Below, piece by piece: positions 1 through 64,000 of a stretch of DNA of 64,000 nt (positions are counted from its first letter, which is position 1; each line of letters starts with the position of its first letter). The position numbers were made by a program, and so were the translations under genes. This DNA comes from Nocardioides baculatus (lineage in GTDB: Bacteria; Actinomycetota; Actinomycetes; Propionibacteriales; Nocardioidaceae). Location: assembly GCF_016735675.1 (NCBI RefSeq), contig NZ_JAERSG010000008.1, positions 1-64,000 on the forward strand. Reading direction: 5' to 3'. The notes below the pieces were generated by a model, which was not told the origin of the DNA, made no database searches, and saw only the letters and a program-made list of their open reading frames with translations.

Positions 1-33
1 GCTTGCAAGCAAACGGCCAGTGTGTCTTTCGAG

Positions 34-1479
34 TCAGACCAGGACGCCGACACCAGACTGCACTGCTCCGGACCGGCGGGCGACCCACAATGGATGCCCA
101 GAAGCACAGTCACAGTGGGTCTTCCAGCGGTGGTGGCGTCGGCCGAGGGGGCCGGAGTTGTGGGGGCCGGTCTGTCCCGGCGGGGGTTCTCGTCCGGTGT
201 CGCCGTGTCCGGTGTGTTGGTAGGGGACGGGGTGGTCGAGATCGACGTTGCGGCTGGTCGAGGTGGCGTAGGGCCAGTAGTCGCCGCCGGTGACGAGGTG
301 GACCTGGTCGCGCAGGGACTCGGGGTGTTCGTAGGCGGTGTAGCGGACCCGGTTGGACAGGTCCTTGACCGGCTGGACCTTCACCACGCAGCCGCGCAGC
401 ATCTCGTGGAGCCGGGTGAGGGTGACAGGTCCGAGGCCCTCGACGCGGGCAACGGCGTCCGCCCCGTGAAGGGCTGCCTCGTGGAGGTGGACGTGCAGGA
501 CCACCTTCGGTGCGAGGGGGGTGAGATCGATGTGACGGAGGGCGTCGAGGAGGTCCGCGGGGAAGGCGTACGCACGAGCAGGCGAGTCATCCTCGGGCTC
601 TGGCTCCGGCTCGGGCTCGTCGAGGTCCAAGTCGAGGTCGAGGTTGAGGTCGAGCGAGGGCTCGGGGTCTGCCTCGTCATCGTGTTCGGACTCGCGACTC
701 TTCCCAGAGTCGGTGTGCTCGAGCAGGAGCGTGAACAGCTCGGCGGGTCGGGCGAGCCAGCCGAACGCGAGGGCGCGGAGCTCGTCGGGGCTGGCGTCGG
801 GGTGGAGGGGGTCGATGATCTCCGCGACGCGGTGGACGATGGCGTCGACCGCGACGGCGTCGCCGGCTTCGAGGCGGGCGATGAGGGTGCGCAGGCCGTA
901 CTCGTCGGTGCGACCGAGGCCGAGGTAGCGGCGGCGGCGTTCGGCCTCGCACCGCTCCTCATGCAGGGCGGGGTCGGCCTCGATGACCTTCGCCTCCGCC
1001 ACTTCGAGCACCCGGCCGGGTGCTTCGGAGGCGATCATCCGGGACACGGCGGTGTCGACGACGCGGACCTTGTCGGCGGGTAGGTGGCGCGAGAGCTTGG
1101 CGACCTTGCGGGCGACCCAGACCTCGCAGTCGCCGCGGCGGGTGACGGCCCAGGTCAGCGGGAGGCGGTGCTCGAGGTCGAGGACGTCGGCGAGCATGTG
1201 CTGCGTGGCGGTGACGCCGGCATGCCGGGCCAGGGCGATCTCGCCGAGGCAGAAGTCCTGCACGCGCGGGGTGCCGTCACCGCCGAGCTGTCGCAGGACG
1301 TTCCCGATCCGGCGGGCGATGCGGCCGTCGGGGCCTTCGGTGGGATCGGTCGAGTGGATGGCCGCCCACGCGGAGAGCACTTCGAGCTTGGCGACCTCGG
1401 CGAGGCGGGACGCTCGCTCGGCCTCGGACGCGGCGGCCAGGAGGCGTTCCGCGTCGAGGTCGAGGAGGTCGGTGTTCAT
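34..1479 (-). CDS. DUF222 / HNH endonuclease family protein
   Basis: Predicted HNH nuclease of the DUF222 (13E12 repeat) family, a group usually present in many copies in actinobacterial genomes and of unknown cellular role. Of 481 residues, about 20-260 are the DUF222 part. Residues 269-298 are an acidic linker of alternating Leu-Asp and Glu-Pro. The C-terminal 80 residues hold the nuclease signature: DLDH, then HNSGPL, then RRHHRWKTH. Many relatives have Cys directly before DLDH; here it is Val. The ATG at 1477-1479 fits a TAGCGT hexamer six bases upstream. It is a single gene with no operon partner in view. The family call is firm; the biological role is unknown. Confidence 0.85.
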   Translation of the reverse strand: MNTDLLDLDAERLLAAASEAERASRLAEVAKLEVLSAWAAIHSTDPTEGPDGRIARRIGNVLRQLGGDGTPRVQDFCLGEIALARHAGVTATQHMLADVLDLEHRLPLTWAVTRRGDCEVWVARKVAKLSRHLPADKVRVVDTAVSRMIASEAPGRVLEVAEAKVIEADPALHEERCEAERRRRYLGLGRTDEYGLRTLIARLEAGDAVAVDAIVHRVAEIIDPLHPDASPDELRALAFGWLARPAELFTLLLEHTDSGKSRESEHDDEADPEPSLDLNLDLDLDLDEPEPEPEPEDDSPARAYAFPADLLDALRHIDLTPLAPKVVLHVHLHEAALHGADAVARVEGLGPVTLTRLHEMLRGCVVKVQPVKDLSNRVRYTAYEHPESLRDQVHLVTGGDYWPYATSTSRNVDLDHPVPYQHTGHGDTGREPPPGQTGPHNSGPLGRRHHRWKTHCDCASGHPLWVARRSGAVQSGVGVLV

Positions 1480-1485
1480 GCCTTC

Positions 1486-1491
1486 ACGCTA
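1486..1491 (-). promoter_or_regulatory. -10 hexamer, leaderless promoter of DUF222/HNH gene
   Basis: Reads TAGCGT on the minus strand, with exactly six bases to the ATG. No Shine-Dalgarno sequence is present. Confidence 0.5.
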
Positions 1492-1584
1492 GCGATGACC
1501 ACCGACAGTCAGACCCGGGATTCACGCTCAGATCCACATTCCGGACAACTGTTTTCGAGAGTCTGAGCGATACACCTGAGTCAG

Positions 1585-1660
1585 TGGTTTCGAGGCTCGT
1601 CGCTGGCGCTCCTCGCACCTCAACCACCGAGCAACCCGGGCGCTCCTCGCACCTCAACCA
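1585..1660. repeat. GGTTTCG...CTCAACC intergenic repeat with internal duplication
   Basis: Starts TGGTTTCGAGG and runs to CACCTCAACCACCG. A 22-base segment, 1605-1626, is repeated exactly at 1639-1660. The GGTTTCG and CTCAACC ends match those of the element at 7834-7886, read on its minus strand. It lies between the DUF222 gene and the 3' end of a response-regulator gene, so it could be a dispersed palindromic repeat and could also act as a transcription end. The rest of 1480-1653 shows no gene. Confidence 0.6.
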
Positions 1661-2316
1661 GCGGAGGGAGCGCGCCCGGTCTCGTACGCCCAGATCGCGA
1701 CCTCGACCCGGTTGCGGGCACCGAGCTTGGCCATGAGGGCGCCGATGTGGGTCTTCACCGTGCTGAGGCTGATGTGGAGCTCGTCCGCGATCTCGTGGTT
1801 GGTACGACCTCGCGCGACGAGGACGAGCACGTCCTCCTCGCGATCGGTCAACGGCGCGATCGGTTGAGCGGGCGCAGCAGGACGTTCCAACGAGGCGAGG
1901 GTGCTCAGCAACCGGCGGGTGATGTCGGGCGAGATGAGGGCGTCGCCTTTCGCGGCCGCCTCGATCGCCTGCACCAGCAAGGCAGGCCCGGCGTCCTTCA
2001 GCAGGAAGCCCCGGGCGCCGGCTCGCAACGCGCCGAGGACGTAGTCGTCGAGGTCGAAGGTCGTGATGATGACCACCGCGAGAGGGTCCGCGACACCGGG
2101 GCCGGCGAGCTGGCGGGTGGCCTCGACGCCGTCGATGCCCGGCATCCGGATGTCGAAGAGGCAGACGTCGGGGCGCAGCTCGCGGGCGACCGCCACGGCC
2201 TCGTGACCGTCCCGCGCCTGGCCGACGACCTCGATCCCGGGCTGCGCGTCGAGGATCATCGTGAGGCCGGTGCGGACGAGGTCCTGGTCGTCGGCGACCA
2301 CCACCCTGATGCTCAT
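1654..2316 (-). CDS. NarL/LuxR-type response regulator
   Basis: DNA-binding response regulator of 220 residues, the normal length. The receiver domain has acidic residues at 9-10, the phosphoacceptor Asp55 in LFDIRMPG, a Thr in VIITTFD and Lys in FLLKDAG. A LuxR helix-turn-helix follows at about 156-207 (LTDREEDVL, ISLSTVKTHI). Its ATG overlaps the stop of the histidine kinase gene by four bases (ATGA), so the two are translationally coupled partners. The upstream membrane-protein gene probably belongs to the same operon. Target genes cannot be read from the sequence. Confidence 0.93.
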   Translation of the reverse strand: MSIRVVVADDQDLVRTGLTMILDAQPGIEVVGQARDGHEAVAVARELRPDVCLFDIRMPGIDGVEATRQLAGPGVADPLAVVIITTFDLDDYVLGALRAGARGFLLKDAGPALLVQAIEAAAKGDALISPDITRRLLSTLASLERPAAPAQPIAPLTDREEDVLVLVARGRTNHEIADELHISLSTVKTHIGALMAKLGARNRVEVAIWAYETGRAPSAG

Positions 2317-3443
2317 GGCGCCACCGAACGCGGCAGCGCGGCCGAGACGGTCCAGCCGCCGGCCGGGTCGGGGCCGGCGGAGAGCGTGCCGCTGAGCAGC
2401 TTGGCCCGTTCGGCCATGCCCATCAGGCCGTAGCCCCCGGTCGTCGCGGGGCGCGCCGCCTGGCCGTCGTCGTGCACACGCAACCGTACGACGTCGGCCT
2501 CGCCGGTGACCTGCACCGTGACCGCCGTGGCGTCGAGCGAGTGGCGGATCGCGTTGGTGACCGCCTCCTGGCAGATCCGGTAGACGGCGACCTCGAGCGG
2601 CTGCGGCAGCCCGGCCAGGTCGCCGGAGCGCGCCACCTGCACGGCAGGGTCCATCCGCGCCAGCTCGTCGAGGTCGCCGATCCCCCGCTGCGGCGCGAAC
2701 TCTGCCGCGTCGCCCTCGCGGAGGACCCGGACGACCGTACGCATCTCGGCCAGCGTCCGCGACGCCTCGGCCTCGATCACCGCCAGCGCCTCGACGGCCG
2801 CCGACGGGTTCGTGGCCGCCACCGCCCGGCCAGCCTGGGCCTGGATCGCGATGGCCGACACGTGGTGGGCGACGGTGTCGTGCAGCTCGCGGGCGAGCTC
2901 GCCGCGCTCGTGGCTACGCACCTGCGCGACCTCGCGCTGGTGCGCGACCGCGCGGTAGCGCATCGCCGCACCGAGGGCGAACGACGCGACCACCACGGTG
3001 GTGCCGCCGACCACGTCCCCGAGGGTCCCGCTGAGCGCGAGACCCAGGCTCACCGGCACCGCGGTGATCGCCGTACCGATCAGGGCCTCGCGACCGGAGC
3101 CCCAGCGGTACAGGGAGTACGGCAGCAGCAGCACGACGACCATCGAGTCGAGCCCGATCTCGGCGACGTCGCCCAGCAGCGTCGGGAGCAACAGCACCAG
3201 CGCGCCCCCGAAGCCGACCGCAGTCGCCGCCAGTGGGTGCGTACGCCGCCACAGCAGGGCCGGGACGACCACGAGCGCGACCGCGACGGCCAGGGGCCGC
3301 ATCGGCAGGTCGGGGCGCAGGATCGCCTCCCCCACGGTCACGACCAGCATCACGCCGACGAGGACCCAGTCCCACCACACCCACGCAGGAGCGCCGGGGG
3401 CGCGGGGCTCGCTCAGGATCGAGCGGAGGGAGGCGGCGAGCAC
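2313..3443 (-). CDS. Sensor histidine kinase (HisKA_3 family)
   Basis: Membrane sensor kinase of 376 residues with a GTG start. About five hydrophobic segments fill residues 25-165. The dimerisation and phosphoacceptor region follows, with His188 in RELHDTVAHH. The C-terminal ATPase domain shows TNAIRHS (N box) and GGYGLMGM (G box). There is no large extracellular domain, so the signal is probably sensed in or near the membrane. It phosphorylates the response regulator encoded immediately downstream with a 4-base overlap, and starts 9 bases after the stop of the small membrane-protein gene. Confidence 0.93.
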   Translation of the reverse strand: MLAASLRSILSEPRAPGAPAWVWWDWVLVGVMLVVTVGEAILRPDLPMRPLAVAVALVVVPALLWRRTHPLAATAVGFGGALVLLLPTLLGDVAEIGLDSMVVVLLLPYSLYRWGSGREALIGTAITAVPVSLGLALSGTLGDVVGGTTVVVASFALGAAMRYRAVAHQREVAQVRSHERGELARELHDTVAHHVSAIAIQAQAGRAVAATNPSAAVEALAVIEAEASRTLAEMRTVVRVLREGDAAEFAPQRGIGDLDELARMDPAVQVARSGDLAGLPQPLEVAVYRICQEAVTNAIRHSLDATAVTVQVTGEADVVRLRVHDDGQAARPATTGGYGLMGMAERAKLLSGTLSAGPDPAGGWTVSAALPRSVAP

Positions 3444-3452
3444 GTGTGCAGC

Positions 3453-3908
3453 CTAGAGAGCGGACGCGCCCGTGCGCGGCCACGACCACGCGGACCGCAG
3501 GACGTACACCAGCACGAGGACCTCGGTCCCGACCCCGAGTCCGTAGAAGCCGAGCCACTCGCCGCCACTGAGGTTGAACAGCGACACGGGGATGTAGAGC
3601 GCGCCGACCCCGAGGTTGAGGGGGCGACTCACGCGAGCCGGGAGCGCAGCGGACAGCACGACCATCACGGCCGGGATCCCGACGAGTGTGAGCGCGACGA
3701 TGACGAAGGTCTCGTTGGCGTCGAACTCGAAGACGCGGCCGGCGAGGATGTCCGCGACCACGCCGGGCTTGTAGAGGTTGAGGTGGTCGACGTAGATGTA
3801 GAGGAACATCAGGCTGGTCCAGGCGGCGGCGAGCCTCGCCTTCACCGGCAGCGGGGCGTCGTCGAGGCCGGTCGCGTTCGCGGACGTGCGCAGGGTCGTG
3901 GTGGTCAC
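3453..3908 (-). CDS. Small four-helix membrane protein upstream of a two-component pair
   Basis: Protein of 151 residues with about four hydrophobic segments. Between the first two is a polar stretch with YVDHLNLYKPG. It resembles the DUF6326 family from memory only; the function is unknown. The ATG has a strong ribosome site (GGAAGGAAG). As first gene of the operon with the kinase and regulator, it could be a sensory accessory protein or a regulatory target. That role is inference from position. Confidence 0.7.
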   Translation of the reverse strand: MTTTTLRTSANATGLDDAPLPVKARLAAAWTSLMFLYIYVDHLNLYKPGVVADILAGRVFEFDANETFVIVALTLVGIPAVMVVLSAALPARVSRPLNLGVGALYIPVSLFNLSGGEWLGFYGLGVGTEVLVLVYVLRSAWSWPRTGASAL

Positions 3909-3927
3909 GGTCTTCCTTCCGATCGAG

Positions 3928-3940
3928 GTGGTGACACCAC
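3928..3940. promoter_or_regulatory. 13-base inverted repeat upstream of the membrane-protein/kinase operon
   Basis: GTGGTG and CACCAC arms around one central base, 20 bases upstream of the ATG at 3908. It sits where an operator or promoter-proximal site would be. A short GC-rich palindrome can occur by chance. Confidence 0.3.
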
Positions 3941-4001
3941 GATCACGGGATCCGCGCCTCGTTCCATCGGACTGGAGGCCCGTCTCCGCTGGCCTCAGGT
4001 A

Positions 4002-4799
4002 CTAGACGTGCCGCCGCCGCGCGACGTGCAGCACGGCACCCCACCCGCGGCGCAGCAGCCCGTCCGGCCGCTCGGCCAGCCGCCGACGGATCTCGCCGTA
4101 CAACCGCTCGCGCTGCCACGGCTCCATCGCGATGTGCCCGGAGAAGGTGTCGAGCAGCGCGAGGTAGCCCTCGGCGTCGTAGTCGACCTCCCAGTCGACG
4201 TGGCGCACTTGCAGGTCGTCGAAGAGCCCGCTCGCCTCGATCTCGTCGCGCTGGTCGGGCAGCTCGTCCGGGCGCGCGTACGCCGCCCCTCCCGGCACGC
4301 CCTCGCCGATCTCGTCGTAGACGTCCTGGAGCTCGCGGAAGATCGGGTCGCCACCCTCGGGGAAGACGTGGGTCGCGCTCCAGAAGGCGAGGTGGCCGCC
4401 GGGCCGCAGCAGCTCCCACGCCCGCCGGTAGCGGATCTCCGGATCGAGCCAGTGCCAGGACGTGGCAGCGAGCACGAGGTCGTACGCCGTCCCGTCCGGC
4501 ACCACGTCCTCGAACCGGCCGTGCCGCACGTCCACGTCCGGGTACGCCGCCAGGTTGCGGCGCGCGACCTCCACGAGCGCCGGGCCCGGATCGACGCACG
4601 TGATCGCGAAGCCGCGGCGGGCGAGCGGGATCGTGGCCTTCCCGGTCGCGCAGCCGATCTCGAGGAGCCGGTCCCCCGGCGACAGATCAGCTAGGTCGAC
4701 GAGCGAGTCGAACAGCGAGTCCGGGTAGTCGGGTCGCGCCTGCTGGTAGCGCTCGGCCGCCGAGTCGAAGGTCATCGCCAGCGGGCGGTCGTCGGCCAT
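4002..4799 (-). CDS. Class I SAM-dependent methyltransferase
   Basis: Methyltransferase of unknown substrate, 265 residues from the ATG at 4797-4799. An in-frame start 48 bases further upstream would add a Cys-rich tail with no ribosome site and is less likely. The N-terminal motif SAAERYQQARPDYP is typical of the UbiE/COQ5-like type-11 group. Motif I is LLEIGCATGKA and the acidic ribose-binding residue follows in CVDPGP. VLAATSWHWLDP is the usual post-motif signature. The ATG lies six bases after GATGAT, possibly a leaderless promoter. It is a single gene, with no pathway context. Confidence 0.85.
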   Translation of the reverse strand: MADDRPLAMTFDSAAERYQQARPDYPDSLFDSLVDLADLSPGDRLLEIGCATGKATIPLARRGFAITCVDPGPALVEVARRNLAAYPDVDVRHGRFEDVVPDGTAYDLVLAATSWHWLDPEIRYRRAWELLRPGGHLAFWSATHVFPEGGDPIFRELQDVYDEIGEGVPGGAAYARPDELPDQRDEIEASGLFDDLQVRHVDWEVDYDAEGYLALLDTFSGHIAMEPWQRERLYGEIRRRLAERPDGLLRRGWGAVLHVARRRHV

Positions 4800-4968
4800 G
4801 CCGTGATCATCGCACCAGCACACCGGGCACGACTCGATCAACGTCAAGGCGAACCTGACTAGACCACTGGGTCAAGCTTCGTCGCGTCGCACGCGCGGGA
4901 CGCCCGACATCTGGCAGTGTCTTCGCGGGCTACCTCGTGGGGAGGGAGCAGATCGAGGGGCATCACAC

Positions 4969-5160
4969 GTGGACGACGGCTTGCGCGAGAAACTGGCGAC
5001 GCTGGGACAGAGGATCGAGGTCGCCACCTACGAGCGACAGATCGCGGTGGACGAGGTACGAGAGCTGATGGCGATCCACCACGCCGAGCTGCAGCTGCCG
5101 CGCGTGGCCGAGCTGACCCTGCTCTCCCACGGCGCGCTGCACGCCATGCTGCCCGACTGA
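4969..5160 (+). CDS. Small hypothetical protein (63 aa)
   Basis: Starts with GTG, with a purine-rich ribosome site (GATCGAGGGG) ending about eight bases upstream. The product is soluble, mildly acidic and mostly helical by composition (ERQIAVDEVRELMAIHHAEL). I recognise no domain. It is the only plus-strand gene in this stretch and ends before the shared hairpin at 5180-5201. The protein is plausible but not proven. Confidence 0.45.
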   Translation: MDDGLREKLATLGQRIEVATYERQIAVDEVRELMAIHHAELQLPRVAELTLLSHGALHAMLPD

Positions 5161-5176
5161 CCGACCCCGGACATGC

Positions 5177-5201
5177 AAAAGTCCCCGCCGTGGCGGGGAC
5201 T
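5177..5201 (-). terminator. Intrinsic terminator after the bL37 gene
   Basis: A stem of AGTCCCCGCC paired with GGCGGGGACT (5180-5189 with 5192-5201), followed on the minus strand by TTTTGC. It lies 27 bases after the bL37 stop. From the plus side it may also end the 63-residue gene. Confidence 0.8.
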
Positions 5202-5228
5202 CTCACGATGACGTGTCAGAAAGACGCG

Positions 5229-5303
5229 TCAGGCGTTGGGGCGCTTGCCGTGGTTCGCGCCCTTCTTCTTGCGAGCGCGGCGCTTGCGTCCGGTCTTGCC
5301 CAT
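5229..5303 (-). CDS. 50S ribosomal protein bL37 (24 aa)
   Basis: Tiny gene whose product reads MGKTGRKRRARKKKG then ANHGKRPNA, 24 residues. The very basic body and the closing NHGKRPN match bL37, the short large-subunit protein known from mycobacterial ribosome structures and encoded across Actinobacteria. An excellent ribosome site, AGGAGGA, lies just before the ATG at 5301-5303, and a strong intrinsic terminator follows. It sits directly downstream of sigR-rsrA on the same strand, so it may be read from the SigR promoter as well as from its own. Confidence 0.88.
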   Translation of the reverse strand: MGKTGRKRRARKKKGANHGKRPNA

Positions 5304-5368
5304 AGTCGTCCTCCTGAAGTCGGTGCTCGGAGCAGTCTCTCAAAGGAGACGGCGAGGAGCCAATCGGC

Positions 5369-5641
5369 TCAGGAGCCGCTCTCGCTGATCTGGATCCGCA
5401 CCTCGCGCAGCTGGAGGCGTACGCGGTCGCGCAGCGACTCCGGTGCGGACTCCGAGCAGGACCTCTGGACGAGCTGCTTGACCGCCTTCTGGAGGTCGTG
5501 GCGCTCGAGGCAGGGGCCGCACTCGCGCAGGTGCATCTCGACGACCGCGCAGTCGGCCTGGTCGAGCTCGTTGTCGATGAAGTAGACGATGCGCTCGATG
5601 TAGTCGACGCAGTCGTCCTTGCCGTGCTCGTGCTCGCTCAC
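5369..5641 (-). CDS. rsrA: Mycothiol-system anti-sigma factor RsrA
   Basis: Zinc-binding anti-sigma factor of 90 residues that holds SigR inactive until disulfide stress oxidises its cysteines and releases zinc. The ZAS signature is clear: HLRECGPC gives His-x3-Cys-x2-Cys at about 38-45, with an extra Cys at 11 (KDDCVDY), Cys31 (QADCAVV) and Cys62 (QRSCSES). The ATG overlaps the sigR stop (ATGA), so the pair is made in step. Name and role rest on this motif plus the conserved sigR-rsrA arrangement. Confidence 0.93.
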
Positions 5642-6300
5642 GACGCGCTCCCCTCACCAGCAGGAACAGCGGCGGGAACGGTGCTGGCCGGCAGCAGGTC
5701 GTTGGTCCGGACGTAGTCGGCGAGCATGTCGCGCAGCTGGCGACGCCCGCGGTGGAGGCGAGACATCACGGTGCCGATCGGCGTGTCCATGATCTCGGCG
5801 ATCTCCTTGTAGGGGAAACCCTCGACGTCGGCGAGGTAGACCGCGAGCCGGAACTCCTCGGGAAGGCGCTGCAGCGCGTCCTTCACCTCGGAGTCGGGCA
5901 GGTGCTCCAGCGCCTCCATCTCCGCCGACCGCAGGCCGGTGGACGAGTGCGACTCCGCGCGGGCGAGCTGCCAGTCCTCGACGTCCTCGGACATCGACTG
6001 CTGCGGCTGGCGCTGCTTCTTGCGGTAGGAGTTGATGTAGGTGTTGGTGAGGATCCGGTAGAGCCAGGCCTTGAGGTTGGTGCCGGGCTTGAACTGGTGG
6101 AAGGCGCTGTAGGCCTTCGCGAAGGTCTCCTGCACCAGGTCCTCGGCGTCAGCGGGGTTGCGGGTCATCCGCATCGCCGCGCCGTAGAGCTGGTCGAGGA
6201 ACGGCAGGGCGTCGCGCTCGAAGCGCGCCGACCGCTGGTCGTCGGTCTCGTCCTCGCGGGAGATCTCGGTGGACATCTCGTCCTGGAGCGATTCAGTCAT
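5638..6300 (-). CDS. sigR: ECF sigma factor SigR (SigH), thiol-oxidative stress
   Basis: Group IV sigma factor of 220 residues that directs the disulfide-stress regulon. Region 2 shows [14 protein letters not shown] and [18 protein letters not shown]; region 4 shows [23 protein letters not shown] and [16 protein letters not shown] place the start at the ATG 6298-6300 (MTESLQ) because the SigR-type promoter at 6378-6404 would begin transcription near 6371, downstream of the longer in-frame start at 6426. Streptomyces SigR is known to have a longer unstable form, so the upstream frame may still be used from another promoter. RsrA is encoded in overlap. Confidence 0.95.
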
Positions 6301-6377
6301 CGCTTCCCACAGTACCGCCGGGGTCGGCGGCACCGTAGTCGTCGGGCGTTCGAGGGTCAGTGACTGCACACAGCATG

Positions 6378-6404
6378 AACACCTCACCCCGTCCGGGGAT
6401 TCCC
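6378..6404 (-). promoter_or_regulatory. SigR-dependent promoter (autoregulation)
   Basis: On the minus strand GGGAAT (6399-6404), exactly 18 bases, then GTT (6378-6380). This is the published SigR/SigH consensus with the preferred spacing. It lies inside the last codons of the hydrolase gene and about 78 bases upstream of the sigR ATG. It predicts the positive feedback loop known for SigR. Confidence 0.88.
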
Positions 6405-7037
6405 CACGACCTCGCGGACCAGCCATTCGAGCGTCGACTCGACCACGATGCCCATCGCCTCGTCCTGGCTGACCTCGCCGCGGGCCGGGACCTTCAGCCC
6501 GTGGTCACCACCGGGGATCACGACCATCTCGACGTCGCCGGGGAACTCCTCGGGCCGGCCCATCGGGTCGCGCTCGCCCTGCACGACGAGGGTCGGCAGC
6601 CCGGCACCGAGCAGCTCGGGGAGCCGCGTGGGCTCGGTCCGCCCGGGCTGGTGGAGCGGGAAGGAGAGGGCCAGGCAGCCGGTCGCGCCCAGCGCACGCG
6701 CCGTACGGGCGGCGGAGCGGGCACCGGCCGAGCGGCCACCCACGACGAGGGGCGTACGCACGCGCATCACGTCGGCGGCACAGGTCAGTGCGGCGTCGAG
6801 GGTCGGCGGGGCGGTGGCGACCTTGCGGCCGGCGACCCGCCACGGCTGCTCGAAGAGGACGACGCTGACGCCCTGCGCGGGCAGCGCGTCGGCCAGCGCC
6901 CACAGGTCGCGCGACTCGATGCCGCCGCCGGCGCCGTGGCTCAGCAGCAGCGTCGCGATCGGGCTGGTCGCGCGTCGGGTGTGGAGGCGGCCCTCGCCGT
7001 GGGGCGTGTCGACCGTGCGGACGGAGGCCTTCTTCAC
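6384..7037 (-). CDS. Alpha/beta-hydrolase family protein (KANL3/Tex30-like)
   Basis: Cytosolic alpha/beta-fold hydrolase of 217 residues with unknown substrate. [10 protein letters not shown] is the oxyanion loop, GGRSAGAR carries the nucleophile Ser, [10 protein letters not shown] carries the acid and GGDHGL the His, so the triad is complete. The GTG at 7035-7037 overlaps the stop of the SRAP gene (GTGA), which ties the two genes together. The last seven codons double as the sigR promoter. Confidence 0.85.
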
Positions 7038-7783
7038 GACGTGGCCTCCAGCGGCACGACGAGCTCGGGCCCGTTGTTGCGCACGTTGCTCACCAGCGTC
7101 GGCACTGCGTAGGCCTCGAGCCGGCCGGGCGCGGCCGGCACCAGGAGCGAGGTGTCGCCCGGGTGGGTCGGGTCGAGCCACTCGTGCCAGCGGTCCTTCT
7201 CGACCATCAGCGGCATCCGGTCGTGGATGTGGCCGAGCGAGTCCTCGGCCTGCGTGGTCAGGACCGTGCAGGTCCAGCGGAACCGGTCGGGGTCGTCCTC
7301 GTCCCTGGTCGGGTCGCGCCAGATCTCGTAGAGCCCGGCCATCGCGAGCACTCCCCCGTCCTTGGGACGGATGAAGAAGGGCTGCTTGACCGGCTTGCCC
7401 TTCGCAGTGGTCTGCGAGGTGGGGTACCACTCGAAGTAGCCGTCGGCGGGCAGCAGCGCACGCCGGGAGGCGAACGCCTTGCGGTAGGCCGGCTTCTCGG
7501 CGACGGTCTCCATCCGCGCGTTGATCATCCGGTTGCCGATGGACGGGTCCTTGGCCCACGACGGGACCAGGCCCCAGGTGAAGACCCTGAGCTGGCGCTG
7601 GGGCGGCTCCGTCCTGTCGGGGCCGGACTCACGCGAGGGCGGCCGCTCGACGACGGCGTAGACCTCCTTGGTCGGCGCCACGTTGTAGTCCGCGGCCAGC
7701 GGCGCGGCGATCCGGCTCTCGACGACCTCGAACTCCTCGATGAGGTCGTCGGAGTCGCGGGACGAGGCGTAGCGGCCGCACAT
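7034..7783 (-). CDS. SOS response-associated peptidase (SRAP, HMCES/YedK-like)
   Basis: Protein of 249 residues that forms a covalent crosslink with abasic sites in single-stranded DNA through Cys2, shielding them from breakage. MCGRYASS gives the catalytic Cys2 after removal of Met1. The conserved Asn is in ADYNVAPT, the Glu in DGYFEWYP, and the active-site His in HDRMPLMV. All four expected residues are present. It is the first gene of an operon with the hydrolase. The ATG is preceded by TAGGGT at six bases. Confidence 0.93.
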   Translation of the reverse strand: MCGRYASSRDSDDLIEEFEVVESRIAAPLAADYNVAPTKEVYAVVERPPSRESGPDRTEPPQRQLRVFTWGLVPSWAKDPSIGNRMINARMETVAEKPAYRKAFASRRALLPADGYFEWYPTSQTTAKGKPVKQPFFIRPKDGGVLAMAGLYEIWRDPTRDEDDPDRFRWTCTVLTTQAEDSLGHIHDRMPLMVEKDRWHEWLDPTHPGDTSLLVPAAPGRLEAYAVPTLVSNVRNNGPELVVPLEATS

Positions 7784-7789
7784 GTCACG

Positions 7790-7795
7790 ACCCTA
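7790..7795 (-). promoter_or_regulatory. -10 hexamer, leaderless promoter of the SRAP gene
   Basis: TAGGGT on the minus strand, six bases before the ATG at 7781-7783. No Shine-Dalgarno sequence. Confidence 0.5.
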
Positions 7796-7833
7796 GCCGG
7801 GCGCGACGGAGTCGCGCACGGCCTGGGTCGGGA

Positions 7834-7886
7834 GGTTGAGCAAGCGCGCGAGCGAGCCTGCGAGCACGCGACCGCGCGACGAAACC
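7834..7886. repeat. GGTTTCG...CTCAACC stem-loop repeat, second copy
   Basis: Read on the minus strand it begins GGTTTCGTCGCGCGG and ends GCTTGCTCAACC, with a GC-rich middle full of complementary GCGAGC/GCTCGC blocks. The ends match the element at 1585-1629. It fills the gap between the SRAP gene and the 3' end of the GGDEF-like gene. Confidence 0.6.
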
Positions 7887-7919
7887 AACCCCGGTCCGAA
7901 CGCTGTCGGCGCCAGCCGC

Positions 7920-8654
7920 TCAGCCGCGGGCGAGCTCGTCGAGCAGCGACCCGGCGAGGTGGTCGGTGCCGGGCAGGCCCTCGATCCACAGCCGCAGCGG
8001 GCCGTCCTCCGGTGAGCCGTCGAGCAGCGTCGCCAGCACGCGGACCCGGCGGCCGAGGACCTCGTCGCGGCGGCATAGGATCCCCACCCGGTGCATGCCG
8101 ATCCGGGCGATGGTCTCGTCCCGGGCGAAGACGGTGCGCGCCAGCTCGCCGGCGCGCGCGATCCGCATCGCGCGGGTGAAGTGGTCGCCGGCCTCGTCGG
8201 ACGGGTCGTCGCCCAGCGGCAGCGCGACCACCACGAGAGCGTGGCCCGAGACGTCCTCACCGAGCCGGTAGAGCTCGGACAGCCGGCTGCGCAGGTGGGC
8301 CTGGCTCGCCAGGCCGGTCAGCGGGTCGTCGCAGGAGAGCTGGTGCAGGTAGCCCAGGGTCGTCTCGCTCCACGCGGTCACGAGCGCGCTCACGGCGTCG
8401 TACGGCGGATCGCCGGCGCCGGCCACTCGCCACGTGTCGCGCAGCCCGTCGAGCGCCTCCTGCATCGAGGCACCGTCGCGGGCGAGGTCCTCGCCCGCAA
8501 CGGCACACGCCCCGAGGACGTCCGATCCCGAGGTGAGTGCCTCCCCCAGCGCCTCGTACCGGTGCGGCAACCCCGACCGCACGGGAGACGCTGGCCCACT
8601 CACCCCAGGACCGGAAGCCGAAAGACGACGCCCGCGTGTGGCGAAGATCTTCAC
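7920..8654 (-). CDS. Degenerate GGDEF-domain protein
   Basis: Protein of 244 residues from the GTG at 8652-8654, chosen because AAGGGGG stands at good ribosome-site distance. The second half carries the GGDEF family entry motif DPLTGLASQAHLRSRL at about residues 110-125. The signature loop itself, expected near RIGMHRVGIL, has no GGDEF, so cyclic-di-GMP synthesis is unlikely. The domain may bind nucleotide or act in protein contact. There is no membrane segment. It is transcribed divergently from the sigma-factor fusion gene, hinting at a shared regulatory theme. Confidence 0.7.
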   Translation of the reverse strand: MKIFATRGRRLSASGPGVSGPASPVRSGLPHRYEALGEALTSGSDVLGACAVAGEDLARDGASMQEALDGLRDTWRVAGAGDPPYDAVSALVTAWSETTLGYLHQLSCDDPLTGLASQAHLRSRLSELYRLGEDVSGHALVVVALPLGDDPSDEAGDHFTRAMRIARAGELARTVFARDETIARIGMHRVGILCRRDEVLGRRVRVLATLLDGSPEDGPLRLWIEGLPGTDHLAGSLLDELARG

Positions 8655-8757
8655 GGCAGCCCCCTTCGATGTGTCCTGCTCTGTCGAGGAGACGGTCGCC
8701 GTCGCCCCGCATGACGCGGACCGGACCGGGATCTTGCGATTTTGCCAAGTGAGGGGT

Positions 8758-8771
8758 CCGAGCACGCTCGG
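8758..8771. promoter_or_regulatory. Inverted repeat in the GGDEF / sigma-factor divergent region
   Basis: CCGAGC and GCTCGG arms separated by two bases, 61 bases before the sigma-gene ATG. The gap 8655-8832 must hold promoters for both genes. I found no convincing -35/-10 pair there. Confidence 0.3.
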
Positions 8772-8832
8772 AGGACTACAGTTCGAAGCACCTGAGCGGG
8801 GCCAGGAAGCGCCCCGGGAAGCGTCCGAGGGC

Positions 8833-10548
8833 ATGAGCGTTGCGACCAGCATCGAGGCACCGGGGGACGCCGAGCTGATCTCGGCGGTCCGCGGCGGGGA
8901 CGTCGACGCCTACGGCACCCTCTTCGAGCGCCACGTCGACGCCGCCCGGCGCCTCGCCCGGCAGCTCGTGCCGCCCTCCGACGCCGACGACCTGGTCTCC
9001 GAGGCCTTCGTCAAGGTGCTCGGCGTGCTCCAGCGCGGCGGCGGCCCCGACGTGGCCTTCCGCGCCTACCTCCTGACCTCCGTGCGCCGCCTCCAGGTTG
9101 ACAAGATCCGGGCCACCGCGCGGCTCACCACCACCGACGACATGGAGCCCTTCGACCCCGGCGTGCCGTTCGTCGACACCGCCGTCGAGGGCTTCGAGAG
9201 CGCCGCCGCGGCCAAGGCGTTCGCCTCGCTCCCCGAGCGCTGGCAGCTCGTGCTCTGGCACACCGAGGTCGAGGGCGACAAGCCCGCCGACATCGCACCG
9301 ATCCTCGGGATGAGCGCCAACTCCGTCTCGGCCCTCGCCTACCGGGCCCGCGAGGGCCTCCGCGAGGCGTTCCTCACCCAGCACGCCGCCGAGCTCGAGG
9401 CCGACACCTGTCGCTGGACGCACGGCCAGCTCGGCGCCTACGTCCGTGGCTCGAGCTCGCGCCGCGACGCCGCCAAGGTCGAGGAGCACCTCGACGAGTG
9501 CCGCCCCTGCATGGCCGTCTACCTCGAGCTCACCGAGGTCAACTCCAACCTCGGCGCGCTGCTCGCGCCCCTGCTCCTCGGCGGGGTGGCCACGGCCTAC
9601 CTCGGTACGGCCGCCGCCGGTGGCGCCCTCCCGGTCGGCCTGTCGCTCCTCGTCGGGCGGATCCGCGACCTCGTCGCGGGCAACGCGGCCACCGCGGCCG
9701 TGGCCGGCGTCGCCGCCAGCACCGTGATCGTGGCCGGCGGCATCGCGATCGCCACCCGCGCCCCCGATCCGCGCCCCGAGGCCGGTTCCCGCGACGTGCC
9801 CTCCGCGACGACCAGTGCCTCGAGCGCGACCTCGGACGCCGACGAGGGCGGCGTGTCCGGACCGGAAGAGGGTCCCGAGGCCGTCGTGCTGACGCCGGGC
9901 GACGAGGTCGACCTCACCGACCCGACGCCCGGGACGGACGGGCCGTCGCCGACCGACTCCCCCACGACGACGGACTCACCCACCGACTCGCCGACCGACT
10001 CACCCACGTCGAGCCCGACGAGCTCCCCGACGTCCAGCCCCACCTCCAGCCCGACCTCCAGCCCGACGTCGAGCCCCACCTCGAGCCCGACGGCCAGCCC
10101 GACGAACAAGCCGACGCCGACGTCCACCGCCACGTCGAGCCCGACGGCCACCCCCACCGCGAACCCGACCACCAACCCGACCGGCAACCCGAGCCCGACC
10201 GCGACCCCGACGCCCACCCCACCGCCGCCGGTCGTGCCCGACCCGTCCCTCGCCGGCAGCGTCGGTGGGGCACGTCCGACGTACACCGTGGTGCTGCGCG
10301 TCGCAGGCCTCCCGTCCGGCAGCAGCGCGGTCCTCGTCGTCGAGTCGGACGGCAACGTCGTGCGCACCACGGACTCGCGCTGCGACTTCGGCCAGGCGCG
10401 CGCGACCTGCCAGATCACCGGAGCCAACCTCGCCCCCGTCTCGCTGGAGGTGGTCGCCCCGCAGGGTGCGCAGGTGACGGCGAGGCTGACCCCGGCCGAG
10501 CAGGACGCCGACGCGGGCAACAACACCTGGCGCGCCGACCTCGGCTGA
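8833..10548 (+). CDS. ECF sigma factor fused to anti-sigma-like, transmembrane and PTS-rich domains
   Basis: One open frame of 571 residues. Residues 10-90 are sigma region 2 (ADDLVSEAFVKVLG, FRAYLLTSVRRL). Residues 125-185 are region 4 (LPERWQLVLWHTEVEG, SVSALAYRAREGLR). Residues 193-226 look like a zinc anti-sigma domain with H219-x3-C223-x2-C226. Hydrophobic stretches follow at about 238-262 and 284-307. Residues 320-470 are a Pro/Thr/Ser spacer, and 473-571 a small terminal domain with two Cys. The sigma part would be cytoplasmic and the tail in or beyond the wall. Start ATG at 8833; the upstream in-frame extension crosses the divergent promoter region. Confidence 0.85.
   Translation: MSVATSIEAPGDAELISAVRGGDVDAYGTLFERHVDAARRLARQLVPPSDADDLVSEAFVKVLGVLQRGGGPDVAFRAYLLTSVRRLQVDKIRATARLTTTDDMEPFDPGVPFVDTAVEGFESAAAAKAFASLPERWQLVLWHTEVEGDKPADIAPILGMSANSVSALAYRAREGLREAFLTQHAAELEADTCRWTHGQLGAYVRGSSSRRDAAKVEEHLDECRPCMAVYLELTEVNSNLGALLAPLLLGGVATAYLGTAAAGGALPVGLSLLVGRIRDLVAGNAATAAVAGVAASTVIVAGGIAIATRAPDPRPEAGSRDVPSATTSASSATSDADEGGVSGPEEGPEAVVLTPGDEVDLTDPTPGTDGPSPTDSPTTTDSPTDSPTDSPTSSPTSSPTSSPTSSPTSSPTSSPTSSPTASPTNKPTPTSTATSSPTATPTANPTTNPTGNPSPTATPTPTPPPPVVPDPSLAGSVGGARPTYTVVLRVAGLPSGSSAVLVVESDGNVVRTTDSRCDFGQARATCQITGANLAPVSLEVVAPQGAQVTARLTPAEQDADAGNNTWRADLG
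9950..10230 (+). repeat. Tandem Pro-Thr-Ser codon repeat
   Basis: Degenerate 6-, 9- and 12-base units coding D-S-P-T, S-S-P-T and similar blocks, about 90 residues in all. It forms the extended spacer of the sigma-factor fusion and is a likely place for slippage. Confidence 0.85.
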
Positions 10549-10612
10549 CGGTCCGATCCGGCGCACCCCTCCGGACGGAGCGCCCTCCGCGCGCATCGTG
10601 TAGACAATGGGC

Positions 10613-11143
10613 ATGACGATCACTCGGCTGTTCGCCCGACCGATGCTGGCCACGATCTTCGTCGTCGGGGGCGTCAATGCCCTCCGCAAGACCGACGCGC
10701 ACGCCACGAAGGCCAAGAAGGTCACCGACCGGGTCGTCCCGCTCGCCCAGCAGGCCGCACCCGGCCTGCCCATCCCGACCGACGCTGCCACGCTCGTACG
10801 GATCAACGCGGGCGCCCAGATCCTCGCCGCCGCGGCGCTCGCCACCGGCCGCGCCCCGCGCCTCAGCGCCACGGTGCTCGCCGCCTCGCTCGTGCCGACC
10901 ACGCTCGCGGGGCACGCGTTCTGGGAGGAGAGCGACCCGGACGCCAAGGCCCTGCAGCGCCTCCAGTTCGCCAAGAACACCTCGATCCTCGGTGGCCTGC
11001 TCCTCGCCGGCGTCGACACCGAGGGCAAGCCCGGCCTGGCCTGGCGCGCCCGCCGCGCCGCGAAGGACGTACGCCGTGAGGCCAAGCAGGTCGCCAAGGC
11101 CGCCCGCCAGGAGGCACGGGTCGCGAAGGCCCAGCTCAGCTGA
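10613..11143 (+). CDS. DoxX-family membrane protein
   Basis: Integral membrane protein of 176 residues. The N-terminal helix (MLATIFVVGGVNAL) and the GAQILAAAALATGR segment are typical of the DoxX family. FAKNTSILGGLLLAG matches the conserved last helix. The C-terminal 30 residues are a basic, Ala-rich helix (RREAKQVAKAARQEAR). DoxX proteins are linked to redox and quinone metabolism, but no activity can be assigned. Two ATGs compete, 10607 and 10613. The second lies six bases after TAGACA, a near-match to the local -10 pattern. Confidence 0.8.
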   Translation: MTITRLFARPMLATIFVVGGVNALRKTDAHATKAKKVTDRVVPLAQQAAPGLPIPTDAATLVRINAGAQILAAAALATGRAPRLSATVLAASLVPTTLAGHAFWEESDPDAKALQRLQFAKNTSILGGLLLAGVDTEGKPGLAWRARRAAKDVRREAKQVAKAARQEARVAKAQLS

Positions 11144-11147
11144 TCGA

Positions 11148-11153
11148 TAGTCT
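11148..11153 (+). promoter_or_regulatory. -10 hexamer, leaderless promoter of aroA
   Basis: TAGTCT with six bases to the GTG at 11160. It begins four bases after the stop of the DoxX gene, so aroA-rsgA can be transcribed on its own. Confidence 0.5.
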
Positions 11154-11159
11154 TCGCGG

Positions 11160-12437
11160 GTGACCGACCTCTGGCCCGCGCCACGCCCCGACGGCCCCGT
11201 CGAGCGCGTGGTCTCCCTGCCCGGCAGCAAGTCGCTCACCAACCGTGCGCTCGTGCTCGCGGCGATCGCCGACGGCCCGAGTGTCGTACGACGTCCGCTG
11301 CGCTCGCGCGACACCCTGCTCATGGCGTCGGCGCTCCGCTCCCTCGGCACGGGCGTCGACGACGTCGACGGCCACTGGGCGGTCACCCCGGGCGCGTGGG
11401 ACCGCGACGCCGAGGTGGACTGCGGACTGGCCGGGACGGTCATGCGGTTCGTGCCACCGGTCGCCGGGCTGGCCCAGGCGACGGTCGGCTTCGACGGCGA
11501 CCCCCACATGCGGCTGCGCCCCGTCGGCCAGATGCTGACCGCCCTGTCGGCGCTCGGCGTCACCGTCGACGACGGCGGTCGCGGCGCCCTCCCCTTCGCC
11601 GTCCGCGGTGACGGATCGGTGGCCGGCGGGACGGTCACGATCGACGCGAGCGCGTCGTCGCAGTTCGTCTCGGCGCTGCTGCTCGCAGGTGCCCGCTACG
11701 AGCACGGGGTCGACGTGCGCCACGTCGGCAAGCCGGTGCCGTCGCTCCCCCACATCGAGATGACCGTGCAGATGCTGCGGCAGCACGGGGTCGAGGTGGA
11801 CGACGCCGACGCCAACCGCTGGGCCGTGGCACCGGGTCCGCTCAAGGCCGTCGACCACGACATCGAGCCCGACCTGTCCAACGCGGCGCCGTTCCTCGCG
11901 CTCGGCGCGGCCACCGGCGGCACCGTGACCGTGCGGGACTGGCCGGACAGCACGACCCAGCCGGGCGACCAGCTCCGCGAGATCCTCGGCCTGATGGGCT
12001 GCGAGGTCGCGCTGTCGGCGGCAGGGCTGACCGTCTCCGGCCCGACGCGGCTCGCCGGGGTCGACCTCGACCTGCACGATGTCGGCGAGCTGACTCCTGC
12101 GGTCGCGGCGCTGTGCGCCCTTGCCGACTCGCCGTCGCACCTGCGCGGCATCGCCCACATCCGCGGCCACGAGACCGACCGGATCACCGCCCTCGCCACC
12201 GAGCTCGGCCGCCTCGGCGCCGAGGTCGTCGAGCGCGAGGACGGCCTGTCCATCACGCCCGCCCCGCTGCACGGCGGGGTGTTCCACACCTACGCCGACC
12301 ACCGGATGGCCCACGCCGGCGTCATCCTCGGACTGGCCGTCGACGGCGTGCAGGTGGAGGACATCGCGACGACGTCGAAGACGTTCCCCGACTTCGCCGC
12401 CGCGTGGAGCGCCGCGGTGCTGGGCGGAGACTCGTGA
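11160..12437 (+). CDS. aroA: 3-phosphoshikimate 1-carboxyvinyltransferase (EPSP synthase)
   Basis: Joins shikimate 3-phosphate and phosphoenolpyruvate in the sixth step of the shikimate pathway to aromatic amino acids. The product has 425 residues, the family norm. Diagnostic segments are [12 protein letters not shown] near the start (substrate Lys and Ser), [35 protein letters not shown], and HETDRI near the C-terminus. No key residue is missing. The start is GTG. The stop overlaps the rsgA start (GTGA), an arrangement common in actinobacteria. Confidence 0.97.
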
Positions 12438-13447
12438 GCAACCGCTACTCCGAGCACGACCACGAGCACTACGAGCGGCCCCGCCGCCGCACCCGTCCGC
12501 GCACCAAGGACCGTCCGTCGTACGACGACGCCGTCCTCGCCCGCGTCGTGACGGTCGACCGCGGTCGCTTCACCCTGCTGTTCGAGGGCCGGCGGGTGAT
12601 GGCGATGAAGTCGCGCCCGCTGGGCCGCAAGGGCGTCGTCGTCGGCGACCACGTGCGCGTCGTGGGCGACATGAGCGGCGACGACGGATCCCTGGCCCGC
12701 ATCGTCGAGGTCGTGCCCCGGACGACCACACTGCGCCGGACGGCCGACGACGACGACCCGGTCGAGCGCGTGATCGTCTCCAACGCCGACCAGCTCGTGG
12801 TGGTGACGGCGCTGGCCGACCCGGAGCCGCGCCCACGCCTGATCGACCGCGCGCTCGTCGCGGCGTACGACGCCGGGATGGCGCCGCTGCTGTGCATGAC
12901 CAAGGCCGACCTCGCCGACCCGGAGACCCTGCTGTCGACCTACCGCTCGCTCGGGGTGCCGTGGGTGGTCACGCAGCTGAAGGGCGAGCGAGAGGCAGGC
13001 ACGTCGGGAGACCTGACCGAGCTCCGCGACCGGCTGAGGGGCAAGACGAGCGTGCTCGTCGGGCACAGCGGGGTCGGCAAGTCGACCTTGGTCAACGCCC
13101 TCGTCCCCGACGCGCACCGCGAGGTCGGCATCGTCAACGCGGTGACCGGACGCGGCCGCCACACCTCCACGAGCGCCTACCTCCTCGAGCTGCCCGACGG
13201 CGACGGCTGGATCATCGACACCCCCGGCATCCGGTCCTTCGGGCTCGCGCACGTGCAGCCGGAGAACCTCATCGAGGCGTTCCCCGACCTCGAGGAGATG
13301 ACCGAGGACTGCCCCCGCGGCTGCACCCACGGGACGGACGAGCCCGAGTGCGGGCTCGACGAGGCGGTCGCGGCGGGCGAGACCGACCCCGACCGCGTGG
13401 AGTCGTTCCGCCGGCTGCTCGCCGCCCGCTCGGCCACGGACTGGTAG
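12434..13447 (+). CDS. rsgA: Ribosome small subunit-dependent GTPase A
   Basis: Circularly permuted GTPase that checks late 30S maturation. The product has 337 residues. An N-terminal OB-fold (about 30-100) is followed by G4 (TKADL), G1 ([12 protein letters not shown]) and G3 (DTPGIRSFG), which is the permuted order expected of RsgA. The C-terminal zinc site has CPRGCTHG then EPECG. The N-terminus is rich in His, Glu and Arg, as in other actinobacterial copies. GTG start within the aroA stop. Confidence 0.96.
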
Positions 13448-13452
13448 CCGGG

Positions 13453-13914
13453 TCAGCCCCAGACGGCGCGGGCGCCGGAGTCGCCGGCGAGGTAGAGCGT
13501 GACCATCAGCGCGACGGCGCCGACGGCGAGGACCACCATCACCGGGACGCCGAAGCGGGTCTCGCGCGCACCGCGGCCCGAGGCGAGGGCCGAGGCGCCG
13601 CCCAGAGCATAGGCCGCGAGCAGCGACAGGGCGGCGTACACCAGCGAGACGGTGCGCAGCAGCTCACCGCTCTCCTCGTGCTCCTCGACGAGCTGCTCGA
13701 GCTCGGGCCGGGCCTCGAGCAGTGCCTCGCCGGCCGACGCCGCCAGCACCGAGGCGACCGCGGTCACCACCGCGAGCACGACGAGCGGCCACCGCAGCAG
13801 CCACCGCCACCTCGGGACGAAGGCGTAGGCCAGGCCGGTGAGCGCGGCGAGGGGGCCGAGGACGACGACTGCATGCACGATCAGCGGGTGGAGCGGCACA
13901 CCGTTCAGTTCCAT
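13453..13914 (-). CDS. DUF2231-family membrane protein
   Basis: Membrane protein of 153 residues with four hydrophobic segments and the family's opening NGVPLHPLIVHAVVVLGPLAA. An acidic helix (ARPELEQLVEEHEESGELLR) lies between helices two and three. DUF2231 proteins resemble small cytochrome- or haem-associated membrane proteins, but no function is established. It converges on rsgA, five bases between stops, and diverges from hisN. Both it and hisN have a -10 hexamer six bases before their start. Confidence 0.85.
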   Translation of the reverse strand: MELNGVPLHPLIVHAVVVLGPLAALTGLAYAFVPRWRWLLRWPLVVLAVVTAVASVLAASAGEALLEARPELEQLVEEHEESGELLRTVSLVYAALSLLAAYALGGASALASGRGARETRFGVPVMVVLAVGAVALMVTLYLAGDSGARAVWG

Positions 13915-13920
13915 GCGTGC

Positions 13921-13926
13921 AGGGTA
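13921..13926 (-). promoter_or_regulatory. -10 hexamer, leaderless promoter of the DUF2231 gene
   Basis: TACCCT on the minus strand, six bases before the ATG at 13912-13914. Back to back with the hisN promoter. Confidence 0.5.
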
Positions 13927-13943
13927 GGTGGGCTTGCTGGCAA

Positions 13944-13949
13944 TAACCT
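13944..13949 (+). promoter_or_regulatory. -10 hexamer, leaderless promoter of hisN
   Basis: TAACCT, six bases before the ATG at 13956. This favours that ATG over the GTG at 13950. Confidence 0.5.
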
Positions 13950-13955
13950 GTGAAC

Positions 13956-14843
13956 ATGCCCATCACCGGCTCCACTGATTACACCGACGACCTGCGTCTG
14001 GCGCACGTGCTGGCCGACGACGCGGACTCGCTCACCCAGGCCCGCTTCAAGGCGCTCGACCTCCACGTGATGAGCAAGCCGGACCTCACCCCCGTCACCG
14101 ACGCCGACAAGGCCGTCGAGGAGGGCATCCGCCGCACGCTGTCGCGGGTCCGCTCGCGCGACGCCGTCATCGGCGAGGAGCAGGGCACCACCGGCCACAG
14201 CCAGCGCCGCTGGATCGTCGACCCGATCGACGGCACCAAGAACTTCGTGCGCGGCGTGCCCGTCTGGGCCACCCTCATCGCGCTGGCCGTCGACGACGAG
14301 GTCGTCCTCGGCGTCGTCTCCGCCCCGCAGCTGCAGCGCCGCTGGTGGGCCTCGGCGGGCAACGGCGCCTGGACCGGCCGGTCGCTGCTCAAGGCGACGA
14401 AGTGCGAGGTGTCCGACGTACGCCGTCTCGAGGACGCGTCGCTGTCCTACTCCAACCTGTCCGGCTGGGACGAGCGCGACCGCCTCGACGACTTCGTCTC
14501 CCTGTCCCGGCGCTGCTGGCGCACCCGCGCCTACGGCGACTTCTGGTCCTACATGCTGCTGGCCGAGGGCGCGGTCGACATCGCCGCCGAGCCCGAGCTC
14601 GCGCTCTACGACATGGCGGCCCTCGACGTGATCGTGCGCGAGGCGGGCGGTGCGTTCACCTCGCTCGACGGCACCGACGGGCCCTGGGGTGGCAACGCGC
14701 TCGCCACCAATGGTCACCTCCACGACGCGGCGCTGTCGTTCCTCGGCTCGATCGACGACGACACCGACCCCGACGTGCTGCGCCGCGGTCCCGGATCGGT
14801 GAGCAACCTGCGCGAGCGTCAGGCACCTCCCGTACTCGACTGA
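13956..14843 (+). CDS. hisN: Histidinol-phosphatase, inositol monophosphatase fold
   Basis: Mg2+-dependent phosphatase of 295 residues that removes phosphate from histidinol phosphate in histidine biosynthesis. The metal ligands are visible: [23 protein letters not shown] and, near the end, [16 protein letters not shown]. The aroA-rsgA-hisN neighbourhood is a known actinobacterial arrangement and supports HisN over a plain inositol phosphatase, though the fold alone cannot separate them. The 30 residues after the catalytic domain are acidic and poorly conserved in appearance. Confidence 0.88.
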
Positions 14844-14850
14844 ATGTGGC

Positions 14851-14856
14851 TACGGT
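14851..14856 (+). promoter_or_regulatory. -10 hexamer, leaderless promoter of the CBS protein gene
   Basis: TACGGT, six bases before the ATG at 14863, seven bases after the hisN stop. Confidence 0.45.
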
Positions 14857-14862
14857 TGGTCG

Positions 14863-15294
14863 ATGAAGATCAACGACGTGATAAAGGCCAAGCCGAGCCA
14901 CGACGTGGTGACCATCGGTCCGGACGCCACGGTGCGGGAGCTGGTCGCCCTCCTCGCCGAGCACAACGTCGGCGCGCTCGTGGTGAGCGACGACGGCGAG
15001 CAGGTGACGGGCATCGTGAGCGAGCGCGACGTCGTACGCCGCCTGCACGCCGACGCGGGTGTGCTCGACACCGCCGTCCGCGAGATCATGACGGCCGAGG
15101 TGCGCACCTGCGCGGGCGACGACGGCCTCACCGATCTCATGCAGCTGATGACCGAGCACCGCATCCGGCACGTCCCGGTGGTGGCCGACGGGAGGCTGAC
15201 CGGCATCATCAGCATCGGTGACGTGGTGAAGAACCGCATCGGCGAGCTCGAGTTCGAGCGCGACCAGCTGGACAGCTACGTCCACCAGACCTGA
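14863..15294 (+). CDS. Two-CBS-domain protein
   Basis: Stand-alone CBS pair of 143 residues. CBS1 covers about 8-65 (VRELVALLAEHNVGALVVSD, GIVSERDVVRRL) and CBS2 about 75-130 (LMQLMTEHRIRHVPVVADG, GIISIGDVVKNR). Such pairs bind adenine nucleotides or related ligands and regulate partner proteins. The partner here is unknown. It lies between hisN and the FKBP gene on the same strand, 20 bases before the latter, so the two may be co-transcribed. Confidence 0.92.
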   Translation: MKINDVIKAKPSHDVVTIGPDATVRELVALLAEHNVGALVVSDDGEQVTGIVSERDVVRRLHADAGVLDTAVREIMTAEVRTCAGDDGLTDLMQLMTEHRIRHVPVVADGRLTGIISIGDVVKNRIGELEFERDQLDSYVHQT

Positions 15295-15314
15295 AGTCAA
15301 TCGAAGGAGCAGCT

Positions 15315-15686
15315 GTGTCCGAGAAGCCCGACGTCGACCCGCACATGGGCGAGGCGCCCACCGACCTCGAGGTCACCGACCTCGTCGAAGGTGATGGCAC
15401 GGAGGCCACGTCCGGCTCCACCGTGTCGGTGCACTACGTGGGCGTGGCCCACTCCACCGGCGAGGAGTTCGACGCGTCCTACAACCGTGGCGACCCGCTG
15501 CAGTTCCGCCTGGGCATCGGCCAGGTCATCTCCGGCTGGGACACCGGCGTGCAGGGCATGAAGGTCGGCGGCCGCCGCCGGCTCGTCATCCCGCCGCACC
15601 TCGGCTACGGCGACCGCGGCGCCGGCGGCGTCATCAAGCCCGGCGAGACGCTGATCTTCGTCGTCGACCTGCTCGAGGTCCGCTAG
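15315..15686 (+). CDS. FKBP-type peptidyl-prolyl cis-trans isomerase
   Basis: Cytoplasmic prolyl isomerase of 123 residues with a single FKBP domain. SVHYVGVAHSTGEEFDASYN, FRLGIGQVISGWDTGVQGMK and RLVIPPHLGYGDRGAGG are the family's core segments, with the Asp, Phe and Trp pocket residues intact. There is no signal peptide. The GTG start has a ribosome site GAAGGAG. It helps protein folding in general; the substrate is not predictable. Confidence 0.95.
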   Translation: MSEKPDVDPHMGEAPTDLEVTDLVEGDGTEATSGSTVSVHYVGVAHSTGEEFDASYNRGDPLQFRLGIGQVISGWDTGVQGMKVGGRRRLVIPPHLGYGDRGAGGVIKPGETLIFVVDLLEVR

Positions 15687-15701
15687 CCCCCGCCCGTACG
15701 C

Positions 15702-16376
15702 CTAGGCCTGGGCGTCGTGGACCAGGATCGCGACCTGCACCCGGTTCTCGACGCCCAGCTTGGCGAAGATCCGCCCGACGTGCGTCTTCACCGTCGGCAC
15801 GCCCATGAAGAGCTCGGCGGCCACCTCGGCGTTGCTCAGCCCGCGGGCGACCCCGTCGGCCACGTCCCGCTCGCGCTCGGTGAGGCCCGCGAGGGCCTCC
15901 CGGGCAGCGCGGGCGCGGTCGTCGGTGCCCGGTCCCGGGTCGTCGCGGGTGACCGCGGCGATCAGCTGCGCGGTCACGCTCGGCGACAGCATCGGCTCCC
16001 CGGCCGCGACGGTGCGGATCGCCTCGACCAGCCGCGCCGGCTTGGTGTCCTTGAGCAGGAAGCCTGCCGCGCCGGTCCGCAGCGCCCGGAGCACCATGTC
16101 GTCGGTGTCGAAGGTCGTCAGCACGATGATCTTCAGGTCGGGGTGGGAGCGCAGCAGCTCCTCGGTCGCGCTGAGACCGTCGCGCACGGGCATCCGGATG
16201 TCCATCAGCACCACGTCGGCACCGGACGCGGGGACCACGCGCAGCGCCTCCTCGCCGTTCTCCGCCTCGGCGACGACGCTGATGCCCGAGCTGCCGCCGA
16301 GCATCATCCCGAGGGCGGCCCGGACCATCGGGTCGTCGTCGACCACGGCCAGCGAGATCGGGGTGGAGATGCTCAC
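15702..16376 (-). CDS. NarL/LuxR-type response regulator
   Basis: Response regulator of 224 residues. The receiver has the acidic triad VVDDDP at about 11-16, phosphoacceptor Asp59 in VLMDIRMP, Thr in VLTTFD and Lys in FLLKDTK. A LuxR helix-turn-helix closes the protein (LTERERDVADGVARGLSNAEVA). I start at the GTG 16374-16376, which overlaps the kinase stop as GTGA. The longer frame would begin inside the kinase gene. It works with the kinase upstream and probably controls the divergent ABC exporter, by analogy with similar loci. Confidence 0.93.
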   Translation of the reverse strand: MSISTPISLAVVDDDPMVRAALGMMLGGSSGISVVAEAENGEEALRVVPASGADVVLMDIRMPVRDGLSATEELLRSHPDLKIIVLTTFDTDDMVLRALRTGAAGFLLKDTKPARLVEAIRTVAAGEPMLSPSVTAQLIAAVTRDDPGPGTDDRARAAREALAGLTERERDVADGVARGLSNAEVAAELFMGVPTVKTHVGRIFAKLGVENRVQVAILVHDAQA

Positions 16377-17557
16377 GAGGTCCACGGTATCCACGCCCGT
16401 ACGGCGTAGCCGCCGGTGCCGTCGACCCCGTGGGTGATCCGGCCGCCGGCCAGCTCGGCGCGCTCGGCGAGGCCGATCAGGCCCAGACCCGACGCGGGGA
16501 GGGCGGGCCGTGCCACCGGGCCCACGGGCGCCGCGTTCCGTACGGCGATCACGAGCCCGTCGTCCGGGGTGCCCGCGAGGTCGACGGTCACGGCCGTCCC
16601 GGTCGCGTGCTTGCGGACGTTGGTCAGCGCCTCCTGCACGATCCGGAAGGCCGTACGACCGGTGGCCGCCGGCACCTCGTCCGCGACCCGGTTCGAGAGG
16701 CGTACGCGCATCCCGCCGGCCGCCTCCTCGGCCACCAGCCCGGCGATGTCGTCGATGCCGGGCTGCGGTCGCTCCGGCGTCCCGTCGACCGGTTGCATCG
16801 GGTCACGCAGCACGCCCAGCAGCGCCCGGAGGTCGCTCAGCGCGCGCTGGGCGTTGTCCTCGATCGAGCGGGCCGCGGCGGTGCGCTCGTCGTCCGACAG
16901 GTCGGTGCGATAGCTCAGCGTCCCGGCGTTCATCGCCACGAGCGAGATCCGGTGGGCGAGCACGTCGTGCATCTCGCGCGCGATCCGGGTGCGCTCGGCC
17001 GCCCGCGCCTGGGCCACGCGGGCGACCTGCTCGCGCTCGGCGGTCAGCGCCCGGTCACGGTAGGAGTCGACGAGCTGGCGCTGCGAGGACATCGCGTAGC
17101 CGGTGGCGACGAGGATGCCGACGACGAGGAAGCCGAAGGCTGCCGACACCCACAGCGGCAGGGCGTCGTCGCCGATGCCGATCCGCTCGAGCACGACGCC
17201 GGCGAGGACGTTGAGCAGCCCGATGACGGCGACCAGCCGCCACCGCCGGCGCGCAGCCAGGGAACCGATGATCCACGAGGCCGGGCCGGACGCGGTGGCG
17301 GAGACGAAGGAGAAGGCGGTCAGGAGGCCAGCGACCAGCACCGGGCGCCGGTGCCGCCAGCGGATCAGCCCGAACGACACCAGTCCCAGGATCGGGTCGC
17401 CGACCAGGAACCACATCAGCCTCGCGTCGGTCTCCCGCTCGCCGGCGCTGATGAGAGGTGAGCCCCAGACGACCAGGCTGATGAGCACCGCCAGCCCGTA
17501 GCGCCAGGCGACCGCGAGACGCCCGCTGCGCTGGGCGGGCCAGTCCGGGTCGCTCAT
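16373..17557 (-). CDS. Sensor histidine kinase (HisKA_3 family)
   Basis: Membrane kinase of 394 residues with four to five membrane segments in residues 15-155, phosphoacceptor His197 in REMHDVLAHRIS, and an ATPase domain with EALTNVRKHA and SGLGLIGLAERAEL. There is little extracellular sequence. The ATG at 17555-17557 follows TACGCT by six bases. Its gene faces away from the ABC exporter genes across 138 bases, the classic layout of a kinase/regulator that adjusts an efflux or lipid transporter. Confidence 0.93.
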   Translation of the reverse strand: MSDPDWPAQRSGRLAVAWRYGLAVLISLVVWGSPLISAGERETDARLMWFLVGDPILGLVSFGLIRWRHRRPVLVAGLLTAFSFVSATASGPASWIIGSLAARRRWRLVAVIGLLNVLAGVVLERIGIGDDALPLWVSAAFGFLVVGILVATGYAMSSQRQLVDSYRDRALTAEREQVARVAQARAAERTRIAREMHDVLAHRISLVAMNAGTLSYRTDLSDDERTAAARSIEDNAQRALSDLRALLGVLRDPMQPVDGTPERPQPGIDDIAGLVAEEAAGGMRVRLSNRVADEVPAATGRTAFRIVQEALTNVRKHATGTAVTVDLAGTPDDGLVIAVRNAAPVGPVARPALPASGLGLIGLAERAELAGGRITHGVDGTGGYAVRAWIPWTS

Positions 17558-17563
17558 GCCACG

Positions 17564-17569
17564 AGCGTA
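17564..17569 (-). promoter_or_regulatory. -10 hexamer, leaderless promoter of the kinase/regulator pair
   Basis: TACGCT on the minus strand, six bases before the kinase ATG. The remaining bases to 17695 contain GTCCG repeats (17572-17598) that could be regulator contacts. Confidence 0.45.
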
Positions 17570-17695
17570 GGTCCGGAAGGTCCGACGGGACGTCCGACCA
17601 AGGTGTCGTCCTGCTCCGCGGGTCGATACCTGGGGTGGACCCGGCCGAGCCCGGAGCCCGATGTCCGGGCCGCTCGGCCCGCGCAGGCTGGAGCC

Positions 17696-18592
17696 ATGAT
17701 CACCATCGAGAACCTCACCAAGCGCTACGGCGGCTTCACCGCCGTGGACGACATCTCCTTCGAGGTGCGTCCCGGCAGCGTCGTCGGCTTCCTCGGGCCT
17801 AACGGCGCCGGCAAGTCGACCGCGATGCGGATGATGACCGGCCTCACGCCGCCCACCTCCGGCCGGGCCACTCTCCTCGGACAGACCTACCGCGAGGTCC
17901 ACAACCCCGGCCGCCAGGTCGGCGTCATGCTCGACGCGTCGGCGCAGCACCCGGGTCGTACGGGTCGCGAGGTGCTGCGCGTCGCCGCGGTCTCCATCGG
18001 GGTGTCGAAGGCGCGCGTCGACGAGGTGCTCGGCCTCGTCGGGCTCACCGAGGAGGAGGCGGGCCGCCGGGTCCGCAACTACTCCCTCGGCATGCGCCAG
18101 CGGCTCGGCATCGCCGCCGCCCTGCTGGGCGAGCCGCAGGTCCTGATCCTGGACGAGCCGGCCAACGGCCTCGACCCGCAGGGCATCCACTGGATGCGCG
18201 GGCTGCTGCGGCGCTTCGCCGACGGCGGCGGCACCGTGCTGCTGTCGAGCCACCTGCTCCACGAGGTGCAGATCGTGGCCGACGACCTGGTGATGATCGG
18301 CCGCGGCCGCATCGTGGCGATGGGCTCCAAGGAGGAGCTGCTCAGCCGCGGCGGCACGACGGTGCGCTCCACCGACGACGTACGCCTCGCCTCCCTCCTC
18401 GAGCGCGCGGACGTCCCGGTCACGAAGATCGGATCGGGGCTCGTCGTGGACGCCGAGCCCGGTGTGGTCGGGCGGATCGCCGCCGACGAGCGGGTCGTGC
18501 TCCTCGAGCTGCGGTCCGGGGGCTCCGAAGGCCTCGAAGAGATGTTCCTCGGCCTCACGGCCGCCACCTCGCGCGAAGGAGACGCAGCATGA
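17696..18592 (+). CDS. ABC transporter ATP-binding protein
   Basis: ATPase of 298 residues for an export-type ABC transporter. Walker A is GPNGAGKST, the signature is YSLGMRQRL, Walker B is VLILDEP and the switch His is in LLSSHLL. The last 80 residues form the extra domain common in ABC-2-type ATPases of the antibiotic and lantibiotic immunity class. The ATG at 17696 has GGAG nearby. It overlaps the permease gene by four bases (ATGA). Confidence 0.95.
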   Translation: MITIENLTKRYGGFTAVDDISFEVRPGSVVGFLGPNGAGKSTAMRMMTGLTPPTSGRATLLGQTYREVHNPGRQVGVMLDASAQHPGRTGREVLRVAAVSIGVSKARVDEVLGLVGLTEEEAGRRVRNYSLGMRQRLGIAAALLGEPQVLILDEPANGLDPQGIHWMRGLLRRFADGGGTVLLSSHLLHEVQIVADDLVMIGRGRIVAMGSKEELLSRGGTTVRSTDDVRLASLLERADVPVTKIGSGLVVDAEPGVVGRIAADERVVLLELRSGGSEGLEEMFLGLTAATSREGDAA

Positions 18593-19398
18593 GCACCACC
18601 TCGTTGGGCACCGACACCACACCCGTCGTCGGCGGCCGCGCCGCCGCACCGACGCCGACGCCGCTGGCCGGCCAGCCCGGCGTGCCGTTCTCGCGGACGT
18701 ACCGTGCGGAGCTGCGCAAGATGGTCGACACCCGCTCCGGGCGCTGGATGGTCATCGTGATGGCCGCCGCGGCGGCCCTCATCCTCGCCGGCTTCGTCAT
18801 CTGGGGTCCAGCCGAGGACGCGTCCTTCCGCGGCCTGCTCGGCCTCGCGACACTGCCGCTCGCGATGCTCCTGCCGATCATCGGCGTGATGGCCGCCACC
18901 GCCGAGTGGTCGCAGCGCACCGGGCTGGTGACCTTCGTCCTCGAGCCACGACGCGGACGCGTCGTGCTGGCCAAGGCCCTCGGCGCCCTCAGCCTCGCCG
19001 TCGTGGTGCTGGCCGCGGCCGTCGCCGCGTCGGCGCTCGCCAACGTCACCGGCGGCACCGGCGAGTGGGACATGACCGCGGCCATCGCCGGGGGCACCGT
19101 CCTCGCGCTGCTGGTCTACGTGCTGCAGGGCGTGGCGTTCGGGCTGCTGTTCCTCAACACCCCGGTCGCCATCGTCTCGGTGCTGGTGCTCCCGACCGTC
19201 TGGTCGATCGCCACGACGGCCATCACGTCGCTCCAGGACGTCGGCCGGTGGCTCAACCTCGACACCGTCACGGGCCCGCTCTTCGAGGGCGAGATGGCCG
19301 GCCAGGACTGGGCACGCCTCGCGACGTCCGCCGCGGTCTGGGTGCTGCTGCCCCTGGCCATCGGCACCTGGCGGGTCCTGCACCGCGAGGTGAAGTAG
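18589..19398 (+). CDS. ABC transporter permease (ABC-2 type)
   Basis: Membrane subunit of 269 residues with six predicted helices. After a short Thr/Pro-rich N-terminus comes the ABC-2 hallmark TYRAELRKMVDTRSGRW just before helix one. The middle has TAEWSQRTGLVTFVLEPRRGRVVLAK, typical of this group. It pairs with the ATPase encoded in overlap. Substrate unknown; the divergent two-component system suggests a stress or envelope role. Confidence 0.93.
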   Translation: MSTTSLGTDTTPVVGGRAAAPTPTPLAGQPGVPFSRTYRAELRKMVDTRSGRWMVIVMAAAAALILAGFVIWGPAEDASFRGLLGLATLPLAMLLPIIGVMAATAEWSQRTGLVTFVLEPRRGRVVLAKALGALSLAVVVLAAAVAASALANVTGGTGEWDMTAAIAGGTVLALLVYVLQGVAFGLLFLNTPVAIVSVLVLPTVWSIATTAITSLQDVGRWLNLDTVTGPLFEGEMAGQDWARLATSAAVWVLLPLAIGTWRVLHREVK

Positions 19399-19413
19399 CC
19401 CTCATCCAGCCGG

Positions 19414-19668
19414 TCACCAGGGGACGTCGATCTCGACCTCTCCGGTGGCGACCCGGGCCGCCTGCCCGCCCATGGTGACCACGTCGCCGGGGGCGAGCTG
19501 GCGGCCCCGGCGCGTCTCGACCTCCCCGTTGACCAGGACGCCGCCGTCGGCGATCACCGGCTTGGCCTCGGCCCCGGACTCGACGAGGTTGGCGAGCTTG
19601 AGGAACTGCCCGAGCCGGATCGACTCGTCACGGATCGATACGTCGACGGGCTCGGGTCCGGGGGTCAT
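19414..19668 (-). CDS. S4-domain RNA-binding protein
   Basis: Small protein of 84 residues made up almost wholly of an S4 RNA-binding domain (IRLGQFLKLANLVESGAEAK, GGVLVNGEVETRRGRQL, GDVV). It resembles the YbcJ/RlbA group. I prefer the ATG at 19668 over the TTG at 19680, which adds four residues without a ribosome site. Single gene converging on the permease gene. Confidence 0.85.
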   Translation of the reverse strand: MTPGPEPVDVSIRDESIRLGQFLKLANLVESGAEAKPVIADGGVLVNGEVETRRGRQLAPGDVVTMGGQAARVATGEVEIDVPW

Positions 19669-19690
19669 GGGTCCAGTCAACCAGTTCGCC

Positions 19691-19696
19691 TAGGGT
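19691..19696 (+). promoter_or_regulatory. -10 hexamer upstream of the PLD-like gene
   Basis: TAGGGT with eight bases to the GTG at 19705, giving a transcript with almost no leader. Confidence 0.4.
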
Positions 19697-19704
19697 GGCT
19701 GACC

Positions 19705-20901
19705 GTGCGGACTCGACGCTGGATCACCCTGCTCGCTGCCGGCCTCCTGGGGCTGGCGCTGCTGAGCACGTCCACCACGACAGCCGCCGGCGAGACGGCC
19801 GCGGCCCGCGGGAAGTCCGGGTGCTTCGCCGACTCCGGGGTCGAGGTCTGCTTCACCTCTCCCCCGACGGTGCCTGCCGACCCGACGGTCCTCGGCCGGG
19901 CGAGCACGCTCTTCGACTCGGCCGGTCCGGGCGACACGATCCGGGTCGCGATGTTCCGCTGGGACATCAAGCCGCCGACCGACGCGCTCCTCGCCGCCCA
20001 GCGGCGGGGCGCGGTCGTCTACCTCGTCGGCGACGACGACCTCCGGCTCAACCGCCACGGTCGCCGGCTGATCGCGGGCCTGGAGGAGCAGGACCCGGAC
20101 CGGAAGAACGTCACCATCTGCGACGGCGCCTGCCTGCCGTGGCGCGCGCCCGGCCCCTACCCCGACAGCCAGGACGTGCAGCACCTGAAGTTCTACCTGA
20201 CCGAGATCGGCGGCGTGCAGTCCTTCATCACGTCCTCGGCGAACCTCGAGGACCGGCAGTACCGGCAGTACAACTCGATGCTCAAGATCGACGACCCCGG
20301 CCTCTACGCCTTCGGCCTCGACTACTTCGCGCGGCTCGAGGCGCAGAGCACGAAGGCCGGCGGGACGCGCTGGTCCGACAAGGACAAGGTCTGGTCCGAC
20401 GGACCGGTCACCGCGGCCGTCTACCCCACCCGCACCGACCTGCTGCTGTCCACGCTGAAGGACCTCTCCTGCCCGAAGGGGTCGCGGGTCTCGGCGATGT
20501 TCGCGGTCATCCAGCGCGACGACGTACGCCGTCAGCTGGCGCGGCTGTCGAAGGCGGGCTGCAAGGTCCGGATCGTCACCTCGCGCGACACGGTGGAGAA
20601 CTGGATGGAGTCGCCGCAGCCGACCGGCGACATCCCGGACAACCGCGTGAAGACCGTGCTCACCCACGACAAGATGCTCGTCGCGCATGCGGGCTTCCGG
20701 GGCAAGGTGCGCGACCTCGTCGTGACCGGGACGTCCAACACCACCTGCGGCGGCCTGCTCTACAACGACGAGGTGATGGTGCGCATCATCGGCAACCGGT
20801 GGCTGCACGACCAGTACCTCGCGCACTTCGACGACGCGTTCGCGCACGGCTTCCAGGGGAGGTCACGCGTCATGCCCGTGATGAAGCCCTGCCGTCGGTA
20901 G
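19705..20901 (+). CDS. Secreted phospholipase D-like protein
   Basis: Exported protein of 398 residues: basic start MRTRR, hydrophobic core, cleavage near AAG. It has two PLD repeats. The first shows QHLKFYL then SSANLED (about residues 160-195). The second shows HDKMLVAH then TGTSNTT (about 318-350). Both keep His and Lys of HxK(x)4D, but the Asp is replaced by Glu in the first and by His in the second. Six or more Cys suggest disulfides. A phosphodiesterase on lipids or nucleic acids is possible; the altered Asp positions make activity uncertain. Confidence 0.8.
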   Translation: MRTRRWITLLAAGLLGLALLSTSTTTAAGETAAARGKSGCFADSGVEVCFTSPPTVPADPTVLGRASTLFDSAGPGDTIRVAMFRWDIKPPTDALLAAQRRGAVVYLVGDDDLRLNRHGRRLIAGLEEQDPDRKNVTICDGACLPWRAPGPYPDSQDVQHLKFYLTEIGGVQSFITSSANLEDRQYRQYNSMLKIDDPGLYAFGLDYFARLEAQSTKAGGTRWSDKDKVWSDGPVTAAVYPTRTDLLLSTLKDLSCPKGSRVSAMFAVIQRDDVRRQLARLSKAGCKVRIVTSRDTVENWMESPQPTGDIPDNRVKTVLTHDKMLVAHAGFRGKVRDLVVTGTSNTTCGGLLYNDEVMVRIIGNRWLHDQYLAHFDDAFAHGFQGRSRVMPVMKPCRR

Positions 20902-20907
20902 CGGCTC

Positions 20908-22179
20908 TCAGACCACCAGGCTCACCGCGTGGATCACCACGCCGACCAGCCCGCCGACGATGGTGCCGTTGATCCGGATGAACTGCAGGTCGCGGCCGAC
21001 GTGCAGCTCGATGCGGCGGGCGGCCTCCTTGCCGTCCCAGCGCTCGATGGTGTGCGTGATGACGGTGGTCAGCTCGGCGCCGTAGCGCGCGATCATGAAG
21101 ACGGCGACATCGGCGGCGGTGCGGTCGAGCCGCTCGCGGAGGCCGGCGTCCTCGCGCAGCCGGCCGGAGAACAGGTTGAGCTCCTCGAGCAGACGACGGC
21201 GTACGGCGCCCTCGGGGTCGCGGACCGAGCCGAGCAGCGCGGACCGCATCGCCTTCCACAGCGAGATCGCGGTGGTCACGACCTGCGGGTGCTCGAGCAG
21301 CCGGTTCTTGAACCCCTCGGCGCGGTCCATCGTCTCGCGGTCGTTGAGCAGGTCGTGGGCGAGCTGGCCGAGCATCGAGTCGAGCGCCTCGCGCGCGCGG
21401 TGGTGGGGGTCGTCGCGGATATCCTCGACCCACTGGACCGCCTCGAAGTGGATGCGCGTGGTGACGGCGTCGTTGAGCTTGGGCGGCGCCCACCACGGGG
21501 CACGCTCGCCGAGGACCCGCGCGAACGTGTCGGGGTTGTCGACCAGCCAGCGGTGCATCTCCTCGACGACGAGGTCGACGACGCCGTGGTGCAGGTCGTC
21601 GCGCAGGACCTCCATCAGCGTGGTGCCGAGCAGCGGTGAGATCGGCTCCTCCCGGAACCGCGGCACGAACGCCTCGGTGACCAGGTCGGCGATGTGGTCG
21701 TCGCGCACGTTGCCCAGCGCGATGGCCGCCACGTCGGAGACCTCGTCGACCACCCGGCGGGCGTTGGCCGGGTCGCTGAGCCAGTCACCGACCCGGGCGG
21801 AGATCGTCGCCGCCGCGACCCGCTCGCGGATCACCGCCTCCTGGAGGAAGTTCTCGCCGACGAACTCCTCGAGGCCCTTGCCGAGCTCGTCCTTGCGGCG
21901 CGGGATCAGCGCCGTGTGCGGGATCGGCAGGCCCAGCGGGTGCTTGAAGAGCGCGGTGACGGCGAACCAGTCGGCGATCGCGCCGACCATCGACGCCTCG
22001 GCGCCCGCGTTGACGAAGCCCCAGAAGCCGTCGCGCCCCAGCGTGGCGACGTACACGCAGGCGGCGAGCAGCAGCAGGCCGACCGCGACCGTACGCATCT
22101 GGCGCAGGCCGCGCCGCCGGGCCTCGTCCGCGCCCGGGTCGGGCGTGATGAGGGAGATGGTGGGCTGCGGCTGGGACAT
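20908..22179 (-). CDS. DUF445-family membrane protein
   Basis: Protein of 423 residues anchored by an N-terminal membrane segment (about 28-45) and a second hydrophobic stretch at the C-terminus (IVGGLVGVVIHAVSLVV). AEASMVGAIADWFAVTALFKHPLGLPIPHTALIP is the family's most conserved block, present in full. The long middle is helical and charged. DUF445 proteins have no settled function. It converges with the PLD-like gene (six bases between stops) and diverges from the nucleotidyltransferase gene. Confidence 0.88.
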   Translation of the reverse strand: MSQPQPTISLITPDPGADEARRRGLRQMRTVAVGLLLLAACVYVATLGRDGFWGFVNAGAEASMVGAIADWFAVTALFKHPLGLPIPHTALIPRRKDELGKGLEEFVGENFLQEAVIRERVAAATISARVGDWLSDPANARRVVDEVSDVAAIALGNVRDDHIADLVTEAFVPRFREEPISPLLGTTLMEVLRDDLHHGVVDLVVEEMHRWLVDNPDTFARVLGERAPWWAPPKLNDAVTTRIHFEAVQWVEDIRDDPHHRAREALDSMLGQLAHDLLNDRETMDRAEGFKNRLLEHPQVVTTAISLWKAMRSALLGSVRDPEGAVRRRLLEELNLFSGRLREDAGLRERLDRTAADVAVFMIARYGAELTTVITHTIERWDGKEAARRIELHVGRDLQFIRINGTIVGGLVGVVIHAVSLVV

Positions 22180-22205
22180 ACCGCCAGCGTGCCAGAATGC
22201 CGCGC

Positions 22206-22601
22206 ATGCCTCGCACCGTGATCACCTTCGGCACGTTCGACGTCTTCCACGTCGGGCACCTGCGCGTGCTGGAGCGCGCTGCCGCCCTGGGCGACCGCCT
22301 GGTGGTCGGCGTCTCGGCCGACGCGCTCAACGAGCGCAAGAAGGGCCGCGCCCCGATCTTCAGCCAGCGTGAGCGGCTCGCGATCGTGGGTGCCCTCAAG
22401 GTCGTCGACGAGGTCTTCGTCGAGGAGAGCCTGGAGCTCAAGCGCGACTACGTCGTCGAGCACGGCGCCGACGTGCTGGTGATGGGCGACGACTGGGCCG
22501 GCAAGTTCGACGAGCTGGGTGACGTCTGCGAGGTCGTCTACCTCGAGCGGACGCCGGCCATCTCCACCACGGCGATCATCGAGCACATAGCGGACCTCTG
22601 A
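22206..22601 (+). CDS. Cytidylyltransferase-like protein (TagD family)
   Basis: Nucleotidyltransferase of 131 residues. GTFDVFHVGHLRVL carries the HxGH catalytic motif and RTPAISTTAII the ISTT motif, both as in glycerol-3-phosphate cytidylyltransferase. The middle has VVGVSADALNERKKGR. It probably makes a CDP-alcohol for a wall or capsule polymer, but adenylyl transfer to another phosphate cannot be excluded. ATG at 22206; another in-frame ATG lies nine bases upstream. Confidence 0.85.
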   Translation: MPRTVITFGTFDVFHVGHLRVLERAAALGDRLVVGVSADALNERKKGRAPIFSQRERLAIVGALKVVDEVFVEESLELKRDYVVEHGADVLVMGDDWAGKFDELGDVCEVVYLERTPAISTTAIIEHIADL

Positions 22602-22612
22602 CCCCGGCGCGT

Positions 22613-22618
22613 TAGGGT
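22613..22618 (+). promoter_or_regulatory. -10 hexamer upstream of the secreted metalloprotease gene
   Basis: TAGGGT. Transcription would begin near 22625, leaving a short leader with the GAGGGG ribosome site before the ATG at 22649. Confidence 0.4.
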
Positions 22619-22648
22619 CGCTGCGAGATGTCGACCACGAGGGGAACC

Positions 22649-24190
22649 ATGCGCCGAATCGTCACCACTGCCGTCGCGGTGGCTCTGATGGGCGGGGCGC
22701 TCGCCGCGCCCGCCGTCGCCACCGACGACTCCCGGCCCGGCCGGCCGGAGGCGGGGTCCGCGCAGGCGTGGACCGTCCCCGGCGAGCAGACGGCACGGGG
22801 CGCCCTCGCCACCGCGCGACGCGTGGCGCGCGGCAACGCGCTGCCGCGCGACCCGGACATGACGATGGCGCTGCGCGACCTGTGGCGACGCAAGTCCGAG
22901 CTCCGTGGCAACGACCGACAGGCGGCCGGCGCGCTGCTGGCCCGCCCGTCCGACGGTGCGGCCGACCCGGAGAAGTTCGGCTACACGGTCCCCGAGGCGG
23001 CGCCGGTCTGCAACACGCGCCTCTGCGTGCACTACGTCGCCACCGGCACCGACGCGCCGCCGACGCCCGAGTGGCCGGGCCAGAGCCTGGCGGTGGTGGA
23101 CTCGGTGTGGACCACGATCGTCGACCAGCTCGGCTACCGTGCGCCGCTGACCGACGGCGTGCGCGGCGGCAGCCCGCTCTTCGACGTCTACCTCAAGGAC
23201 CTCGGCAACGGCCTCTACGGCTACTGCGTGCCGGAGAAGCGCGTCAAGAAGCGCACCGCGTCGGGCTACTGCGTGCTCGACAACGACTTCCGGGTCGAGC
23301 AGTTCCCGGACGCGACGCCGGAGCAGAACCTCCTCGTCACTGCCGGGCACGAGTTCTTCCACGCGGTCCAGTTCGCCTATGACTACGGCGAGGACCCGTG
23401 GATGGCGGAGTCGACGGCGACGTGGATGGAGGAGCGCATCGCCACCGACGTCAACGACAACCGCCAGTACCTCGGGGAGAGCCAGCTCTACGCTCCCTAC
23501 GTCCCGCTCGACACCTTCAGCAACAGCCGGAGCTTCCAGTACGGCAACTGGGTGTTCTGGGAGTACCTGTCGACCAAGTACGGCATCGACATCGTCCAGA
23601 AGGCCTGGCAGCAGGCCGGGTCGTTGAAGAAGGACGGCGGCAAGTACAGCATCACCGCCCTGCAGAAGATCCTGAAGAGGAAGGGCGGGCTGAAGAAGGT
23701 CTACGCGTCGTTCGTCGCCGGCAACCTCACGCCGGCCGTCAACTACCCCGAGGGCGCCGACTATCCCTACCCGAAGCTCGTCAACGGCAAGCGGCTGAGC
23801 AAGCACAAGGGGACCAAGCGCTTCTCGCGGTCGGTCAACCACCTCGCCTCCGCGTCCTACCTCTACGTCCCGGGCCGGGGCCTCTCGGGCCGGAAGTGGA
23901 AGCTGTCGGTCGCCGTCGACGGGCCCGCCAAGCGCACGTCGCCGTCCGCGGTCGTCGTGGTGCACCTGCGCGGCGGTGAGCGCCAGGTCCGCATGGTCCG
24001 GCTCAACCACGCCGGCAACGGCAGGACCCGCGTGGCATTCGACCGCCGCAAGGTGGCTGCGGTGTCCGTGTCGCTCGTCAACGGCTCGACGCGCTTCAGC
24101 TGCGGCCGCGGCACGCTGCTGGCCTGCCAGGGCAGGGCGATCGACGACAAGCTCCGCTTCAGCGTGACGGGTCGCGTCACCAAGAAGTAG
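22649..24190 (+). CDS. Secreted putative zinc metalloprotease (MXAN_6640-like)
   Basis: Exported protein of 513 residues from the ATG at 22649, which has a GAGGGG ribosome site and gives a clean signal peptide (MRRIVTTAVAVALMGG, cleavage near AVA). An ATG at 22628 would put seven extra residues ahead of it. The catalytic zinc motif is HEFFHAVQ at about residue 236, followed by WMAESTATWMEERI with the likely third ligand Glu. Paired Cys occur at CNTRLC and CVPEK/YCVLD. The last 150 residues are basic beta-rich sequence, perhaps a wall- or substrate-binding part. Substrate unknown. Confidence 0.82.
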   Translation: MRRIVTTAVAVALMGGALAAPAVATDDSRPGRPEAGSAQAWTVPGEQTARGALATARRVARGNALPRDPDMTMALRDLWRRKSELRGNDRQAAGALLARPSDGAADPEKFGYTVPEAAPVCNTRLCVHYVATGTDAPPTPEWPGQSLAVVDSVWTTIVDQLGYRAPLTDGVRGGSPLFDVYLKDLGNGLYGYCVPEKRVKKRTASGYCVLDNDFRVEQFPDATPEQNLLVTAGHEFFHAVQFAYDYGEDPWMAESTATWMEERIATDVNDNRQYLGESQLYAPYVPLDTFSNSRSFQYGNWVFWEYLSTKYGIDIVQKAWQQAGSLKKDGGKYSITALQKILKRKGGLKKVYASFVAGNLTPAVNYPEGADYPYPKLVNGKRLSKHKGTKRFSRSVNHLASASYLYVPGRGLSGRKWKLSVAVDGPAKRTSPSAVVVVHLRGGERQVRMVRLNHAGNGRTRVAFDRRKVAAVSVSLVNGSTRFSCGRGTLLACQGRAIDDKLRFSVTGRVTKK

Positions 24191-24196
24191 GGCGCC

Positions 24197-24796
24197 TCAC
24201 TGCTTCAGCGCCAGCAGGGCGTGGAGCGCGGCGACGCACTCCTCGACCAGCTCCGACACCTGGACCGGGCGTTCGCCGGTCGGCACCGCCGACCAGCTGA
24301 GCGCCCGGTCCTCGGTGTAGGCCCACCACGCGCGTACGACGTCGCGCTGGCGCTCCGGCACGTCGAGTGCCGCCACGACCCGGGCGGTGCTGCCGTCGCG
24401 CACCGACTCCATCACCTCGCTGACACGCGGGTCCGCGACGCCGTGGCCGTGCACGAGCGCGAGGTAGAAGTCGCGGCGGCGCTCGATCTGTTCGACCATC
24501 AGCCGGGTGATCATCTCGACCTGCTGCTCCCCCGGCAGGTCCTCGTCCGGCGCCGTCGTGCGCAGCATCCGGCGACCAGCCGCGGCGATGCAGGCGAGGT
24601 AGAAGTCGGTCTTGGTCGGGAAGTAGTGGAAGAGCAGCCCGCGCGAGATCCCCGCCTCCGCCGCCACGTCGTCCAGCGCGAGGTCCTGGATGGGCGTCTC
24701 GACGATCTTGGCCAGGCCGATCGCGACCAGCTGCCGGCGCCGGTCGTCGGCGCTCAGTCGTCGTCGTGCGGCGGGGGCTGACACACTGTTGAGCAT
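24197..24796 (-). CDS. TetR-family regulator of the acyl-CoA dehydrogenase operon
   Basis: Repressor of 199 residues. The N-terminal helix-turn-helix reads IQDLALDDVAAEAGISRGLLFHYFPTK in two halves; the ligand domain follows. The gene is divergent from the acyl-CoA dehydrogenase operon, with only 28 bases between. A 29-base perfect palindrome covers its start codon, so it should repress both itself and the operon. The inducer is probably an acyl-CoA or hydroxyacyl-CoA, by analogy. A GTG at 24784, still inside the palindrome, is an alternative start. Confidence 0.9.
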   Translation of the reverse strand: MLNSVSAPAARRRLSADDRRRQLVAIGLAKIVETPIQDLALDDVAAEAGISRGLLFHYFPTKTDFYLACIAAAGRRMLRTTAPDEDLPGEQQVEMITRLMVEQIERRRDFYLALVHGHGVADPRVSEVMESVRDGSTARVVAALDVPERQRDVVRAWWAYTEDRALSWSAVPTGERPVQVSELVEECVAALHALLALKQ

Positions 24797-24810
24797 TGCT
24801 CAACAGTGTG
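24782..24810. promoter_or_regulatory. TetR operator, 29-base perfect palindrome
   Basis: Arms CACACTGTTGAGCA and TGCTCAACAGTGTG around one central T, no mismatch in 14 pairs. It overlaps the first codons of the TetR gene and ends 14 bases before the acyl-CoA dehydrogenase ATG. Binding would block both transcripts. Confidence 0.88.
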
Positions 24811-24824
24811 CGAAGGTCAATGGC

Positions 24825-26078
24825 ATGGAATTCTCCCTCTCCCCGCGCGCCGCCGACCTGCGCGAGCGCGTCCACGCGTTCGTCACCACGGAGATCGAGC
24901 CGATCGAGGCCGAGGCGCACCATCGGATCACCCGGCTGCGCGAGAGCGGCGGCGACAACTGGACGCCCGACCCGGTGATCGCCGAGCTCCAGGCCAAGGC
25001 GCGCGCGCAGGGCCTGTGGAACCTCTTCCTGCCCGCCGAGCACGCGGGGTCGTACGCCGCCGACTTCGGCACCGACGGCGGCGAGGGGCTGACCAACGTC
25101 GACTACGCGGCTGTCGCCGAGGTGATGGGACGCTCCTTCCTGGCCCCGCTCGTCTTCAACTCCAACGCGCCCGACACCGGCAACATGGAGGTGCTGCTGC
25201 GCTACGGCACCGCCGAGCAGCGGGCCGAGTGGCTGGAGCCCCTGCTGCGCGCGGAGATCCGCAGCGCCTTCTGCATGACCGAGCCGGCCGTCGCGTCCTC
25301 CGACGCGACCAACATGGCGGCGACCGCGCGCATCGAGGGCGACGAGGTCGTCATCAACGGGCGCAAGTGGTGGTCCACCGGCGTCGGCAACCCCGACTGC
25401 AGGATCTTCGTCTTCATGGGGCTCTCCGACCCCGACGCTGACCGGCACTCGCGGCACACGATGGTGCTCGTGCCGCGCGACGCCGCCGGAGTGAAGGTCG
25501 AGCGGATGCTCACCACGATGGGCTACTACGACGAGCCCCTGGGCCACGGCGAGGTGTCGTTCACCGACGTCCGGGTGCCGGTCGCCAACGTCCTGCTCGG
25601 CCCCGGTCGCGCCTTCGAGATCGCCCAGGGCCGGCTCGGACCGGGCCGCGTCCACCACTGCATGCGCGCGATCGGGCTCGCCGAGCGCGCGCTCGAGCTG
25701 GCGTGCACCCGCGCGGTGTCGCGCACCGCCTTCGGCAAGCCGATCGCCAACCTCGGGGGCAACCGCGAGCGCATCGCCGACGCGCGCATCGCGATCAACC
25801 GCTCCCGCCTGCTGGTGATGCACGCGGCGTGGCTGCTCGACCAGGGCATGAGCCGCGAGGCCTACTCCGCCGTGTCCGAGATCAAGGTCGAGGTGCCCAA
25901 CATGGCGCTCGACGTGATCGACATGGCCATCCAGCTGCACGGCGGCGGCGGCATGTCCGACGACTTCCCGCTCGCCAACGCGTGGGTCGGTGCCCGGTCG
26001 CTGCGCCTTGCCGACGGGCCCGACGAGGTGCACCGCAACGTGATCGCGAAGATCGAGCTCGGGAAGTACACCTCGTGA
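24825..26078 (+). CDS. Acyl-CoA dehydrogenase, ACAD10/11-like
   Basis: FAD-dependent dehydrogenase-fold enzyme of 417 residues. Domain landmarks are FCMTEPAVASSDATN, GRKWWSTG, TMGYYDEPLGHG, ARTRAVSRTAFGK-like segment at about 295, and IQLHGGGGMSDDFPLA. Near the C-terminus it has RLADGPDEVHRN, where ordinary acyl-CoA dehydrogenases have the catalytic Glu in a YEGT-type motif. The ADGPDEVH form is typical of ACAD10 and ACAD11, which act on 4-phosphoacyl-CoA made by their kinase domain. A kinase of that type is encoded two genes downstream. Followed by an SDR gene with GTGA overlap. Confidence 0.92.
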   Translation: MEFSLSPRAADLRERVHAFVTTEIEPIEAEAHHRITRLRESGGDNWTPDPVIAELQAKARAQGLWNLFLPAEHAGSYAADFGTDGGEGLTNVDYAAVAEVMGRSFLAPLVFNSNAPDTGNMEVLLRYGTAEQRAEWLEPLLRAEIRSAFCMTEPAVASSDATNMAATARIEGDEVVINGRKWWSTGVGNPDCRIFVFMGLSDPDADRHSRHTMVLVPRDAAGVKVERMLTTMGYYDEPLGHGEVSFTDVRVPVANVLLGPGRAFEIAQGRLGPGRVHHCMRAIGLAERALELACTRAVSRTAFGKPIANLGGNRERIADARIAINRSRLLVMHAAWLLDQGMSREAYSAVSEIKVEVPNMALDVIDMAIQLHGGGGMSDDFPLANAWVGARSLRLADGPDEVHRNVIAKIELGKYTS

Positions 26079-26839
26079 GCACCGTCCTGGTCACCGGCGC
26101 CGCATCCGGGCTCGGTGCGGCCCTCACCGCCGCCTTCCGGGCCCGCGGCGACGAGGTGCTCGCGACCGACCGCGTGGCGGCTGACGGCATCGACCTCGTC
26201 CTCGACATCACCTCGGACGACGACTGGGCCGCGGCCCTCGACGCCGTACGGGAGCGCTGGGGCGGGCTCGACGTCCTGGTCAACAACGCCGGCGTGGCCG
26301 GCGGCGGCCGGGTCGACCGCTGCACGCTCGAGGAGTGGCAGTGGATCACCGACATCAACCTCTTCGGCCTGGTGCGCGGCACGAGGACGTTCGTGCCGAT
26401 GCTCAAGGAGCAGCGCTCCGGCCACCTCGTCAACGTCGCCTCGCTCGCCGGCCTCGTCCACCCGGGCGGGATGGGCTCCTACAACGCGGTGAAGGCCGCA
26501 GTGGTGGCGTTCACCGAGACCTGCGGCCACGAGCTGGCGTCGTACGGCATCCGGGCGAGCGTGGTGTGCCCGTCCTACTTCCGCACCAACCTGATGGACT
26601 CGATGCAGGGCAGCGACGAGGCGATCGGCCACGTCGTCGCCGGGCTGGTCGAGCGCTCGCGGATCACCGCCGACGACATCGCCGCCGCGGTGCTGGCCGG
26701 GATGGACGCGGGCGAGGACGTGATCGTGCCCGACGAGCCCGCGCGCCAGGCGTACTTCCTCAAGTGGGCCGACCGACCCGCCTACGACGCGGTGATGCGG
26801 GACCAGGCGGCGAAGCTCGAGGCCGGAGCGTCGTCGTGA
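26075..26839 (+). CDS. Short-chain dehydrogenase/reductase
   Basis: NAD(P)-dependent oxidoreductase of 254 residues. TGAASGLGAA is the cofactor glycine motif, NNAGVAG follows strand four, and the active site is SLAG with YNAVK. GTG start overlaps the dehydrogenase stop by four bases; the stop overlaps the kinase start the same way. In the operon it could interconvert a 4-keto and a 4-hydroxyacyl-CoA, as LvaD does in levulinate breakdown by Pseudomonas. That substrate is inference. Confidence 0.92.
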   Translation: MSTVLVTGAASGLGAALTAAFRARGDEVLATDRVAADGIDLVLDITSDDDWAAALDAVRERWGGLDVLVNNAGVAGGGRVDRCTLEEWQWITDINLFGLVRGTRTFVPMLKEQRSGHLVNVASLAGLVHPGGMGSYNAVKAAVVAFTETCGHELASYGIRASVVCPSYFRTNLMDSMQGSDEAIGHVVAGLVERSRITADDIAAAVLAGMDAGEDVIVPDEPARQAYFLKWADRPAYDAVMRDQAAKLEAGASS

Positions 26840-27918
26840 CCGCCGTGCCGGGCGCCCGCGAGGTGCGCGAGGAGGACGCCTTCGACGTCGCGCGGGTGGC
26901 GGCGTGGCTGCAGGCCAACGCCGCCACGCCCGAGGGGCTGGCCGGTGAGCCGACGGTGCAGCAGTTCACGGGCGGCGCGTCCAACCTGACCTACCTGCTG
27001 CGCTACCCGTCGGGCCGTGACCTCATCGTGCGACGCGCGCCCTCCGGGACCAAGGCCAGGGGTGCCCACGACATGCACCGGGAGTACGTCATCCAGTCGG
27101 CGCTCGCCCCGGTCTTCGACTACGTCGCCCCGATGGTCGCCTTCTGCGACGACCCCGACGTGGTCGGCGGCGACTTCTACGCGATGGACCGGATCGTCGG
27201 CACCATCCCGCGCAGCGAGTGGCCGGCCGACGTGCCGCTCTCGCCGGAGCAGGCGCGCGCACTCTGCCTCGACGCGGTCGACGTGCTGGCCGAGCTGCAC
27301 GGCATCGACCCGGCCGCCGCCGGCCTCGCCGAGCTCGGCAAGGGCCTCGGCTACGTACGCCGCCAGGTCGAGGGCTGGTCGACGCGCTACCGCAACGCCC
27401 GCACCGAGGACGTCCCCGACCTCGAGACCGTGATGGCGTGGCTCGACGAGCACCAGCCCGACGACGTGGCGATCTGCGTGATCCACAACGACTTCAAGCT
27501 GGACAACCTCGTGCTCTCGGGTGACGACGCGACCCGCGTGGTCGGCGTCCTCGACTGGGAGATGGCGACCCTCGGCGACCCGCTGATGGACCTCGCCGGG
27601 TCGATGGCCTACTGGGTGCAGGCCGACGACACCGAGGAGTTCCAGATGATGCGCCGGGTGCCGACGCACCTGCCCGGGATGCTGACCCGCGACGAGTTCG
27701 TGGCGGCGTACGCCGAGCGCACCGGTCGCACGGTGACACCCGGGCAGTGGCGCTTCTACGAGGTCTTCGGGCTCTTCCGGATGGCCGTGATCGCCCAGCA
27801 GATCTACTACCGCTACTTCCACGGCCAGACGACCAACGAGATGTACGCCCTCTTCGGGCCTGCGGTGCAGATCATCGGCCGCCGGCTGGACGGACTCATC
27901 GCGGGGGATGCTGCGTGA
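26836..27918 (+). CDS. Phosphotransferase, ACAD10/11 kinase-like (LvaA-like)
   Basis: Aminoglycoside phosphotransferase-fold kinase of 360 residues. QQFTGGASNLTYLL is the nucleotide loop, LIVRRAPSG holds the Lys, AHDMHREY and MDRIVG follow as in the N-terminal part of human ACAD10/11, CVIHNDFKLDNLVL is the catalytic loop, and GVLDWEMATLGDPLMDL the metal motif. Drug resistance is unlikely. Sitting in one operon with an ACAD10/11-type dehydrogenase, it most likely phosphorylates the hydroxyl of a 4-hydroxyacyl-CoA. GTG start inside the SDR stop. Confidence 0.9.
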   Translation: MTAVPGAREVREEDAFDVARVAAWLQANAATPEGLAGEPTVQQFTGGASNLTYLLRYPSGRDLIVRRAPSGTKARGAHDMHREYVIQSALAPVFDYVAPMVAFCDDPDVVGGDFYAMDRIVGTIPRSEWPADVPLSPEQARALCLDAVDVLAELHGIDPAAAGLAELGKGLGYVRRQVEGWSTRYRNARTEDVPDLETVMAWLDEHQPDDVAICVIHNDFKLDNLVLSGDDATRVVGVLDWEMATLGDPLMDLAGSMAYWVQADDTEEFQMMRRVPTHLPGMLTRDEFVAAYAERTGRTVTPGQWRFYEVFGLFRMAVIAQQIYYRYFHGQTTNEMYALFGPAVQIIGRRLDGLIAGDAA

Positions 27919-28583
27919 GCTCGATCCTCCTCGTCCGGCACGGACAGGCGTCGTTCGGCGCGGCCGACTACGACGACCTCTCCCCCACCGGCCACGAGCA
28001 GTCACGCGTCCTCGGTGCGGCCCTCGCCGCGCGCGGGGTCACGCCCGAGCTCGTCGTCGCCGGCGAGATGCGCCGCCACGCACAGACGGCCTCCTCCCTG
28101 CTGGAGGGTGCCGGCTGGTCCGCGGACGTCGCGGTCGACGCCGGGTGGAACGAGTTCGACCACCTCCAGGTGCTCGGGGTGCACGACTCCCCCGAGGCCG
28201 CGGAGGGCGAGTCGGAGGCGGCGGCCTTCCAGCGGTGGTTCGAGGAGGCGACCCGGCGCTGGACCACGGCCGGTCACGACGAGGCGTACGACGAGTCGTT
28301 CGTCTCCTTCACCTCGCGCGTCGACGCGGCCCTCGACCGCCTCGTCGCCGACCTACCGGCCAAGGGCACCGCCGTCGTGCTGACCAGCGGTGGCGCGATC
28401 GCGTGGGTCGCGGCCGCGCTCCTCGCTGCGTCGGACCCCGCGCGCACCGACCTGTGGCTCCGGCTCAACCCGGTGTCGATCAACACCGGCACCTCGACGA
28501 TCGTCCGCGGCCGTCGCGGGACCACGCTCGTCGCCTTCAACGCCCACGACCACCTCTCCCCCGACCTGCTCACCTATCGCTAG
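27915..28583 (+). CDS. Histidine phosphatase family protein
   Basis: Phosphoglycerate mutase-like phosphatase of 222 residues. LVRHGQAS carries the phosphohistidine, then SPTGHEQSRVLG, the Glu in GEMRRHAQTA, and the second His near VVLTSGGAIAW, where the usual HG is replaced by SGG. That weakens, but does not exclude, catalysis. The GTG start overlaps the kinase stop. In this operon it may remove phosphate from a dead-end phosphoacyl intermediate or serve as an unrelated housekeeping step. Confidence 0.85.
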   Translation: MSSILLVRHGQASFGAADYDDLSPTGHEQSRVLGAALAARGVTPELVVAGEMRRHAQTASSLLEGAGWSADVAVDAGWNEFDHLQVLGVHDSPEAAEGESEAAAFQRWFEEATRRWTTAGHDEAYDESFVSFTSRVDAALDRLVADLPAKGTAVVLTSGGAIAWVAAALLAASDPARTDLWLRLNPVSINTGTSTIVRGRRGTTLVAFNAHDHLSPDLLTYR

Positions 28584-28593
28584 GACTCCCCCG

Positions 28594-29337
28594 ATGCCCT
28601 CGATCCTGATCACCGGCGCGAGCAGCGGACTCGGCGCCGAGATGGCCCGTCAGTTCGCCGACCTCGGCTACGACCTGGCCCTGTGCGCGCGTCGTACGGA
28701 CCGCCTCGACTCGCTGCGTGACGAGATCACCGCCGCGCACCCCTCGGCGCGGGTCGCGGTCAAGGCGCTCGACGTGAACGACCACGACGCGGTGTTCCGG
28801 GTCTTCGACGAGTTCGCCGAGGAGCTCGGTGGGCTCGACAAGGTCGTCGTCAACGCCGGCCTCGGCAAGGGCCAGCCGCTCGGCACCGGCCGCTTCGACG
28901 CCAACCTCGCCACGGCGCAGACCAACTTCATCGGTGCGCTCGCCCAGACCGAGGCCGCTGCCGCGATCTTCCGCCGCCAGGACGCCGGCCAGCTCGTGAT
29001 GGTCTCCAGCTTCTCCGCGCTGCGCGGGATGCCGAAGAACATCACGACGTACGCCGCCACCAAGGCTGCCGTCGCCCACCTCGCCGAGGGCTTCCGCGCC
29101 GACGTGCACGGCACCCCGATCACGGTGACCGTGCTCTACCCCGGATACATCGTCTCCGAGATGTCCGGCACCTCCGCGAAGACGCCGCTGATGACCTCGA
29201 CCGAGCGCGGGGTGCGATCGATGGTGGAGGCCATCGAGAAGGGGAAGACCTCCGCGGTCGTCCCGGCGTGGCCCTGGGTTCCGCTGGGCTTCGTCGTCAA
29301 GCGGGTGCCCGTCGGGGTGCTGCGCCGGATGAGCTGA
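28594..29337 (+). CDS. Short-chain dehydrogenase/reductase
   Basis: Second SDR of the operon, 247 residues. TGASSGLGAEMA is the cofactor motif, VVNAGLGKG follows, the catalytic set is SSFSALRG with YAATK, and PGYIVSEM is the usual exit segment. The C-terminus ends in a hydrophobic, basic stretch (WVPLGFVVKRVPVGVLRR), suggesting weak membrane contact. It begins ten bases after the phosphatase stop, the only real gap in the five-gene unit. Substrate unknown. Confidence 0.92.
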   Translation: MPSILITGASSGLGAEMARQFADLGYDLALCARRTDRLDSLRDEITAAHPSARVAVKALDVNDHDAVFRVFDEFAEELGGLDKVVVNAGLGKGQPLGTGRFDANLATAQTNFIGALAQTEAAAAIFRRQDAGQLVMVSSFSALRGMPKNITTYAATKAAVAHLAEGFRADVHGTPITVTVLYPGYIVSEMSGTSAKTPLMTSTERGVRSMVEAIEKGKTSAVVPAWPWVPLGFVVKRVPVGVLRRMS

Positions 29338-29353
29338 CGACCGTCTCGACGAC

Positions 29354-29929
29354 CTACGCGGCCAGCAGGCGGGCCATCGCCGCGCGGGCCTCGTCGTACG
29401 CCCCCTCCAGACCACCCGCGGTCCGAGCGACGATGGCGCCCTCGTAGAGCAGGTGCGCGTGGGCGCCGACCGCCGCGGGATCGGGGATGCCTGCCTCACC
29501 GACCAGGCGGATGAAGAGCGAGCGCATGTAGTGCTTGTCCTCGCGGATGACGGCGTTGCCGGGGTGGTCCGTGCCGCCGAGCTCGGCGAACGCGTTGACG
29601 AAGGCGCAACCCCGGTCCTGGCCACTCATCCGCTCCTTGAGGGCGTCCATCACGGCCAGCACGCGCTGCGGGCCGGGCTCCGGCGCGTGCTCCGCCAGGT
29701 AGTCGGTGAGGAAGGCGATCCAGCGTTCGGCACGGCGGGCGAGGTAGGCGGCGACCAGCTCGTCCTTCGACCCGAACCGGTCGTAGAGGGTCTTCTTGGT
29801 CGTGCCGGCCTCGTCGGCGATCAGGTCGACGCCGACGGCCCGGATGCCGCGCTCGTAGAACAGCGCGCTCGCGGTGTCGAGGATGCGGGCACCGGCAGGG
29901 GTGTGGGGGTTGCGAACGGTCGCGCACAT
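29354..29929 (-). CDS. TetR-family regulator
   Basis: Repressor of 191 residues with the N-terminal helix-turn-helix (ADEAGTTKKTLYDRFGSKDEL). The C-terminal part (FLTDYLAEHA, GCAFVNAFAELG) looks like the TetR_C group of small-molecule sensors. It is divergent from an EamA-type exporter gene with 52 bases between, so control of that exporter is the simplest reading. The ATG has a GAGGAAG ribosome site. Confidence 0.9.
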   Translation of the reverse strand: MCATVRNPHTPAGARILDTASALFYERGIRAVGVDLIADEAGTTKKTLYDRFGSKDELVAAYLARRAERWIAFLTDYLAEHAPEPGPQRVLAVMDALKERMSGQDRGCAFVNAFAELGGTDHPGNAVIREDKHYMRSLFIRLVGEAGIPDPAAVGAHAHLLYEGAIVARTAGGLEGAYDEARAAMARLLAA

Positions 29930-29953
29930 CTTCCTCCTCAGGACACTGCGAGT

Positions 29954-29967
29954 ATACAGACCGGTAT
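29954..29967. promoter_or_regulatory. Candidate TetR operator, TetR / EamA intergenic region
   Basis: ATACAGACCGGTAT, with symmetric positions ATAC-G and C-GTAT. It sits midway between the two divergent starts. Imperfect symmetry, so tentative. Confidence 0.45.
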
Positions 29968-29981
29968 GGTTATGTCGAGGC

Positions 29982-30887
29982 GTGACCCGTCTCGTCCCGA
30001 TCGCACTCGTCGTCCTGTGGAGCTCGGGCTTCGTCGGCGCGACCCTCGCCGCCCGGTCCGCCCCCGCGGAGACGACGCTCCTGTGGCGCTACGTCGTGGC
30101 AGTCGTGCCGCTGTGCGCGTGGGCCGTGTGGACCCGCCGTCGGTACGGCGCCCGCTTCCTCGCGCGCGAGGCCGTGATCGGGATCCTCGGCCAGGCCGGC
30201 TACTGCCTGGGCGTCTACCGGGCTGCGGACCTCGGCGTGCTGGCCGGGACCTCGGCGCTCGTGGCCTCGCTGCAGCCTCCGTTGGTCGCGGCGGCGCTGT
30301 GGGTCGGATCGGGTGGCCGGACCGACCGGCGCCAGGCGCTGGGGCTGCTGACCGGACTGGCCGGGGTGCTGCTCGTCGTCGGCGGTGACCTCGGCGCCAC
30401 CGGAGGCACTGCCGGGCTCACGGCGGTCGGCCTCGGCACCCTCAGCCTGACGGCGGCGACCCTCGTCGCGAGCCACTGGCCCGAGCCGCCCGGGCACGGC
30501 GTGATGGACTCGCTCGCCGTCCAGTACGTCGTCGCCCTCGGCTTCTTCGCGGCCGTCGCCCTCGCGACCGGGACTGCCGCACCACCGCGTGACGCCGACT
30601 TCTGGTGGGCCATCGCCTGGCTCGTGGTCCTGCCGGTCTTCGGTGGCTACGGCAGCTACCTCTACGTGTTGCGGACATCGGGCCCGGTCGTCGTGAGCGC
30701 CTGGCTCTACCTCACTCCCGCGACCGCAGCCGTCTGGGCGTGGGTGATGTTCGACGAGCCGATCACCGTCCACGCCGCCATCGGGTTCCTGGTCGCGGCG
30801 GCGGGGGTGGCGGCCGTCGTGGGCCTTCGCCGACCGGACGCGCAGGACTCCAGCGCGCCGTGTCCCACGTCCGCATCACGACGCTGA
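29982..30887 (+). CDS. EamA-family transporter (drug/metabolite exporter)
   Basis: Ten-helix DMT-superfamily membrane protein of 301 residues with two EamA repeats. Marks are LWSSGFVGATLAARSAP in helix one, ASLQPPLVAAALW in repeat one, and WLYLTPATAAVWAWVMFDEP in repeat two. It probably exports a metabolite. GTG start at 29982; the frame is open further upstream but that would cross the operator and the divergent start. Confidence 0.9.
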   Translation: MTRLVPIALVVLWSSGFVGATLAARSAPAETTLLWRYVVAVVPLCAWAVWTRRRYGARFLAREAVIGILGQAGYCLGVYRAADLGVLAGTSALVASLQPPLVAAALWVGSGGRTDRRQALGLLTGLAGVLLVVGGDLGATGGTAGLTAVGLGTLSLTAATLVASHWPEPPGHGVMDSLAVQYVVALGFFAAVALATGTAAPPRDADFWWAIAWLVVLPVFGGYGSYLYVLRTSGPVVVSAWLYLTPATAAVWAWVMFDEPITVHAAIGFLVAAAGVAAVVGLRRPDAQDSSAPCPTSASRR

Positions 30888-30929
30888 CCGGCCCTTCCCC
30901 CACCGCCACACGTCGACGACACTGGGGCG

Positions 30930-31724
30930 ATGCTCTCGGGGGGACGGCGCGCGTGCGCAGTGGTGCTGCTGGTCGGATCGCTGGGCGTGGCGGGCTGTGG
31001 CCAGGAGGACCCCGGCGCCGCCCAGGAGTCGACGTCCGAGGCGCCCACCCCGAGCCAGACCCCGAGCACCTACACGCCGCCCGAGCTCGACCGCACGGAG
31101 CTCGACGCCAACCTCGCTGCGCTCTCGCAGGAGGACAGGTCGCTCGTCGACCACTACACGGACGGCCACCGCAGCGGCGCCTTCGACGAAGGCACCTGGA
31201 TCGTGGCGGCCCCACTGACCGTGGCCGAGGCCCGCGAGCGCCTGCTCGGGCCCGGCGCCCAGCCCGCCTCCGAGGCGGAGCTGCGGCGCATGCGTTTCGA
31301 CGAGTCGGCCTACGCCTTCCTGCAGGTGGGCGACGGCGTGGTCGCGTGGGAGGACACCGGCTTCGCCGATCCGCCGGCGCGAGTCCTCGCTGCCCTGTCG
31401 GAGGGTGGTGGCGTCAGCGCGGTGGCCACCGACAACGTCGAGGCGATGACGCGCTTCGGTTACGCGCGTGACGGCGAGGTCGTCTTCGATGCCGTCGAGT
31501 ACGCGTTCGTCGACAGCCTCGACGAGATCCCGCCCGAGGTCAGCGACCTCGCCAGGCTCGCGTGGTCCGATCCGAGCGGGCCCATGGTCGAGACTGCCGG
31601 CTGGGCAGCAGTCGCCCAGGCCATGAGCGAGAAGGTGACCGGCGTCCGCGCCGCTCCGGCCGTGCGGGACGTCGCGGACCGCTACGCCGTGCAGGTGCCG
31701 TGGGCCGAGCTGGAGGACAGCTGA
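30930..31724 (+). CDS. Lipoprotein, possibly DUF6461-like
   Basis: Predicted lipoprotein of 264 residues: hydrophobic start and lipobox GVAGCG give Cys at about 24. A Ser/Thr/Pro/Glu spacer follows to about residue 50. The body, with GDGVVAWEDTGF, SAVATDNVEAMTRFGYARDG and DAVEYAFVDSLDEIPP, recalls the DUF6461 family; I hold that loosely. Likely extracytoplasmic and membrane-anchored; function unknown. A strong hairpin follows the stop. Confidence 0.75.
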   Translation: MLSGGRRACAVVLLVGSLGVAGCGQEDPGAAQESTSEAPTPSQTPSTYTPPELDRTELDANLAALSQEDRSLVDHYTDGHRSGAFDEGTWIVAAPLTVAEARERLLGPGAQPASEAELRRMRFDESAYAFLQVGDGVVAWEDTGFADPPARVLAALSEGGGVSAVATDNVEAMTRFGYARDGEVVFDAVEYAFVDSLDEIPPEVSDLARLAWSDPSGPMVETAGWAAVAQAMSEKVTGVRAAPAVRDVADRYAVQVPWAELEDS

Positions 31725-31735
31725 CCGCAGGTGTC

Positions 31736-31768
31736 GGCCCGGGCGCCCGCTTCCGAAGCGCCCGGGCC
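31736..31768 (+). terminator. GC-rich terminator hairpin after the lipoprotein gene
   Basis: Ten-base stem GGCCCGGGCG with CGCCCGGGCC, 13-base loop, starting 12 bases after the stop. No T tract, as often in actinobacteria. Confidence 0.65.
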
Positions 31769-31915
31769 TAGCTCACCGAGCGTGTGCTGCGGTAGGGGCA
31801 TTGCGTCCATGATGCGCCGCCCGCCCGACCGACCGGGGACTGCGCCGTCCCTTGTTGTGAAGGCGGTGTGAACGGTCCGGTCTTCACGCCCTGAGGCACG
31901 ACGACGTCATACGGA

Positions 31916-31935
31916 CGGGGCGACCGTTCGCCCCG
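31916..31935 (-). terminator. Hairpin after the small secreted-protein gene
   Basis: Eight-base stem CGGGGCGA with TCGCCCCG and a 4-base loop, 28 bases past the stop at 31963. Between this and 31768 I see no gene. Confidence 0.5.
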
Positions 31936-31962
31936 ACCGCATGACGTTGCGGGTCAGGATTC

Positions 31963-32301
31963 TCAGCCGGCGCTGGGGTTGCAGGCCTGTCCCGGCGAGG
32001 GCAGGAACTCCTTGAGCCCGGCCTTGACGAAGATCCCGTAGTTCTGGACGCCGTGGTAGCGGTCCATCCCGCCCGGGCTCTGGTTGCCGCGCACGGCGAG
32101 GGCGTCGTCGTCCAGCTCGGGCAGCGGGTTCTGCTCGACGCTGTCGAGCGTGTCCAGGCCCGAGAACACGCACTCCGAGGCGGCGTGCTCCGGCGCGGGG
32201 ATGTCCTTGCCCTTTCCGTTGACCTCCCCGGCGCTCGCGGCGCCGGCGGTGGCCAGGACCACGCCAGCCGCGACGGCCGAGATCCTGATCAAGCGACTCA
32301 T
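31963..32301 (-). CDS. Small secreted protein (112 aa)
   Basis: Exported protein with a model signal peptide (MSRLIRISAVAAGVVLATAG, cleavage near ASA). The mature 87 residues include two Cys (SECVFSG and QACNPS), probably one disulfide, and the phrase GMDRYHGVQNYGIFVKAG. The ATG has a strong GGGAGGAAG ribosome site. I recognise no family. Similar small exported proteins with this kind of motif occur in related actinobacteria, but I cannot name one. Confidence 0.75.
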   Translation of the reverse strand: MSRLIRISAVAAGVVLATAGAASAGEVNGKGKDIPAPEHAASECVFSGLDTLDSVEQNPLPELDDDALAVRGNQSPGGMDRYHGVQNYGIFVKAGLKEFLPSPGQACNPSAG

Positions 32302-32480
32302 GTGCTTCCTCCCGATTCGATGGCCGTCGGCCGTCGTCATGACGGACGTACCGACCAGACGATCGTGCGCCCGGCCGACCGGACCCCGCCACCCAGCGAT
32401 CGGACGAGTTCCGTCGCGTTTTGCCGGTCCAGACAGGGATCTGCCCGGAAGGTCAGTTCCGGGCGACTCGGAGGACTTGC

Positions 32481-32858
32481 TCAGGCGACGAGCTCGCGGC
32501 CACCGGCCAGGTCGACCACCCGCTGCACCAGCTCGGCCAGCCGGAACGGCTTGCCCAGGACCGCGTCGGCGCCCGCCGCCCGGCACGCTGCCTCGTGCTC
32601 CGGCCCGGCATGGCCGCTCGTGACGAGCACGGCGCCGCGGTAGCCCAGCTCGCGCATCTGCGCGATCGCCTGCGTGCCGTCCACGTCAGGCAGCCCACGG
32701 TCGGTCACCACCACGTGCACGACGTACGACTGCACGACCTCCAGCGCGCGGGCGCCCGTAGCGGCCACCAGCACGTCGTGACCAGCGCGGCCGAGGGCGG
32801 AGGACATGACATGCACCAGGTCCGGGTCGTCCTCGACGACGAGCACAGTGAAGGCCAC
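32481..32858 (-). CDS. Single-domain response regulator
   Basis: Receiver domain alone, 125 residues. VVEDDPDL holds the acidic pair, phosphoacceptor Asp53 is in VVTDRGLPDVDG, Ser in VLVTSGH and Lys in VLGKPFRLAEL. There is no output domain, so it acts by binding a partner or as part of a phosphorelay. No kinase gene is adjacent. The GTG start is seven bases after TACCTT. The 179-base gap before the secreted-protein gene shows no gene. Confidence 0.9.
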   Translation of the reverse strand: MAFTVLVVEDDPDLVHVMSSALGRAGHDVLVAATGARALEVVQSYVVHVVVTDRGLPDVDGTQAIAQMRELGYRGAVLVTSGHAGPEHEAACRAAGADAVLGKPFRLAELVQRVVDLAGGRELVA

Positions 32859-32865
32859 ACGAGGG

Positions 32866-32871
32866 AAGGTA
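32866..32871 (-). promoter_or_regulatory. -10 hexamer of the receiver-domain gene
   Basis: TACCTT on the minus strand, seven bases before the GTG. The flanking 32871-32909 is unusually AT-rich for this genome. Confidence 0.45.
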
Positions 32872-32912
32872 CACAGACTGTCTTCCCGAAATACACAAAA
32901 CGGTAAAACTGG

Positions 32913-33338
32913 CTAGACGTCGGTGCCTGGATCGTCGGTCGATCCGTCGTCCGCGGCCACGCAGTGGCCGAGCGTGATGGCCTTGTACTTCGCGAACTGC
33001 GGCGACGACCGGGACGCCTGCGGGTACTCCTCCGCCTCCAGCTCGGCGTAGTAGTGGACGGCCTCGACGAGGTCGCCCGCCTCCTCCGAGCCGTCGTCCT
33101 GCTCCTCGGCCAGCGGGACCGCGGCCTCGAAGTGCTCGACGGTGCTGTCGAAGTCGCCGAGGTTGAAGGCATCGATGCCGGCCCGCACCTCGTCGCACGC
33201 CGGGCTGTCGACGACGGGCACCTCGGGCGTCGAGGTCGCGCTCGGGGTCGCCTCGCCGCTGCGCGGCGCATCGGTGCCCGTGCACCCGCCGGCCAGGCCC
33301 GCGAGCACGAGCGTGATCGCCACGACGGATGTCCTCAC
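32913..33338 (-). CDS. Lipoprotein (141 aa)
   Basis: Predicted lipoprotein: hydrophobic MRTSVVAITLVLAG followed by lipobox LAGGC, Cys at 19. A Ser/Thr/Pro spacer follows to about 42, then a helical body with ACDEVRAGIDAFNLGDFDSTVEHFEAA that reads like one or two TPR-type helices. One Cys near each end of the body may pair. The GTG start overlaps the TetR gene stop (GTGA), so it is co-translated with that regulator, and it also has its own -10 hexamer. Confidence 0.75.
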   Translation of the reverse strand: MRTSVVAITLVLAGLAGGCTGTDAPRSGEATPSATSTPEVPVVDSPACDEVRAGIDAFNLGDFDSTVEHFEAAVPLAEEQDDGSEEAGDLVEAVHYYAELEAEEYPQASRSSPQFAKYKAITLGHCVAADDGSTDDPGTDV

Positions 33339-33997
33339 GGGACCGAGGCTACCTGCGGGTCCGCGAGCAGCAGGCGGGTCCAGAGGTCACCCAGCCGCTC
33401 GGCGTACGTCGGCGGCGACCAGCCGCGGGCGACGGCGAGGGCGTAGTACTCCGGCGCGTTGGTCGTCCAGAGCAGGTCGGCCACCTCGTCGTCGTCGAGG
33501 TCGTCGCGCAGGTCGCCCGTCGCCCGCAGGTCGAGCGCCATGGTGAGCATGTGGGCGCGCCGGCGAGCGCCGATCTCGTCGCGCACGGCGGCGCAGCCGG
33601 GCTCGGTCACCGCGGCCTGGGCGAGCGCGTCGAAGAGCGGTGCGACGCGCGGCATCACCCGGCCCAGCGCGTCGGCGTACGTCGTCAGCTTGAGCCGGGC
33701 CCCGTCGGCGGCCAGGATCGCCCGGACGTAGTCGCGCTGCTCCGCCTCGACCGGACGGTCGGACCCCGCGAGCTCCATGTCGATCACGGCGAGCAGCAGC
33801 TGCGGTTTCCGCCCCACCGCGCGGTAGACGGTGTCGGTGTTGACCCCTGCAGCTCGGGCGATGTCGGCGACGCCCGTCGCGGCGTAGCCGACGCTCGTGA
33901 AGTGCTCGCGGGCGGCGCGGAGCACGGCCAGCTGGGTGGCAGCGGCCTGCTCCGCGCGACGGACAGAGCGGTAGGACCTCTTGACCTCGGCTGGCAC
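33335..33997 (-). CDS. TetR-family regulator divergent from a cupin gene
   Basis: Repressor of 220 residues from the GTG at 33995-33997, chosen for its AAGGTAGG ribosome site. The ATG at 34018 would start inside the operator. The helix-turn-helix is GYAATGVADIARAAGVNTDTVYRAV in two parts. The C-terminal domain resembles the TetR_C type with a WTTNAPEYYAL motif near the end. It should control itself, the lipoprotein gene behind it and the divergent cupin gene through the palindrome at 34011-34041. Confidence 0.88.
   Translation of the reverse strand: MPAEVKRSYRSVRRAEQAAATQLAVLRAAREHFTSVGYAATGVADIARAAGVNTDTVYRAVGRKPQLLLAVIDMELAGSDRPVEAEQRDYVRAILAADGARLKLTTYADALGRVMPRVAPLFDALAQAAVTEPGCAAVRDEIGARRRAHMLTMALDLRATGDLRDDLDDDEVADLLWTTNAPEYYALAVARGWSPPTYAERLGDLWTRLLLADPQVASVP
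33346..33351 (-). promoter_or_regulatory. -10 hexamer of the 141-residue lipoprotein gene
   Basis: TAGCCT on the minus strand, seven bases before the GTG at 33336-33338 and inside the end of the TetR gene. Confidence 0.35.
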
Positions 33998-34010
33998 GAG
34001 GCCTACCTTA

Positions 34011-34041
34011 CATTTCATCCGATGTCGATTCGGGTGAAATG
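34011..34041. promoter_or_regulatory. TetR operator between TetR and cupin genes
   Basis: Arms CATTTCATCCGA and TCGGGTGAAATG around seven bases, 11 of 12 pairs matching. It ends 11 bases before the cupin ATG and lies upstream of the TetR GTG. Confidence 0.8.
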
Positions 34042-34051
34042 AGGACGCGTC

Positions 34052-34549
34052 ATGGGTGAGTCGAACGGCGTCGTGGTGCGGCGCCCCGAGCACCGGCCGG
34101 CCACCTGGGCGATGGGCTCGCTCTTCGAGCACCTGGTCACGGCCGACGAGAGCGACGGCAGGGTCGGTGTCTCGCTCGTGACCCAGCCGCCGGGCGTCGC
34201 GACGCCACTGCACCGACACACCCACGAGGCCGAGGCGTTCCTCGTGCTCGAGGGCCGGGTCTCCTACCGCGCGGGCGAGGAGACGTACGAGCTCGACGAC
34301 GGCTGCTTCATCTACCTGCCGCAGTCGGTGCCGCACGCGTTCCGGATCCGCGGCACCTCTCCCGCGCGCTTCGTCGCCTTCACCGCACCGGGCGGGCTCA
34401 TGGGGCTGTACGACGAGGTGGGCATCCCGGCGGCGGAGCGACGCCTGCCCGGTGAGGACGGACAGCCGCCCGAGGTCGAGCTGCCCAAGTGGGCGGAGGT
34501 CGGACCGCGCTACGGGCTCGAGGTCGTCGGCCCCGGCATCCCCGAGTGA
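34052..34549 (+). CDS. Cupin-domain protein (quercetinase-like)
   Basis: Single-cupin protein of 165 residues. Metal ligands are clear: PLHRHTHEAEAFLVLEG (two His and a Glu) and later SVPHAFRI (the third His). The fold matches quercetin 2,3-dioxygenase-like cupins. Substrate unknown. Regulation by the divergent TetR suggests a role in handling the TetR ligand. Its last 40 bases overlap the convergent gene at 34510-35136. Confidence 0.88.
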   Translation: MGESNGVVVRRPEHRPATWAMGSLFEHLVTADESDGRVGVSLVTQPPGVATPLHRHTHEAEAFLVLEGRVSYRAGEETYELDDGCFIYLPQSVPHAFRIRGTSPARFVAFTAPGGLMGLYDEVGIPAAERRLPGEDGQPPEVELPKWAEVGPRYGLEVVGPGIPE

Positions 34550-35136
34550 GCGGCGACGCCGAGCGCCCCGAGGAGCCGGTCGAAGGTCTCCTCGACGACG
34601 ACGTCGCGCGCCTCGATCGCCTCCCGCACCACGTCCACAGGCGCCGGCTCGAGGCCTGACGCCGTCGCCCAGGTGCGACACGCCTCGGCGGCTGCATCCC
34701 CCGCGAGTGCCACCTCGCGCAACCGCGCCGTGTACTCGACCGTCTCGCGCTCCGTCTGGGCGTCGAGCACCTCGATCTCGTCGTCGGGCAGCATGGCGCC
34801 GTCCTCGTCGAACGGCGGAGGTCCGACGACGAAGTGGCTCACCACCCCGTCGAGGTTCAGCCAGCACCGGTCGATGCCGACGTGCGGAACGGCGACGTGG
34901 ACGACCGCGCCGTCGCTGTCCAGGATCGAGGCGCTGAGGAAACCGTCCGGGACGGCCTGGGCCAGCCGGCCGACGAAGACCTCGAACGGCGCCCAGTCGT
35001 CACCGAGCCGCTCGAAGACGCGCGTCACGTGGACGCCATCGACCCACTGACCCGGCACGGCCTCGACGTCCTCCGCCGGATAGGTGCCCTCGGGCAGCGG
35101 CGACCGGGTGACGACCAGGTGGCCGGAGAAGCCCAT
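34510..35136 (-). CDS. Hypothetical protein (208 aa)
   Basis: Soluble, acidic protein without a recognised domain. The first half is beta-rich (GFSGHLVVTRSPLPEG, HVTRVFERLGDDWAPFEVF) and the second helical. Its start codon shares one base with the stop of the DUF5709 gene (TGATG), so translation is coupled. It reads as a conserved unknown of actinobacteria. The 40-base overlap with the cupin gene is convergent and both frames look genuine. Confidence 0.7.
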   Translation of the reverse strand: MGFSGHLVVTRSPLPEGTYPAEDVEAVPGQWVDGVHVTRVFERLGDDWAPFEVFVGRLAQAVPDGFLSASILDSDGAVVHVAVPHVGIDRCWLNLDGVVSHFVVGPPPFDEDGAMLPDDEIEVLDAQTERETVEYTARLREVALAGDAAAEACRTWATASGLEPAPVDVVREAIEARDVVVEETFDRLLGALGVAAHSGMPGPTTSSP

Positions 35137-35603
35137 CAGCCCTCGTAGGGCTCCGGGTCGGGCTCGCGGGTGACGTGCATCGCCGCCTCCTCCGCGGAGG
35201 CCCCGGCGCCGTCGATGCCGACGTCGGAGGCGATCTCCTGCTTGTCGATGTCCTCCCCCAGCCCGGAGTCGGGCTGGACGAGGCGGCCGGTGCGCGCGTC
35301 GGCCTCGTCGAGACCGAGCTGGTCGTCGAGGGCGTTCTCGTCCTCGTGGTCGGAGTCGTCGTCGTCCTCGGCGTAGGGGTCGATGTCGGGCTCCTCCTCG
35401 GCGAGCTTCTCGTCGAGGGACTCCCCCTGGAGGCGCTCCGCCTCGGTCGGGTAGTCGTCATAGCCCTTGGGGGCGCGGTCCGGCGGTGAGTAGCCGCGGT
35501 CGAGCACGTCCTCGAGGTCGCCGTCGTCCAGCGTGTCGCCCGGCTGGAGCTGGTCCTCGTCGTCGACGGACATGTCGCCGTAGGTCTCGCGATCCTCAGT
35601 CAT
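35136..35603 (-). CDS. DUF5709-family acidic protein
   Basis: Protein of 155 residues, about a third Asp and Glu, with little hydrophobic core. The opening MSVDDEDQLQPGDTLDDGD, then VLDRGYSPPDRAP and the closing EEAAMHVTREPDP are typical of DUF5709, a family seen in actinobacteria and without known function. It is probably disordered. A CAGGGT hexamer lies six bases before the ATG, a weak variant of the local leaderless pattern. Confidence 0.82.
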   Translation of the reverse strand: MTEDRETYGDMSVDDEDQLQPGDTLDDGDLEDVLDRGYSPPDRAPKGYDDYPTEAERLQGESLDEKLAEEEPDIDPYAEDDDDSDHEDENALDDQLGLDEADARTGRLVQPDSGLGEDIDKQEIASDVGIDGAGASAEEAAMHVTREPDPEPYEG

Positions 35604-35654
35604 GCACCCACCCTGTCCGACGCACCTGCGCCGGACAAGGGCCGAACGGGTGGG

Positions 35655-37775
35655 TCAGACGAGTCCGAGCTTGCGCTCCAGCGCATCCGTCAGCAGCGCG
35701 ACGAGCGCCTCGGTCTGGATGTTGGCCGACGACGAGACCTCCTCGTCGGAGCCGTCGAGCGCGCGGGCGGCGAGGCCGGCCTTGGAGTCGATCAGCTCGG
35801 CGATCCGGGTGTCGATCGTCTGCGCGGCGATGATCCGCCAGGCCGTGACCGGGTCGCTCTGGCCGATGCGGTGCACGCGGTCGATCGCCTGGGTCTGCTC
35901 GGCGTCGGTCCACGAGAGCTCGGACAGCACGACGTTGGACGCCACCTGGAGGTTCACGCCGACGCCGGCCGCCGCCAGCGAGCAGACGATGACCTGGACG
36001 TCGGGGTCGTTGACGAAGGCGTGGATCGCCTTCTCGCGGGCCTTCGGCGTCTGGTCGCCGCGGATCGAGGTGTGCTTGAGCCCGCGGCGGGTGAAGGTCT
36101 CCTCGGCGATGTCCATCACGTCGACGTGGCGGGCGAAGAAGACGACCTTGCCGACGTTGCGCGCGAGCTGCGCGGCGTAGTCGGCGGACAGGCCGGCCTT
36201 GGCGCGACCGATGCGGCGGAACATCGAGAAGACGTTCTCCCCCGACGTGCCCTTGTCCATCTCCTCGCGCTCCCACGTCGCCACACGGCGTACGAGCTCG
36301 TGGTCGATGCCCTCGACGACGGAGCCCGTACGTCGGGTCTCGAGCGCTGCCGTGTAGCGCTCGACGAGCCGCCGGGCGAGCTCCTTCTCGGCCGCCTTGA
36401 TCGAGCGGGCGTCCTCGTCGTCGAGCTCCACCGGGATGTCGGCGATGCGACGGGCGGGGATGTCGGCAGCGACGTCGACCTTGCGACGGCGCACGATGCC
36501 CTGGTCGATGACGGCCTTGCGGGCCGCGGGGTAGAAGGCGTGGTCGGCCGGCGTCAGGTCGGTCTCCTCGAGCGCCTCCATCAGCCGCGCCATCGGGGCC
36601 GTGTCGTCGATCCAGCCGAGGAACTGCCAGATCGCGCGGAAGTCCTCGATGTCGTTGATCAGCGGGGTGCCGGTGAGCGCCATCAGCAGCGGCCGGGCGG
36701 TGCGGGCGCGCAGCCGCTCGGACAGCTCGAGGACGTGGCGCGAGCGCTGCGAGGTCTTGTTCTTGATGAAGTGCGCCTCGTCGACGACCATCCCCTTGAA
36801 GCCGAAGCTGCCGAGCCAGCCGACGTGCCGGTCGAGGATCTCGTAGTTGACGATGATGACGTCGGCGAACGCGTCCACCTGGCCACCGTCACCGTGGATG
36901 ACGGTCGCGGTGCGGCGCGGCGTCCAGCGCTCGGTCTCGCGGGCCCAGTTGGTCTTGACGACGTTGGGGCACACGACGAGCAGCGGGAACGCGTTGGCGG
37001 CCTGCGCGGCGAGCAGTGCCTGCGCGGTCTTGCCGAGGCCGGGCTCGTCGGCGAGGAGGAAGGTGCGGTGGCCCTCGGCCGCGGAGGCGATCATCGCGGC
37101 CTGGTGGGGCATCAGCTCGAGCTTGCCGGGCGCGGCGAGCGAGGTCGGCTCGGGCAGGTCCATGCAGGACGACGCGCCGCCGAGCTCGAAGGAGCGGAAG
37201 AGCGGGCCGAGCAGCTCCCACGTCGAGAGCCGGCCGTGCGTACGACGACGCTCGCGGCCGATCTCGAAGTCGGGGACGAGGAACGGGTTGGCCAGCTGGT
37301 GCTGCGCGACGGACTGCGGGATCACGCGACGCTCGCCGAGACCGGGGCCGGACTCGTCGTCGGGCTTGGGCTCCTCGGGAGCGGCCTCGATGCCGGCCTT
37401 GCGGAGCATCTCGAGGCGCAGCTCGCGGGCGCTGGCGGTGATGACGGAGTCCTCGGACAACAGGCCGAAGAGGGAGGGGTCGCGCGTCGCGGTCTTGGCG
37501 AGGATCGTCGCGATGCCGTCGAGGCGCTTGAGCTCGTCGGCCTTCTGCGCATCGGTCAGCTCGGTCGACGCGCGGACGTCGCCGCGGTGCTCGCGGACCA
37601 GGAGGGCGACCACCTGGAAGCGCACCCGCTGGCCGGGCGCGAGCGGGCCGCGCTGCACGGCGGACTCGAGCTCGCGGACGGCTCGCGCCAGGACGGGGAC
37701 GATGCCCTCGTTGTCCTTGTGGCGGGCGTGCGCAGGGGTGCGGCGTGAGCCACGTTGACGCTGGCGCTGGGCCAA
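35655..37775 (-). CDS. SNF2-type DEAD/DEAH helicase-like ATPase
   Basis: Double-stranded DNA translocase-type ATPase of 706 residues. The SNF2 N-lobe has LMPHQAAMIASA (Q-like), Walker A ADEPGLGKTAQALL, DEAH box VVDEAHFIKN and TGTPLIND. The C-lobe has the VIVCSLAAAGVGVNLQVAS and DRVHRIGQSDPV motifs. About 200 residues precede the ATPase. I start at the TTG 37773-37775 because a near-perfect GGGAGGA precedes it by five bases; the GTG at 37805 has none. It may remodel stalled or protein-bound DNA; no partner is encoded nearby. Confidence 0.9.
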   Translation of the reverse strand: MAQRQRQRGSRRTPAHARHKDNEGIVPVLARAVRELESAVQRGPLAPGQRVRFQVVALLVREHRGDVRASTELTDAQKADELKRLDGIATILAKTATRDPSLFGLLSEDSVITASARELRLEMLRKAGIEAAPEEPKPDDESGPGLGERRVIPQSVAQHQLANPFLVPDFEIGRERRRTHGRLSTWELLGPLFRSFELGGASSCMDLPEPTSLAAPGKLELMPHQAAMIASAAEGHRTFLLADEPGLGKTAQALLAAQAANAFPLLVVCPNVVKTNWARETERWTPRRTATVIHGDGGQVDAFADVIIVNYEILDRHVGWLGSFGFKGMVVDEAHFIKNKTSQRSRHVLELSERLRARTARPLLMALTGTPLINDIEDFRAIWQFLGWIDDTAPMARLMEALEETDLTPADHAFYPAARKAVIDQGIVRRRKVDVAADIPARRIADIPVELDDEDARSIKAAEKELARRLVERYTAALETRRTGSVVEGIDHELVRRVATWEREEMDKGTSGENVFSMFRRIGRAKAGLSADYAAQLARNVGKVVFFARHVDVMDIAEETFTRRGLKHTSIRGDQTPKAREKAIHAFVNDPDVQVIVCSLAAAGVGVNLQVASNVVLSELSWTDAEQTQAIDRVHRIGQSDPVTAWRIIAAQTIDTRIAELIDSKAGLAARALDGSDEEVSSSANIQTEALVALLTDALERKLGLV

Positions 37776-37974
37776 GGTGTCCTCCCGGGACTGCAGACGC
37801 GGCACGGAGCAGGCGAGCCGGTCGGGCCTCGGCCTGCACGCCGCGGCGTGAGGTGTGGAGCGGGCGCCAGGTGCGCGGTGGCCGGTGGATCATGGCTGAT
37901 CAGTGGGGCACGGCGTCTGCACGCTGGTTCCACTCTAGCCCGCGCACGGCGTCAGGCGGTAAATATCCGGCAGG
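37776..37974. other. Intergenic region between paaK 3' end and the SNF2 gene
   Basis: Holds the SNF2 ribosome site (37780-37786), a GATCA/TGATC inverted repeat at 37888-37901 and a 10-base direct repeat GCACGGCGTC at 37908 and 37944. No gene seen. Confidence 0.4.
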
Positions 37975-39282
37975 TCAGCGCGCCGGGCGGTGGTCGACGA
38001 TGCGCTTCATCTTGCCGACCGAGCGCTCGATCGACGCGACGTCGACCACGTCCACCGCGACGCTGACCCCGATCCGGTGCTTGATCCGCTGGCGCAGCTC
38101 GTCGCGGGCGGCGTACGCCTCCTCGTCGCTGGTGTGCTCGCGGCGCTCGACCCGCACGGTGAGCTCGTCGAGGTTGCCCGGGCGGTCGAGGTGGCACTGG
38201 AAGTGCGGCGACAGCGCGGGCAGGCCGAGGACGATCTCCTCGATCTGGGTCGGGAAGAGGTTGACCCCGCGCAGGATGATCATGTCGTCCGTGCGACCGG
38301 TGATCTTCTCCATCCGGCGCATGGCGCGGGCGGTGCCGGGCGAGAGCCGGGTCAGGTCGCGGGTGCGGTAGCGGATGACCGGCATCGCCTGCTTGGTCAG
38401 CGTGGTGAACACCAGCTCGCCCTCCTCGCCGTCGGGCAGCACCTCGCCCGTCACCGGGTCGATGACCTCCGGGAAGAAGTGGTCCTCCCACACATGCAGC
38501 CCGTCCTTGGTCTCCACGCACTCGCTGGCGACGCCGGGCCCGATCACCTCGGAGAGGCCGTAGATGTCGACGGCGTGCATGTCCATCCGCTCCTCGACCT
38601 CGCGACGCATGTCGTTGGTCCACGGCTCGGCGCCGAAGATGCCGACCTTGAGCGAGGTCGTCCGCGGGTCGACGCCCTGCGCCTCGAGCTCGTCGATGAT
38701 CGCGAGCATGTAGGACGGCGTCACCATGATCACGTCGGGCTCGAAGTCGAGGATCAGCTGGACCTGCCGCTGCGTCATGCCACCGGACACGGGTACGACG
38801 GTGCAGCCGAGGCGCTCGGCGCCCGCGTGCGCGCCGAGGCCACCGGTGAAGAGCCCGTAGCCGTAGGCGTTGTGCAGCACCATCCCCCTGCGGCCGCCGG
38901 CGGCGCGGATCGAGCGCGCGACGACGTCGGCCCACATGTCGAGGTCGTCGCGGGTGTAGCCGACCACGGTCGGCTTGCCGGTGGTGCCGCTCGACGCGTG
39001 GAGGCGTACGACGTCCTCGCGGGGCACCGCGAACATCCCGAACGGGTAGTTGTCGCGCAGCGTCGCCTTGGTGGTGAACGGCAGTCGCGCCAGGTCGTCG
39101 AGCGTGCGGATGTCGTCGGGGCCGACGCCCGCCTCGTCGAAGGCGGCGCGGTAGTGCGCGACGTGGTCGTAGGCGTGGCGCACCGACCACTGGAGCCGCT
39201 CGAGCTGGAGGGCCCGCAGCTCCTCGACGGGTGCGGTCTCGATCGGGTCGAGGTCGCCGGGCTGCGGGCTCAGGTCGTGCAC
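37975..39282 (-). CDS. paaK: Phenylacetate-CoA ligase
   Basis: Activates phenylacetate to phenylacetyl-CoA with ATP, the first step of the aerobic hybrid pathway. The product has 435 residues, the family length. ASSGTTGKPTVVGYT is the AMP-binding loop; ATPSYML-like TPSYMLAI, IFGAEPW, DIYGLSEVIGPG and the C-terminal GRTDDMIILRGVNLFPTQIEE confirm PaaK. GTG start with GGAGGA ribosome site. It is separated from the paaA-I cluster by a TetR gene and a secreted-protein gene. A PaaR-like half-operator lies just upstream. Confidence 0.95.
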   Translation of the reverse strand: MHDLSPQPGDLDPIETAPVEELRALQLERLQWSVRHAYDHVAHYRAAFDEAGVGPDDIRTLDDLARLPFTTKATLRDNYPFGMFAVPREDVVRLHASSGTTGKPTVVGYTRDDLDMWADVVARSIRAAGGRRGMVLHNAYGYGLFTGGLGAHAGAERLGCTVVPVSGGMTQRQVQLILDFEPDVIMVTPSYMLAIIDELEAQGVDPRTTSLKVGIFGAEPWTNDMRREVEERMDMHAVDIYGLSEVIGPGVASECVETKDGLHVWEDHFFPEVIDPVTGEVLPDGEEGELVFTTLTKQAMPVIRYRTRDLTRLSPGTARAMRRMEKITGRTDDMIILRGVNLFPTQIEEIVLGLPALSPHFQCHLDRPGNLDELTVRVERREHTSDEEAYAARDELRQRIKHRIGVSVAVDVVDVASIERSVGKMKRIVDHRPAR

Positions 39283-39293
39283 GGGGTCCTCCG

Positions 39294-39307
39294 GGCGGTC
39301 GGTCGGT
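39294..39307 (-). promoter_or_regulatory. PaaR-like site upstream of paaK
   Basis: Minus strand ACCGACCGACCGCC. It matches 8 of 10 defined positions of the ACCGNNCGNNCGGT core I recall for corynebacterial PaaR, and shares that pattern with the site at 45365-45378. Confidence 0.5.
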
Positions 39308-39312
39308 CGTGA

Positions 39313-39320
39313 GAACGTTC
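39313..39320. promoter_or_regulatory. GAACGTTC palindrome in front of the PaaR-like gene
   Basis: Eight-base perfect palindrome ending five bases before the ATG at 39325. Its first six bases (GAACGT) also sit at leaderless -10 distance. Confidence 0.35.
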
Positions 39321-39324
39321 ATCC

Positions 39325-39921
39325 ATGTCAGAGCGCGCGCGGCGCGGCCGGCCGGGCCACGACCAGCAGTCGGTGCTGCGGGTCGCCATCGGGCTCTTCA
39401 ACCGGCAAGGCTACGACGCCACGAGCATGGGCGACCTGGCTCGCGAGCTGGGCCTCACCAAGTCGGCGATCTACCACCACGTGCCGAGCAAGGAGCACCT
39501 GCTCGAGAGCGCGATCGACGAGGCCCTCGACGCCCTCACCGCCTCGCTCGACGAGGTGGCCGCGACGCCCGGCCTCGACTCCGGCGAGCGGCTGCGGGCA
39601 GCGGTCCGCGGCAGCGTCGTCGTGCTCGTCGAGCACCTCCCGGCGGTCACCCTGCTGCTCCGGGTGCGGGGCAACACCCCTGCCGAGGCGGCGGCCCTCC
39701 GGCGACGTCGCGAGATCGACGACCGCCTGGCGGCGATGGTGCGCGCCGCCGCCGAGGCCGGCTCCATCCGCGCGGACCTCGACCCGCTCCTGACCAGCCG
39801 CCTGCTCTTCGGGATGGTGAACTCGATGACCGAGTGGCTGCGCGACGACGGTGACGTGGAGTCGATCGCCGACACGGTGACGACGCTGGCCTTCGACGGG
39901 CTGGTCGGGGGCTCCGCCTAG
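39325..39921 (+). CDS. TetR-family regulator, probable PaaR
   Basis: Repressor of 198 residues with a clear helix-turn-helix (ATSMGDLARELGLTKSAIYHHV in two parts, residues 30-52). The C-terminal domain (ITLL-like VTLLLRVRGNTPAEAAALRRRREIDDR in segments) fits the TetR type that senses CoA thioesters and controls phenylacetate genes. Divergent from paaK. No ribosome site is seen before the ATG, in line with a leaderless transcript. Confidence 0.85.
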   Translation: MSERARRGRPGHDQQSVLRVAIGLFNRQGYDATSMGDLARELGLTKSAIYHHVPSKEHLLESAIDEALDALTASLDEVAATPGLDSGERLRAAVRGSVVVLVEHLPAVTLLLRVRGNTPAEAAALRRRREIDDRLAAMVRAAAEAGSIRADLDPLLTSRLLFGMVNSMTEWLRDDGDVESIADTVTTLAFDGLVGGSA

Positions 39922-39970
39922 ACTCCTGCCGCTGCACCGTGCGCTCGGCACGGGTCGACGAGGGGGAACG

Positions 39971-41020
39971 ATGATGCGTGGCGTGCGCGCGCTCGTGGGG
40001 CTGGCGCTTGCGGTGGCCGGACTGGTGGTCGTCGGAGGGCCGGCGCAGGCCGCGGGGTTCAACGGCTACGTCGACGACACGGGGTCCTCGCCGGCCGCCG
40101 GCCTGCTCCACGTCAAGGGGTGGATCTACGACCTCGACGACGGCTCGGCGCCGGTGCCGCTGCACCTCTACGTCGGCGGGACCTGGAACGACCCCAATGC
40201 CCAGTTCATCGACCTGGGGCTGGCGAACGAGCCCCGTCCGGACGTCCCGTCCAGCTACCCCGGCGCTGGGCCGAACACGGGCTTCGACCGGACCGTGGAG
40301 GTCGCGAAGTTCGGCAACCAGCCGATCTACCTCTACGCACTCAATGCGGTAGGGCCCGAGGGCGACCCGGTGCTGCTCATCAACGGAACCTCGGTGCAGA
40401 TCGACAGCCCCAACCCGGGTGGCGACTTCACCTCGGCCTCGTCGTCCGCTCCCGGCCAGGTCTCCGTCACCGGGTTCGCCTTCGAGTACTCGGCTCCCGA
40501 CAAGACCCGGGTCGTGGTCACCACCAACGACGCCTACGCGGGCACGCTCGTCGCCGACCAAAGGGGACCGGGCTTCGAGGACTTCCCGGTGATGTTCAAC
40601 GGCACCGTCCCGTCCCCCGGGGGCGACGTCCGCGTGTGCGTCACGGCCATCGACCAGGGCGTCGGCAGCGACCAGAGCCTCGGCTGCAAGCAGGTGCAGG
40701 TCGTCGCCCCGCCGGTGCCGCCGGTGCCGCCGGTCGTCACCCCGCCACCGGCCGAGCAGCCACGCATCACCCTCGCGCTGAAGGCCGGGAGGAAGAAGTC
40801 CCGGCTGCGCATCGACGTCGGGCCCGACCTCGAGCAGTCCAACTACCAGCTGAAGATCCAGCGCAAGGCCGGCAAGAAGTGGCGCACGGTCAAGCGCACG
40901 CAGACACTCGGCCCGCGGGACCGGATCAGGATCGACCTGAGGCGCGGGAAGTACCGCGTGATCGTTCCGGCCCAGCACGGCTTGCAGGGTGTGCGGGCGA
41001 CCGCACGGCTCAGGCGCTAG
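39971..41020 (+). CDS. Secreted protein of unknown function (349 aa)
   Basis: Exported protein: signal peptide MMRGVRALVGLALAVAG, cleavage near AQA. Two beta-rich repeats follow (about 30-125 and 135-235), containing GFNGYVDDTG with HVKGWIYDLDD, and SVTGFAFEYSAPDKTRV. A Pro/Val linker (PPVPPVPPVVTPPP) leads to a basic C-terminal beta domain. It may bind surfaces or polymers. The GAGGGGGAA ribosome site precedes ATG 39971; TAGACT at 39919-39924 may be its -10. It sits between paaK and the other paa genes but shows no link to them. Its TAG shares bases with the convergent paaI stop. Confidence 0.75.
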   Translation: MMRGVRALVGLALAVAGLVVVGGPAQAAGFNGYVDDTGSSPAAGLLHVKGWIYDLDDGSAPVPLHLYVGGTWNDPNAQFIDLGLANEPRPDVPSSYPGAGPNTGFDRTVEVAKFGNQPIYLYALNAVGPEGDPVLLINGTSVQIDSPNPGGDFTSASSSAPGQVSVTGFAFEYSAPDKTRVVVTTNDAYAGTLVADQRGPGFEDFPVMFNGTVPSPGGDVRVCVTAIDQGVGSDQSLGCKQVQVVAPPVPPVPPVVTPPPAEQPRITLALKAGRKKSRLRIDVGPDLEQSNYQLKIQRKAGKKWRTVKRTQTLGPRDRIRIDLRRGKYRVIVPAQHGLQGVRATARLRR

Positions 41021-41424
41021 ACGCGGGAGGCGAGCGTCCGGCTGCGGCCGCGGAACTCGGCGATGACCTCGCCGTCGTCCGGGTCGTCGACGCGCACCGT
41101 CACGTCGTAGACGCCGGACCGGCCGCGCCGCGACACCTCGCGCGCGTCGGCGTGCAGCACCTGGCCGAGCCGGCCGGGCGCGAGGAAGTCGACGGCGAAA
41201 CCGGCGGCAACGGTCACCGGTCCGTGCGAGTTGCACGCCAGCGCGAACGCCGAGTCGGCGAGGGCCGCGACGATGCCGCCGTGGCACAGGTCGTGACCGT
41301 TGACCATGTCGGCGCGGACGACCATCGACACGCGCGCCGTGCCCGGCCCGACGTCGACCAGCTCCATGCCGAGGGCTGCGCTGGCCGCGTCGGCGGCCCA
41401 CATCGTGCGCGCCGCGTCAGGCAT
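41017..41424 (-). CDS. paaI: Phenylacetyl-CoA pathway thioesterase
   Basis: Hotdog-fold acyl-CoA thioesterase of 135 residues that rescues CoA from dead-end ring-hydroxylated CoA esters. GHDLCHGGIVAALADSAFALACN carries the catalytic Asp and the CoA-contact Gly pair, in two segments; GFAVDFLAPG follows. Last gene of the paa operon; its ATG lies inside the end of paaE (8-base overlap). Confidence 0.9.
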   Translation of the reverse strand: MPDAARTMWAADAASAALGMELVDVGPGTARVSMVVRADMVNGHDLCHGGIVAALADSAFALACNSHGPVTVAAGFAVDFLAPGRLGQVLHADAREVSRRGRSGVYDVTVRVDDPDDGEVIAEFRGRSRTLASRV

Positions 41425-42472
41425 CGAAGTCGACCGTCACCGCGTCGCTGACCGGGTAGGTCTGGCAGGTCAGCACGAACTGCTGCTCGACCTCGGCCGG
41501 CTCGAGGGCGTAGTTGCGCACCATCTCCACCTCGCCGTCGACGACCTTCGCGCGACAGGTGCCGCACACCCCGCCCTTGCAGGCGAACGGCAGGTCGCTG
41601 CGCACCGCCTGGGCCGAGTCGAGGACCGTCGTGTCCCGGGCCATCGGGGTGGTCGTCGTACGCCCGTCGAGGACGACGGTGACGTCGCTCGTCACGCCCT
41701 CGACCACCCGGTCGGCGTGGCGCAGCGTCGGCGGCGGCTCGTCGACGAAGAACAGCTCGAAGTGCACCTTCTCCTGCGGCACGCCGAGCTCCTCGAGGAC
41801 CGTACGGGCGTCCTGGACGAGGCCGAGCGGACCGCACAGCCACACGTGGTCGATCGACCCGATCGGCACCTTGACCGGCAGCAGCCGGCGCAGCTTGTCG
41901 GCGTCGAGACGCCCCGAGAACAGCTCCACGTCGCGCGGCTCGCGCGAGAGCACGTGGACCAGGTCGAAGCGCGGTCCGTGGAGGTTCTTGAGGTCGCTGA
42001 GCTCCTCGGCGAACATCACCGATGTCGTCTCGCGGTTGCCGTAGAGCATCGTCACCGAGCTCGCCGGGTTGGCCAGGACCGAGGCGGCGATCGACAGCAT
42101 CGGCGTGATGCCGGAGCCGGCTGCGATGCAGAGGTGGCGGCCGGCGCTGGACGGGTCGGCGCGGAAGCTGCCCGACGGCTCGGCGACCTCGACGGTCTCC
42201 CCCGGCGCGACCTGGTGGATCAGCCACGACGAGAACATCCCGTCGGGGATCTCGCGCACGCCGATGCGCGGTGCGGCACCGGCGGGCGCGCAGATGGAGT
42301 AGGTCCGGCGGTGCTCGACGCCGTCGACGACCCGCCGCAGGGTGAGCGACTCCCCCGGCTCGAAGTCGAAGAGCTCGCGGAGGTCGTCGGGCACGTCGAA
42401 CGTGACGGCGGCCGAGTCGTCGGTGAGCGGCTCGACCGCCCGCACGGTCAGCGGGTGGAACGTCGTGGCCAC
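41417..42472 (-). CDS. paaE: 1,2-phenylacetyl-CoA epoxidase reductase subunit
   Basis: Passes electrons from NADPH to the PaaA diiron site. The product has 351 residues. The N-terminal FNR-like module has RRTYSICAP (FAD) and AAGSGITPMLSIA (NADPH). The C-terminal plant-type 2Fe-2S domain has CKGGVCGTC and a final Cys in VLTCQTYP. All four cluster Cys are present. GTG start abuts the paaD stop directly. Confidence 0.95.
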   Translation of the reverse strand: MATTFHPLTVRAVEPLTDDSAAVTFDVPDDLRELFDFEPGESLTLRRVVDGVEHRRTYSICAPAGAAPRIGVREIPDGMFSSWLIHQVAPGETVEVAEPSGSFRADPSSAGRHLCIAAGSGITPMLSIAASVLANPASSVTMLYGNRETTSVMFAEELSDLKNLHGPRFDLVHVLSREPRDVELFSGRLDADKLRRLLPVKVPIGSIDHVWLCGPLGLVQDARTVLEELGVPQEKVHFELFFVDEPPPTLRHADRVVEGVTSDVTVVLDGRTTTTPMARDTTVLDSAQAVRSDLPFACKGGVCGTCRAKVVDGEVEMVRNYALEPAEVEQQFVLTCQTYPVSDAVTVDFDA

Positions 42473-42976
42473 TCAGATCTCCTTGACGTGGTCGAACGGC
42501 TCGAGGCACTCGGTGCAGCGGTACTGCGCCTTGCAGGCCGTCGAGCCGAACTCCGAGACCAGCTCGGTGGCGGGCGAGCCGCACTGCGGGCAGCGGACCT
42601 GCCGCGCCGTCGGCAGCAGCGACAGCGGGATGGGACCGCTGGTGGACGGCGCCGGGCCGGGCGGGGAGATGCCGGCTGCGGCGAGCGCGGCGCGACCTGC
42701 CGGGGTGATCCAGTCGGTCGTCCAGGCCGGGTGCAGGCTGACCCGCACCTCGACCCTGTCGAAACCCGCCGAGGTCAGCTCGTGCACGAGGTCGTCACGC
42801 ATCGCTGCCATCGCGGGGCAGCCGGAGTAGGTCGGGGTGATGTCGACGACCACGTGGGAGTCGCCCACGACGTCGACGTCGCGCAGCACGCCGAGGTCGG
42901 CCAGCGACAGCATCGGCAGCTCGGGGTCGGTGACCCGCTCGGCGACGCGACGCGCGCGCTCCGTCGTACGGCTCAT
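42473..42976 (-). CDS. paaD: Phenylacetate epoxidase maturation protein
   Basis: Small iron-sulfur assembly-type factor needed for an active epoxidase. The product has 167 residues from the ATG at 42974-42976. The N-terminal DUF59 part has DPELPMLSLADLG and TPTYSGCPAM with its Cys. The C-terminal zinc-ribbon has CPQCGS and CTEC. A GTG at 42986-42988 would add four residues and overlap paaC; either is possible. Confidence 0.93.
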   Translation of the reverse strand: MSRTTERARRVAERVTDPELPMLSLADLGVLRDVDVVGDSHVVVDITPTYSGCPAMAAMRDDLVHELTSAGFDRVEVRVSLHPAWTTDWITPAGRAALAAAGISPPGPAPSTSGPIPLSLLPTARQVRCPQCGSPATELVSEFGSTACKAQYRCTECLEPFDHVKEI

Positions 42977-42981
42977 CAGCC

Positions 42982-43917
42982 TCACCACTGCCCCCTCGGG
43001 TGCGCCCGGGCGACGGACTGCATCTCGGCGAGCATCCGGCTCAGGGGCTCGCCGTGCATGCCGTCGCGACCGGTCCTGCCGAGCACGCCGGAGCGTCGCG
43101 GCGCCTCGGAGCGCTCGACGTCGGCGGCGGCCAGGACCTGGTCGAGGACGGTCTCGGCTGCCTCGCGCACGGTCGCCGGATCGACCCCGACGCCGGCCTC
43201 AGCGGCGGCCGCCTCGACCGGGTGGGTGTCGAACAGCTCCGGCCACAGCGGCCACAGCGCGTCGTACGCCGTGATGAGCCGCCTGCGCGACTCGTCGGTC
43301 CCCTGGGCCAGGGTGACGAACCACCGTGCGGCGTAGTCGCGGTGGTAGGCCAGCTCCTTGACGCCCTTGGCGGCGACGGCCGACAGCACGTGGTCGCGGC
43401 TCTCGCGCAGCCGCTCGAAGACGGCGAGGCGCCACACCGAGAACAGCAGCACCCGCACCGTCGCCTCGGCGAAGTCGCCGTTGACGAGCTCGGCGAGGCG
43501 GACGTTGCGGAAGTCGGGCGCCTCGCGGAAGTAGGCCAGTGCGTCCTCCGGCGGAGCCGGCGAGCCCTCGGGCAGCGTCGGCACGACGGCGTCGTCGGCC
43601 TTGGCCGCCCGCGCGAGCAGCAGCCGCGCCTGGCCGAGCAGGTCGAGCGCGATGTTGGACAGCGCGATGTCGTCCTCGAGGTCGGGGGCGTTGCTGGTCC
43701 ACTCCCCGATCCGGTGGGACATGACCAGCGAGTCGTCGCCCAGCATCAGGGCGTACGTCGCCAGGGTGGCCGCGTCGACGCCGTCGGGGATCGTCGTGTC
43801 GACGCCCGCGAGCGGGTCCTCGAAGTCGGTGCCGAAGGCCCAGTGGGCGTCGTTGACGAGCAGGCCGCTGTAGGCGGACTCGTGCTCGTCCTCCGCAGAA
43901 GTGTGAATGTCAGGCAT
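42982..43917 (-). CDS. paaC: 1,2-phenylacetyl-CoA epoxidase structural subunit
   Basis: Ferritin-like partner of PaaA that holds the complex together but lacks the diiron site. The product has 311 residues, slightly long because of an acidic N-terminal extension (about 40 residues, rich in Asp). DDSLVMSHRIGEW, DIALSNIALDLLGQARLLL and GVKELAYHRDYAARW are family segments. It follows paaB after a 93-base gap, the widest in the operon. Confidence 0.95.
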   Translation of the reverse strand: MPDIHTSAEDEHESAYSGLLVNDAHWAFGTDFEDPLAGVDTTIPDGVDAATLATYALMLGDDSLVMSHRIGEWTSNAPDLEDDIALSNIALDLLGQARLLLARAAKADDAVVPTLPEGSPAPPEDALAYFREAPDFRNVRLAELVNGDFAEATVRVLLFSVWRLAVFERLRESRDHVLSAVAAKGVKELAYHRDYAARWFVTLAQGTDESRRRLITAYDALWPLWPELFDTHPVEAAAAEAGVGVDPATVREAAETVLDQVLAAADVERSEAPRRSGVLGRTGRDGMHGEPLSRMLAEMQSVARAHPRGQW

Positions 43918-43942
43918 CAGGTTCTCTCGTCCGACTGATGGA

Positions 43943-43956
43943 GGGACCGGGGTCCC
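43943..43956. other. Hairpin in the paaB-paaC gap
   Basis: GGGACC and GGTCCC arms with two bases between, in the only sizeable gap of the paaA-I operon (43918-44010). It could slow or process the transcript. No gene is present in the gap. Confidence 0.35.
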
Positions 43957-44010
43957 CGCGGCGTTGTCCTGGAGGAGCGCAGCGGGGGAAGAGGAACGTC
44001 GTGGGGTGGT

Positions 44011-44373
44011 TCACATGTGGGGGACGTTGTCGGGGATGTCGTAGAAGGTCGGGTGCCGGTAGACCTTGTCGCCGCTCGGCGCGAACATCGGGTCCTTCTC
44101 GTCGGGGCTCGACGCGGTGATCGCGTCGGCGCGGACGACCCAGATGCTGACGCCCTCGTTGCGGCGGGTGTAGACGTCGCGGGCGTGCAGCAGGGCCATC
44201 CGGTCGTCGGCGGCGTGCAGCGAGCCGACGTGCACGTGGTTGAGCCCGCGCTTGCCGCGGACGAACACCTCGTAGAGCGGCCACTCGGGCTCAGGCGCCG
44301 GCACTCCCTGGCCGGTCGGGACACCCTCGAGCGGCACGGCGCCGTGGCCGCCCTCGGCGGACAGGTTGCTCAT
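44011..44373 (-). CDS. paaB: 1,2-phenylacetyl-CoA epoxidase subunit PaaB
   Basis: Small subunit of 120 residues. After a Gly/Pro/Glu leader of about 30 residues comes [24 protein letters not shown] in two segments, then [20 protein letters not shown] and a closing [17 protein letters not shown]. All are typical of PaaB. The ATG overlaps the paaA stop by four bases. Confidence 0.95.
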
Positions 44374-45338
44374 GCGCTGGTCTCCCCTTGCTTGGCCGCC
44401 CTCTGCTTCGCGGCGTACGCCGTCGCGGCCTCGCGCACCCAGGCGCCGTCCTCGTGGGCGCGGCGGCGGTGGGCCATCCGCTGGGCGTTGCAGGGGCCGT
44501 TGCCCTTCACCCCCTGCATGAACTCCTCCCAGTCCGGCTGGCCGAAGTCGTGGTGGCCGCGCTCCTCGTTCCAGACGAGCTCCGGGTCGGGCAGCGTCAC
44601 GCCGAGCGCCTCGGCCTGCGGGACGGACATGTCGACGAACTTCTGGCGCAGCTCGTCGTTGGTGTTGCGCTTGATCCCCCACGCCATCGACTGCGCGGTG
44701 TTGGGCGAGTCGGCGTCGGGCGGGCCGAACATCATCAGCGCCGGCCACCAGAACCGGTCGATCGACTCCTGCACCATCGCGCGCTGCTCGTCGGTGCCGC
44801 GCATCATCGTGGTCAGCAGCTCGTAGCCCTGCCGCTGGTGGAAGGACTCCTCCTTGCAGACCCGGATCATGGCGCGGCCGTAGGGGCCGTAGGAGGTGCG
44901 GCACAGCGGCACCTGGTTGCAGATCGCGGCGCCGTCGACCAGCCAGCCGATGGCGCCGACGTCGGCGTAGGACAGCGTCGGGTAGTTGAAGATCGAGGAG
45001 TACTTCTGGCGTCCGGAGATCAGCATCTCGGTCAGCTCGAGCCGGGAGACGCCGAGCGTCTCGGCGGCGGAGTAGAGGTAGAGCCCGTGGCCCGCCTCGT
45101 CCTGCACCTTGGCCAGCAGGATCGCCTTGCGGCGCAGGCTCGGGGCGCGGGTGATCCAGTTGCCCTCGGGCTGCATGCCGATGATCTCGCTGTGCGCGTG
45201 CTGGGCGATCTGCCGCACGAGGGTCTTGCGATAGCCCTCGGGCATCCAGTCACGCGGCTCGATCCGGTCGTTGCGCGCGATCGTCGCCTCGAAGTGGGCC
45301 TCGAGCGCCTCGTCGGGCGCGGCCTCGGTGAGCGTCAT
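44370..45338 (-). CDS. paaA: 1,2-phenylacetyl-CoA epoxidase catalytic subunit
   Basis: Diiron oxygenase of 322 residues that epoxidises the ring of phenylacetyl-CoA. Iron-ligand motifs are KVQDEAGHG and [23 protein letters not shown] and [11 protein letters not shown] are also conserved. I start at the ATG 45336-45338, which has GGAAGGG upstream; an in-frame start 18 bases earlier has no ribosome site. First gene of the operon, divergent from paaZ. Confidence 0.96.
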
Positions 45339-45363
45339 CAGCAACCCTTCCGCCACATTTACT

Positions 45364-45378
45364 GACCGATCGGTCTGG
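45364..45378. promoter_or_regulatory. PaaR-like operator between paaA and paaZ
   Basis: Contains GACCGATCGGTC, a 12-base perfect palindrome (45364-45375). Read as ACCGATCGGTCTGG it fits 8 of 10 defined positions of the recalled PaaR core. It lies 26 bases from the paaA start and 62 from paaZ. Confidence 0.7.
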
Positions 45379-45439
45379 TATTAGTGTGTCACCAGTCACC
45401 CTGCCACGCAATCCGCGACCCCGTCACTGGAGGAACCCC

Positions 45440-47482
45440 GTGAGCCGACTGCTCGAGAGCTACGCCGCCGGCCGCTGGTACGCCGCCTCCAGCCAGGGCG
45501 GGGTGGAGGGCGACCCGCTGCTGGACGCCGCCACGGGCGAGGAGGTCGCGCGCATCTCGAGTGCCGGTCTCGACCTCGGCGCGATGGCCCACCACGCGCG
45601 TACGGTCGGGGGTCCCGCGATCCGCGAGCTGACCTTCCACGAGCGCGCTCTGCTGCTCAAGGACCTGGCCACGCACCTCACCGGCCTCAAGGACGAGTTC
45701 TACGAGCTGTCGCTGGCCACCGGCGCCACCCGCCGCGACTCGTGGATCGACATCGACGGCGGCTTCGGCACCGTCTTCAGCTACTCCTCCAAGAGCCGCC
45801 GCGAGCTGCCCAACGACATCGTCGCCTGCGACGGCGACCTCGAGCAGCTCGGTCGCACCGGTGTCTTCATGGGCCAGCACGTCTACACCTCGCGGCCCGG
45901 TGTCGCGGTGCAGATCAACGCCTTCAACTTCCCCGTCTGGGGCATGCTCGAGAAGCTCGCGCCGGCGTTCGTCGCCGGGCTGCCGTCGCTGGTGAAGCCC
46001 GCCAGCCAGACCGCCTACCTCACCGAGCTCGTCGTCCGGCGGATCATCGAGTCCGGGATCCTGCCGGAGGGCTCGCTCCAGCTGCTGTCGGGGTCGGCCG
46101 GCGACCTGCTCGACCACCTCGGCGTGCAGGACTCGGTGGCCTTCACCGGCTCGGCCCACACCGCCGGGATCCTGCGCCAGCACCCGTCGGTCCTGCACGG
46201 CGGCGTGACGCTGCAGGTCGAGGCCGACTCCCTCAACTGCTCGGTCCTCGGCCCTGACGTGACGTCGAGCGACCCCGAGTGGGACCTCTTCGTCACGGGC
46301 GTCGTCACCGAGATGACCGCCAAGGCCGGCCAGAAGTGCACGGCGATCCGCCGCGTCATCGTCCCCTCGGCCGTCGCCGACGAGATGACCGACGCGATCG
46401 CTGCCAGGCTCTCGTCCATCACCGTCGGCAACCCCGCCGACGAGTCGGTCCGGATGGGCCCGCTCGCCTCGCTCGGCCAGCGCGAGGAGGTCCGCAAGGC
46501 CGTCGAGGCGCTGCGGTCGTCCGCCGACGTCGTGCTCGGAGACCCGACCGCGACCTCGGGCTTCGCCGGTGACGGAGAGCGCGGCGCCTTCATGTCGCCG
46601 GTGCTGCTCAGGGCCCGCGCCGGAGCGGTCGAGCCCCACGACGTCGAGCCCTTCGGCCCGGTGTCGACCGTGATGTCCTACGACTCCCTCGACGAGGCCG
46701 TGACCCTGGCCGCGCGCGGCAAGGGCTCGCTCGTCGGCTCGGTCGTCACCCACGACCCCGCCGTCGCCCGCACCCTCGTCCTCGGCCTCGCGCCGTGGCA
46801 CGGCCGCATCCTGGTCCTCGACCGCGACGACGCACCCGAGTCGACCGGTCACGGGTCTCCCCTGCCGATGCTCGTGCACGGCGGGCCGGGCCGGGCCGGC
46901 GGCGGCGAGGAGCTCGGCGGCGTGCGCGGCGTGCTGCACCACATGCAGCGCACCGCCATCCAGGGCTCGCCCGACATGCTCACCGCGATCACCGGACGCT
47001 GGACCCGCGGCTCGCAGCGCACGGTGACGCCCGAGCACCCCTTCCGGCACTCGCTCGCGACGCTCGCGGTCGGCGACACGATCGTGTCCGAGCCGCGCGT
47101 GATCTCGCTCGACGACATCGACCACTTCTCCGAGTTCACCGGCGACACGTTCTACGCCCACACCGACCCCGAGGCCGCCGCGCAGAACGAGCTCTTCGGC
47201 GGGATCGTCGCACACGGCTACCTCATCGTGTCGATGGCCGCCGGCCTCTTCGTCGACCCCGCGCCGGGCCCGGTGCTCGCCAACTTCGGCGTCGACAACC
47301 TGCGCTTCCTCACTCCCGTGAAGGCCGGCGACTCGATCCAGGTGACGCTCACCGTCAAGCAGATGACCCCCCGCGCGACCGCCGACTACGGCGAGGTTCG
47401 CTGGGACGCGCTGGTCGTCAACGGCGACGGCGAGCCGGTGGCGACGTACGACGTGCTGACGCTGGTCGCCAAGGAGGCCTGA
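45440..47482 (+). CDS. paaZ: Bifunctional oxepin-CoA hydrolase / semialdehyde dehydrogenase
   Basis: Two-domain enzyme of 680 residues that opens the oxepin ring and oxidises the resulting aldehyde. The N-terminal aldehyde dehydrogenase domain (to about 520) has NAFNFPVWG, the catalytic Glu in TLQVEADSLN and Cys in KAGQKCTAIRR. The C-terminal MaoC-type hydratase domain has FSEFTGDTFYAHTD and FGGIVAHGYL, with Asp and His in place. Length agrees with full bifunctional PaaZ. GTG start with TGGAGGAA upstream. Confidence 0.96.
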   Translation: MSRLLESYAAGRWYAASSQGGVEGDPLLDAATGEEVARISSAGLDLGAMAHHARTVGGPAIRELTFHERALLLKDLATHLTGLKDEFYELSLATGATRRDSWIDIDGGFGTVFSYSSKSRRELPNDIVACDGDLEQLGRTGVFMGQHVYTSRPGVAVQINAFNFPVWGMLEKLAPAFVAGLPSLVKPASQTAYLTELVVRRIIESGILPEGSLQLLSGSAGDLLDHLGVQDSVAFTGSAHTAGILRQHPSVLHGGVTLQVEADSLNCSVLGPDVTSSDPEWDLFVTGVVTEMTAKAGQKCTAIRRVIVPSAVADEMTDAIAARLSSITVGNPADESVRMGPLASLGQREEVRKAVEALRSSADVVLGDPTATSGFAGDGERGAFMSPVLLRARAGAVEPHDVEPFGPVSTVMSYDSLDEAVTLAARGKGSLVGSVVTHDPAVARTLVLGLAPWHGRILVLDRDDAPESTGHGSPLPMLVHGGPGRAGGGEELGGVRGVLHHMQRTAIQGSPDMLTAITGRWTRGSQRTVTPEHPFRHSLATLAVGDTIVSEPRVISLDDIDHFSEFTGDTFYAHTDPEAAAQNELFGGIVAHGYLIVSMAAGLFVDPAPGPVLANFGVDNLRFLTPVKAGDSIQVTLTVKQMTPRATADYGEVRWDALVVNGDGEPVATYDVLTLVAKEA

Positions 47483-47504
47483 GCGCGTCTGGGCTCCTCG
47501 CCGA

Positions 47505-47554
47505 GCGGTGGTCCACCCACATTCGAGGAGCCCGGAATGTCGCTGGGCCACCGC
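47505..47554. repeat. Imperfect hairpin repeat, unit 1
   Basis: GCGGTGGTCC plus CACATTC face GGAATGT plus GGGCCACCGC, loop near GAGGAGCCC. It starts 23 bases after the paaZ stop. Confidence 0.6.
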
Positions 47555-47587
47555 TGGCCCGGAGAGTCGCGCAGGACACGCCGGTGG

Positions 47588-47636
47588 GCGGTGGTCCAGC
47601 CACCTTCGCGCCTCGAGAAATGTGGTTCCACCACCG
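47588..47636. repeat. Imperfect hairpin repeat, unit 2
   Basis: GCGGTGGTCC plus CCACCTTC face GAAATGTGG plus CCACCACCGC. Same GCGGTGG/CCACCGC ends as unit 1, in tandem. The pair may be a transcription end for paaZ or a dispersed element; nothing else fills 47483-47649. Confidence 0.6.
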
Positions 47637-47649
47637 CTCCGCCGGGCGC

Positions 47650-47655
47650 TACCGT
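47650..47655 (+). promoter_or_regulatory. -10 hexamer, leaderless promoter of the 104-residue membrane protein
   Basis: TACCGT, six bases before the GTG at 47662. Confidence 0.45.
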
Positions 47656-47661
47656 GTCGCC

Positions 47662-47976
47662 GTGACCAGGTCAGCCCAGCGTGTCGTCGGGATCGTCGTC
47701 CTGGTGGTGCTCGGCCTGCTCACGCTGCCGGTGGTGGCCTACTTCGCCGACACCGGCGACGGTGACGGCACGGAGAACTGGATCATCCCGGTCGCGCTGC
47801 TCGCCATGGCAGTGATCGGTGCCGCGCTCGCGATCGCACTGCCGGGACTGGCCCGGGAGGGAGCGAGCACCGGACGGCGCGCCCTCACGGGCGTGTGGTG
47901 GGGACTGCTCGGCCTGTTCGTCGGGCTGGTGGTCTTCTGGTTCCTGCTGAACGGGCTCGACGCCGGCGGCGCCTGA
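47662..47976 (+). CDS. Small three-helix membrane protein
   Basis: Protein of 104 residues with hydrophobic helices at about 8-25, 40-60 and 76-98. Between the first two is an acidic loop (ADTGDGDGTENW). I recognise no family. The GTG is chosen because of the -10 hexamer six bases upstream; the open frame extends far upstream through paaZ in another frame. Function unknown. Confidence 0.65.
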   Translation: MTRSAQRVVGIVVLVVLGLLTLPVVAYFADTGDGDGTENWIIPVALLAMAVIGAALAIALPGLAREGASTGRRALTGVWWGLLGLFVGLVVFWFLLNGLDAGGA

Positions 47977-47985
47977 CGCGCTCGA

Positions 47986-47991
47986 TACGGT
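47986..47991 (+). promoter_or_regulatory. -10 hexamer, leaderless promoter of the 73-residue protein
   Basis: TACGGT, six bases before the ATG at 47998. Confidence 0.5.
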
Positions 47992-47997
47992 GGCGCC

Positions 47998-48219
47998 ATG
48001 GCGTCGAAGAAAAAGTCCTGGTCCGACATGACCCCCACGCAGAAGAAGGTCGTCGTCGCCGTGGGGATCGCCGAGATGGCACTGACGACCTGGTGCGCAC
48101 GCGACCTCAAGCACAGGCCGAAGGAGCTGGTCCGCGGGCCGAAGGTCCTCTGGGGACCGGTGCTCTCGGTGCAGCCGGTCGGCCCGATCGCCTACCTGGT
48201 GTGGGGCCGCAAGCGCTGA
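47998..48219 (+). CDS. Small membrane protein, PLDc_N-like
   Basis: Protein of 73 residues. A basic start (MASKKKSW) leads to one helix, a charged middle (ARDLKHRPKELVRGPK) and a second helix ending QPVGPIAYLVWGRKR. That last segment is the hallmark of the PLDc_N (phospholipase D nuclease N-terminal) domain, here without an enzyme domain. Role unknown. Confidence 0.75.
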   Translation: MASKKKSWSDMTPTQKKVVVAVGIAEMALTTWCARDLKHRPKELVRGPKVLWGPVLSVQPVGPIAYLVWGRKR

Positions 48220-48222
48220 CCC

Positions 48223-48879
48223 TCAGCCGGAGTACGGCACCTCGGTGCGCCAGTGCGACTCGTCGGTCGTGATCGCGGCCCACAGGGCGTCGGCGACCCG
48301 GTCGGGCGTGAAGGCGTCCTCGCGCGACAGCGTCCCGCGGACCGTGACCGACACCGCGCGGATACCGTCGGGCGCCAGCGTCTTGTCGAGGCTGTGCACG
48401 AGGTTGCGGACCCCGGCCTTCTGCACCCCGAGCGAGGCCGCCTTCTCCCACGGCTGGTCCGCGGCCATGCTGCCGGTGACGCTGATCCGTCCGCCCGCCG
48501 ACATGTAGGGCCGCGCGGCCTGCACGACGGTGAGCAGCGCGCCGACGCCGAGCGCGACGTCCTCGAGCAGCTCCGGCACCGTCAGGCTCAGCGGGTCCTT
48601 CTCGCGGAAGGCGCTGGGGTTGAAGTGCAGGACGTCGATGTGACCGGTGTGCTCACCGAAGCGGCGTACGGCGTCGCGGGCGGCCTGCTCGTCGGTGACG
48701 TCGGCGACGGTGTGGCCGACGGTCGCGCCCCGCGCCTCGAGGTCGGGCACCAGGTCGTCGATGACCTGCTGGTCGGCGCCCAGCAGCGCGACGTCGTACC
48801 CCTCGTCCGCGAAGCGACGGGCCACCGACCCGCTGACGCCGGGGCCGGCTCCGATGATCACGATGACGGGTTTACTCAT
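48223..48879 (-). CDS. SDR-family protein lacking the catalytic Tyr
   Basis: Rossmann-fold protein of 218 residues. IIGAGPGVSGSVARRF is the cofactor motif, VADVTDE the adenine-contact region, and GRISVTGSMA holds the usual Ser. The YxxxK motif is not intact: the segment reads ASLGVQKAG, with Leu where Tyr should be, four residues before the Lys. It may still bind NAD(P) but probably not by the standard SDR mechanism. Single gene. Confidence 0.82.
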   Translation of the reverse strand: MSKPVIVIIGAGPGVSGSVARRFADEGYDVALLGADQQVIDDLVPDLEARGATVGHTVADVTDEQAARDAVRRFGEHTGHIDVLHFNPSAFREKDPLSLTVPELLEDVALGVGALLTVVQAARPYMSAGGRISVTGSMAADQPWEKAASLGVQKAGVRNLVHSLDKTLAPDGIRAVSVTVRGTLSREDAFTPDRVADALWAAITTDESHWRTEVPYSG

Positions 48880-48897
48880 GGCCCCAGTTCTACCGCG

Positions 48898-49083
48898 TCA
48901 CGGCTGGTGCGGCTGCTTGCCGGTCGGGTCCTCGGGGATCGCGTTGGGGCCCTGGGCACCCTCCTGCACGTCGCCGGACTCCTGGTCGGGCTGTCCGGCG
49001 ACCGAGTCGCCTGCACTGATCTCCTCGGGCTCGTCGCCCTCGGGGGCGAGCTCGGATACCTGTCCACCTTCGTTGCTGTCCAT
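48898..49083 (-). CDS. Small acidic protein (61 aa)
   Basis: ATG at 49081-49083 with a GGGGAG ribosome site. The product is highly polar (ELAPEGDEPEEISAGDSV, QPDQESGDVQEGAQGPN) and certainly disordered. Similar Gln/Asp/Pro-rich short proteins occur in related genomes, but I can name no family. Real coding status is moderately likely. Confidence 0.5.
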   Translation of the reverse strand: MDSNEGGQVSELAPEGDEPEEISAGDSVAGQPDQESGDVQEGAQGPNAIPEDPTGKQPHQP

Positions 49084-49155
49084 GCTCCCCACACAAGCAC
49101 CGTGCACCTGAGACTGCCCACCTCGATGGGTGGTGGCTCGCCCCGGCACGCTGGC

Positions 49156-49161
49156 TACCGT
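49156..49161 (+). promoter_or_regulatory. -10 hexamer, leaderless promoter of the F420-type oxidoreductase gene
   Basis: TACCGT, six bases before the ATG at 49168. Confidence 0.5.
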
Positions 49162-49167
49162 CGCGGC

Positions 49168-50154
49168 ATGACGCGTTTCGGGTACACCTTGATGACCGAG
49201 CAGAGCGGCCCGCGGGAGCTGGTGACGTACGCCGTCGAGGCCGAACGGGTCGGCTTCGACTTCGAGGTGATGAGCGATCACTTCTCCCCCTGGCTCACCG
49301 AGCAGGGACACGCGCCCTACGCCTGGACGACGCTCGGTGCCGTCGCGCAGGCGACCGAGCGCGTGGGGCTGATGACCTACGTGACCTGCCCGACGCTGCG
49401 CTACCACCCGGCTGTGGTGGCCCAGAAGGCCGCGACGCTGCAGATCCTGGCCGAGGGCCGCTTCACCCTCGGCCTGGGCAGCGGCGAGAACCTCAACGAG
49501 CACGTCGTCGGCGAGGGCTGGCCCGCGATCGCGGAGCGGCAGGACCTGCTGGCGGAGGCGATCGAGGTGATCCGCGCGCTGCACACCGGCGAGCTCGTCG
49601 ACCACCGCGGCGACTTCTTCCAGGTCGACTCCGCGCGCATCTGGGACCTGCCCGACGAGGGCGTGGACATCGGCGTGGCGGTCGCCGGCGACCGCGCGAT
49701 CGCCCGGTTCGCACCGCTCGCCGACCACCTCGTCGCCGTCGAGCCGAAGGCCGAGATCATCGAGTCCTGGAACTCCGTCGAGGACGCACCGCGCATCGGC
49801 GGCGACGCCCGCGCCATCGGCCAGATCCCCATCTGCTGGGACCCCGACGAGGAGACCGCGGTCGCGCGGGCGCACGAGCAGTTCCGCTGGTTCGGCGGCG
49901 GCTGGTCGGTCAACGCCGACCTGCCCACCCCGGCCGGCTTCGCCGGCGCGACGACGTACGTCCGACCGGAGGACGTCGCCGAGTCGATCCCGTGCGGCCC
50001 CGACCTCGACAAGGTCGTCGAGGCGGTCTCGGCCTACTGGGAGGCGGGCTTCACCGACGTCGCCCTGGTGCAGATCGGCGACGAGGGCCAGGACCGCTTC
50101 CTGAGTGAGGCGGCCGGCCCGCTGCTGGAGAAGCTGCGGGCCGCCGCCCCCTGA
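49168..50154 (+). CDS. F420-dependent luciferase-like oxidoreductase (TIGR03557-like)
   Basis: TIM-barrel enzyme of 328 residues. The opening MTRFGYTLMTEQSGPREL, the block SDHFSPWLTEQGHAPYAW and LGLGSGENLNEHVVG are characteristic of the F420-dependent group related to F420-glucose-6-phosphate dehydrogenase. It should transfer hydride to or from F420; the substrate is unknown. This is the main sequence hint that the organism uses F420. It converges with the following minus-strand gene. Confidence 0.9.
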   Translation: MTRFGYTLMTEQSGPRELVTYAVEAERVGFDFEVMSDHFSPWLTEQGHAPYAWTTLGAVAQATERVGLMTYVTCPTLRYHPAVVAQKAATLQILAEGRFTLGLGSGENLNEHVVGEGWPAIAERQDLLAEAIEVIRALHTGELVDHRGDFFQVDSARIWDLPDEGVDIGVAVAGDRAIARFAPLADHLVAVEPKAEIIESWNSVEDAPRIGGDARAIGQIPICWDPDEETAVARAHEQFRWFGGGWSVNADLPTPAGFAGATTYVRPEDVAESIPCGPDLDKVVEAVSAYWEAGFTDVALVQIGDEGQDRFLSEAAGPLLEKLRAAAP

Positions 50155-50158
50155 CGGC

Positions 50159-50809
50159 TCAGGCGATCGCGGTGAACCGCGCGCGGCGGTCGCCCGGGGT
50201 CTCGATCTCGTCGAGGATCGCGAGGGCGAGGTCGTCGGCCGAGATCGTCGAGGCGCCGTCGGCGTCCGTGAGGAGGACGTCGCCGCCGCGGGTGTAGGTG
50301 CCCTTCGACGCGGTGCCGAGCCACGAGCCGAAGTCCTGCGGCGGGCTCACGTAGAACCAGTCGAGCGACTCGGGGCTCTGCCGGAACATCTCGAGGGCGG
50401 TCAGCCCGGTCTCGATCTCGGGGCGTACGTCGTCGGGGACGTGCTCCTTGCTGACGTCCCACAGGGTCGGGCCGCCCTCCTCGGTGAGCAGCGACGAGGC
50501 GCCACCGACATAACCGACGCGGGTCGGCGTACCGGCCAGCCGGGCGATCAGGTCCTCGACGACCCCTTCGACCTTGCCGGCCATGTCGCCGCGCGGGGAC
50601 AGGGCGACGACGACCACGTCGGCGCCGTCGAGAGCCGCGTCGAGCACCGGGGCGTCGAGGACGGAGCCCTCGACGTAGGTCGCGCCGTCGACCGGGTCAG
50701 TCGCGGCCGAGCGGCTCACCGAGGTGACCTCGTGACCGCGGGCGGTCGCCTCGGCGACCACCGCCGCGCCTGCGTAGCCGTTGCCGCCGAGAACAGTGAT
50801 GCGTGCCAT
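50159..50809 (-). CDS. Atypical SDR / NmrA-like NAD(P)-binding protein
   Basis: Protein of 216 residues. TVLGGNGYAGAAVVAEA is the extended-SDR cofactor motif, VTSVSRS the second-strand end, VVVALSPRGDMAGKV and VGYVGGASSLL follow. WFYVSPPQDFGSWLG and DDLALAILDEIE are typical of the YwnB/NmrA-like group. It probably senses or uses NAD(P)H. The ATG has GAAGGAAG upstream. Starts 37 bases after the downstream-strand oxidoreductase gene stops, so both may share a transcript. Confidence 0.87.
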   Translation of the reverse strand: MARITVLGGNGYAGAAVVAEATARGHEVTSVSRSAATDPVDGATYVEGSVLDAPVLDAALDGADVVVVALSPRGDMAGKVEGVVEDLIARLAGTPTRVGYVGGASSLLTEEGGPTLWDVSKEHVPDDVRPEIETGLTALEMFRQSPESLDWFYVSPPQDFGSWLGTASKGTYTRGGDVLLTDADGASTISADDLALAILDEIETPGDRRARFTAIA

Positions 50810-50846
50810 CAGGTGTGCTTCCTTCTTCAGTGGGCCGTGAGTGGGT

Positions 50847-51869
50847 TCAGCGCCATCCGAGGTCGGGGGCGACCTCGGTGAGCAGGGTCTCGAGCAGGTG
50901 GGCGTTGTAGTCCACGCCGAGCTGGTTGGGCACCGTCAGCAGCAGGGTGTCGGCAGCGGCGATCGCCTCGTCGTCGGCGAGCTCCTTGACCAGGATCTCC
51001 GGCTCGGCGGCGTACGTCTTGCCGAAGACCGCGCGCAGGTTGGCCTCGATCTGGCCGAACTGGTCCTGGCTCGTCCCCTCGCGGCCGAAGTACATCCGGT
51101 CGAGGTCGGTGGTGATCGGCATGATCGACCGGCTGACCGAGACGCGCGGCTCGCCCGCGTGGCCGGCGGCCTTCCACGCGTCGCGGTAGACCTCGATCTG
51201 CTTGCGCTGCTGGACGTGGAACGGCTCGCCGGTCTCGTCGGCCTTGAGGGTCGACGACATCAGGTGCATCCCCTTCTCGGCGGTCCAGCGGGCGGTCGCG
51301 TCGGACGCCGCTCCCCACCAGATCCGGTCGCGCAGGCCGGGCGAGTGCGGCTCGGGGCGCAGCAGGCCGGGCGGGTTGGGGAACATCGGGCGCGGGTTGG
51401 GCTCGGCGAAGCCCTCGCCCTCCAGCACCTGGAGGAAGACCTCGGTGTGGCGGCGGGCCATGTCGGCCTGGTCCTCGCCCTCGGCGGGCGCGTAGCCGAA
51501 GTAGCGCCACCCGTCGATGACCTGCTCCGGTGATCCCCGGCTGATGCCGAGCTGGAGCCGGCCACCCGAGATGAGGTCGGCCGCGCCGGCGTCCTCCGCC
51601 ATGTAGAGCGGGTTCTCGTAGCGCATGTCGATCACGCCGGTGCCGATCTCGATCCGGCTGGTGCGCGCTCCGACCGCGGCGAGCAGCGGGAACGGCGAGG
51701 CGAGCTGGCGCGCGAAGTGGTGCACGCGGAAGTACGCACCGTCGGCGCCGAGCTCCTCGGCCGCGACCGCGAGGTCGATCGACTGCAGCAGCGTGTCGGA
51801 GGCGGACCGGACCGCGGACTGCGGCGAGTCCGTCCAGTGGCCGAAGTTGAGGAAACCGATCTTCTTCAT
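50847..51869 (-). CDS. Luciferase-like FMN-dependent monooxygenase
   Basis: TIM-barrel flavoprotein of 340 residues from the ATG at 51867-51869. Segments GTGVIDMRYENPLYMAEDAGAADLISGGRLQLGISRGSPEQ (in parts) are typical of the bacterial luciferase-like family. DGAYFRVHHFARQL holds the active-site His. Cofactor FMN or F420 cannot be told apart here. It precedes the NmrA-like gene on the same strand. The bases just upstream contain the imperfect repeat GGTTCAAC/GCTCAACC, a possible operator. Confidence 0.87.
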   Translation of the reverse strand: MKKIGFLNFGHWTDSPQSAVRSASDTLLQSIDLAVAAEELGADGAYFRVHHFARQLASPFPLLAAVGARTSRIEIGTGVIDMRYENPLYMAEDAGAADLISGGRLQLGISRGSPEQVIDGWRYFGYAPAEGEDQADMARRHTEVFLQVLEGEGFAEPNPRPMFPNPPGLLRPEPHSPGLRDRIWWGAASDATARWTAEKGMHLMSSTLKADETGEPFHVQQRKQIEVYRDAWKAAGHAGEPRVSVSRSIMPITTDLDRMYFGREGTSQDQFGQIEANLRAVFGKTYAAEPEILVKELADDEAIAAADTLLLTVPNQLGVDYNAHLLETLLTEVAPDLGWR

Positions 51870-51910
51870 ATCTGGTTCAACGCTCAACCACTCTGGATGT
51901 TCCCGTCAGC

Positions 51911-52834
51911 TCACTGGAACCCGTCGCCGGTCGTCGGCACACGCCCCGGCGCGGCCAGCGACAGCACGGCGCGCGCGATCTCGGGGCGCTCCTCGAGGTG
52001 GTCCTCCAGCCGTTGCAGCTCCTCGGCGGCCTCGCTCTCGGAGCCGTCGCCGGCCAGGTCGACCGAGCCGACGAGGAAGATCTTGCCGGGACCGACGTAC
52101 TCCAGGTGGAGGGTGCTGACGGTCTCCACCTCGGGGCGCTCGCGCAGCCAGCCGAGGACGGTCTCGCGGATCCGCGGATCGGCGACCTGGCCGACGAGGA
52201 AGTCCATGTTGCGGCGCAGGAGGTAGAGCGCGACGAAGCCGAGCAGCAGGCCGACGAGGATCGACCCGATCGCGTCCCACACGGGCTGGTGGGTGACCTG
52301 GTGGAGCACGAGCCCGGTCACCGCGATCACGATGCCGACGAGCGCGGCGGCGTCCTCGAAGAAGACCGCGCGCAGCGTGGGGTTGGACGTCTTGTCGAGG
52401 AAGGTCACGCGACTGACATCGGCCTTGCGGGCGCCGCGTCGCACCTCCCGGCGCGCCTGGAAGAAGGAGATGCTCTCGAGCACGAAGGCGGCTCCGAGCA
52501 CCAGGTAGGCGTAGAGGTAGTCGGCCTCGGCCTCCTCGGCCGTGAGCGAGGTGATGCCGTGCCACACCGACACGCCGGCACCGACACCGAAGAGGCCGAA
52601 CGCCGCGATCATCGACCAGACGTAGGCCTCCCGGCCGAACCCGAGCGGGTGGGTGGCGTCGGCCGGCTTCTCCGCGCGGCGCTCGGCGATCACGAGGAAG
52701 ACCTCGTTGCCGGCGTCGGCCCAGGAGTGCGCCGCCTCGGCGACCATCGACGCGGAGCCGGTGAGGACCGCGACGATGCTCTTGAGGATCGCGAGGGTGG
52801 TGTTCGCGGCCAGCGCGATGATGACGGTCAGCAC
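51911..52834 (-). CDS. Cation diffusion facilitator transporter
   Basis: Metal/proton antiporter of 307 residues from a GTG at 52832-52834. Six helices with [20 protein letters not shown] (helix two metal site) and [15 protein letters not shown] (helix five), then a cytoplasmic C-terminal domain with [19 protein letters not shown]. Zinc, iron or manganese export is likely. A TTG at 52879 would give 15 more residues and lies inside the GntR palindrome; the start is therefore uncertain. Confidence 0.88.
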
Positions 52835-52874
52835 CGGCCCAGCCTGCCACTTGACGCGACGCGCCCGCGCGATG

Positions 52875-52888
52875 TGCAATATATTGCA
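52875..52888. promoter_or_regulatory. GntR operator palindrome
   Basis: TGCAATATATTGCA, perfect over 14 bases and strikingly AT-rich here. Its last base is the A of the GntR ATG. The core TATATT could also be a -10. It is placed to repress gntR-acdS and perhaps the CDF gene. Confidence 0.85.
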
Positions 52889-53571
52889 TGCCGATCCCCA
52901 CCGCCGCCGCTCCCCTGCGTACGGAGTTGCTGCGCGACAGCGTCCACGACCGGCTCCGCGACGCGATCGTCGACGGCACGCTCGCGCCGGGCGAGGTCGT
53001 CCGCGACACCGAGCTCGCGACCTGGCTCGGCGTCAGTCGTACGCCGGTGCGCGAGGCGCTGCTGCGGCTCGGCGGGACCGGCCTCGTGCGCGCGGCCCCC
53101 GGGCGCTCGACCGTCGTCGCCGAGATCGACCTCGCCGAGGTCCGCGAGGCGCACGCAGTCGTCGCGAGCATGCACCGGCTGGCGGTGGCCGAGGCCGTCG
53201 CCCGCCTCACCGCCGACGACCTGGCGCGGATGCACGCCGCCAACGAGCGCTTCGCGACCGCCGTCGACGCTCAGGACACGGACGCGGCGCTCGCCGCCGA
53301 CGACGACTTCCACGCGGTCGCCGTCGACGCCAGCGCCAACCGCGCGGTCGCGACGGTGCTCGACCAGTTCGGTCCGGTGGTCCGCCGCCTCGAGCGGCTC
53401 CGCTTCGCCTCCCTGGCGGCCGCCGACTCCGTGGACCTCCACGACCGGCTCGTGGCCGCCTGCGCGTCCGGCGACGCCGACGCCGCGGCCGACGTCGCCT
53501 TCCGCACCTGGCAGAACCTTGCCGACCTGATCCCCGACCAGCCCGCCACCCCTCAGCAGGAGACCCCGTGA
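52888..53571 (+). CDS. GntR-family regulator (FCD type), probable acdS regulator
   Basis: Regulator of 227 residues. The winged helix-turn-helix covers about 10-75 ([36 protein letters not shown] in parts). The FCD ligand domain follows, with a likely metal-binding Asp and His set around [14 protein letters not shown] and DLHDRLVAA. The stop overlaps the ACC deaminase start (GTGA), so it should sense a substrate or product of that enzyme. Confidence 0.92.
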
Positions 53572-54608
53572 TCCTCGACCAGTTCGAGCGCCACCCGCTC
53601 ACCTTCGGCCCCTCGCCCGTCCAGCACCTGAAGCGGCTCACGCAGCACCTCAGGGACCAGGGTGGCGGCGCGGAGGTCTGGGCCAAGCGCGAGGACGTCA
53701 ACAGCGGCCTGGCCTATGGCGGCAACAAGGTCCGCAAGCTGGAGTACATCGTCCCCGACGCCCTCGCCAGCGGCGCCGACACGCTCGTCTCGATCGGCGG
53801 CTACCAGTCCAACCACACCCGGCAGGTGGCCGCGGTCGCCGCGCACCTCGGCATGAAGTGCCGCCTGGTGCAGGAGAAGTGGGTGCCGTGGGACGACCCG
53901 ACCAACACCCAGGTCGGCAACATCCTGCTGAGCCGGATGATGGGCGCCGACTCGCGCCTGGACCCGCACGGCTTCGACATCGGGATCCGCGACTCGTGGA
54001 AGGACGCGATCCGCGAGGTCGAGGAGGCCGGCGGTACGCCGTACGCCATCCCGGCGGGCGCGAGCGAGCACCGCCTCGGCGGCCTCGGCTTCGCCAACTG
54101 GGCCTTCGAGGTCGCCGAGCAGGAGAAGGCGCTCGGCATCACCTTCGACACGATCGTCGTGTGCACCGTGACCGGGTCGACGCACGCCGGGATGATCGCC
54201 GGCTTCGCGGCACTCGAGGACCTCACCGGCGTACGCCGTCGGGTGATCGGCATCGACGCGAGCGCCACCCTGGACAAGACCCGCGACCAGGTCGAGCGGA
54301 TCGCCCGCCACACCGCGGAGCTGATCGAGCTCGGCCGCGACCTGCGCGACGACGAGGTCACCGTGCTCGAGGGCTGGGCCGGCGACCTCTACGGCGTGCC
54401 GGTCGAGTCGACGATGGAGGCGATGGCGCTCGGCGCGCAGCTCGAGGCGATGATCACCGACCCGGTCTACGAGGGGAAGTCGCTCGCCGGGCTCGTCGAC
54501 CTCGTCAAGGACGGTGACATCCCGCGCGACTCGCACGTCCTGTACGCCCACCTCGGAGGCCAGCCGGCGATCAACGCCTACCACTCCCTCTGGCCCGCGC
54601 AGGGCTGA
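53568..54608 (+). CDS. acdS: 1-aminocyclopropane-1-carboxylate deaminase
   Basis: PLP enzyme of 346 residues that splits ACC, the ethylene precursor of plants, to 2-oxobutyrate and ammonia. [11 protein letters not shown] holds the PLP Lys, [23 protein letters not shown] is almost as in Pseudomonas AcdS (quoted in parts), and YGVPVEST keeps the Glu that separates ACC deaminase from D-cysteine desulfhydrase. [12 protein letters not shown] and [10 protein letters not shown] close it. Name is well supported; D-cysteine desulfhydrase is the main alternative. The GTG start is coupled to the GntR gene. Confidence 0.9.
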
Positions 54609-54618
54609 GCGGAGGCGC

Positions 54619-54624
54619 TAGCGT
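54619..54624 (+). promoter_or_regulatory. -10 hexamer, leaderless promoter of the phosphotransferase gene
   Basis: TAGCGT, six bases before the GTG at 54631. Confidence 0.5.
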
Positions 54625-54630
54625 CGCCCC

Positions 54631-55479
54631 GTGATCGACGTCGACGGCGCCCTCGCCTGGGCAGGTTCGGAGGTCGGGTCACCGGTCGTCTCCCACGAGC
54701 GGCTCGAGGGCGGGATGACGTCGCGGATGCTCGCGCTGACCCACGACGACGGCGCCGCGACGGTGCTCCGGCTGATGACCAACGAGCCGTGGCGCACCCA
54801 CGGCGCGGAGCTCACCACCCGCGAGCACGAGGCCCAGCTCTTCCTGGCCGGGACGGGCGTGCCGGCTCCGACGAGCATCGCGCTCGACGCCGACGGGAGC
54901 GCCTGCGGCGTGGCCGCCCACCTGATGTCGCGACTCCCCGGGCGACCGGCCGAGCAGGACCCGGACGTCGCCGCGATGGCCGCGCTCCTCGCCGACATCC
55001 ACGCGCTCCGCCCGGACGAGCCGTTCCGGACCTACCAGTCGTGGGCGTGGGAGGCGAAGTGGGTCGTGCCGACCTGGACGCAGCACCCCGGCTCGTGGGA
55101 GCGCGCCTTCGAGGTGCTGGCCGGGACGGCTCCGGACTTCGGGCCGACCTTCCTGCACCGCGACTTCGGCCACCGCAACCTGCTCTGGGCCGACGGCGCG
55201 ATCAGCGGCGTCGTCGACTGGGTGGAGACCTCGTCGGGCCCGGCGTGGCTCGACGCGGCCCACGCCGCCTCCAACCTTGCGGTGATGATCGACATCGAGC
55301 CGGCCGTCGCCTTCCTGGAGGAGTACGCCGCCCACGCGCCGGAAGCCATGCACCCGTTCTGGCTGGTGATGGACACCGTCGGCTACCTCCCGCCGCCCGG
55401 CAAGCCGCAGATGTTCCGGCAGCCCGAGCAGGTCGCGCGGCTCGACGCGTGGCTGCACCACGTCGTGGGGATCGGCTGA
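54631..55479 (+). CDS. Aminoglycoside phosphotransferase-fold kinase
   Basis: Kinase of 282 residues. LEGGMTSRML is the nucleotide loop, TVLRLMT holds the Lys or its neighbour, TFLHRDFGHRNLLW is the catalytic loop with Asp and Asn, and GVVDWVETSSGPAWLDAAHAA the metal-binding part. The substrate could be a small molecule or a drug; nothing here points to resistance. Single gene, converging on the racemase gene. Confidence 0.87.
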   Translation: MIDVDGALAWAGSEVGSPVVSHERLEGGMTSRMLALTHDDGAATVLRLMTNEPWRTHGAELTTREHEAQLFLAGTGVPAPTSIALDADGSACGVAAHLMSRLPGRPAEQDPDVAAMAALLADIHALRPDEPFRTYQSWAWEAKWVVPTWTQHPGSWERAFEVLAGTAPDFGPTFLHRDFGHRNLLWADGAISGVVDWVETSSGPAWLDAAHAASNLAVMIDIEPAVAFLEEYAAHAPEAMHPFWLVMDTVGYLPPPGKPQMFRQPEQVARLDAWLHHVVGIG

Positions 55480-55489
55480 GGGACGGGGC

Positions 55490-56179
55490 TCAGCCGAGCG
55501 CGAAGTCGACCGCGGCCCGCGCGTGCAGCGCGGTGGTCGCGAAGACCGGGACCTCGACGTCGTCGGGGCCGATCAGCAGCTCGATCTCGGTGCAGCCGAG
55601 GACCACTCCCCCCGCGCCCCGCCCGACCAGCCGCCGCACCACGTCGACGTACGCCGACCGGGACTCCTCACGCACCACGCCGAGCACCAGCTCGTCGTAG
55701 ATGACGTCGTGCACGAGCGTCAGGTCGTCGCGCTCCGGCACGAGCACGTCGATGCCGTGCGAGCGGAGCCGGTCGGCGTAGAACGGCTGCGCCATGGTGA
55801 AGCGGGTGCCGAGCAGGGCGACCCGGTCGAGACCGGCCGCGCGGACCGCGTCGGCCGTCACGTCGGCGAGATGGAGCAGCGGGACGTCGACCGCGGCCTC
55901 GATCGCGTCGGCGACCTTGTGCATGGTGTTGGTGCAGAGCACCACGCACTCGGCTCCGGCCGCCTGGAGCCCGCGCGCCTCAGCGGCCAGCAGCCGACCG
56001 GCCGCCTCCCAGTCCCCCGCGACCTGCATCGCCTCGACCTCGGCGAAGTCGACGGATGCCAGCACCAGGCGGGCGGAGTGGAAGCCGCCGAGCCGGTCGC
56101 GGACGTCCTCGTTGAGGAGGCGGTAGTAGAGCGCGGTGCTCTCCCAGCTCATCCCGCCCAGCAGTCCGATGCGACGCAC
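55490..56179 (-). CDS. Aspartate/glutamate racemase family protein
   Basis: Racemase-fold protein of 229 residues. RRIGLLGGMSWESTALYYRLLNE is the family opening (quoted in parts), VLCTNTMHKVAD carries the first catalytic Cys with its Thr-Asn, and GVVLGCTEIELL the second Cys. Both cysteines are present, so racemisation of aspartate or a like amino acid is plausible. I start at the GTG 56177-56179; a GTG at 56194 adds five residues. Divergent from the acetyltransferase gene. Confidence 0.88.
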   Translation of the reverse strand: MRRIGLLGGMSWESTALYYRLLNEDVRDRLGGFHSARLVLASVDFAEVEAMQVAGDWEAAGRLLAAEARGLQAAGAECVVLCTNTMHKVADAIEAAVDVPLLHLADVTADAVRAAGLDRVALLGTRFTMAQPFYADRLRSHGIDVLVPERDDLTLVHDVIYDELVLGVVREESRSAYVDVVRRLVGRGAGGVVLGCTEIELLIGPDDVEVPVFATTALHARAAVDFALG

Positions 56180-56197
56180 GGTGTCAGTCAACACCCC

Positions 56198-56203
56198 TAG
56201 CGT
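56198..56203 (+). promoter_or_regulatory. -10 hexamer, leaderless promoter of the acetyltransferase gene
   Basis: TAGCGT, six bases before the ATG at 56210. Confidence 0.5.
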
Positions 56204-56209
56204 GGCCGC

Positions 56210-56812
56210 ATGGCCACCACTCCGCTCGCCCGCGCCGACGGGATCGTCGTCCACCCCGCCACGCACGCCCGCTTCGACGACGTGCGCACGATGGTCGGCC
56301 CCAAGAACCCCACGTCCAGCGTCTGCTGGTGCCTGAGCCACCGGATCCCGGCCAGGGACAACCGCGAGCTGGCCGGGCAGGACCGTGCCGACTTCGTCGA
56401 GGCGCTGACCCGCAAGCGGACCAAGCCCGGCGTGCTCGCCTACGACGGCGACGAGGTCGTCGGCTGGGCAGCCGTCGCGCCGCGTGCCGACCTGCCGTTC
56501 GCCCGCTCCACCAAGATCCCGCACGTCGACGACCAGGACGCGTGGTCGGTCTGGTGCATCCGGGTCCGCCCCGGCCACCGCGGTCGCGGGATCTCGCACG
56601 TCCTGCTCGAGGGCGCGGTGGCCTACGCCGTCCAGCGGGGCGCGCCGGTCGTCGAGGGCTACCCCGTCGACAACCAGGGCGAGAAGGTCGACCTGACCAT
56701 GGCCTACGTCGGCACGCGTGCCGTCTTCGAGCAGGCCGGCTTCACGCTCGCGGCCCGCACCGACGCCACCTCCGCCGGGTTCCCGCGCGTGATCATGAGG
56801 AGGCAGACCTAG
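56210..56812 (+). CDS. GNAT-family N-acetyltransferase
   Basis: Acetyltransferase of 200 residues. Motif A is WCIRVRPGHRGRGISHVLLE (acetyl-CoA loop RGRGIS), preceded by VGWAAVAPR; motif B is in TRAVFEQAGFTLAAR. The N-terminus carries CWCLSH, two Cys with possible metal or redox role, seen in some relatives that also have DUF-type extensions. Acceptor unknown. Its TAG stop forms the first three bases of the next gene's -10 hexamer. Confidence 0.87.
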   Translation: MATTPLARADGIVVHPATHARFDDVRTMVGPKNPTSSVCWCLSHRIPARDNRELAGQDRADFVEALTRKRTKPGVLAYDGDEVVGWAAVAPRADLPFARSTKIPHVDDQDAWSVWCIRVRPGHRGRGISHVLLEGAVAYAVQRGAPVVEGYPVDNQGEKVDLTMAYVGTRAVFEQAGFTLAARTDATSAGFPRVIMRRQT

Positions 56813-56815
56813 GCT
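56810..56815 (+). promoter_or_regulatory. -10 hexamer, leaderless promoter of the DUF6153 gene
   Basis: TAGGCT, six bases before the GTG at 56822. The first three bases are the stop codon of the acetyltransferase gene. Confidence 0.5.
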
Positions 56816-56821
56816 GGGGCC

Positions 56822-57202
56822 GTGATCCGGACGTGGTGGGCGGTGGCCGCCCTGCTGGCGCTGTTCGCCATGCACGGCCTCGCGACCCATGCCGCGGCTG
56901 CAGAGCCACCCTCCCCGTCAGGGATGCACGGGACGCACCATGTGCTCGACGCGCACGGCGAGGCCGCGGGCTCCGCGCTGCCCCCGACCGCGCACGGCGG
57001 CGACCACCACGCGATGTCCGTCCTCGGCCTCTGCATGGCTGCCCTGGCGACGACCGCGATCGCGCTGCTCGCCCTCGCCCGTCCCGGTCGCGGGCTGCTC
57101 GCGCTCCTGCCGCGGGCGACCACCGTCGCGTCGCGCGCCGTGGGAGTCGTCCGGGCTCCCGCACCACCGGACCTCCACGCCTTGTCGGTCCTCCGCTGCT
57201 GA
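56822..57202 (+). CDS. DUF6153-family membrane protein
   Basis: Protein of 126 residues with two hydrophobic segments: residues 5-25 (signal or anchor) and about 63-85. Between them is a His/Met-rich loop (SGMHGTHHVLDAHG, HGGDHHAMS) well suited to bind copper. The family is typically encoded next to a DUF305 gene, as here. It may collect copper at the outer membrane face. Metal binding is inference from composition. Confidence 0.75.
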   Translation: MIRTWWAVAALLALFAMHGLATHAAAAEPPSPSGMHGTHHVLDAHGEAAGSALPPTAHGGDHHAMSVLGLCMAALATTAIALLALARPGRGLLALLPRATTVASRAVGVVRAPAPPDLHALSVLRC

Positions 57203-57212
57203 GGAGGGTCGC

Positions 57213-57230
57213 GCCTGCGCACACGCAGGC
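57213..57230. other. Hairpin between the DUF6153 and DUF305 genes
   Basis: Seven-base arms GCCTGCG and CGCAGGC with a CACA loop, 11 bases after the DUF6153 stop. It may trim the transcript or be a regulator site. Confidence 0.4.
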
Positions 57231-57274
57231 ACCGACCCACCACCAGACGGACACCGACCGACAAGGAGACACCT

Positions 57275-57910
57275 ATGTCCGCACACCGCACCATGCGAGC
57301 GCGCCTCGCAACCGCTGCCGCGCTGCCACTCCTCCTCGCCACCACCCTCGCGGCTTGTGGCGATGACACGACGGACGAACGGCCGGCCGCCGTCCGCACC
57401 GCCTCGAACGGCGACCGCTTCAACGACGCCGACGTCTCGTTCGCGACCGAGATGATCCCGCACCACGCCGACGCCCTGGTGATGGTCGACATGACCCAGG
57501 GCCGCGAGCTCTCGCCCGAGATGACCGACCTCACCGAGGACATCCGCGCCGCGCAGGCACCAGAGATCGAGCAGATGGCCGACTGGCTGACTGCCTGGGG
57601 CGAGGACGTCCCGGAGACCTCGCGTGACCACGTGAACAGCCACGACATGGGCGACATGTCCGACGACACGGGCGGCGGAACGGGGATGGGGATGGACCCC
57701 GACGACCTCGCCGCGCTCGAGGACGCCTCCGGCATCGCCTTCGAGCAGATGTGGTTGCAGATGATGGTCGAGCACCACGAGGGTGCGATCGAGATGGCGC
57801 AGGACGAGCAGGCCGATGGCCTGGCCGACGACGCCGTGGCGCTCGCCGACTCGATCGAGAGCAGCCAGACGGCCGAGATCGACCGGATGGAGGAGCTGCT
57901 CGACCAGTGA
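57275..57910 (+). CDS. DUF305-family lipoprotein, probable copper handling
   Basis: Lipoprotein of 211 residues: signal peptide with lipobox LAAC, Cys at about 28. The DUF305 (ferritin-like) domain has FATEMIPHHADALVMVD and LQMMVEHHEGAIEMAQ, repeated helices with Met, His and Glu suited to metal binding. A Met/Asp/Gly linker (HDMGDMSDDTGGG) lies between the halves. Ribosome site AAGGAG. Members sit beside copper-resistance genes, as here (DUF6153 upstream; CopC-CopD 4.5 kb away). Confidence 0.88.
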   Translation: MSAHRTMRARLATAAALPLLLATTLAACGDDTTDERPAAVRTASNGDRFNDADVSFATEMIPHHADALVMVDMTQGRELSPEMTDLTEDIRAAQAPEIEQMADWLTAWGEDVPETSRDHVNSHDMGDMSDDTGGGTGMGMDPDDLAALEDASGIAFEQMWLQMMVEHHEGAIEMAQDEQADGLADDAVALADSIESSQTAEIDRMEELLDQ

Positions 57911-57916
57911 ACCGGC

Positions 57917-57946
57917 GGCGCGGCACCTGCGCGGAGGTGCCGCGCC
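57917..57946 (+). terminator. Strong hairpin after the DUF305 gene
   Basis: Twelve-base perfect stem GGCGCGGCACCT with AGGTGCCGCGCC and a 6-base loop, seven bases after the stop. No T tract. Confidence 0.7.
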
Positions 57947-58012
57947 ACGCCGTTCGCCGACTCGCGTCCGGGATGCCCTGCTTGCTACGTTAGTCAAGTA
58001 AGTCAGTGGACA

Positions 58013-60691
58013 ATGAGCGACGGGAGCGACGGCATGGTGACGAACGAGGGTGACTGTCGGGTCGTCGTGGTCGGCGCCGGCGCCGGCGGTGCGCTGGTCG
58101 CGACCCACCTGGTGACCGCCCTGTCCTCGCGCTTCCGCGTCGAGCTCGTCGACCCGGCGCCGACGACCGGTCGCGGGCAGGCATACTCCACCACGGACGA
58201 CCGTCACCTCCTCAACGTCCCCGCCTCTGGCATGACCGCCTTCCCGCGCGATCCCGAGCACTTCCTGCGCTGGCTGCGCAACCACCACGACCCGAAGTTC
58301 CAGCCGCACGAGTTCGCACCGCGCGCCGTCTTCGGCCGCTACGTCGAGAGCCTGCTCACGACGGCGACCGAGTTCCCCGGCAACGCCCGGCTCGTACGCC
58401 GCCAGGCCGAGGTCGTCGACATCTCCGAGGCCGGCGGCGGCTTCGTCGTCGAGCTCTCGGACGGCGACCGGATCGAGGCGCGGGCCGTCGTGCTCGCGAC
58501 GAGCAGCAAGCCGGGCACCGGCTGGGCGCCGGCCGAGCTGGCGGACGACCCCCGGCTCATCGCCGACCCGTGGACGCAGCCGATCCCCGAGGTCGGCGAC
58601 GTGCTGATGCTGGGCTCGGGCCTCACGATGGTCGACCTCGTGATCAGCGCCGACCGGCCCGACCGCACGGTCCACGTCGTCTCGCGCACCGACGCGGTGC
58701 CGCACCCGCACGTCCTCCCCACCACTCCCCCGGTGCCGCCGCCGCCCGGCGTCACCCGGATCCAGGACCTCGACGCGCTGCGGTCCACGATCGCCGCGCA
58801 CGTCGACACCACGGTCGAGGCGACCGGCGACTGGCGCGCCGCCATCGACGGGCTCCGCCCGGTGACCGCGCAGCTGTGGCGCGGCCTGCCGGAGGCCGAC
58901 AAGCGGCGCTTCATCGCCGAGGACGCCCGCAGCTGGGACGTGCACCGCCACCGGATGGCGCCGGCGACCGCCCGCCGCTTCGACGCGATCGCCACCGCCG
59001 GCCGGCTCCAGCGCCACCGCGGCACCATCGCCGCCGTCCGTGCGGGCGACCACGCCCTCCACGTCACCCTCGACGACGGCACGGAGCTCCGCGTCGCCGC
59101 CGTCGTCAACTGCACCGGTCCGGTCGGCTCCATCGCCGCCGACCCGCTGATGACGCGCCTCGCCCAGACCGGACTCGTCCGCCCCGGCCCCGCCGGGCTC
59201 GGCATCGACACCGCCGACGACGGCCGGATCCTCGGCACCCTGCCGGAGCACCTCCCCTTCCTCGCCGTCGGCTCGCTGCGCCGCGGCAACCTGTGGGAGT
59301 CCACCGCGATGCCGGAGATCCGTGAGCAGGCCTATGACGTCGCGCGCGTCGTCAGCCGCTCGATGCACGGCGAGTCCCGGCGCCGGCCGGTCGACCCCTA
59401 CGGCCTCACGCTGTCCACCAGCGCCGACGCCGCCGAGCGCTACAACGCCGCGCTCGGTCGGCTCCTGCGGCTCCAGGACGGTGTCGAGGACGGCCTTGCT
59501 GCTGCGGTCGCCGAGGACGAGGGCTTCGTCCAGGCCCACGCCGCGCTAGCCCTCCTGGGCCACGAGTGGGGGACGAACAACCACTGGCAGGCCTCGCTGC
59601 GCGCCGCCCACCGGGCCGCCGCCGAGCGCCACCTCGACGACCGCGAGAGCTCCTTCCTCGACGCCGTCACCACCCGCCTCCGCACCGACGAGGCCACCGG
59701 CGCGGCAGCCCTGCTGCGCCACGTCCGCCTCTTCCCGCGCGACGCCCTCGCCGTCAGCGTCGCCGTGCCGACGGTGGCCTTCGGCGGCCTCACCAGCGGT
59801 AGCCAGACCGCCGCGCTCGTCGAGTCGCTCGGCCGCTCCTACGGCGACGACTGGTGGTACGCCGGCCAGCTCGCGTTCGTCCGCCAGGACCAGGAGCGCT
59901 GGGCCGAGGCCGAGGAGCTGGCGTCCTACGCCCTCTCGGTCGAGCCCGCCTCCGGGCATGCGGTCCACGCCCGCGCGCACGTCTTCTACGAGACGGGTGA
60001 CCACGTCGCGGGCCTGGCCTGGCTCGACGAGTGGATCCGCTCGCGCGGCCCCGAGGCCAACCACCGCTCGCACTTCTCCTGGCACGCGGCCCTCCACGAG
60101 CTGATGCAGGACGACGTGGAGGCCGTACGCCGTCGCTACGCCCGCGAGCTCGCGCCCTCCGTCGTCAGCGGGAGCCGGGTGGTGGTCGACAGCGGCGCGC
60201 TGCTGTGGCGCGGTCGCGTCACCGGCGCGTGGACCGACGACCTCCCGGTCGGTGAGGTCCGCGCGCAGGCACCGACCGAGTGGCTCACCGCTCCCCCGAC
60301 GCCGTTCGCGGCGATGCACAGCGCTGTCCTGCTCGCCGCCGACGGCGATGCGGCCGCCCTCTCCCGCCTGGCCGACGAGTCGGCGCGGCACGAGGACCGC
60401 GTCTTCCGCGACGTCGTCGCGCCCCTGTGCGCCGGCCTGGTCTCGGTGGTCGAGGAGCGCTGGAACGCCGCGTCCGCGACGCTCACCTCGGTCGTCGCCA
60501 CGATGGCGCCGCTCGGCGGCAGCAAGGCGCAGCGCGAGGTCGTCGAGGACACCCTGGTCTTCGCGCTCGCCATGGCCGACCGCAACGCGGAGGCCGCGGC
60601 GGTGCTCGACGAGCGGCTCTCCCGCCGCTCCTCGGCGCTCGACGCCCGTCGTCGGGCGGCCGTGGTCGCCGGTGTGCCCGCGGGTCGCTGA
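58013..60691 (+). CDS. Fusion of FAD/NAD(P)-binding domain and TTC38-like TPR domain
   Basis: Single uninterrupted frame of 892 residues. Residues 16-455 are an FAD/NAD(P)-binding protein: VVVVGAGAGGALVATHL (dinucleotide loop), GRGQAYST, HLLNVPASGMTAFPRDPEHFLRWL (in parts), second loop MLGSGLTMVDLV, and NCTGPVGS. Residues 465-890 match the TTC38 family of TPR-like proteins: GLTLSTS, AEAEELASYALSVEP, HARAHVFYETG, SHFSWHAALHELMQ and VDSGALLWRGRVTG. No frameshift or stop marks the junction. Substrate unknown; ATG at 58034 is an alternative start. Joining these two families is unusual to my knowledge. Confidence 0.88.
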   Translation: MSDGSDGMVTNEGDCRVVVVGAGAGGALVATHLVTALSSRFRVELVDPAPTTGRGQAYSTTDDRHLLNVPASGMTAFPRDPEHFLRWLRNHHDPKFQPHEFAPRAVFGRYVESLLTTATEFPGNARLVRRQAEVVDISEAGGGFVVELSDGDRIEARAVVLATSSKPGTGWAPAELADDPRLIADPWTQPIPEVGDVLMLGSGLTMVDLVISADRPDRTVHVVSRTDAVPHPHVLPTTPPVPPPPGVTRIQDLDALRSTIAAHVDTTVEATGDWRAAIDGLRPVTAQLWRGLPEADKRRFIAEDARSWDVHRHRMAPATARRFDAIATAGRLQRHRGTIAAVRAGDHALHVTLDDGTELRVAAVVNCTGPVGSIAADPLMTRLAQTGLVRPGPAGLGIDTADDGRILGTLPEHLPFLAVGSLRRGNLWESTAMPEIREQAYDVARVVSRSMHGESRRRPVDPYGLTLSTSADAAERYNAALGRLLRLQDGVEDGLAAAVAEDEGFVQAHAALALLGHEWGTNNHWQASLRAAHRAAAERHLDDRESSFLDAVTTRLRTDEATGAAALLRHVRLFPRDALAVSVAVPTVAFGGLTSGSQTAALVESLGRSYGDDWWYAGQLAFVRQDQERWAEAEELASYALSVEPASGHAVHARAHVFYETGDHVAGLAWLDEWIRSRGPEANHRSHFSWHAALHELMQDDVEAVRRRYARELAPSVVSGSRVVVDSGALLWRGRVTGAWTDDLPVGEVRAQAPTEWLTAPPTPFAAMHSAVLLAADGDAAALSRLADESARHEDRVFRDVVAPLCAGLVSVVEERWNAASATLTSVVATMAPLGGSKAQREVVEDTLVFALAMADRNAEAAAVLDERLSRRSSALDARRRAAVVAGVPAGR

Positions 60692-60697
60692 GCCACC

Positions 60698-60835
60698 ATG
60701 CTCCAGGACGCGCTCAGCACCGTGGCGATCACCACGATGTTCGCCCTCGCGATGGTCGAGCTGCACGTGGAGCTCGTCGCGGGCGGCGCTGCGTGGCTCG
60801 CGGCCTGGTGGCTGCTGCGGGAGCAGTCGGCCTAG
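60698..60835 (+). CDS. Small hydrophobic protein (45 aa)
   Basis: Starts six bases after the fusion gene: MLQDALSTVAITTMFALAMV, then a second hydrophobic run AGGAAWLAAWWLLREQSA. It probably forms one or two short membrane helices. Its TAG begins the -10 hexamer of the next gene. No family recognised; coding status plausible given position and composition. Confidence 0.45.
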   Translation: MLQDALSTVAITTMFALAMVELHVELVAGGAAWLAAWWLLREQSA

Positions 60836-60838
60836 GCT
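60833..60838 (+). promoter_or_regulatory. -10 hexamer, leaderless promoter of the MmcQ/YjbR gene
   Basis: TAGGCT, six bases before the GTG at 60845. Confidence 0.5.
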
Positions 60839-60844
60839 GCACGC

Positions 60845-61150
60845 GTGACCCCGGACGACGTCGCCCGCTACGTCGAGGCGCTCCCGCAGGTCAAGCGCAA
60901 GGGGACCGAGGCACGCCCGGCGTGGTACGTCCGCGACCGCTTGGTCGCGCGGCTCGACGAGCCCGACACGCTGGTGGTCCGGGTCCCGCTCAGCAAGCGT
61001 GAGTCGGTCGTCGCGAGCTGTCCGGAGGGCTTCGGCGTGCCTCCTCGGATGGAGGCACACCACAAGGTCGAGGCCTACCTCGACCGCGTCGAGGATGCGG
61101 CGGTGCGCACCGCCATCGACCTCGCGTGGGAGATGCAGAGCCGCCCATGA
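60845..61150 (+). CDS. MmcQ/YjbR family DNA-binding protein
   Basis: CyaY-like small protein of 101 residues: MTPDDVARYVEALPQVKRKG, AWYVRDRLVARLD, and the closing VEAYLDRVEDAAVRTAIDLAW. The family has a double-wing DNA-binding fold but no assigned role. GTG start. The stop overlaps the next gene by four bases (ATGA), linking their translation. Confidence 0.88.
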   Translation: MTPDDVARYVEALPQVKRKGTEARPAWYVRDRLVARLDEPDTLVVRVPLSKRESVVASCPEGFGVPPRMEAHHKVEAYLDRVEDAAVRTAIDLAWEMQSRP

Positions 61151-61851
61151 GCCCGGACCCGACGACGAACCCGGTCTTCGACCGACTCTTCGACGAGGCC
61201 GTGCCCGCCCTGCTCGCGGGCGAGCACCGGCGCGACGAGCCGCCGGTCGACGGTGGGCGGTGGCCGGTCAGCGTCGTCGCCGTCCCCGACCCGCCGGCTC
61301 GCGACGCGATGGCCGAGCTGATGGCCGAGGCGCTGGTCCACGCCGGTCCGGGGCACTTCGAGACCGGCCGACCCGACGCCAGCCACCTCACGGTGCGTGC
61401 GCTCGAGCCCTACCGCGACGCCGCGTCCGCGGCGGACGGGATCACCGGCGCGTGGATCACGGCGATGGAGCAGGTCGGCCGGACGTCGGCACCGGTCACC
61501 CTGCGGCTCACCGGGGTCACGCTGACCGCCAGCGGGGTGATGGTGCAGGCCGAGCCCGTCGACGACGCACCGTGGGAGCTCATGCGGGGGCTGCGCATGG
61601 CGCTCGGCCCGCTCGCGTGGTTCGAGGACCAGTGGCAGGAGCGCGACATCTGGTACGCCAGCATCCTGCACTTCGCAGCACCCGTGGCGGACCCGGCCGG
61701 ACTGGTCGACTGGGGAGGGCGGCACCGGCGATCGCTCGACCACGAGGTCACCCTCGACGCGGTGGTCCTGACCCGGTTCCGCTACTACGAGGACGGCGTA
61801 GGACGACACATGGCCATGGAGCCCTGGCACGCCACGTCCCTCACCGGCTGA
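61147..61851 (+). CDS. Hypothetical protein, possible 2H phosphoesterase fold
   Basis: Soluble protein of 234 residues. SHLTVRALEP fits the first HxT motif of 2H phosphoesterases (2'-5' RNA ligase-like), and VTLRLTGVTLTASGVMVQAEP the adjoining strands. The second motif is less clear: ILHFAAPV has His but no Thr or Ser two residues on. Catalysis is therefore doubtful. Encoded in overlap with the MmcQ/YjbR gene. Confidence 0.65.
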   Translation: MSPDPTTNPVFDRLFDEAVPALLAGEHRRDEPPVDGGRWPVSVVAVPDPPARDAMAELMAEALVHAGPGHFETGRPDASHLTVRALEPYRDAASAADGITGAWITAMEQVGRTSAPVTLRLTGVTLTASGVMVQAEPVDDAPWELMRGLRMALGPLAWFEDQWQERDIWYASILHFAAPVADPAGLVDWGGRHRRSLDHEVTLDAVVLTRFRYYEDGVGRHMAMEPWHATSLTG

Positions 61852-61942
61852 CCGGCGAGCCTCCGCAGCGGCCGAAAGTCTGCCGTGTGTCTGGACCTCC
61901 TACGGTGGGGTACGGGACCTGCACACCGACGAGAGGACTCCC

Positions 61943-62407
61943 GTGCACCACATCAGCAAGGCCACTGCCGTCATCACCTTCCCGGCCCGGACCGCGTTCG
62001 CGGTCGCGAGCGCCGGAGTGCGTACGACGGTCCGCCTGGTGGGTTGGGCTGCCGAGCAGGCCACCGGGCAGACCCAGGCGCGCCCGACCCCGGCCGTGGT
62101 GGTGCCCGACCCGATGGAGCCCACCCGCACCCCGCCGCCGGCGACGGGCCCCGCGACCACGACGGCACCTGCGACCAAGGTCCCGGCCAGTCAGGTGCCG
62201 CTGAAGTCCGATCCCACCCCGTCGCTGCCGGCCGGAGTCGCGGAGATCGACGCGGCGCTCGACGAGCCGGCGCCCGCTCCCGTGAAGAAGGCTGCGGCGA
62301 AGAAGGCCCCGGCGAAGAAGGCAGCCGCCAGGAAGGCGCCATCGAAGCAGGCTGCGGTCCTCGCGCCCGCCCTCGGCCTCTCGGAGGACGAGGTCGCCGA
62401 GCGCTGA
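61943..62407 (+). CDS. Protein with histone H1-like Lys/Ala tail
   Basis: Protein of 154 residues. The first 35 are mildly hydrophobic and amphipathic (FPARTAFAVASAGVRTTVRL). A Pro/Thr-rich stretch follows to about 95, then an acidic segment and the tail KKAAAKKAPAKKAAARKAP, like histone H1 or actinobacterial HupB tails. It may bind DNA or acidic polymers. GTG start with a GAGAGGA ribosome site. The gap 61852-61942 holds TACGGT at 61901-61906, a possible -10. Confidence 0.65.
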   Translation: MHHISKATAVITFPARTAFAVASAGVRTTVRLVGWAAEQATGQTQARPTPAVVVPDPMEPTRTPPPATGPATTTAPATKVPASQVPLKSDPTPSLPAGVAEIDAALDEPAPAPVKKAAAKKAPAKKAAARKAPSKQAAVLAPALGLSEDEVAER

Positions 62408-62426
62408 CGCGGGGCTCACACCCTGC

Positions 62427-64000
62427 TCAGGGCACCTCGAACGTCACCGTCTGCACGGGGTTGTCGAACTCCGTCGTGCGCAGTGACACCTGGACCTCCC
62501 ATGTGCCCGCGGTGGGCAGCACGACGTCGCCGGAGTAGATGCCCGGGCCGAGGTTGGTCAGCGACACGGCGCCCAGGTCGACGTCGTCGGTCGACAGGCT
62601 CATCCGGGGAGCCTCGTGGCCCTCTGCGGGCTGGCCGGCCTCGTCGGTCATGGTGAGGGTGAGGGTGGCCGGCCCGACGCCGAGCGGCTCGAGGGTGACC
62701 TCCCCGGTGATGTCGTCGAGCTGCACGGAGTCCGAGCCGGTCCCCGTCGAGGACGACGCGACGGCCACCGTCGGCTCCGGGCTGCGGTCGACCAGGAACC
62801 CGGTCACCAGCAGGACGGCCAGCAGGACCGCGGCCTCGGCGTACGTCGTCCGCACCACGGACGCGGCCGCGGTGGTGCGCTCCGCCGTACGGTCTGCGCC
62901 GCGCAACCGCGGCAGGAGGGCGAAGCGGTTCCACGCGGCGATCGCCACCGCCACCAGGACGACGAGGATCTTGACGATCAGGAGGGTGCCGTAGGTCGTG
63001 TCGAGCAGTGCGTCGAGCGAGCCGGCCACGCGCCACGCCATCACCGAGCCGGCCACGACGAGCACCGCGAGGATGCCCGCCGCCCAGGTCGAGAACCGCG
63101 ACAGCACCACGGCTGCCGTCTCTCCACGCCCGGACAGGTCGCGCAGCACGAGCGCGAGCGCCACCAACCCCCCGAGCCACAGTGCGCCGGCGGCGAGGTG
63201 CAGCACGTCGACCGCGATGACCAGCGCCTCCGGCGACGTGGCGCGGGTGTGCCCGGTGAGGGACGGCGCGGCCAGCGCGACCGCGCAGCCGCCGAGGACG
63301 AGGCCGCGGCGCGCACCCAGCGTGAGCGCGAGCCCCACGGTGACGGCGGCCGGGACGACGTACTCCCCGAGGGCGAGTGCCGACCACGTCGACCCGTCGC
63401 CGAGGGCCGATGCAGCGAGCCCGAGCTGGTAGAGCGCGACGAGCGGCACCGCCGCCCACCACGCCAGCACCGCGACGACCGCGGCGAGACGAACCGTGCT
63501 GCGCAGTCGACGGCGGGCGCCCTCGACCGCGGGGTCGAGCGGCAGGAAGAGCGCCGAGAAGCCGGCGACGCCCGCGGCGACGAGCAGGCCGACGTAGGCC
63601 AGCCAGCGGACCACGCCCAGCAGCACGGGCGCATCCGTGTCGGTGTCGGACGACGTGGGCACGTCGACGACGTCGCTGGGAGCGCCGACGGAGAAGCTGA
63701 GCGAGCCACCGATCGGGTGGCCGTCCGCCGAGACCAGGCGCCACACGACGACGAGGGTGCCCTCGTCGACCTCGCCGTCGAGGGAGACGATGAGCTGGGC
63801 GTCGCGCACCGTGGCACTCGAGGCGATCTCGGTGCCGGTGGCGTCGAAGACGGTGATCCCTGCCGGCACCCCGATCACGGACTCGTTGAAGCTGAACGTG
63901 ACCTGCTCCGGCGCGGTCTCGAGGACCGCACCCTCGGCCGGGTCGGTGGCGATGAGGGTCGCGTGCGCAGCCGCCGGCGGCGCCGGCGCCAGCACCAGGA
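62427..64000 (-). CDS. CopC-CopD copper resistance protein, 5' end beyond the window
   Basis: Partial: the frame is open to the window edge and the visible N-terminus is the end of a signal peptide (LAPAPPAAAHATL), so the start lies outside. After cleavage, HATL gives the N-terminal copper ligand His. The CopC domain (about 100 residues) ends with SADGHPIGGSLSF. Eight or so helices of CopD follow (VDVLHLAAGALWLGGLVALA). The C-terminal 110 residues are a periplasmic beta domain (LTMTDEAGQPAEGHEAPRMS). It moves or stores copper across the membrane. Converges with the Lys/Ala-tail gene. Confidence 0.92.
   Translation of the reverse strand, partial: LVLAPAPPAAAHATLIATDPAEGAVLETAPEQVTFSFNESVIGVPAGITVFDATGTEIASSATVRDAQLIVSLDGEVDEGTLVVVWRLVSADGHPIGGSLSFSVGAPSDVVDVPTSSDTDTDAPVLLGVVRWLAYVGLLVAAGVAGFSALFLPLDPAVEGARRRLRSTVRLAAVVAVLAWWAAVPLVALYQLGLAASALGDGSTWSALALGEYVVPAAVTVGLALTLGARRGLVLGGCAVALAAPSLTGHTRATSPEALVIAVDVLHLAAGALWLGGLVALALVLRDLSGRGETAAVVLSRFSTWAAGILAVLVVAGSVMAWRVAGSLDALLDTTYGTLLIVKILVVLVAVAIAAWNRFALLPRLRGADRTAERTTAAASVVRTTYAEAAVLLAVLLVTGFLVDRSPEPTVAVASSSTGTGSDSVQLDDITGEVTLEPLGVGPATLTLTMTDEAGQPAEGHEAPRMSLSTDDVDLGAVSLTNLGPGIYSGDVVLPTAGTWEVQVSLRTTEFDNPVQTVTFEVP

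Follow-up and report, generated by a model that had tools for sequence, protein, structure and literature searches.

TTC38 is conserved from bacteria to humans. The human protein is a known target of the hydroxamate panobinostat, to which it responds in lysate and in cells, and rare variants of human TTC38 increase the level of a single unidentified metabolite in urine, X-22162. These are prior hints to TTC38 function, a place that the original prediction had given to the fusion described below. The second related system is FzmM, a flavin monooxygenase in which Asn62 is the catalytic asparagine above flavin C4a, Arg13 binds aspartate, and a large substrate domain holds a cluster of Arg and Asn residues (PMC10404684).

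We analyzed a 64,000-nucleotide stretch of DNA from the soil bacterium Nocardioides baculatus (the window, at its full length), in which positions 58013 to 60691 of the forward strand form a single open frame of 892 residues plus stop. Its GC content by codon position (0.77/0.53/0.96) matches that of a real high-GC gene. The second ATG, preceded by GGGAG as read by eye, may be the true start. The gene and its features are as follows.

58013 to 60691, forward strand: fused gene, 892 residues plus stop; alternative ATG start at 58034
58052 to 59377, forward strand: N half, residues 14 to 455, predicted class B flavin monooxygenase fold, FzmM-like, PF13454
58073 to 58090, forward strand: FAD-binding loop GAGAGG, residues 21 to 26, from the sequence
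58208 to 58225, forward strand: LLNVPA, residues 66 to 71, in which N68 aligns with FzmM Asn62, above flavin C4a
58613 to 58636, forward strand: second dinucleotide loop GSGLTMVD, residues 201 to 208, aligned with the FzmM loop GLGLNFFD
58946 to 58954, forward strand: R312-H313-R314, identical in 35 of 35 N domains
59378 to 60688, forward strand: C half, residues 456 to 892, TPR-like helical superhelix in the model
59966 to 59992, forward strand: H652 and H656 (57 of 57) and E660 (53 of 57), helix 648 to 661, aligning with TPR positions 5, 9, and 13
60071 to 60085, forward strand: H687, W690, and H691 (57 of 57), helix 685 to 698, from conservation and model
60188 to 60211, forward strand: D726 (55 of 57) and R733 (57 of 57), helix 721 to 736, from conservation and model
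60317 to 60319, forward strand: H769 (57 of 57), helix 764 to 777, from conservation and model
60515 to 60538, forward strand: GGSxAQRE block, residues 835 to 842, at the start of helix 838 to 854, seven conserved positions 89 to 100% identical
60698 to 60835, forward strand: membrane-type ORF of 45 residues downstream of the fused gene; similar ORF in near relatives only

As originally predicted, a single frame encodes an FAD/NAD(P)-binding half followed by a half made of helical repeats; the frame is open and the fusion recurs in other genomes. All of the sequence blocks named in that prediction are present, including GAGAGG, LLNVPA, and MLGSGLTMVD (residues ∼199 to 208) in the N half and GLTLSTS, AEAEELASYALSVEP, HARAHVFYET, FSWHAALHEL, and DSGALLWRGRV toward the C terminus. 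The 45-residue ORF also looks real: of the 29 loci searched in near relatives, with two genomes entering twice, 13 have a similar ORF after the fused gene, and the third-position GC content of the ORF is 98%.

The fusion recurs at 79 of the 80 top-ranked loci from named genomes, which rules out an assembly artefact or chance fusion. Fusion-bearing genera include Nocardioides, Streptomyces, Frankia, Amycolatopsis, Kribbella, and others, so the architecture is not confined to this genus; rather than an isolated case, it is widespread in Actinomycetes. Titles and abstract beginnings among the matches listed from openly licensed PMC papers yielded neither a study of the fusion nor a tested TTC38 activity. 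Within Nocardioides, 13 of 37 genomes carry the fusion, including the window's own and one (G017) in which the gene is broken by a frameshift. The remaining 24 genomes encode both halves unlinked (10), the C half only (3), the N half only (3), or neither (8), a suggestive co-occurrence (Fisher p 0.04, uncorrected for kinship). In the C tree, the C rows of the genus nest within the fused group (support 89/94). In the N tree, most stand-alone N rows of the genus lie outside the fused group, and a simple split of one fused gene is therefore unsupported as the source of the unlinked halves. The fusion label switches several times in the N tree, and thus the N half can exist alone. Stand-alone N-half relatives examined from the PF13454 family measure ∼440 to 515 residues, except for a 769-residue Nostoc protein that carries a metallo-beta-lactamase-fold domain in place of the helical one and whose gene sits between two sulfonate-binding protein genes.

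For the C half, no Pfam or NCBIfam family scored over its cut-off across residues 456 to 892, and Pfam TPR models stayed below theirs (TPR_16, 16.5 versus 32.7 bits; TPR_19, 11.4 versus 25). We take this half to resemble the TTC38/StaR-like family (cd05804) in its length, its helical repeats, and its H...H and H..WH blocks. It was modeled as helical hairpins (pLDDT, 93.8; pTM, 0.90), and the full chain gave a pLDDT of 90.5 but a pTM of 0.61. Five histidines (H652, H656, H687, H691, and H769), W690, and R733 are identical in all 57 C-half representatives, which share <80% pairwise identity, span Actinomycetota and Pseudomonadota, and are in some cases as little as 24% identical to the window's protein. 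The search pattern behind loci L041 to L120 included H687, W690, and H691; 28 of the 57 representatives were found by searches whose pattern lacked these residues. In the model, the conserved residues sit on the first helices of successive hairpins. TPR positions 5, 9, and 13, with which H652, H656, and E660 align, are ligand facing. From this pattern of conservation, we read the cluster as an active site, probably a metal-binding one.

The strongest competing explanation makes the C half a plain TPR scaffold by which the monooxygenase docks onto a partner protein, with the histidines serving binding and not chemistry. The fold is TPR-like, with a Rap regulator as the best structural match (Z, 16.6; rmsd, 4.6; 309 residues), and the switching fusion label implies that some lines can do without the C half. 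However, for invariance to center on these seven residues (five His, W690, and R733) in two phyla would be unusual for a protein-binding TPR, and stand-alone relatives adjoin amino-acid transport and catabolic genes. We consider a scaffold unlikely and lean toward a C half that carries an active site, with reasonable though not strong confidence; that the His cluster binds metal seems to us an evenly balanced proposition. Zinc-bound designed TPR crystals were among the matches of the C half. The best 50 structural matches from each of two C-half searches included no recognized metalloenzyme, which shows nothing against one.

The N half matches PF13454 (FAD-NAD(P)-binding) at 147.2 bits over residues 18 to 164, against a curated Pfam cut-off of 21.8 bits, and the FAD/NAD-binding module called from the sequence is thus confirmed. 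The suggestion that this half is a redox partner stood as far as an FAD/NAD(P)-binding enzyme and can now be sharpened to a class B flavin monooxygenase fold, as judged from the model and profile. The solved structure nearest to the model is FzmM (8cp5; Z, 28.8; rmsd, 3.1; 432 residues; 23% identity), and FzmM also ranked first when our broader N profile (A4) was compared with solved structures (E, 2e-23), followed by the reductase FSP1 (E, 4e-10). A first, narrower profile did not place FzmM among the best 60 of 66 matches, and a single-sequence search of solved structures gave no match at E up to 1. Weak Pfam and NCBIfam matches to lycopene cyclase, halogenase, and mycothione reductase were outdone by the FzmM match.

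Both the FAD and the NADPH dinucleotide loops are kept, and N68, the counterpart of catalytic Asn62 in FzmM, is retained by 90% or more of the 35 N domains. By model and profile, this half is kin to the amino-acid N-hydroxylases, and we are highly confident that it is a flavin monooxygenase. The substrate site looks different. FzmM Arg13 aligns with G25 of the fused protein and the sequence alignment breaks across the substrate domain; with Arg13 and the larger domain unmatched, the substrate therefore differs and is possibly not an amine. R275 and R282 (kept in at least 90% of the 35 N domains) and the invariant R312 and R314 may stand in for the aspartate-binding arginine and the Arg/Asn cluster; W274 is identical in all 35.

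The N-half fold likewise resembles ferredoxin-NADP and thioredoxin reductases, and a metal site in the C half, if present, might need electrons. The N half could then be a reductase, and the C half the oxidizing partner that receives NADPH electrons at a metal site or one of another kind. We regard this as improbable, given that FzmM outranks the reductases in identity (23% versus 10 to 17%), in aligned length (432 versus ∼290 to 320 residues), and in the profile search, and that the asparagine above the flavin is kept.

Gene neighbors offer a hint of sulfur acquisition. Sulfur genes adjoin 9 of 35 fused loci compared with 1 of 36 control stretches (Fisher p 0.006), and a second sample had them at 3 of 20 loci, with none at its 9 fused loci (p 0.12 versus the same controls). 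Neighbors that recur across 36 fused loci of <75% identity are ABC ATPases, Rrf2 regulators, sulfate-type permeases, and sulfate-binding proteins. Among plasmid-borne stand-alone N relatives, 7 of the 13 examined adjoin named sulfur-acquisition genes, and cysCDN, ssuABC, tauA, ssuD, or sfnB lie beside several N relatives of the PF13454 family. One such relative (L139) lies downstream of cysC-cysD-cysN-ssuABC, and the N tree places it within the fused group. Nine genomes of the genus combine the fused gene with a sulfate-binding gene, and the two are close together in only one (G018); the window's own genome has its sulfate-binding gene, and its single sulfonate-binding-like gene, on another contig. 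That the fused protein serves sulfur metabolism is, in our judgment, about as probable as its opposite. A role in natural-product biosynthesis, with the sulfur neighbors a coincidence, would suit the antibiotic or related pathways of FzmM, CreE, and AlnM, the glycopeptide cluster to which StaR belongs, and a stand-alone relative (L142) near lanthipeptide genes, but none of the four recurring neighbor groups is biosynthetic and we think it very improbable.

We propose a two-step enzyme, likeliest in organosulfur acquisition, and put the odds on this whole proposal near even. The flavin monooxygenase half, using FAD, NADPH, and O2, would oxygenate the N or S of a small compound that resembles an amino acid and is probably an anion. 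Its reactive product would pass to the C half, where the His cluster on the concave face, as a metal-binding or catalytic site, would rearrange or cleave it. The likeliest setting would be sulfur acquisition from amino-sulfonates or related organosulfur compounds.

More broadly, and only tentatively, TTC38/StaR-like proteins, including the human one, could form a metalloenzyme family on a TPR superhelix in which paired histidines on successive inner helices hold the metal; the actinomycete member, fused to an FzmM-type monooxygenase, would N- or S-oxygenate an amino-sulfur compound and then break it, releasing sulfur. Panobinostat targets recovered elsewhere are HDAC1, HDAC2, TTC38, PAH, FADS1, and FADS2, and the position of TTC38 beside several metalloenzymes fits a metal site. 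Panobinostat also shifted DHRS1, an oxidoreductase that we take to be no metalloprotein, which counts against drawing a metal site from such targeting. The rise in X-22162 with rare variants is as expected from the loss of an enzyme. If the His cluster does bind metal, a family labeled "tetratricopeptide repeat protein" would need to be re-read as enzymes, one of them hit by a clinical drug as an off-target and tied to the level of X-22162. The widespread natural fusion to a monooxygenase of known chemistry names a reaction class, residues to mutate, and a bacterial protein to purify.

The L-aspartate N-hydroxylases FzmM and CreE (PDB 8cp2 and 8cp5) resemble the N half in their class B fold, FAD and NADPH loops, and catalytic asparagine. 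Unlike the fused protein, FzmM has no C-terminal helical domain; its Arg13 and larger substrate domain found no match in the N half, and the fused family has Tyr or Phe in place of its Trp51. The "FAD/NAD(P)-binding protein" relatives at sulfur-acquisition loci belong to the same PF13454 family as the N half, and the searches made found no member with a tested function. Eukaryotic TTC38 and StaR presumably have no monooxygenase fused. Deoxyhypusine hydroxylase is a HEAT-repeat di-iron enzyme with His-Glu pairs. As an analogy only, it resembles the proposed C half as a helical-repeat scaffold made into a metalloenzyme by paired histidines, and differs from it in that its repeats are HEAT and its pairs His-Glu, whereas the C half is TPR-like.

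The original prediction that a FAD/NAD(P)-binding half and a helical half are joined in one frame was borne out, with the motifs as claimed:

58013-60691, forward strand: fused gene, 892 residues

A Pfam search of the fused protein placed PF13454 on residues 18-164 and left the C half without any named family, and no NCBIfam model scored above its cut-off. The predicted model of the full chain is confident (pLDDT, 90.5), but the arrangement of its halves relative to each other is not (pTM, 0.61). A 45-residue membrane-type ORF (60698-60835), six bases downstream, occurs only in the nearest Nocardioides relatives. Copper-type genes (DUF6153, a DUF305/CopM-like protein, and a CopC-CopD protein) lie on both sides of the locus (56822-57910 and 62427-63995); we saw no tie between them and the fused gene.

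This fusion represents an enzyme conserved among actinobacteria. C-half copies up to 95% identical are present in named Nocardioides genomes, and among 58 relatives examined, the fusion was found in 13 of 37 genus genomes (including the window's own and one with a frameshift-split copy) and in one genome, G041, from another family of the order. Both halves were in one frame in 79 of the best 80 of 383 loci from named genomes, the exception (L092) having the C half alone; because the 80 kept are those closest to the C half, this overstates the fused share in the wider family. An even draw from the class yielded an N-half relative (E up to 1e-30) in 36 of 197 genomes, and the 30 loci fetched comprised 14 fused (the window's included), one apparently frameshifted (L173), and 15 without an in-frame C half, two of these truncated by a contig end. 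A phylum-wide draw of 296 genomes yielded C-half relatives (E up to 1e-3) in 9, counting the window's own and three weak matches. C-half relatives were also present in 20 plasmid records, 10 of which were opened and contained two Streptomyces fusions and eight stand-alone C-half proteins (seven from Pseudomonadota and one from Streptomyces). At L006 and L056 (G017; Nocardioides sp. zg-1230), a frameshift splits the C-terminal part of the fused gene, and the copy in genome G038 is in several pieces with stops.

On a tree of 57 C-half sequences, the fused label takes two changes, one forced by well-supported branches, and stand-alone Nocardioides C halves nest within the fused group (support, 89/94); the simplest reading is one gain of the fusion, then one split. 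On a quick N-half tree, the label takes eight changes, of which six are forced (one of the six depends on the frameshifted L173), and the N half evidently stands alone in several lines.

Structure comparison of the predicted N half (residues 14-455) gave FzmM, an L-aspartate N-hydroxylase, as the top match (Z, 28.8; 432 residues; 23% identity), with the N-hydroxylases PvdA (Z, 27.3) and KtzI close behind. A profile of 35 N domains likewise recovered FzmM (E, 2e-23; next entry, 4e-10). As described for FzmM, Asn62 is positioned above the flavin, against which Trp51 packs, and aspartate is held by Arg13 together with further Arg and Asn residues (PMC10404684). Here, Asn62 is retained as N68, whereas Trp51 is replaced by Tyr or Phe and Arg13 by a small residue. 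From the match, the kept Asn, and the two replacements, we therefore conclude that the N half has the fold of an N-hydroxylating monooxygenase, with probably the same chemistry, and that its substrate is not simply aspartate. R312-H313-R314 and W274 are invariant in all 35 N domains.

What makes the fusion valuable is its C half (residues 456-892): it belongs to a helical family without a name, in which a histidine cluster is invariant, and its flavin partner makes it amenable to biochemistry. Modeled alone, it forms a confident helical superhelix (pLDDT, 93.8; pTM, 0.90), and structure comparison matches it best to TPR proteins, among them Rap regulators (Z, 16.6; rmsd, 4.6); for repeat proteins, such a match indicates little more than a shared arrangement. 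Conservation was assessed from 129 profile matches, of which 6 under 330 residues were removed and 57 under 80% identity were retained. H652, H656, H687, W690, H691, R733, and H769 are invariant in all 57 representatives, as are A693, L694, G592, and G835, in a set biased toward such rows by a profile that itself contains the invariant residues; H687, W690, and H691 were imposed by pattern search for 29 representatives (the best named-genome loci), and the other 28, found by whole-sequence likeness, agree on all three. In the predicted model, the invariant His, Trp, and Arg residues lie on helices 648-661, 685-698, 721-736, and 764-777, each of which opens one hairpin in a succession of hairpins. 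Profile alignment with consensus TPR proteins puts H649, H652, H656, Y659, and E660 at positions 2, 5, 9, 12, and 13; in TPR proteins, these positions face the inner groove. In our own register, anchored on a small residue at position 8 and Gly/Asp at 15-16, H687, W690, and H691 fall at positions 2, 5, and 6 and H769 at position 6. Judged by residue pattern, this histidine-lined groove would look like a putative active site, where a metal would be the natural guess.

The gene neighborhoods of stand-alone C-half relatives in Pseudomonadota (L023 to L026 and L030, around 7.6-9.3 kb) resemble an amino-acid catabolism set: between them, they include amino-acid permeases or ABC transporters, aminotransferases, MalY/PatB family proteins, amine-oxidase-type flavoproteins, and AraC/LysR-type regulators. 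The stand-alone C half of Nocardioides adjoins a small Rieske [2Fe-2S] protein with an export-type N terminus (L121:6830-7240 and L123:8388-8873) in a uvrA-uvrC neighborhood.

The C half had been likened to TTC38, and data on human TTC38 apply to the fused protein only if the two are related. The CDD entry cd05804, which is StaR-like, carries a remark on a possible flavoprotein. Both thermal profiling (PMC6885700) and a solubility assay, in lysate as well as in cells (PMC9118197), place TTC38 among the proteins that the hydroxamate panobinostat shifts; the solubility study terms FADS1 and DHRS1 downstream proteins. Re-analyzed cell data again yield HDAC1, HDAC2, TTC38, PAH, FADS1, and FADS2, with two zinc-finger proteins and the oxidoreductase DHRS1 in addition (PMC7666118). 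Rare TTC38 variants are reported to raise urine X-22162 (effect, 0.76; p, 1.9e-22; PMC7878905), and in a Middle Eastern cohort, X-22162 is associated with a missense variant (PMC5780481). The panobinostat and X-22162 data are consistent with a metalloenzyme for which X-22162 is a substrate. HDACs, PAH, and FADS contain zinc or iron; DHRS1 is not known to do so.

Sulfur acquisition is the likeliest setting of the fused gene, with about an even chance of being correct. Around 36 fused loci (under 75% identity), sulfate-type ABC genes recur and an Rrf2 regulator lies within 155 bases at six; NCBIfam assigned the tested Rrf2 proteins to their superfamily, with CymR second best and under cut-off. 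Assignments above the NCBIfam cut-off were CysN/CysC (L065), APS kinase (L080), SsuA (L087 and L106), a sulfate-binding protein (L091), CysT (L099), and sulfate permease (L076); the sulfate-binding pieces of L076 and L093 and SsuD of L095 fell under it, and L069 was ambiguous. Scanning with a single query set of 20 sulfur proteins, the window's locus left out, gave sulfur genes at 9 of 35 fused loci versus 1 of 36 control stretches (Fisher p, 0.006), where the controls were longer (20 kb each) and the query set, partly built from the fused loci scanned, was biased in their favor (the best query for L080, L087, L095, and L106 came from the locus itself). A second sample, of class loci overlapping the first by at least two, had sulfur genes at 3 of 20 (p, 0.12 versus the same controls): the 9 fused loci gave none and the 11 stand-alone loci gave all three, including a weak permease match (L200). 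Only in G018, one of nine genus genomes having both, is the fused gene close to a sulfate-binding gene; in the window's genome, the two are not close.

Thirteen plasmid-borne stand-alone N relatives (7 from the best matches and 6 from a 24-row spread), picked for diversity and without a control, included seven with named sulfur-acquisition genes within 6 kb (L139, L140, L143, L146, L147, L148, and L150), one (L144) with only a TauD/TfdA dioxygenase adjoining an unnamed ABC transporter, and five with no sulfur-acquisition genes nearby. L139, with a cysCDN-ssuABC run, nests within the fused group of the N tree adjoining L142, around which there are no sulfur genes. Shinella L140 also encodes a second, very divergent FAD/NAD(P) protein (7894-9207; 22% identity to the window's N half), flanked by an Rrf2 regulator and a sulfate transporter. 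Stand-alone N genes at L133 and L134 have a cysteine dioxygenase gene on one side and a sulfate transporter on the other, and the sulfur scan gave no match in six stand-alone N regions of Nocardioides (L127 to L132).

In the mechanism we propose, the class B monooxygenase half would convert a small amino acid or amino-sulfonate to a hydroxylamine, oxime, nitroso compound, or S-oxide, and this reactive product would pass to the tethered C half as second enzyme. In a relative encoded on a Nostoc plasmid between two sulfonate-binding protein genes (L146:5920-8226; 769 residues), the FAD/NAD(P) half is followed instead by a domain of the metallo-beta-lactamase fold (glyoxalase II / sulfur dioxygenase-like), whose closest named models, hydroxyacylglutathione hydrolase and sulfur dioxygenase Blh, are both under cut-off. 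This arrangement suggests that metal-dependent second steps are a recurring solution. Reactive products in the FzmM and CreE pathways are described as being taken on by a second enzyme (PMC10404684; PMC7347517); here, the C half would fill that role, tethered to the monooxygenase.
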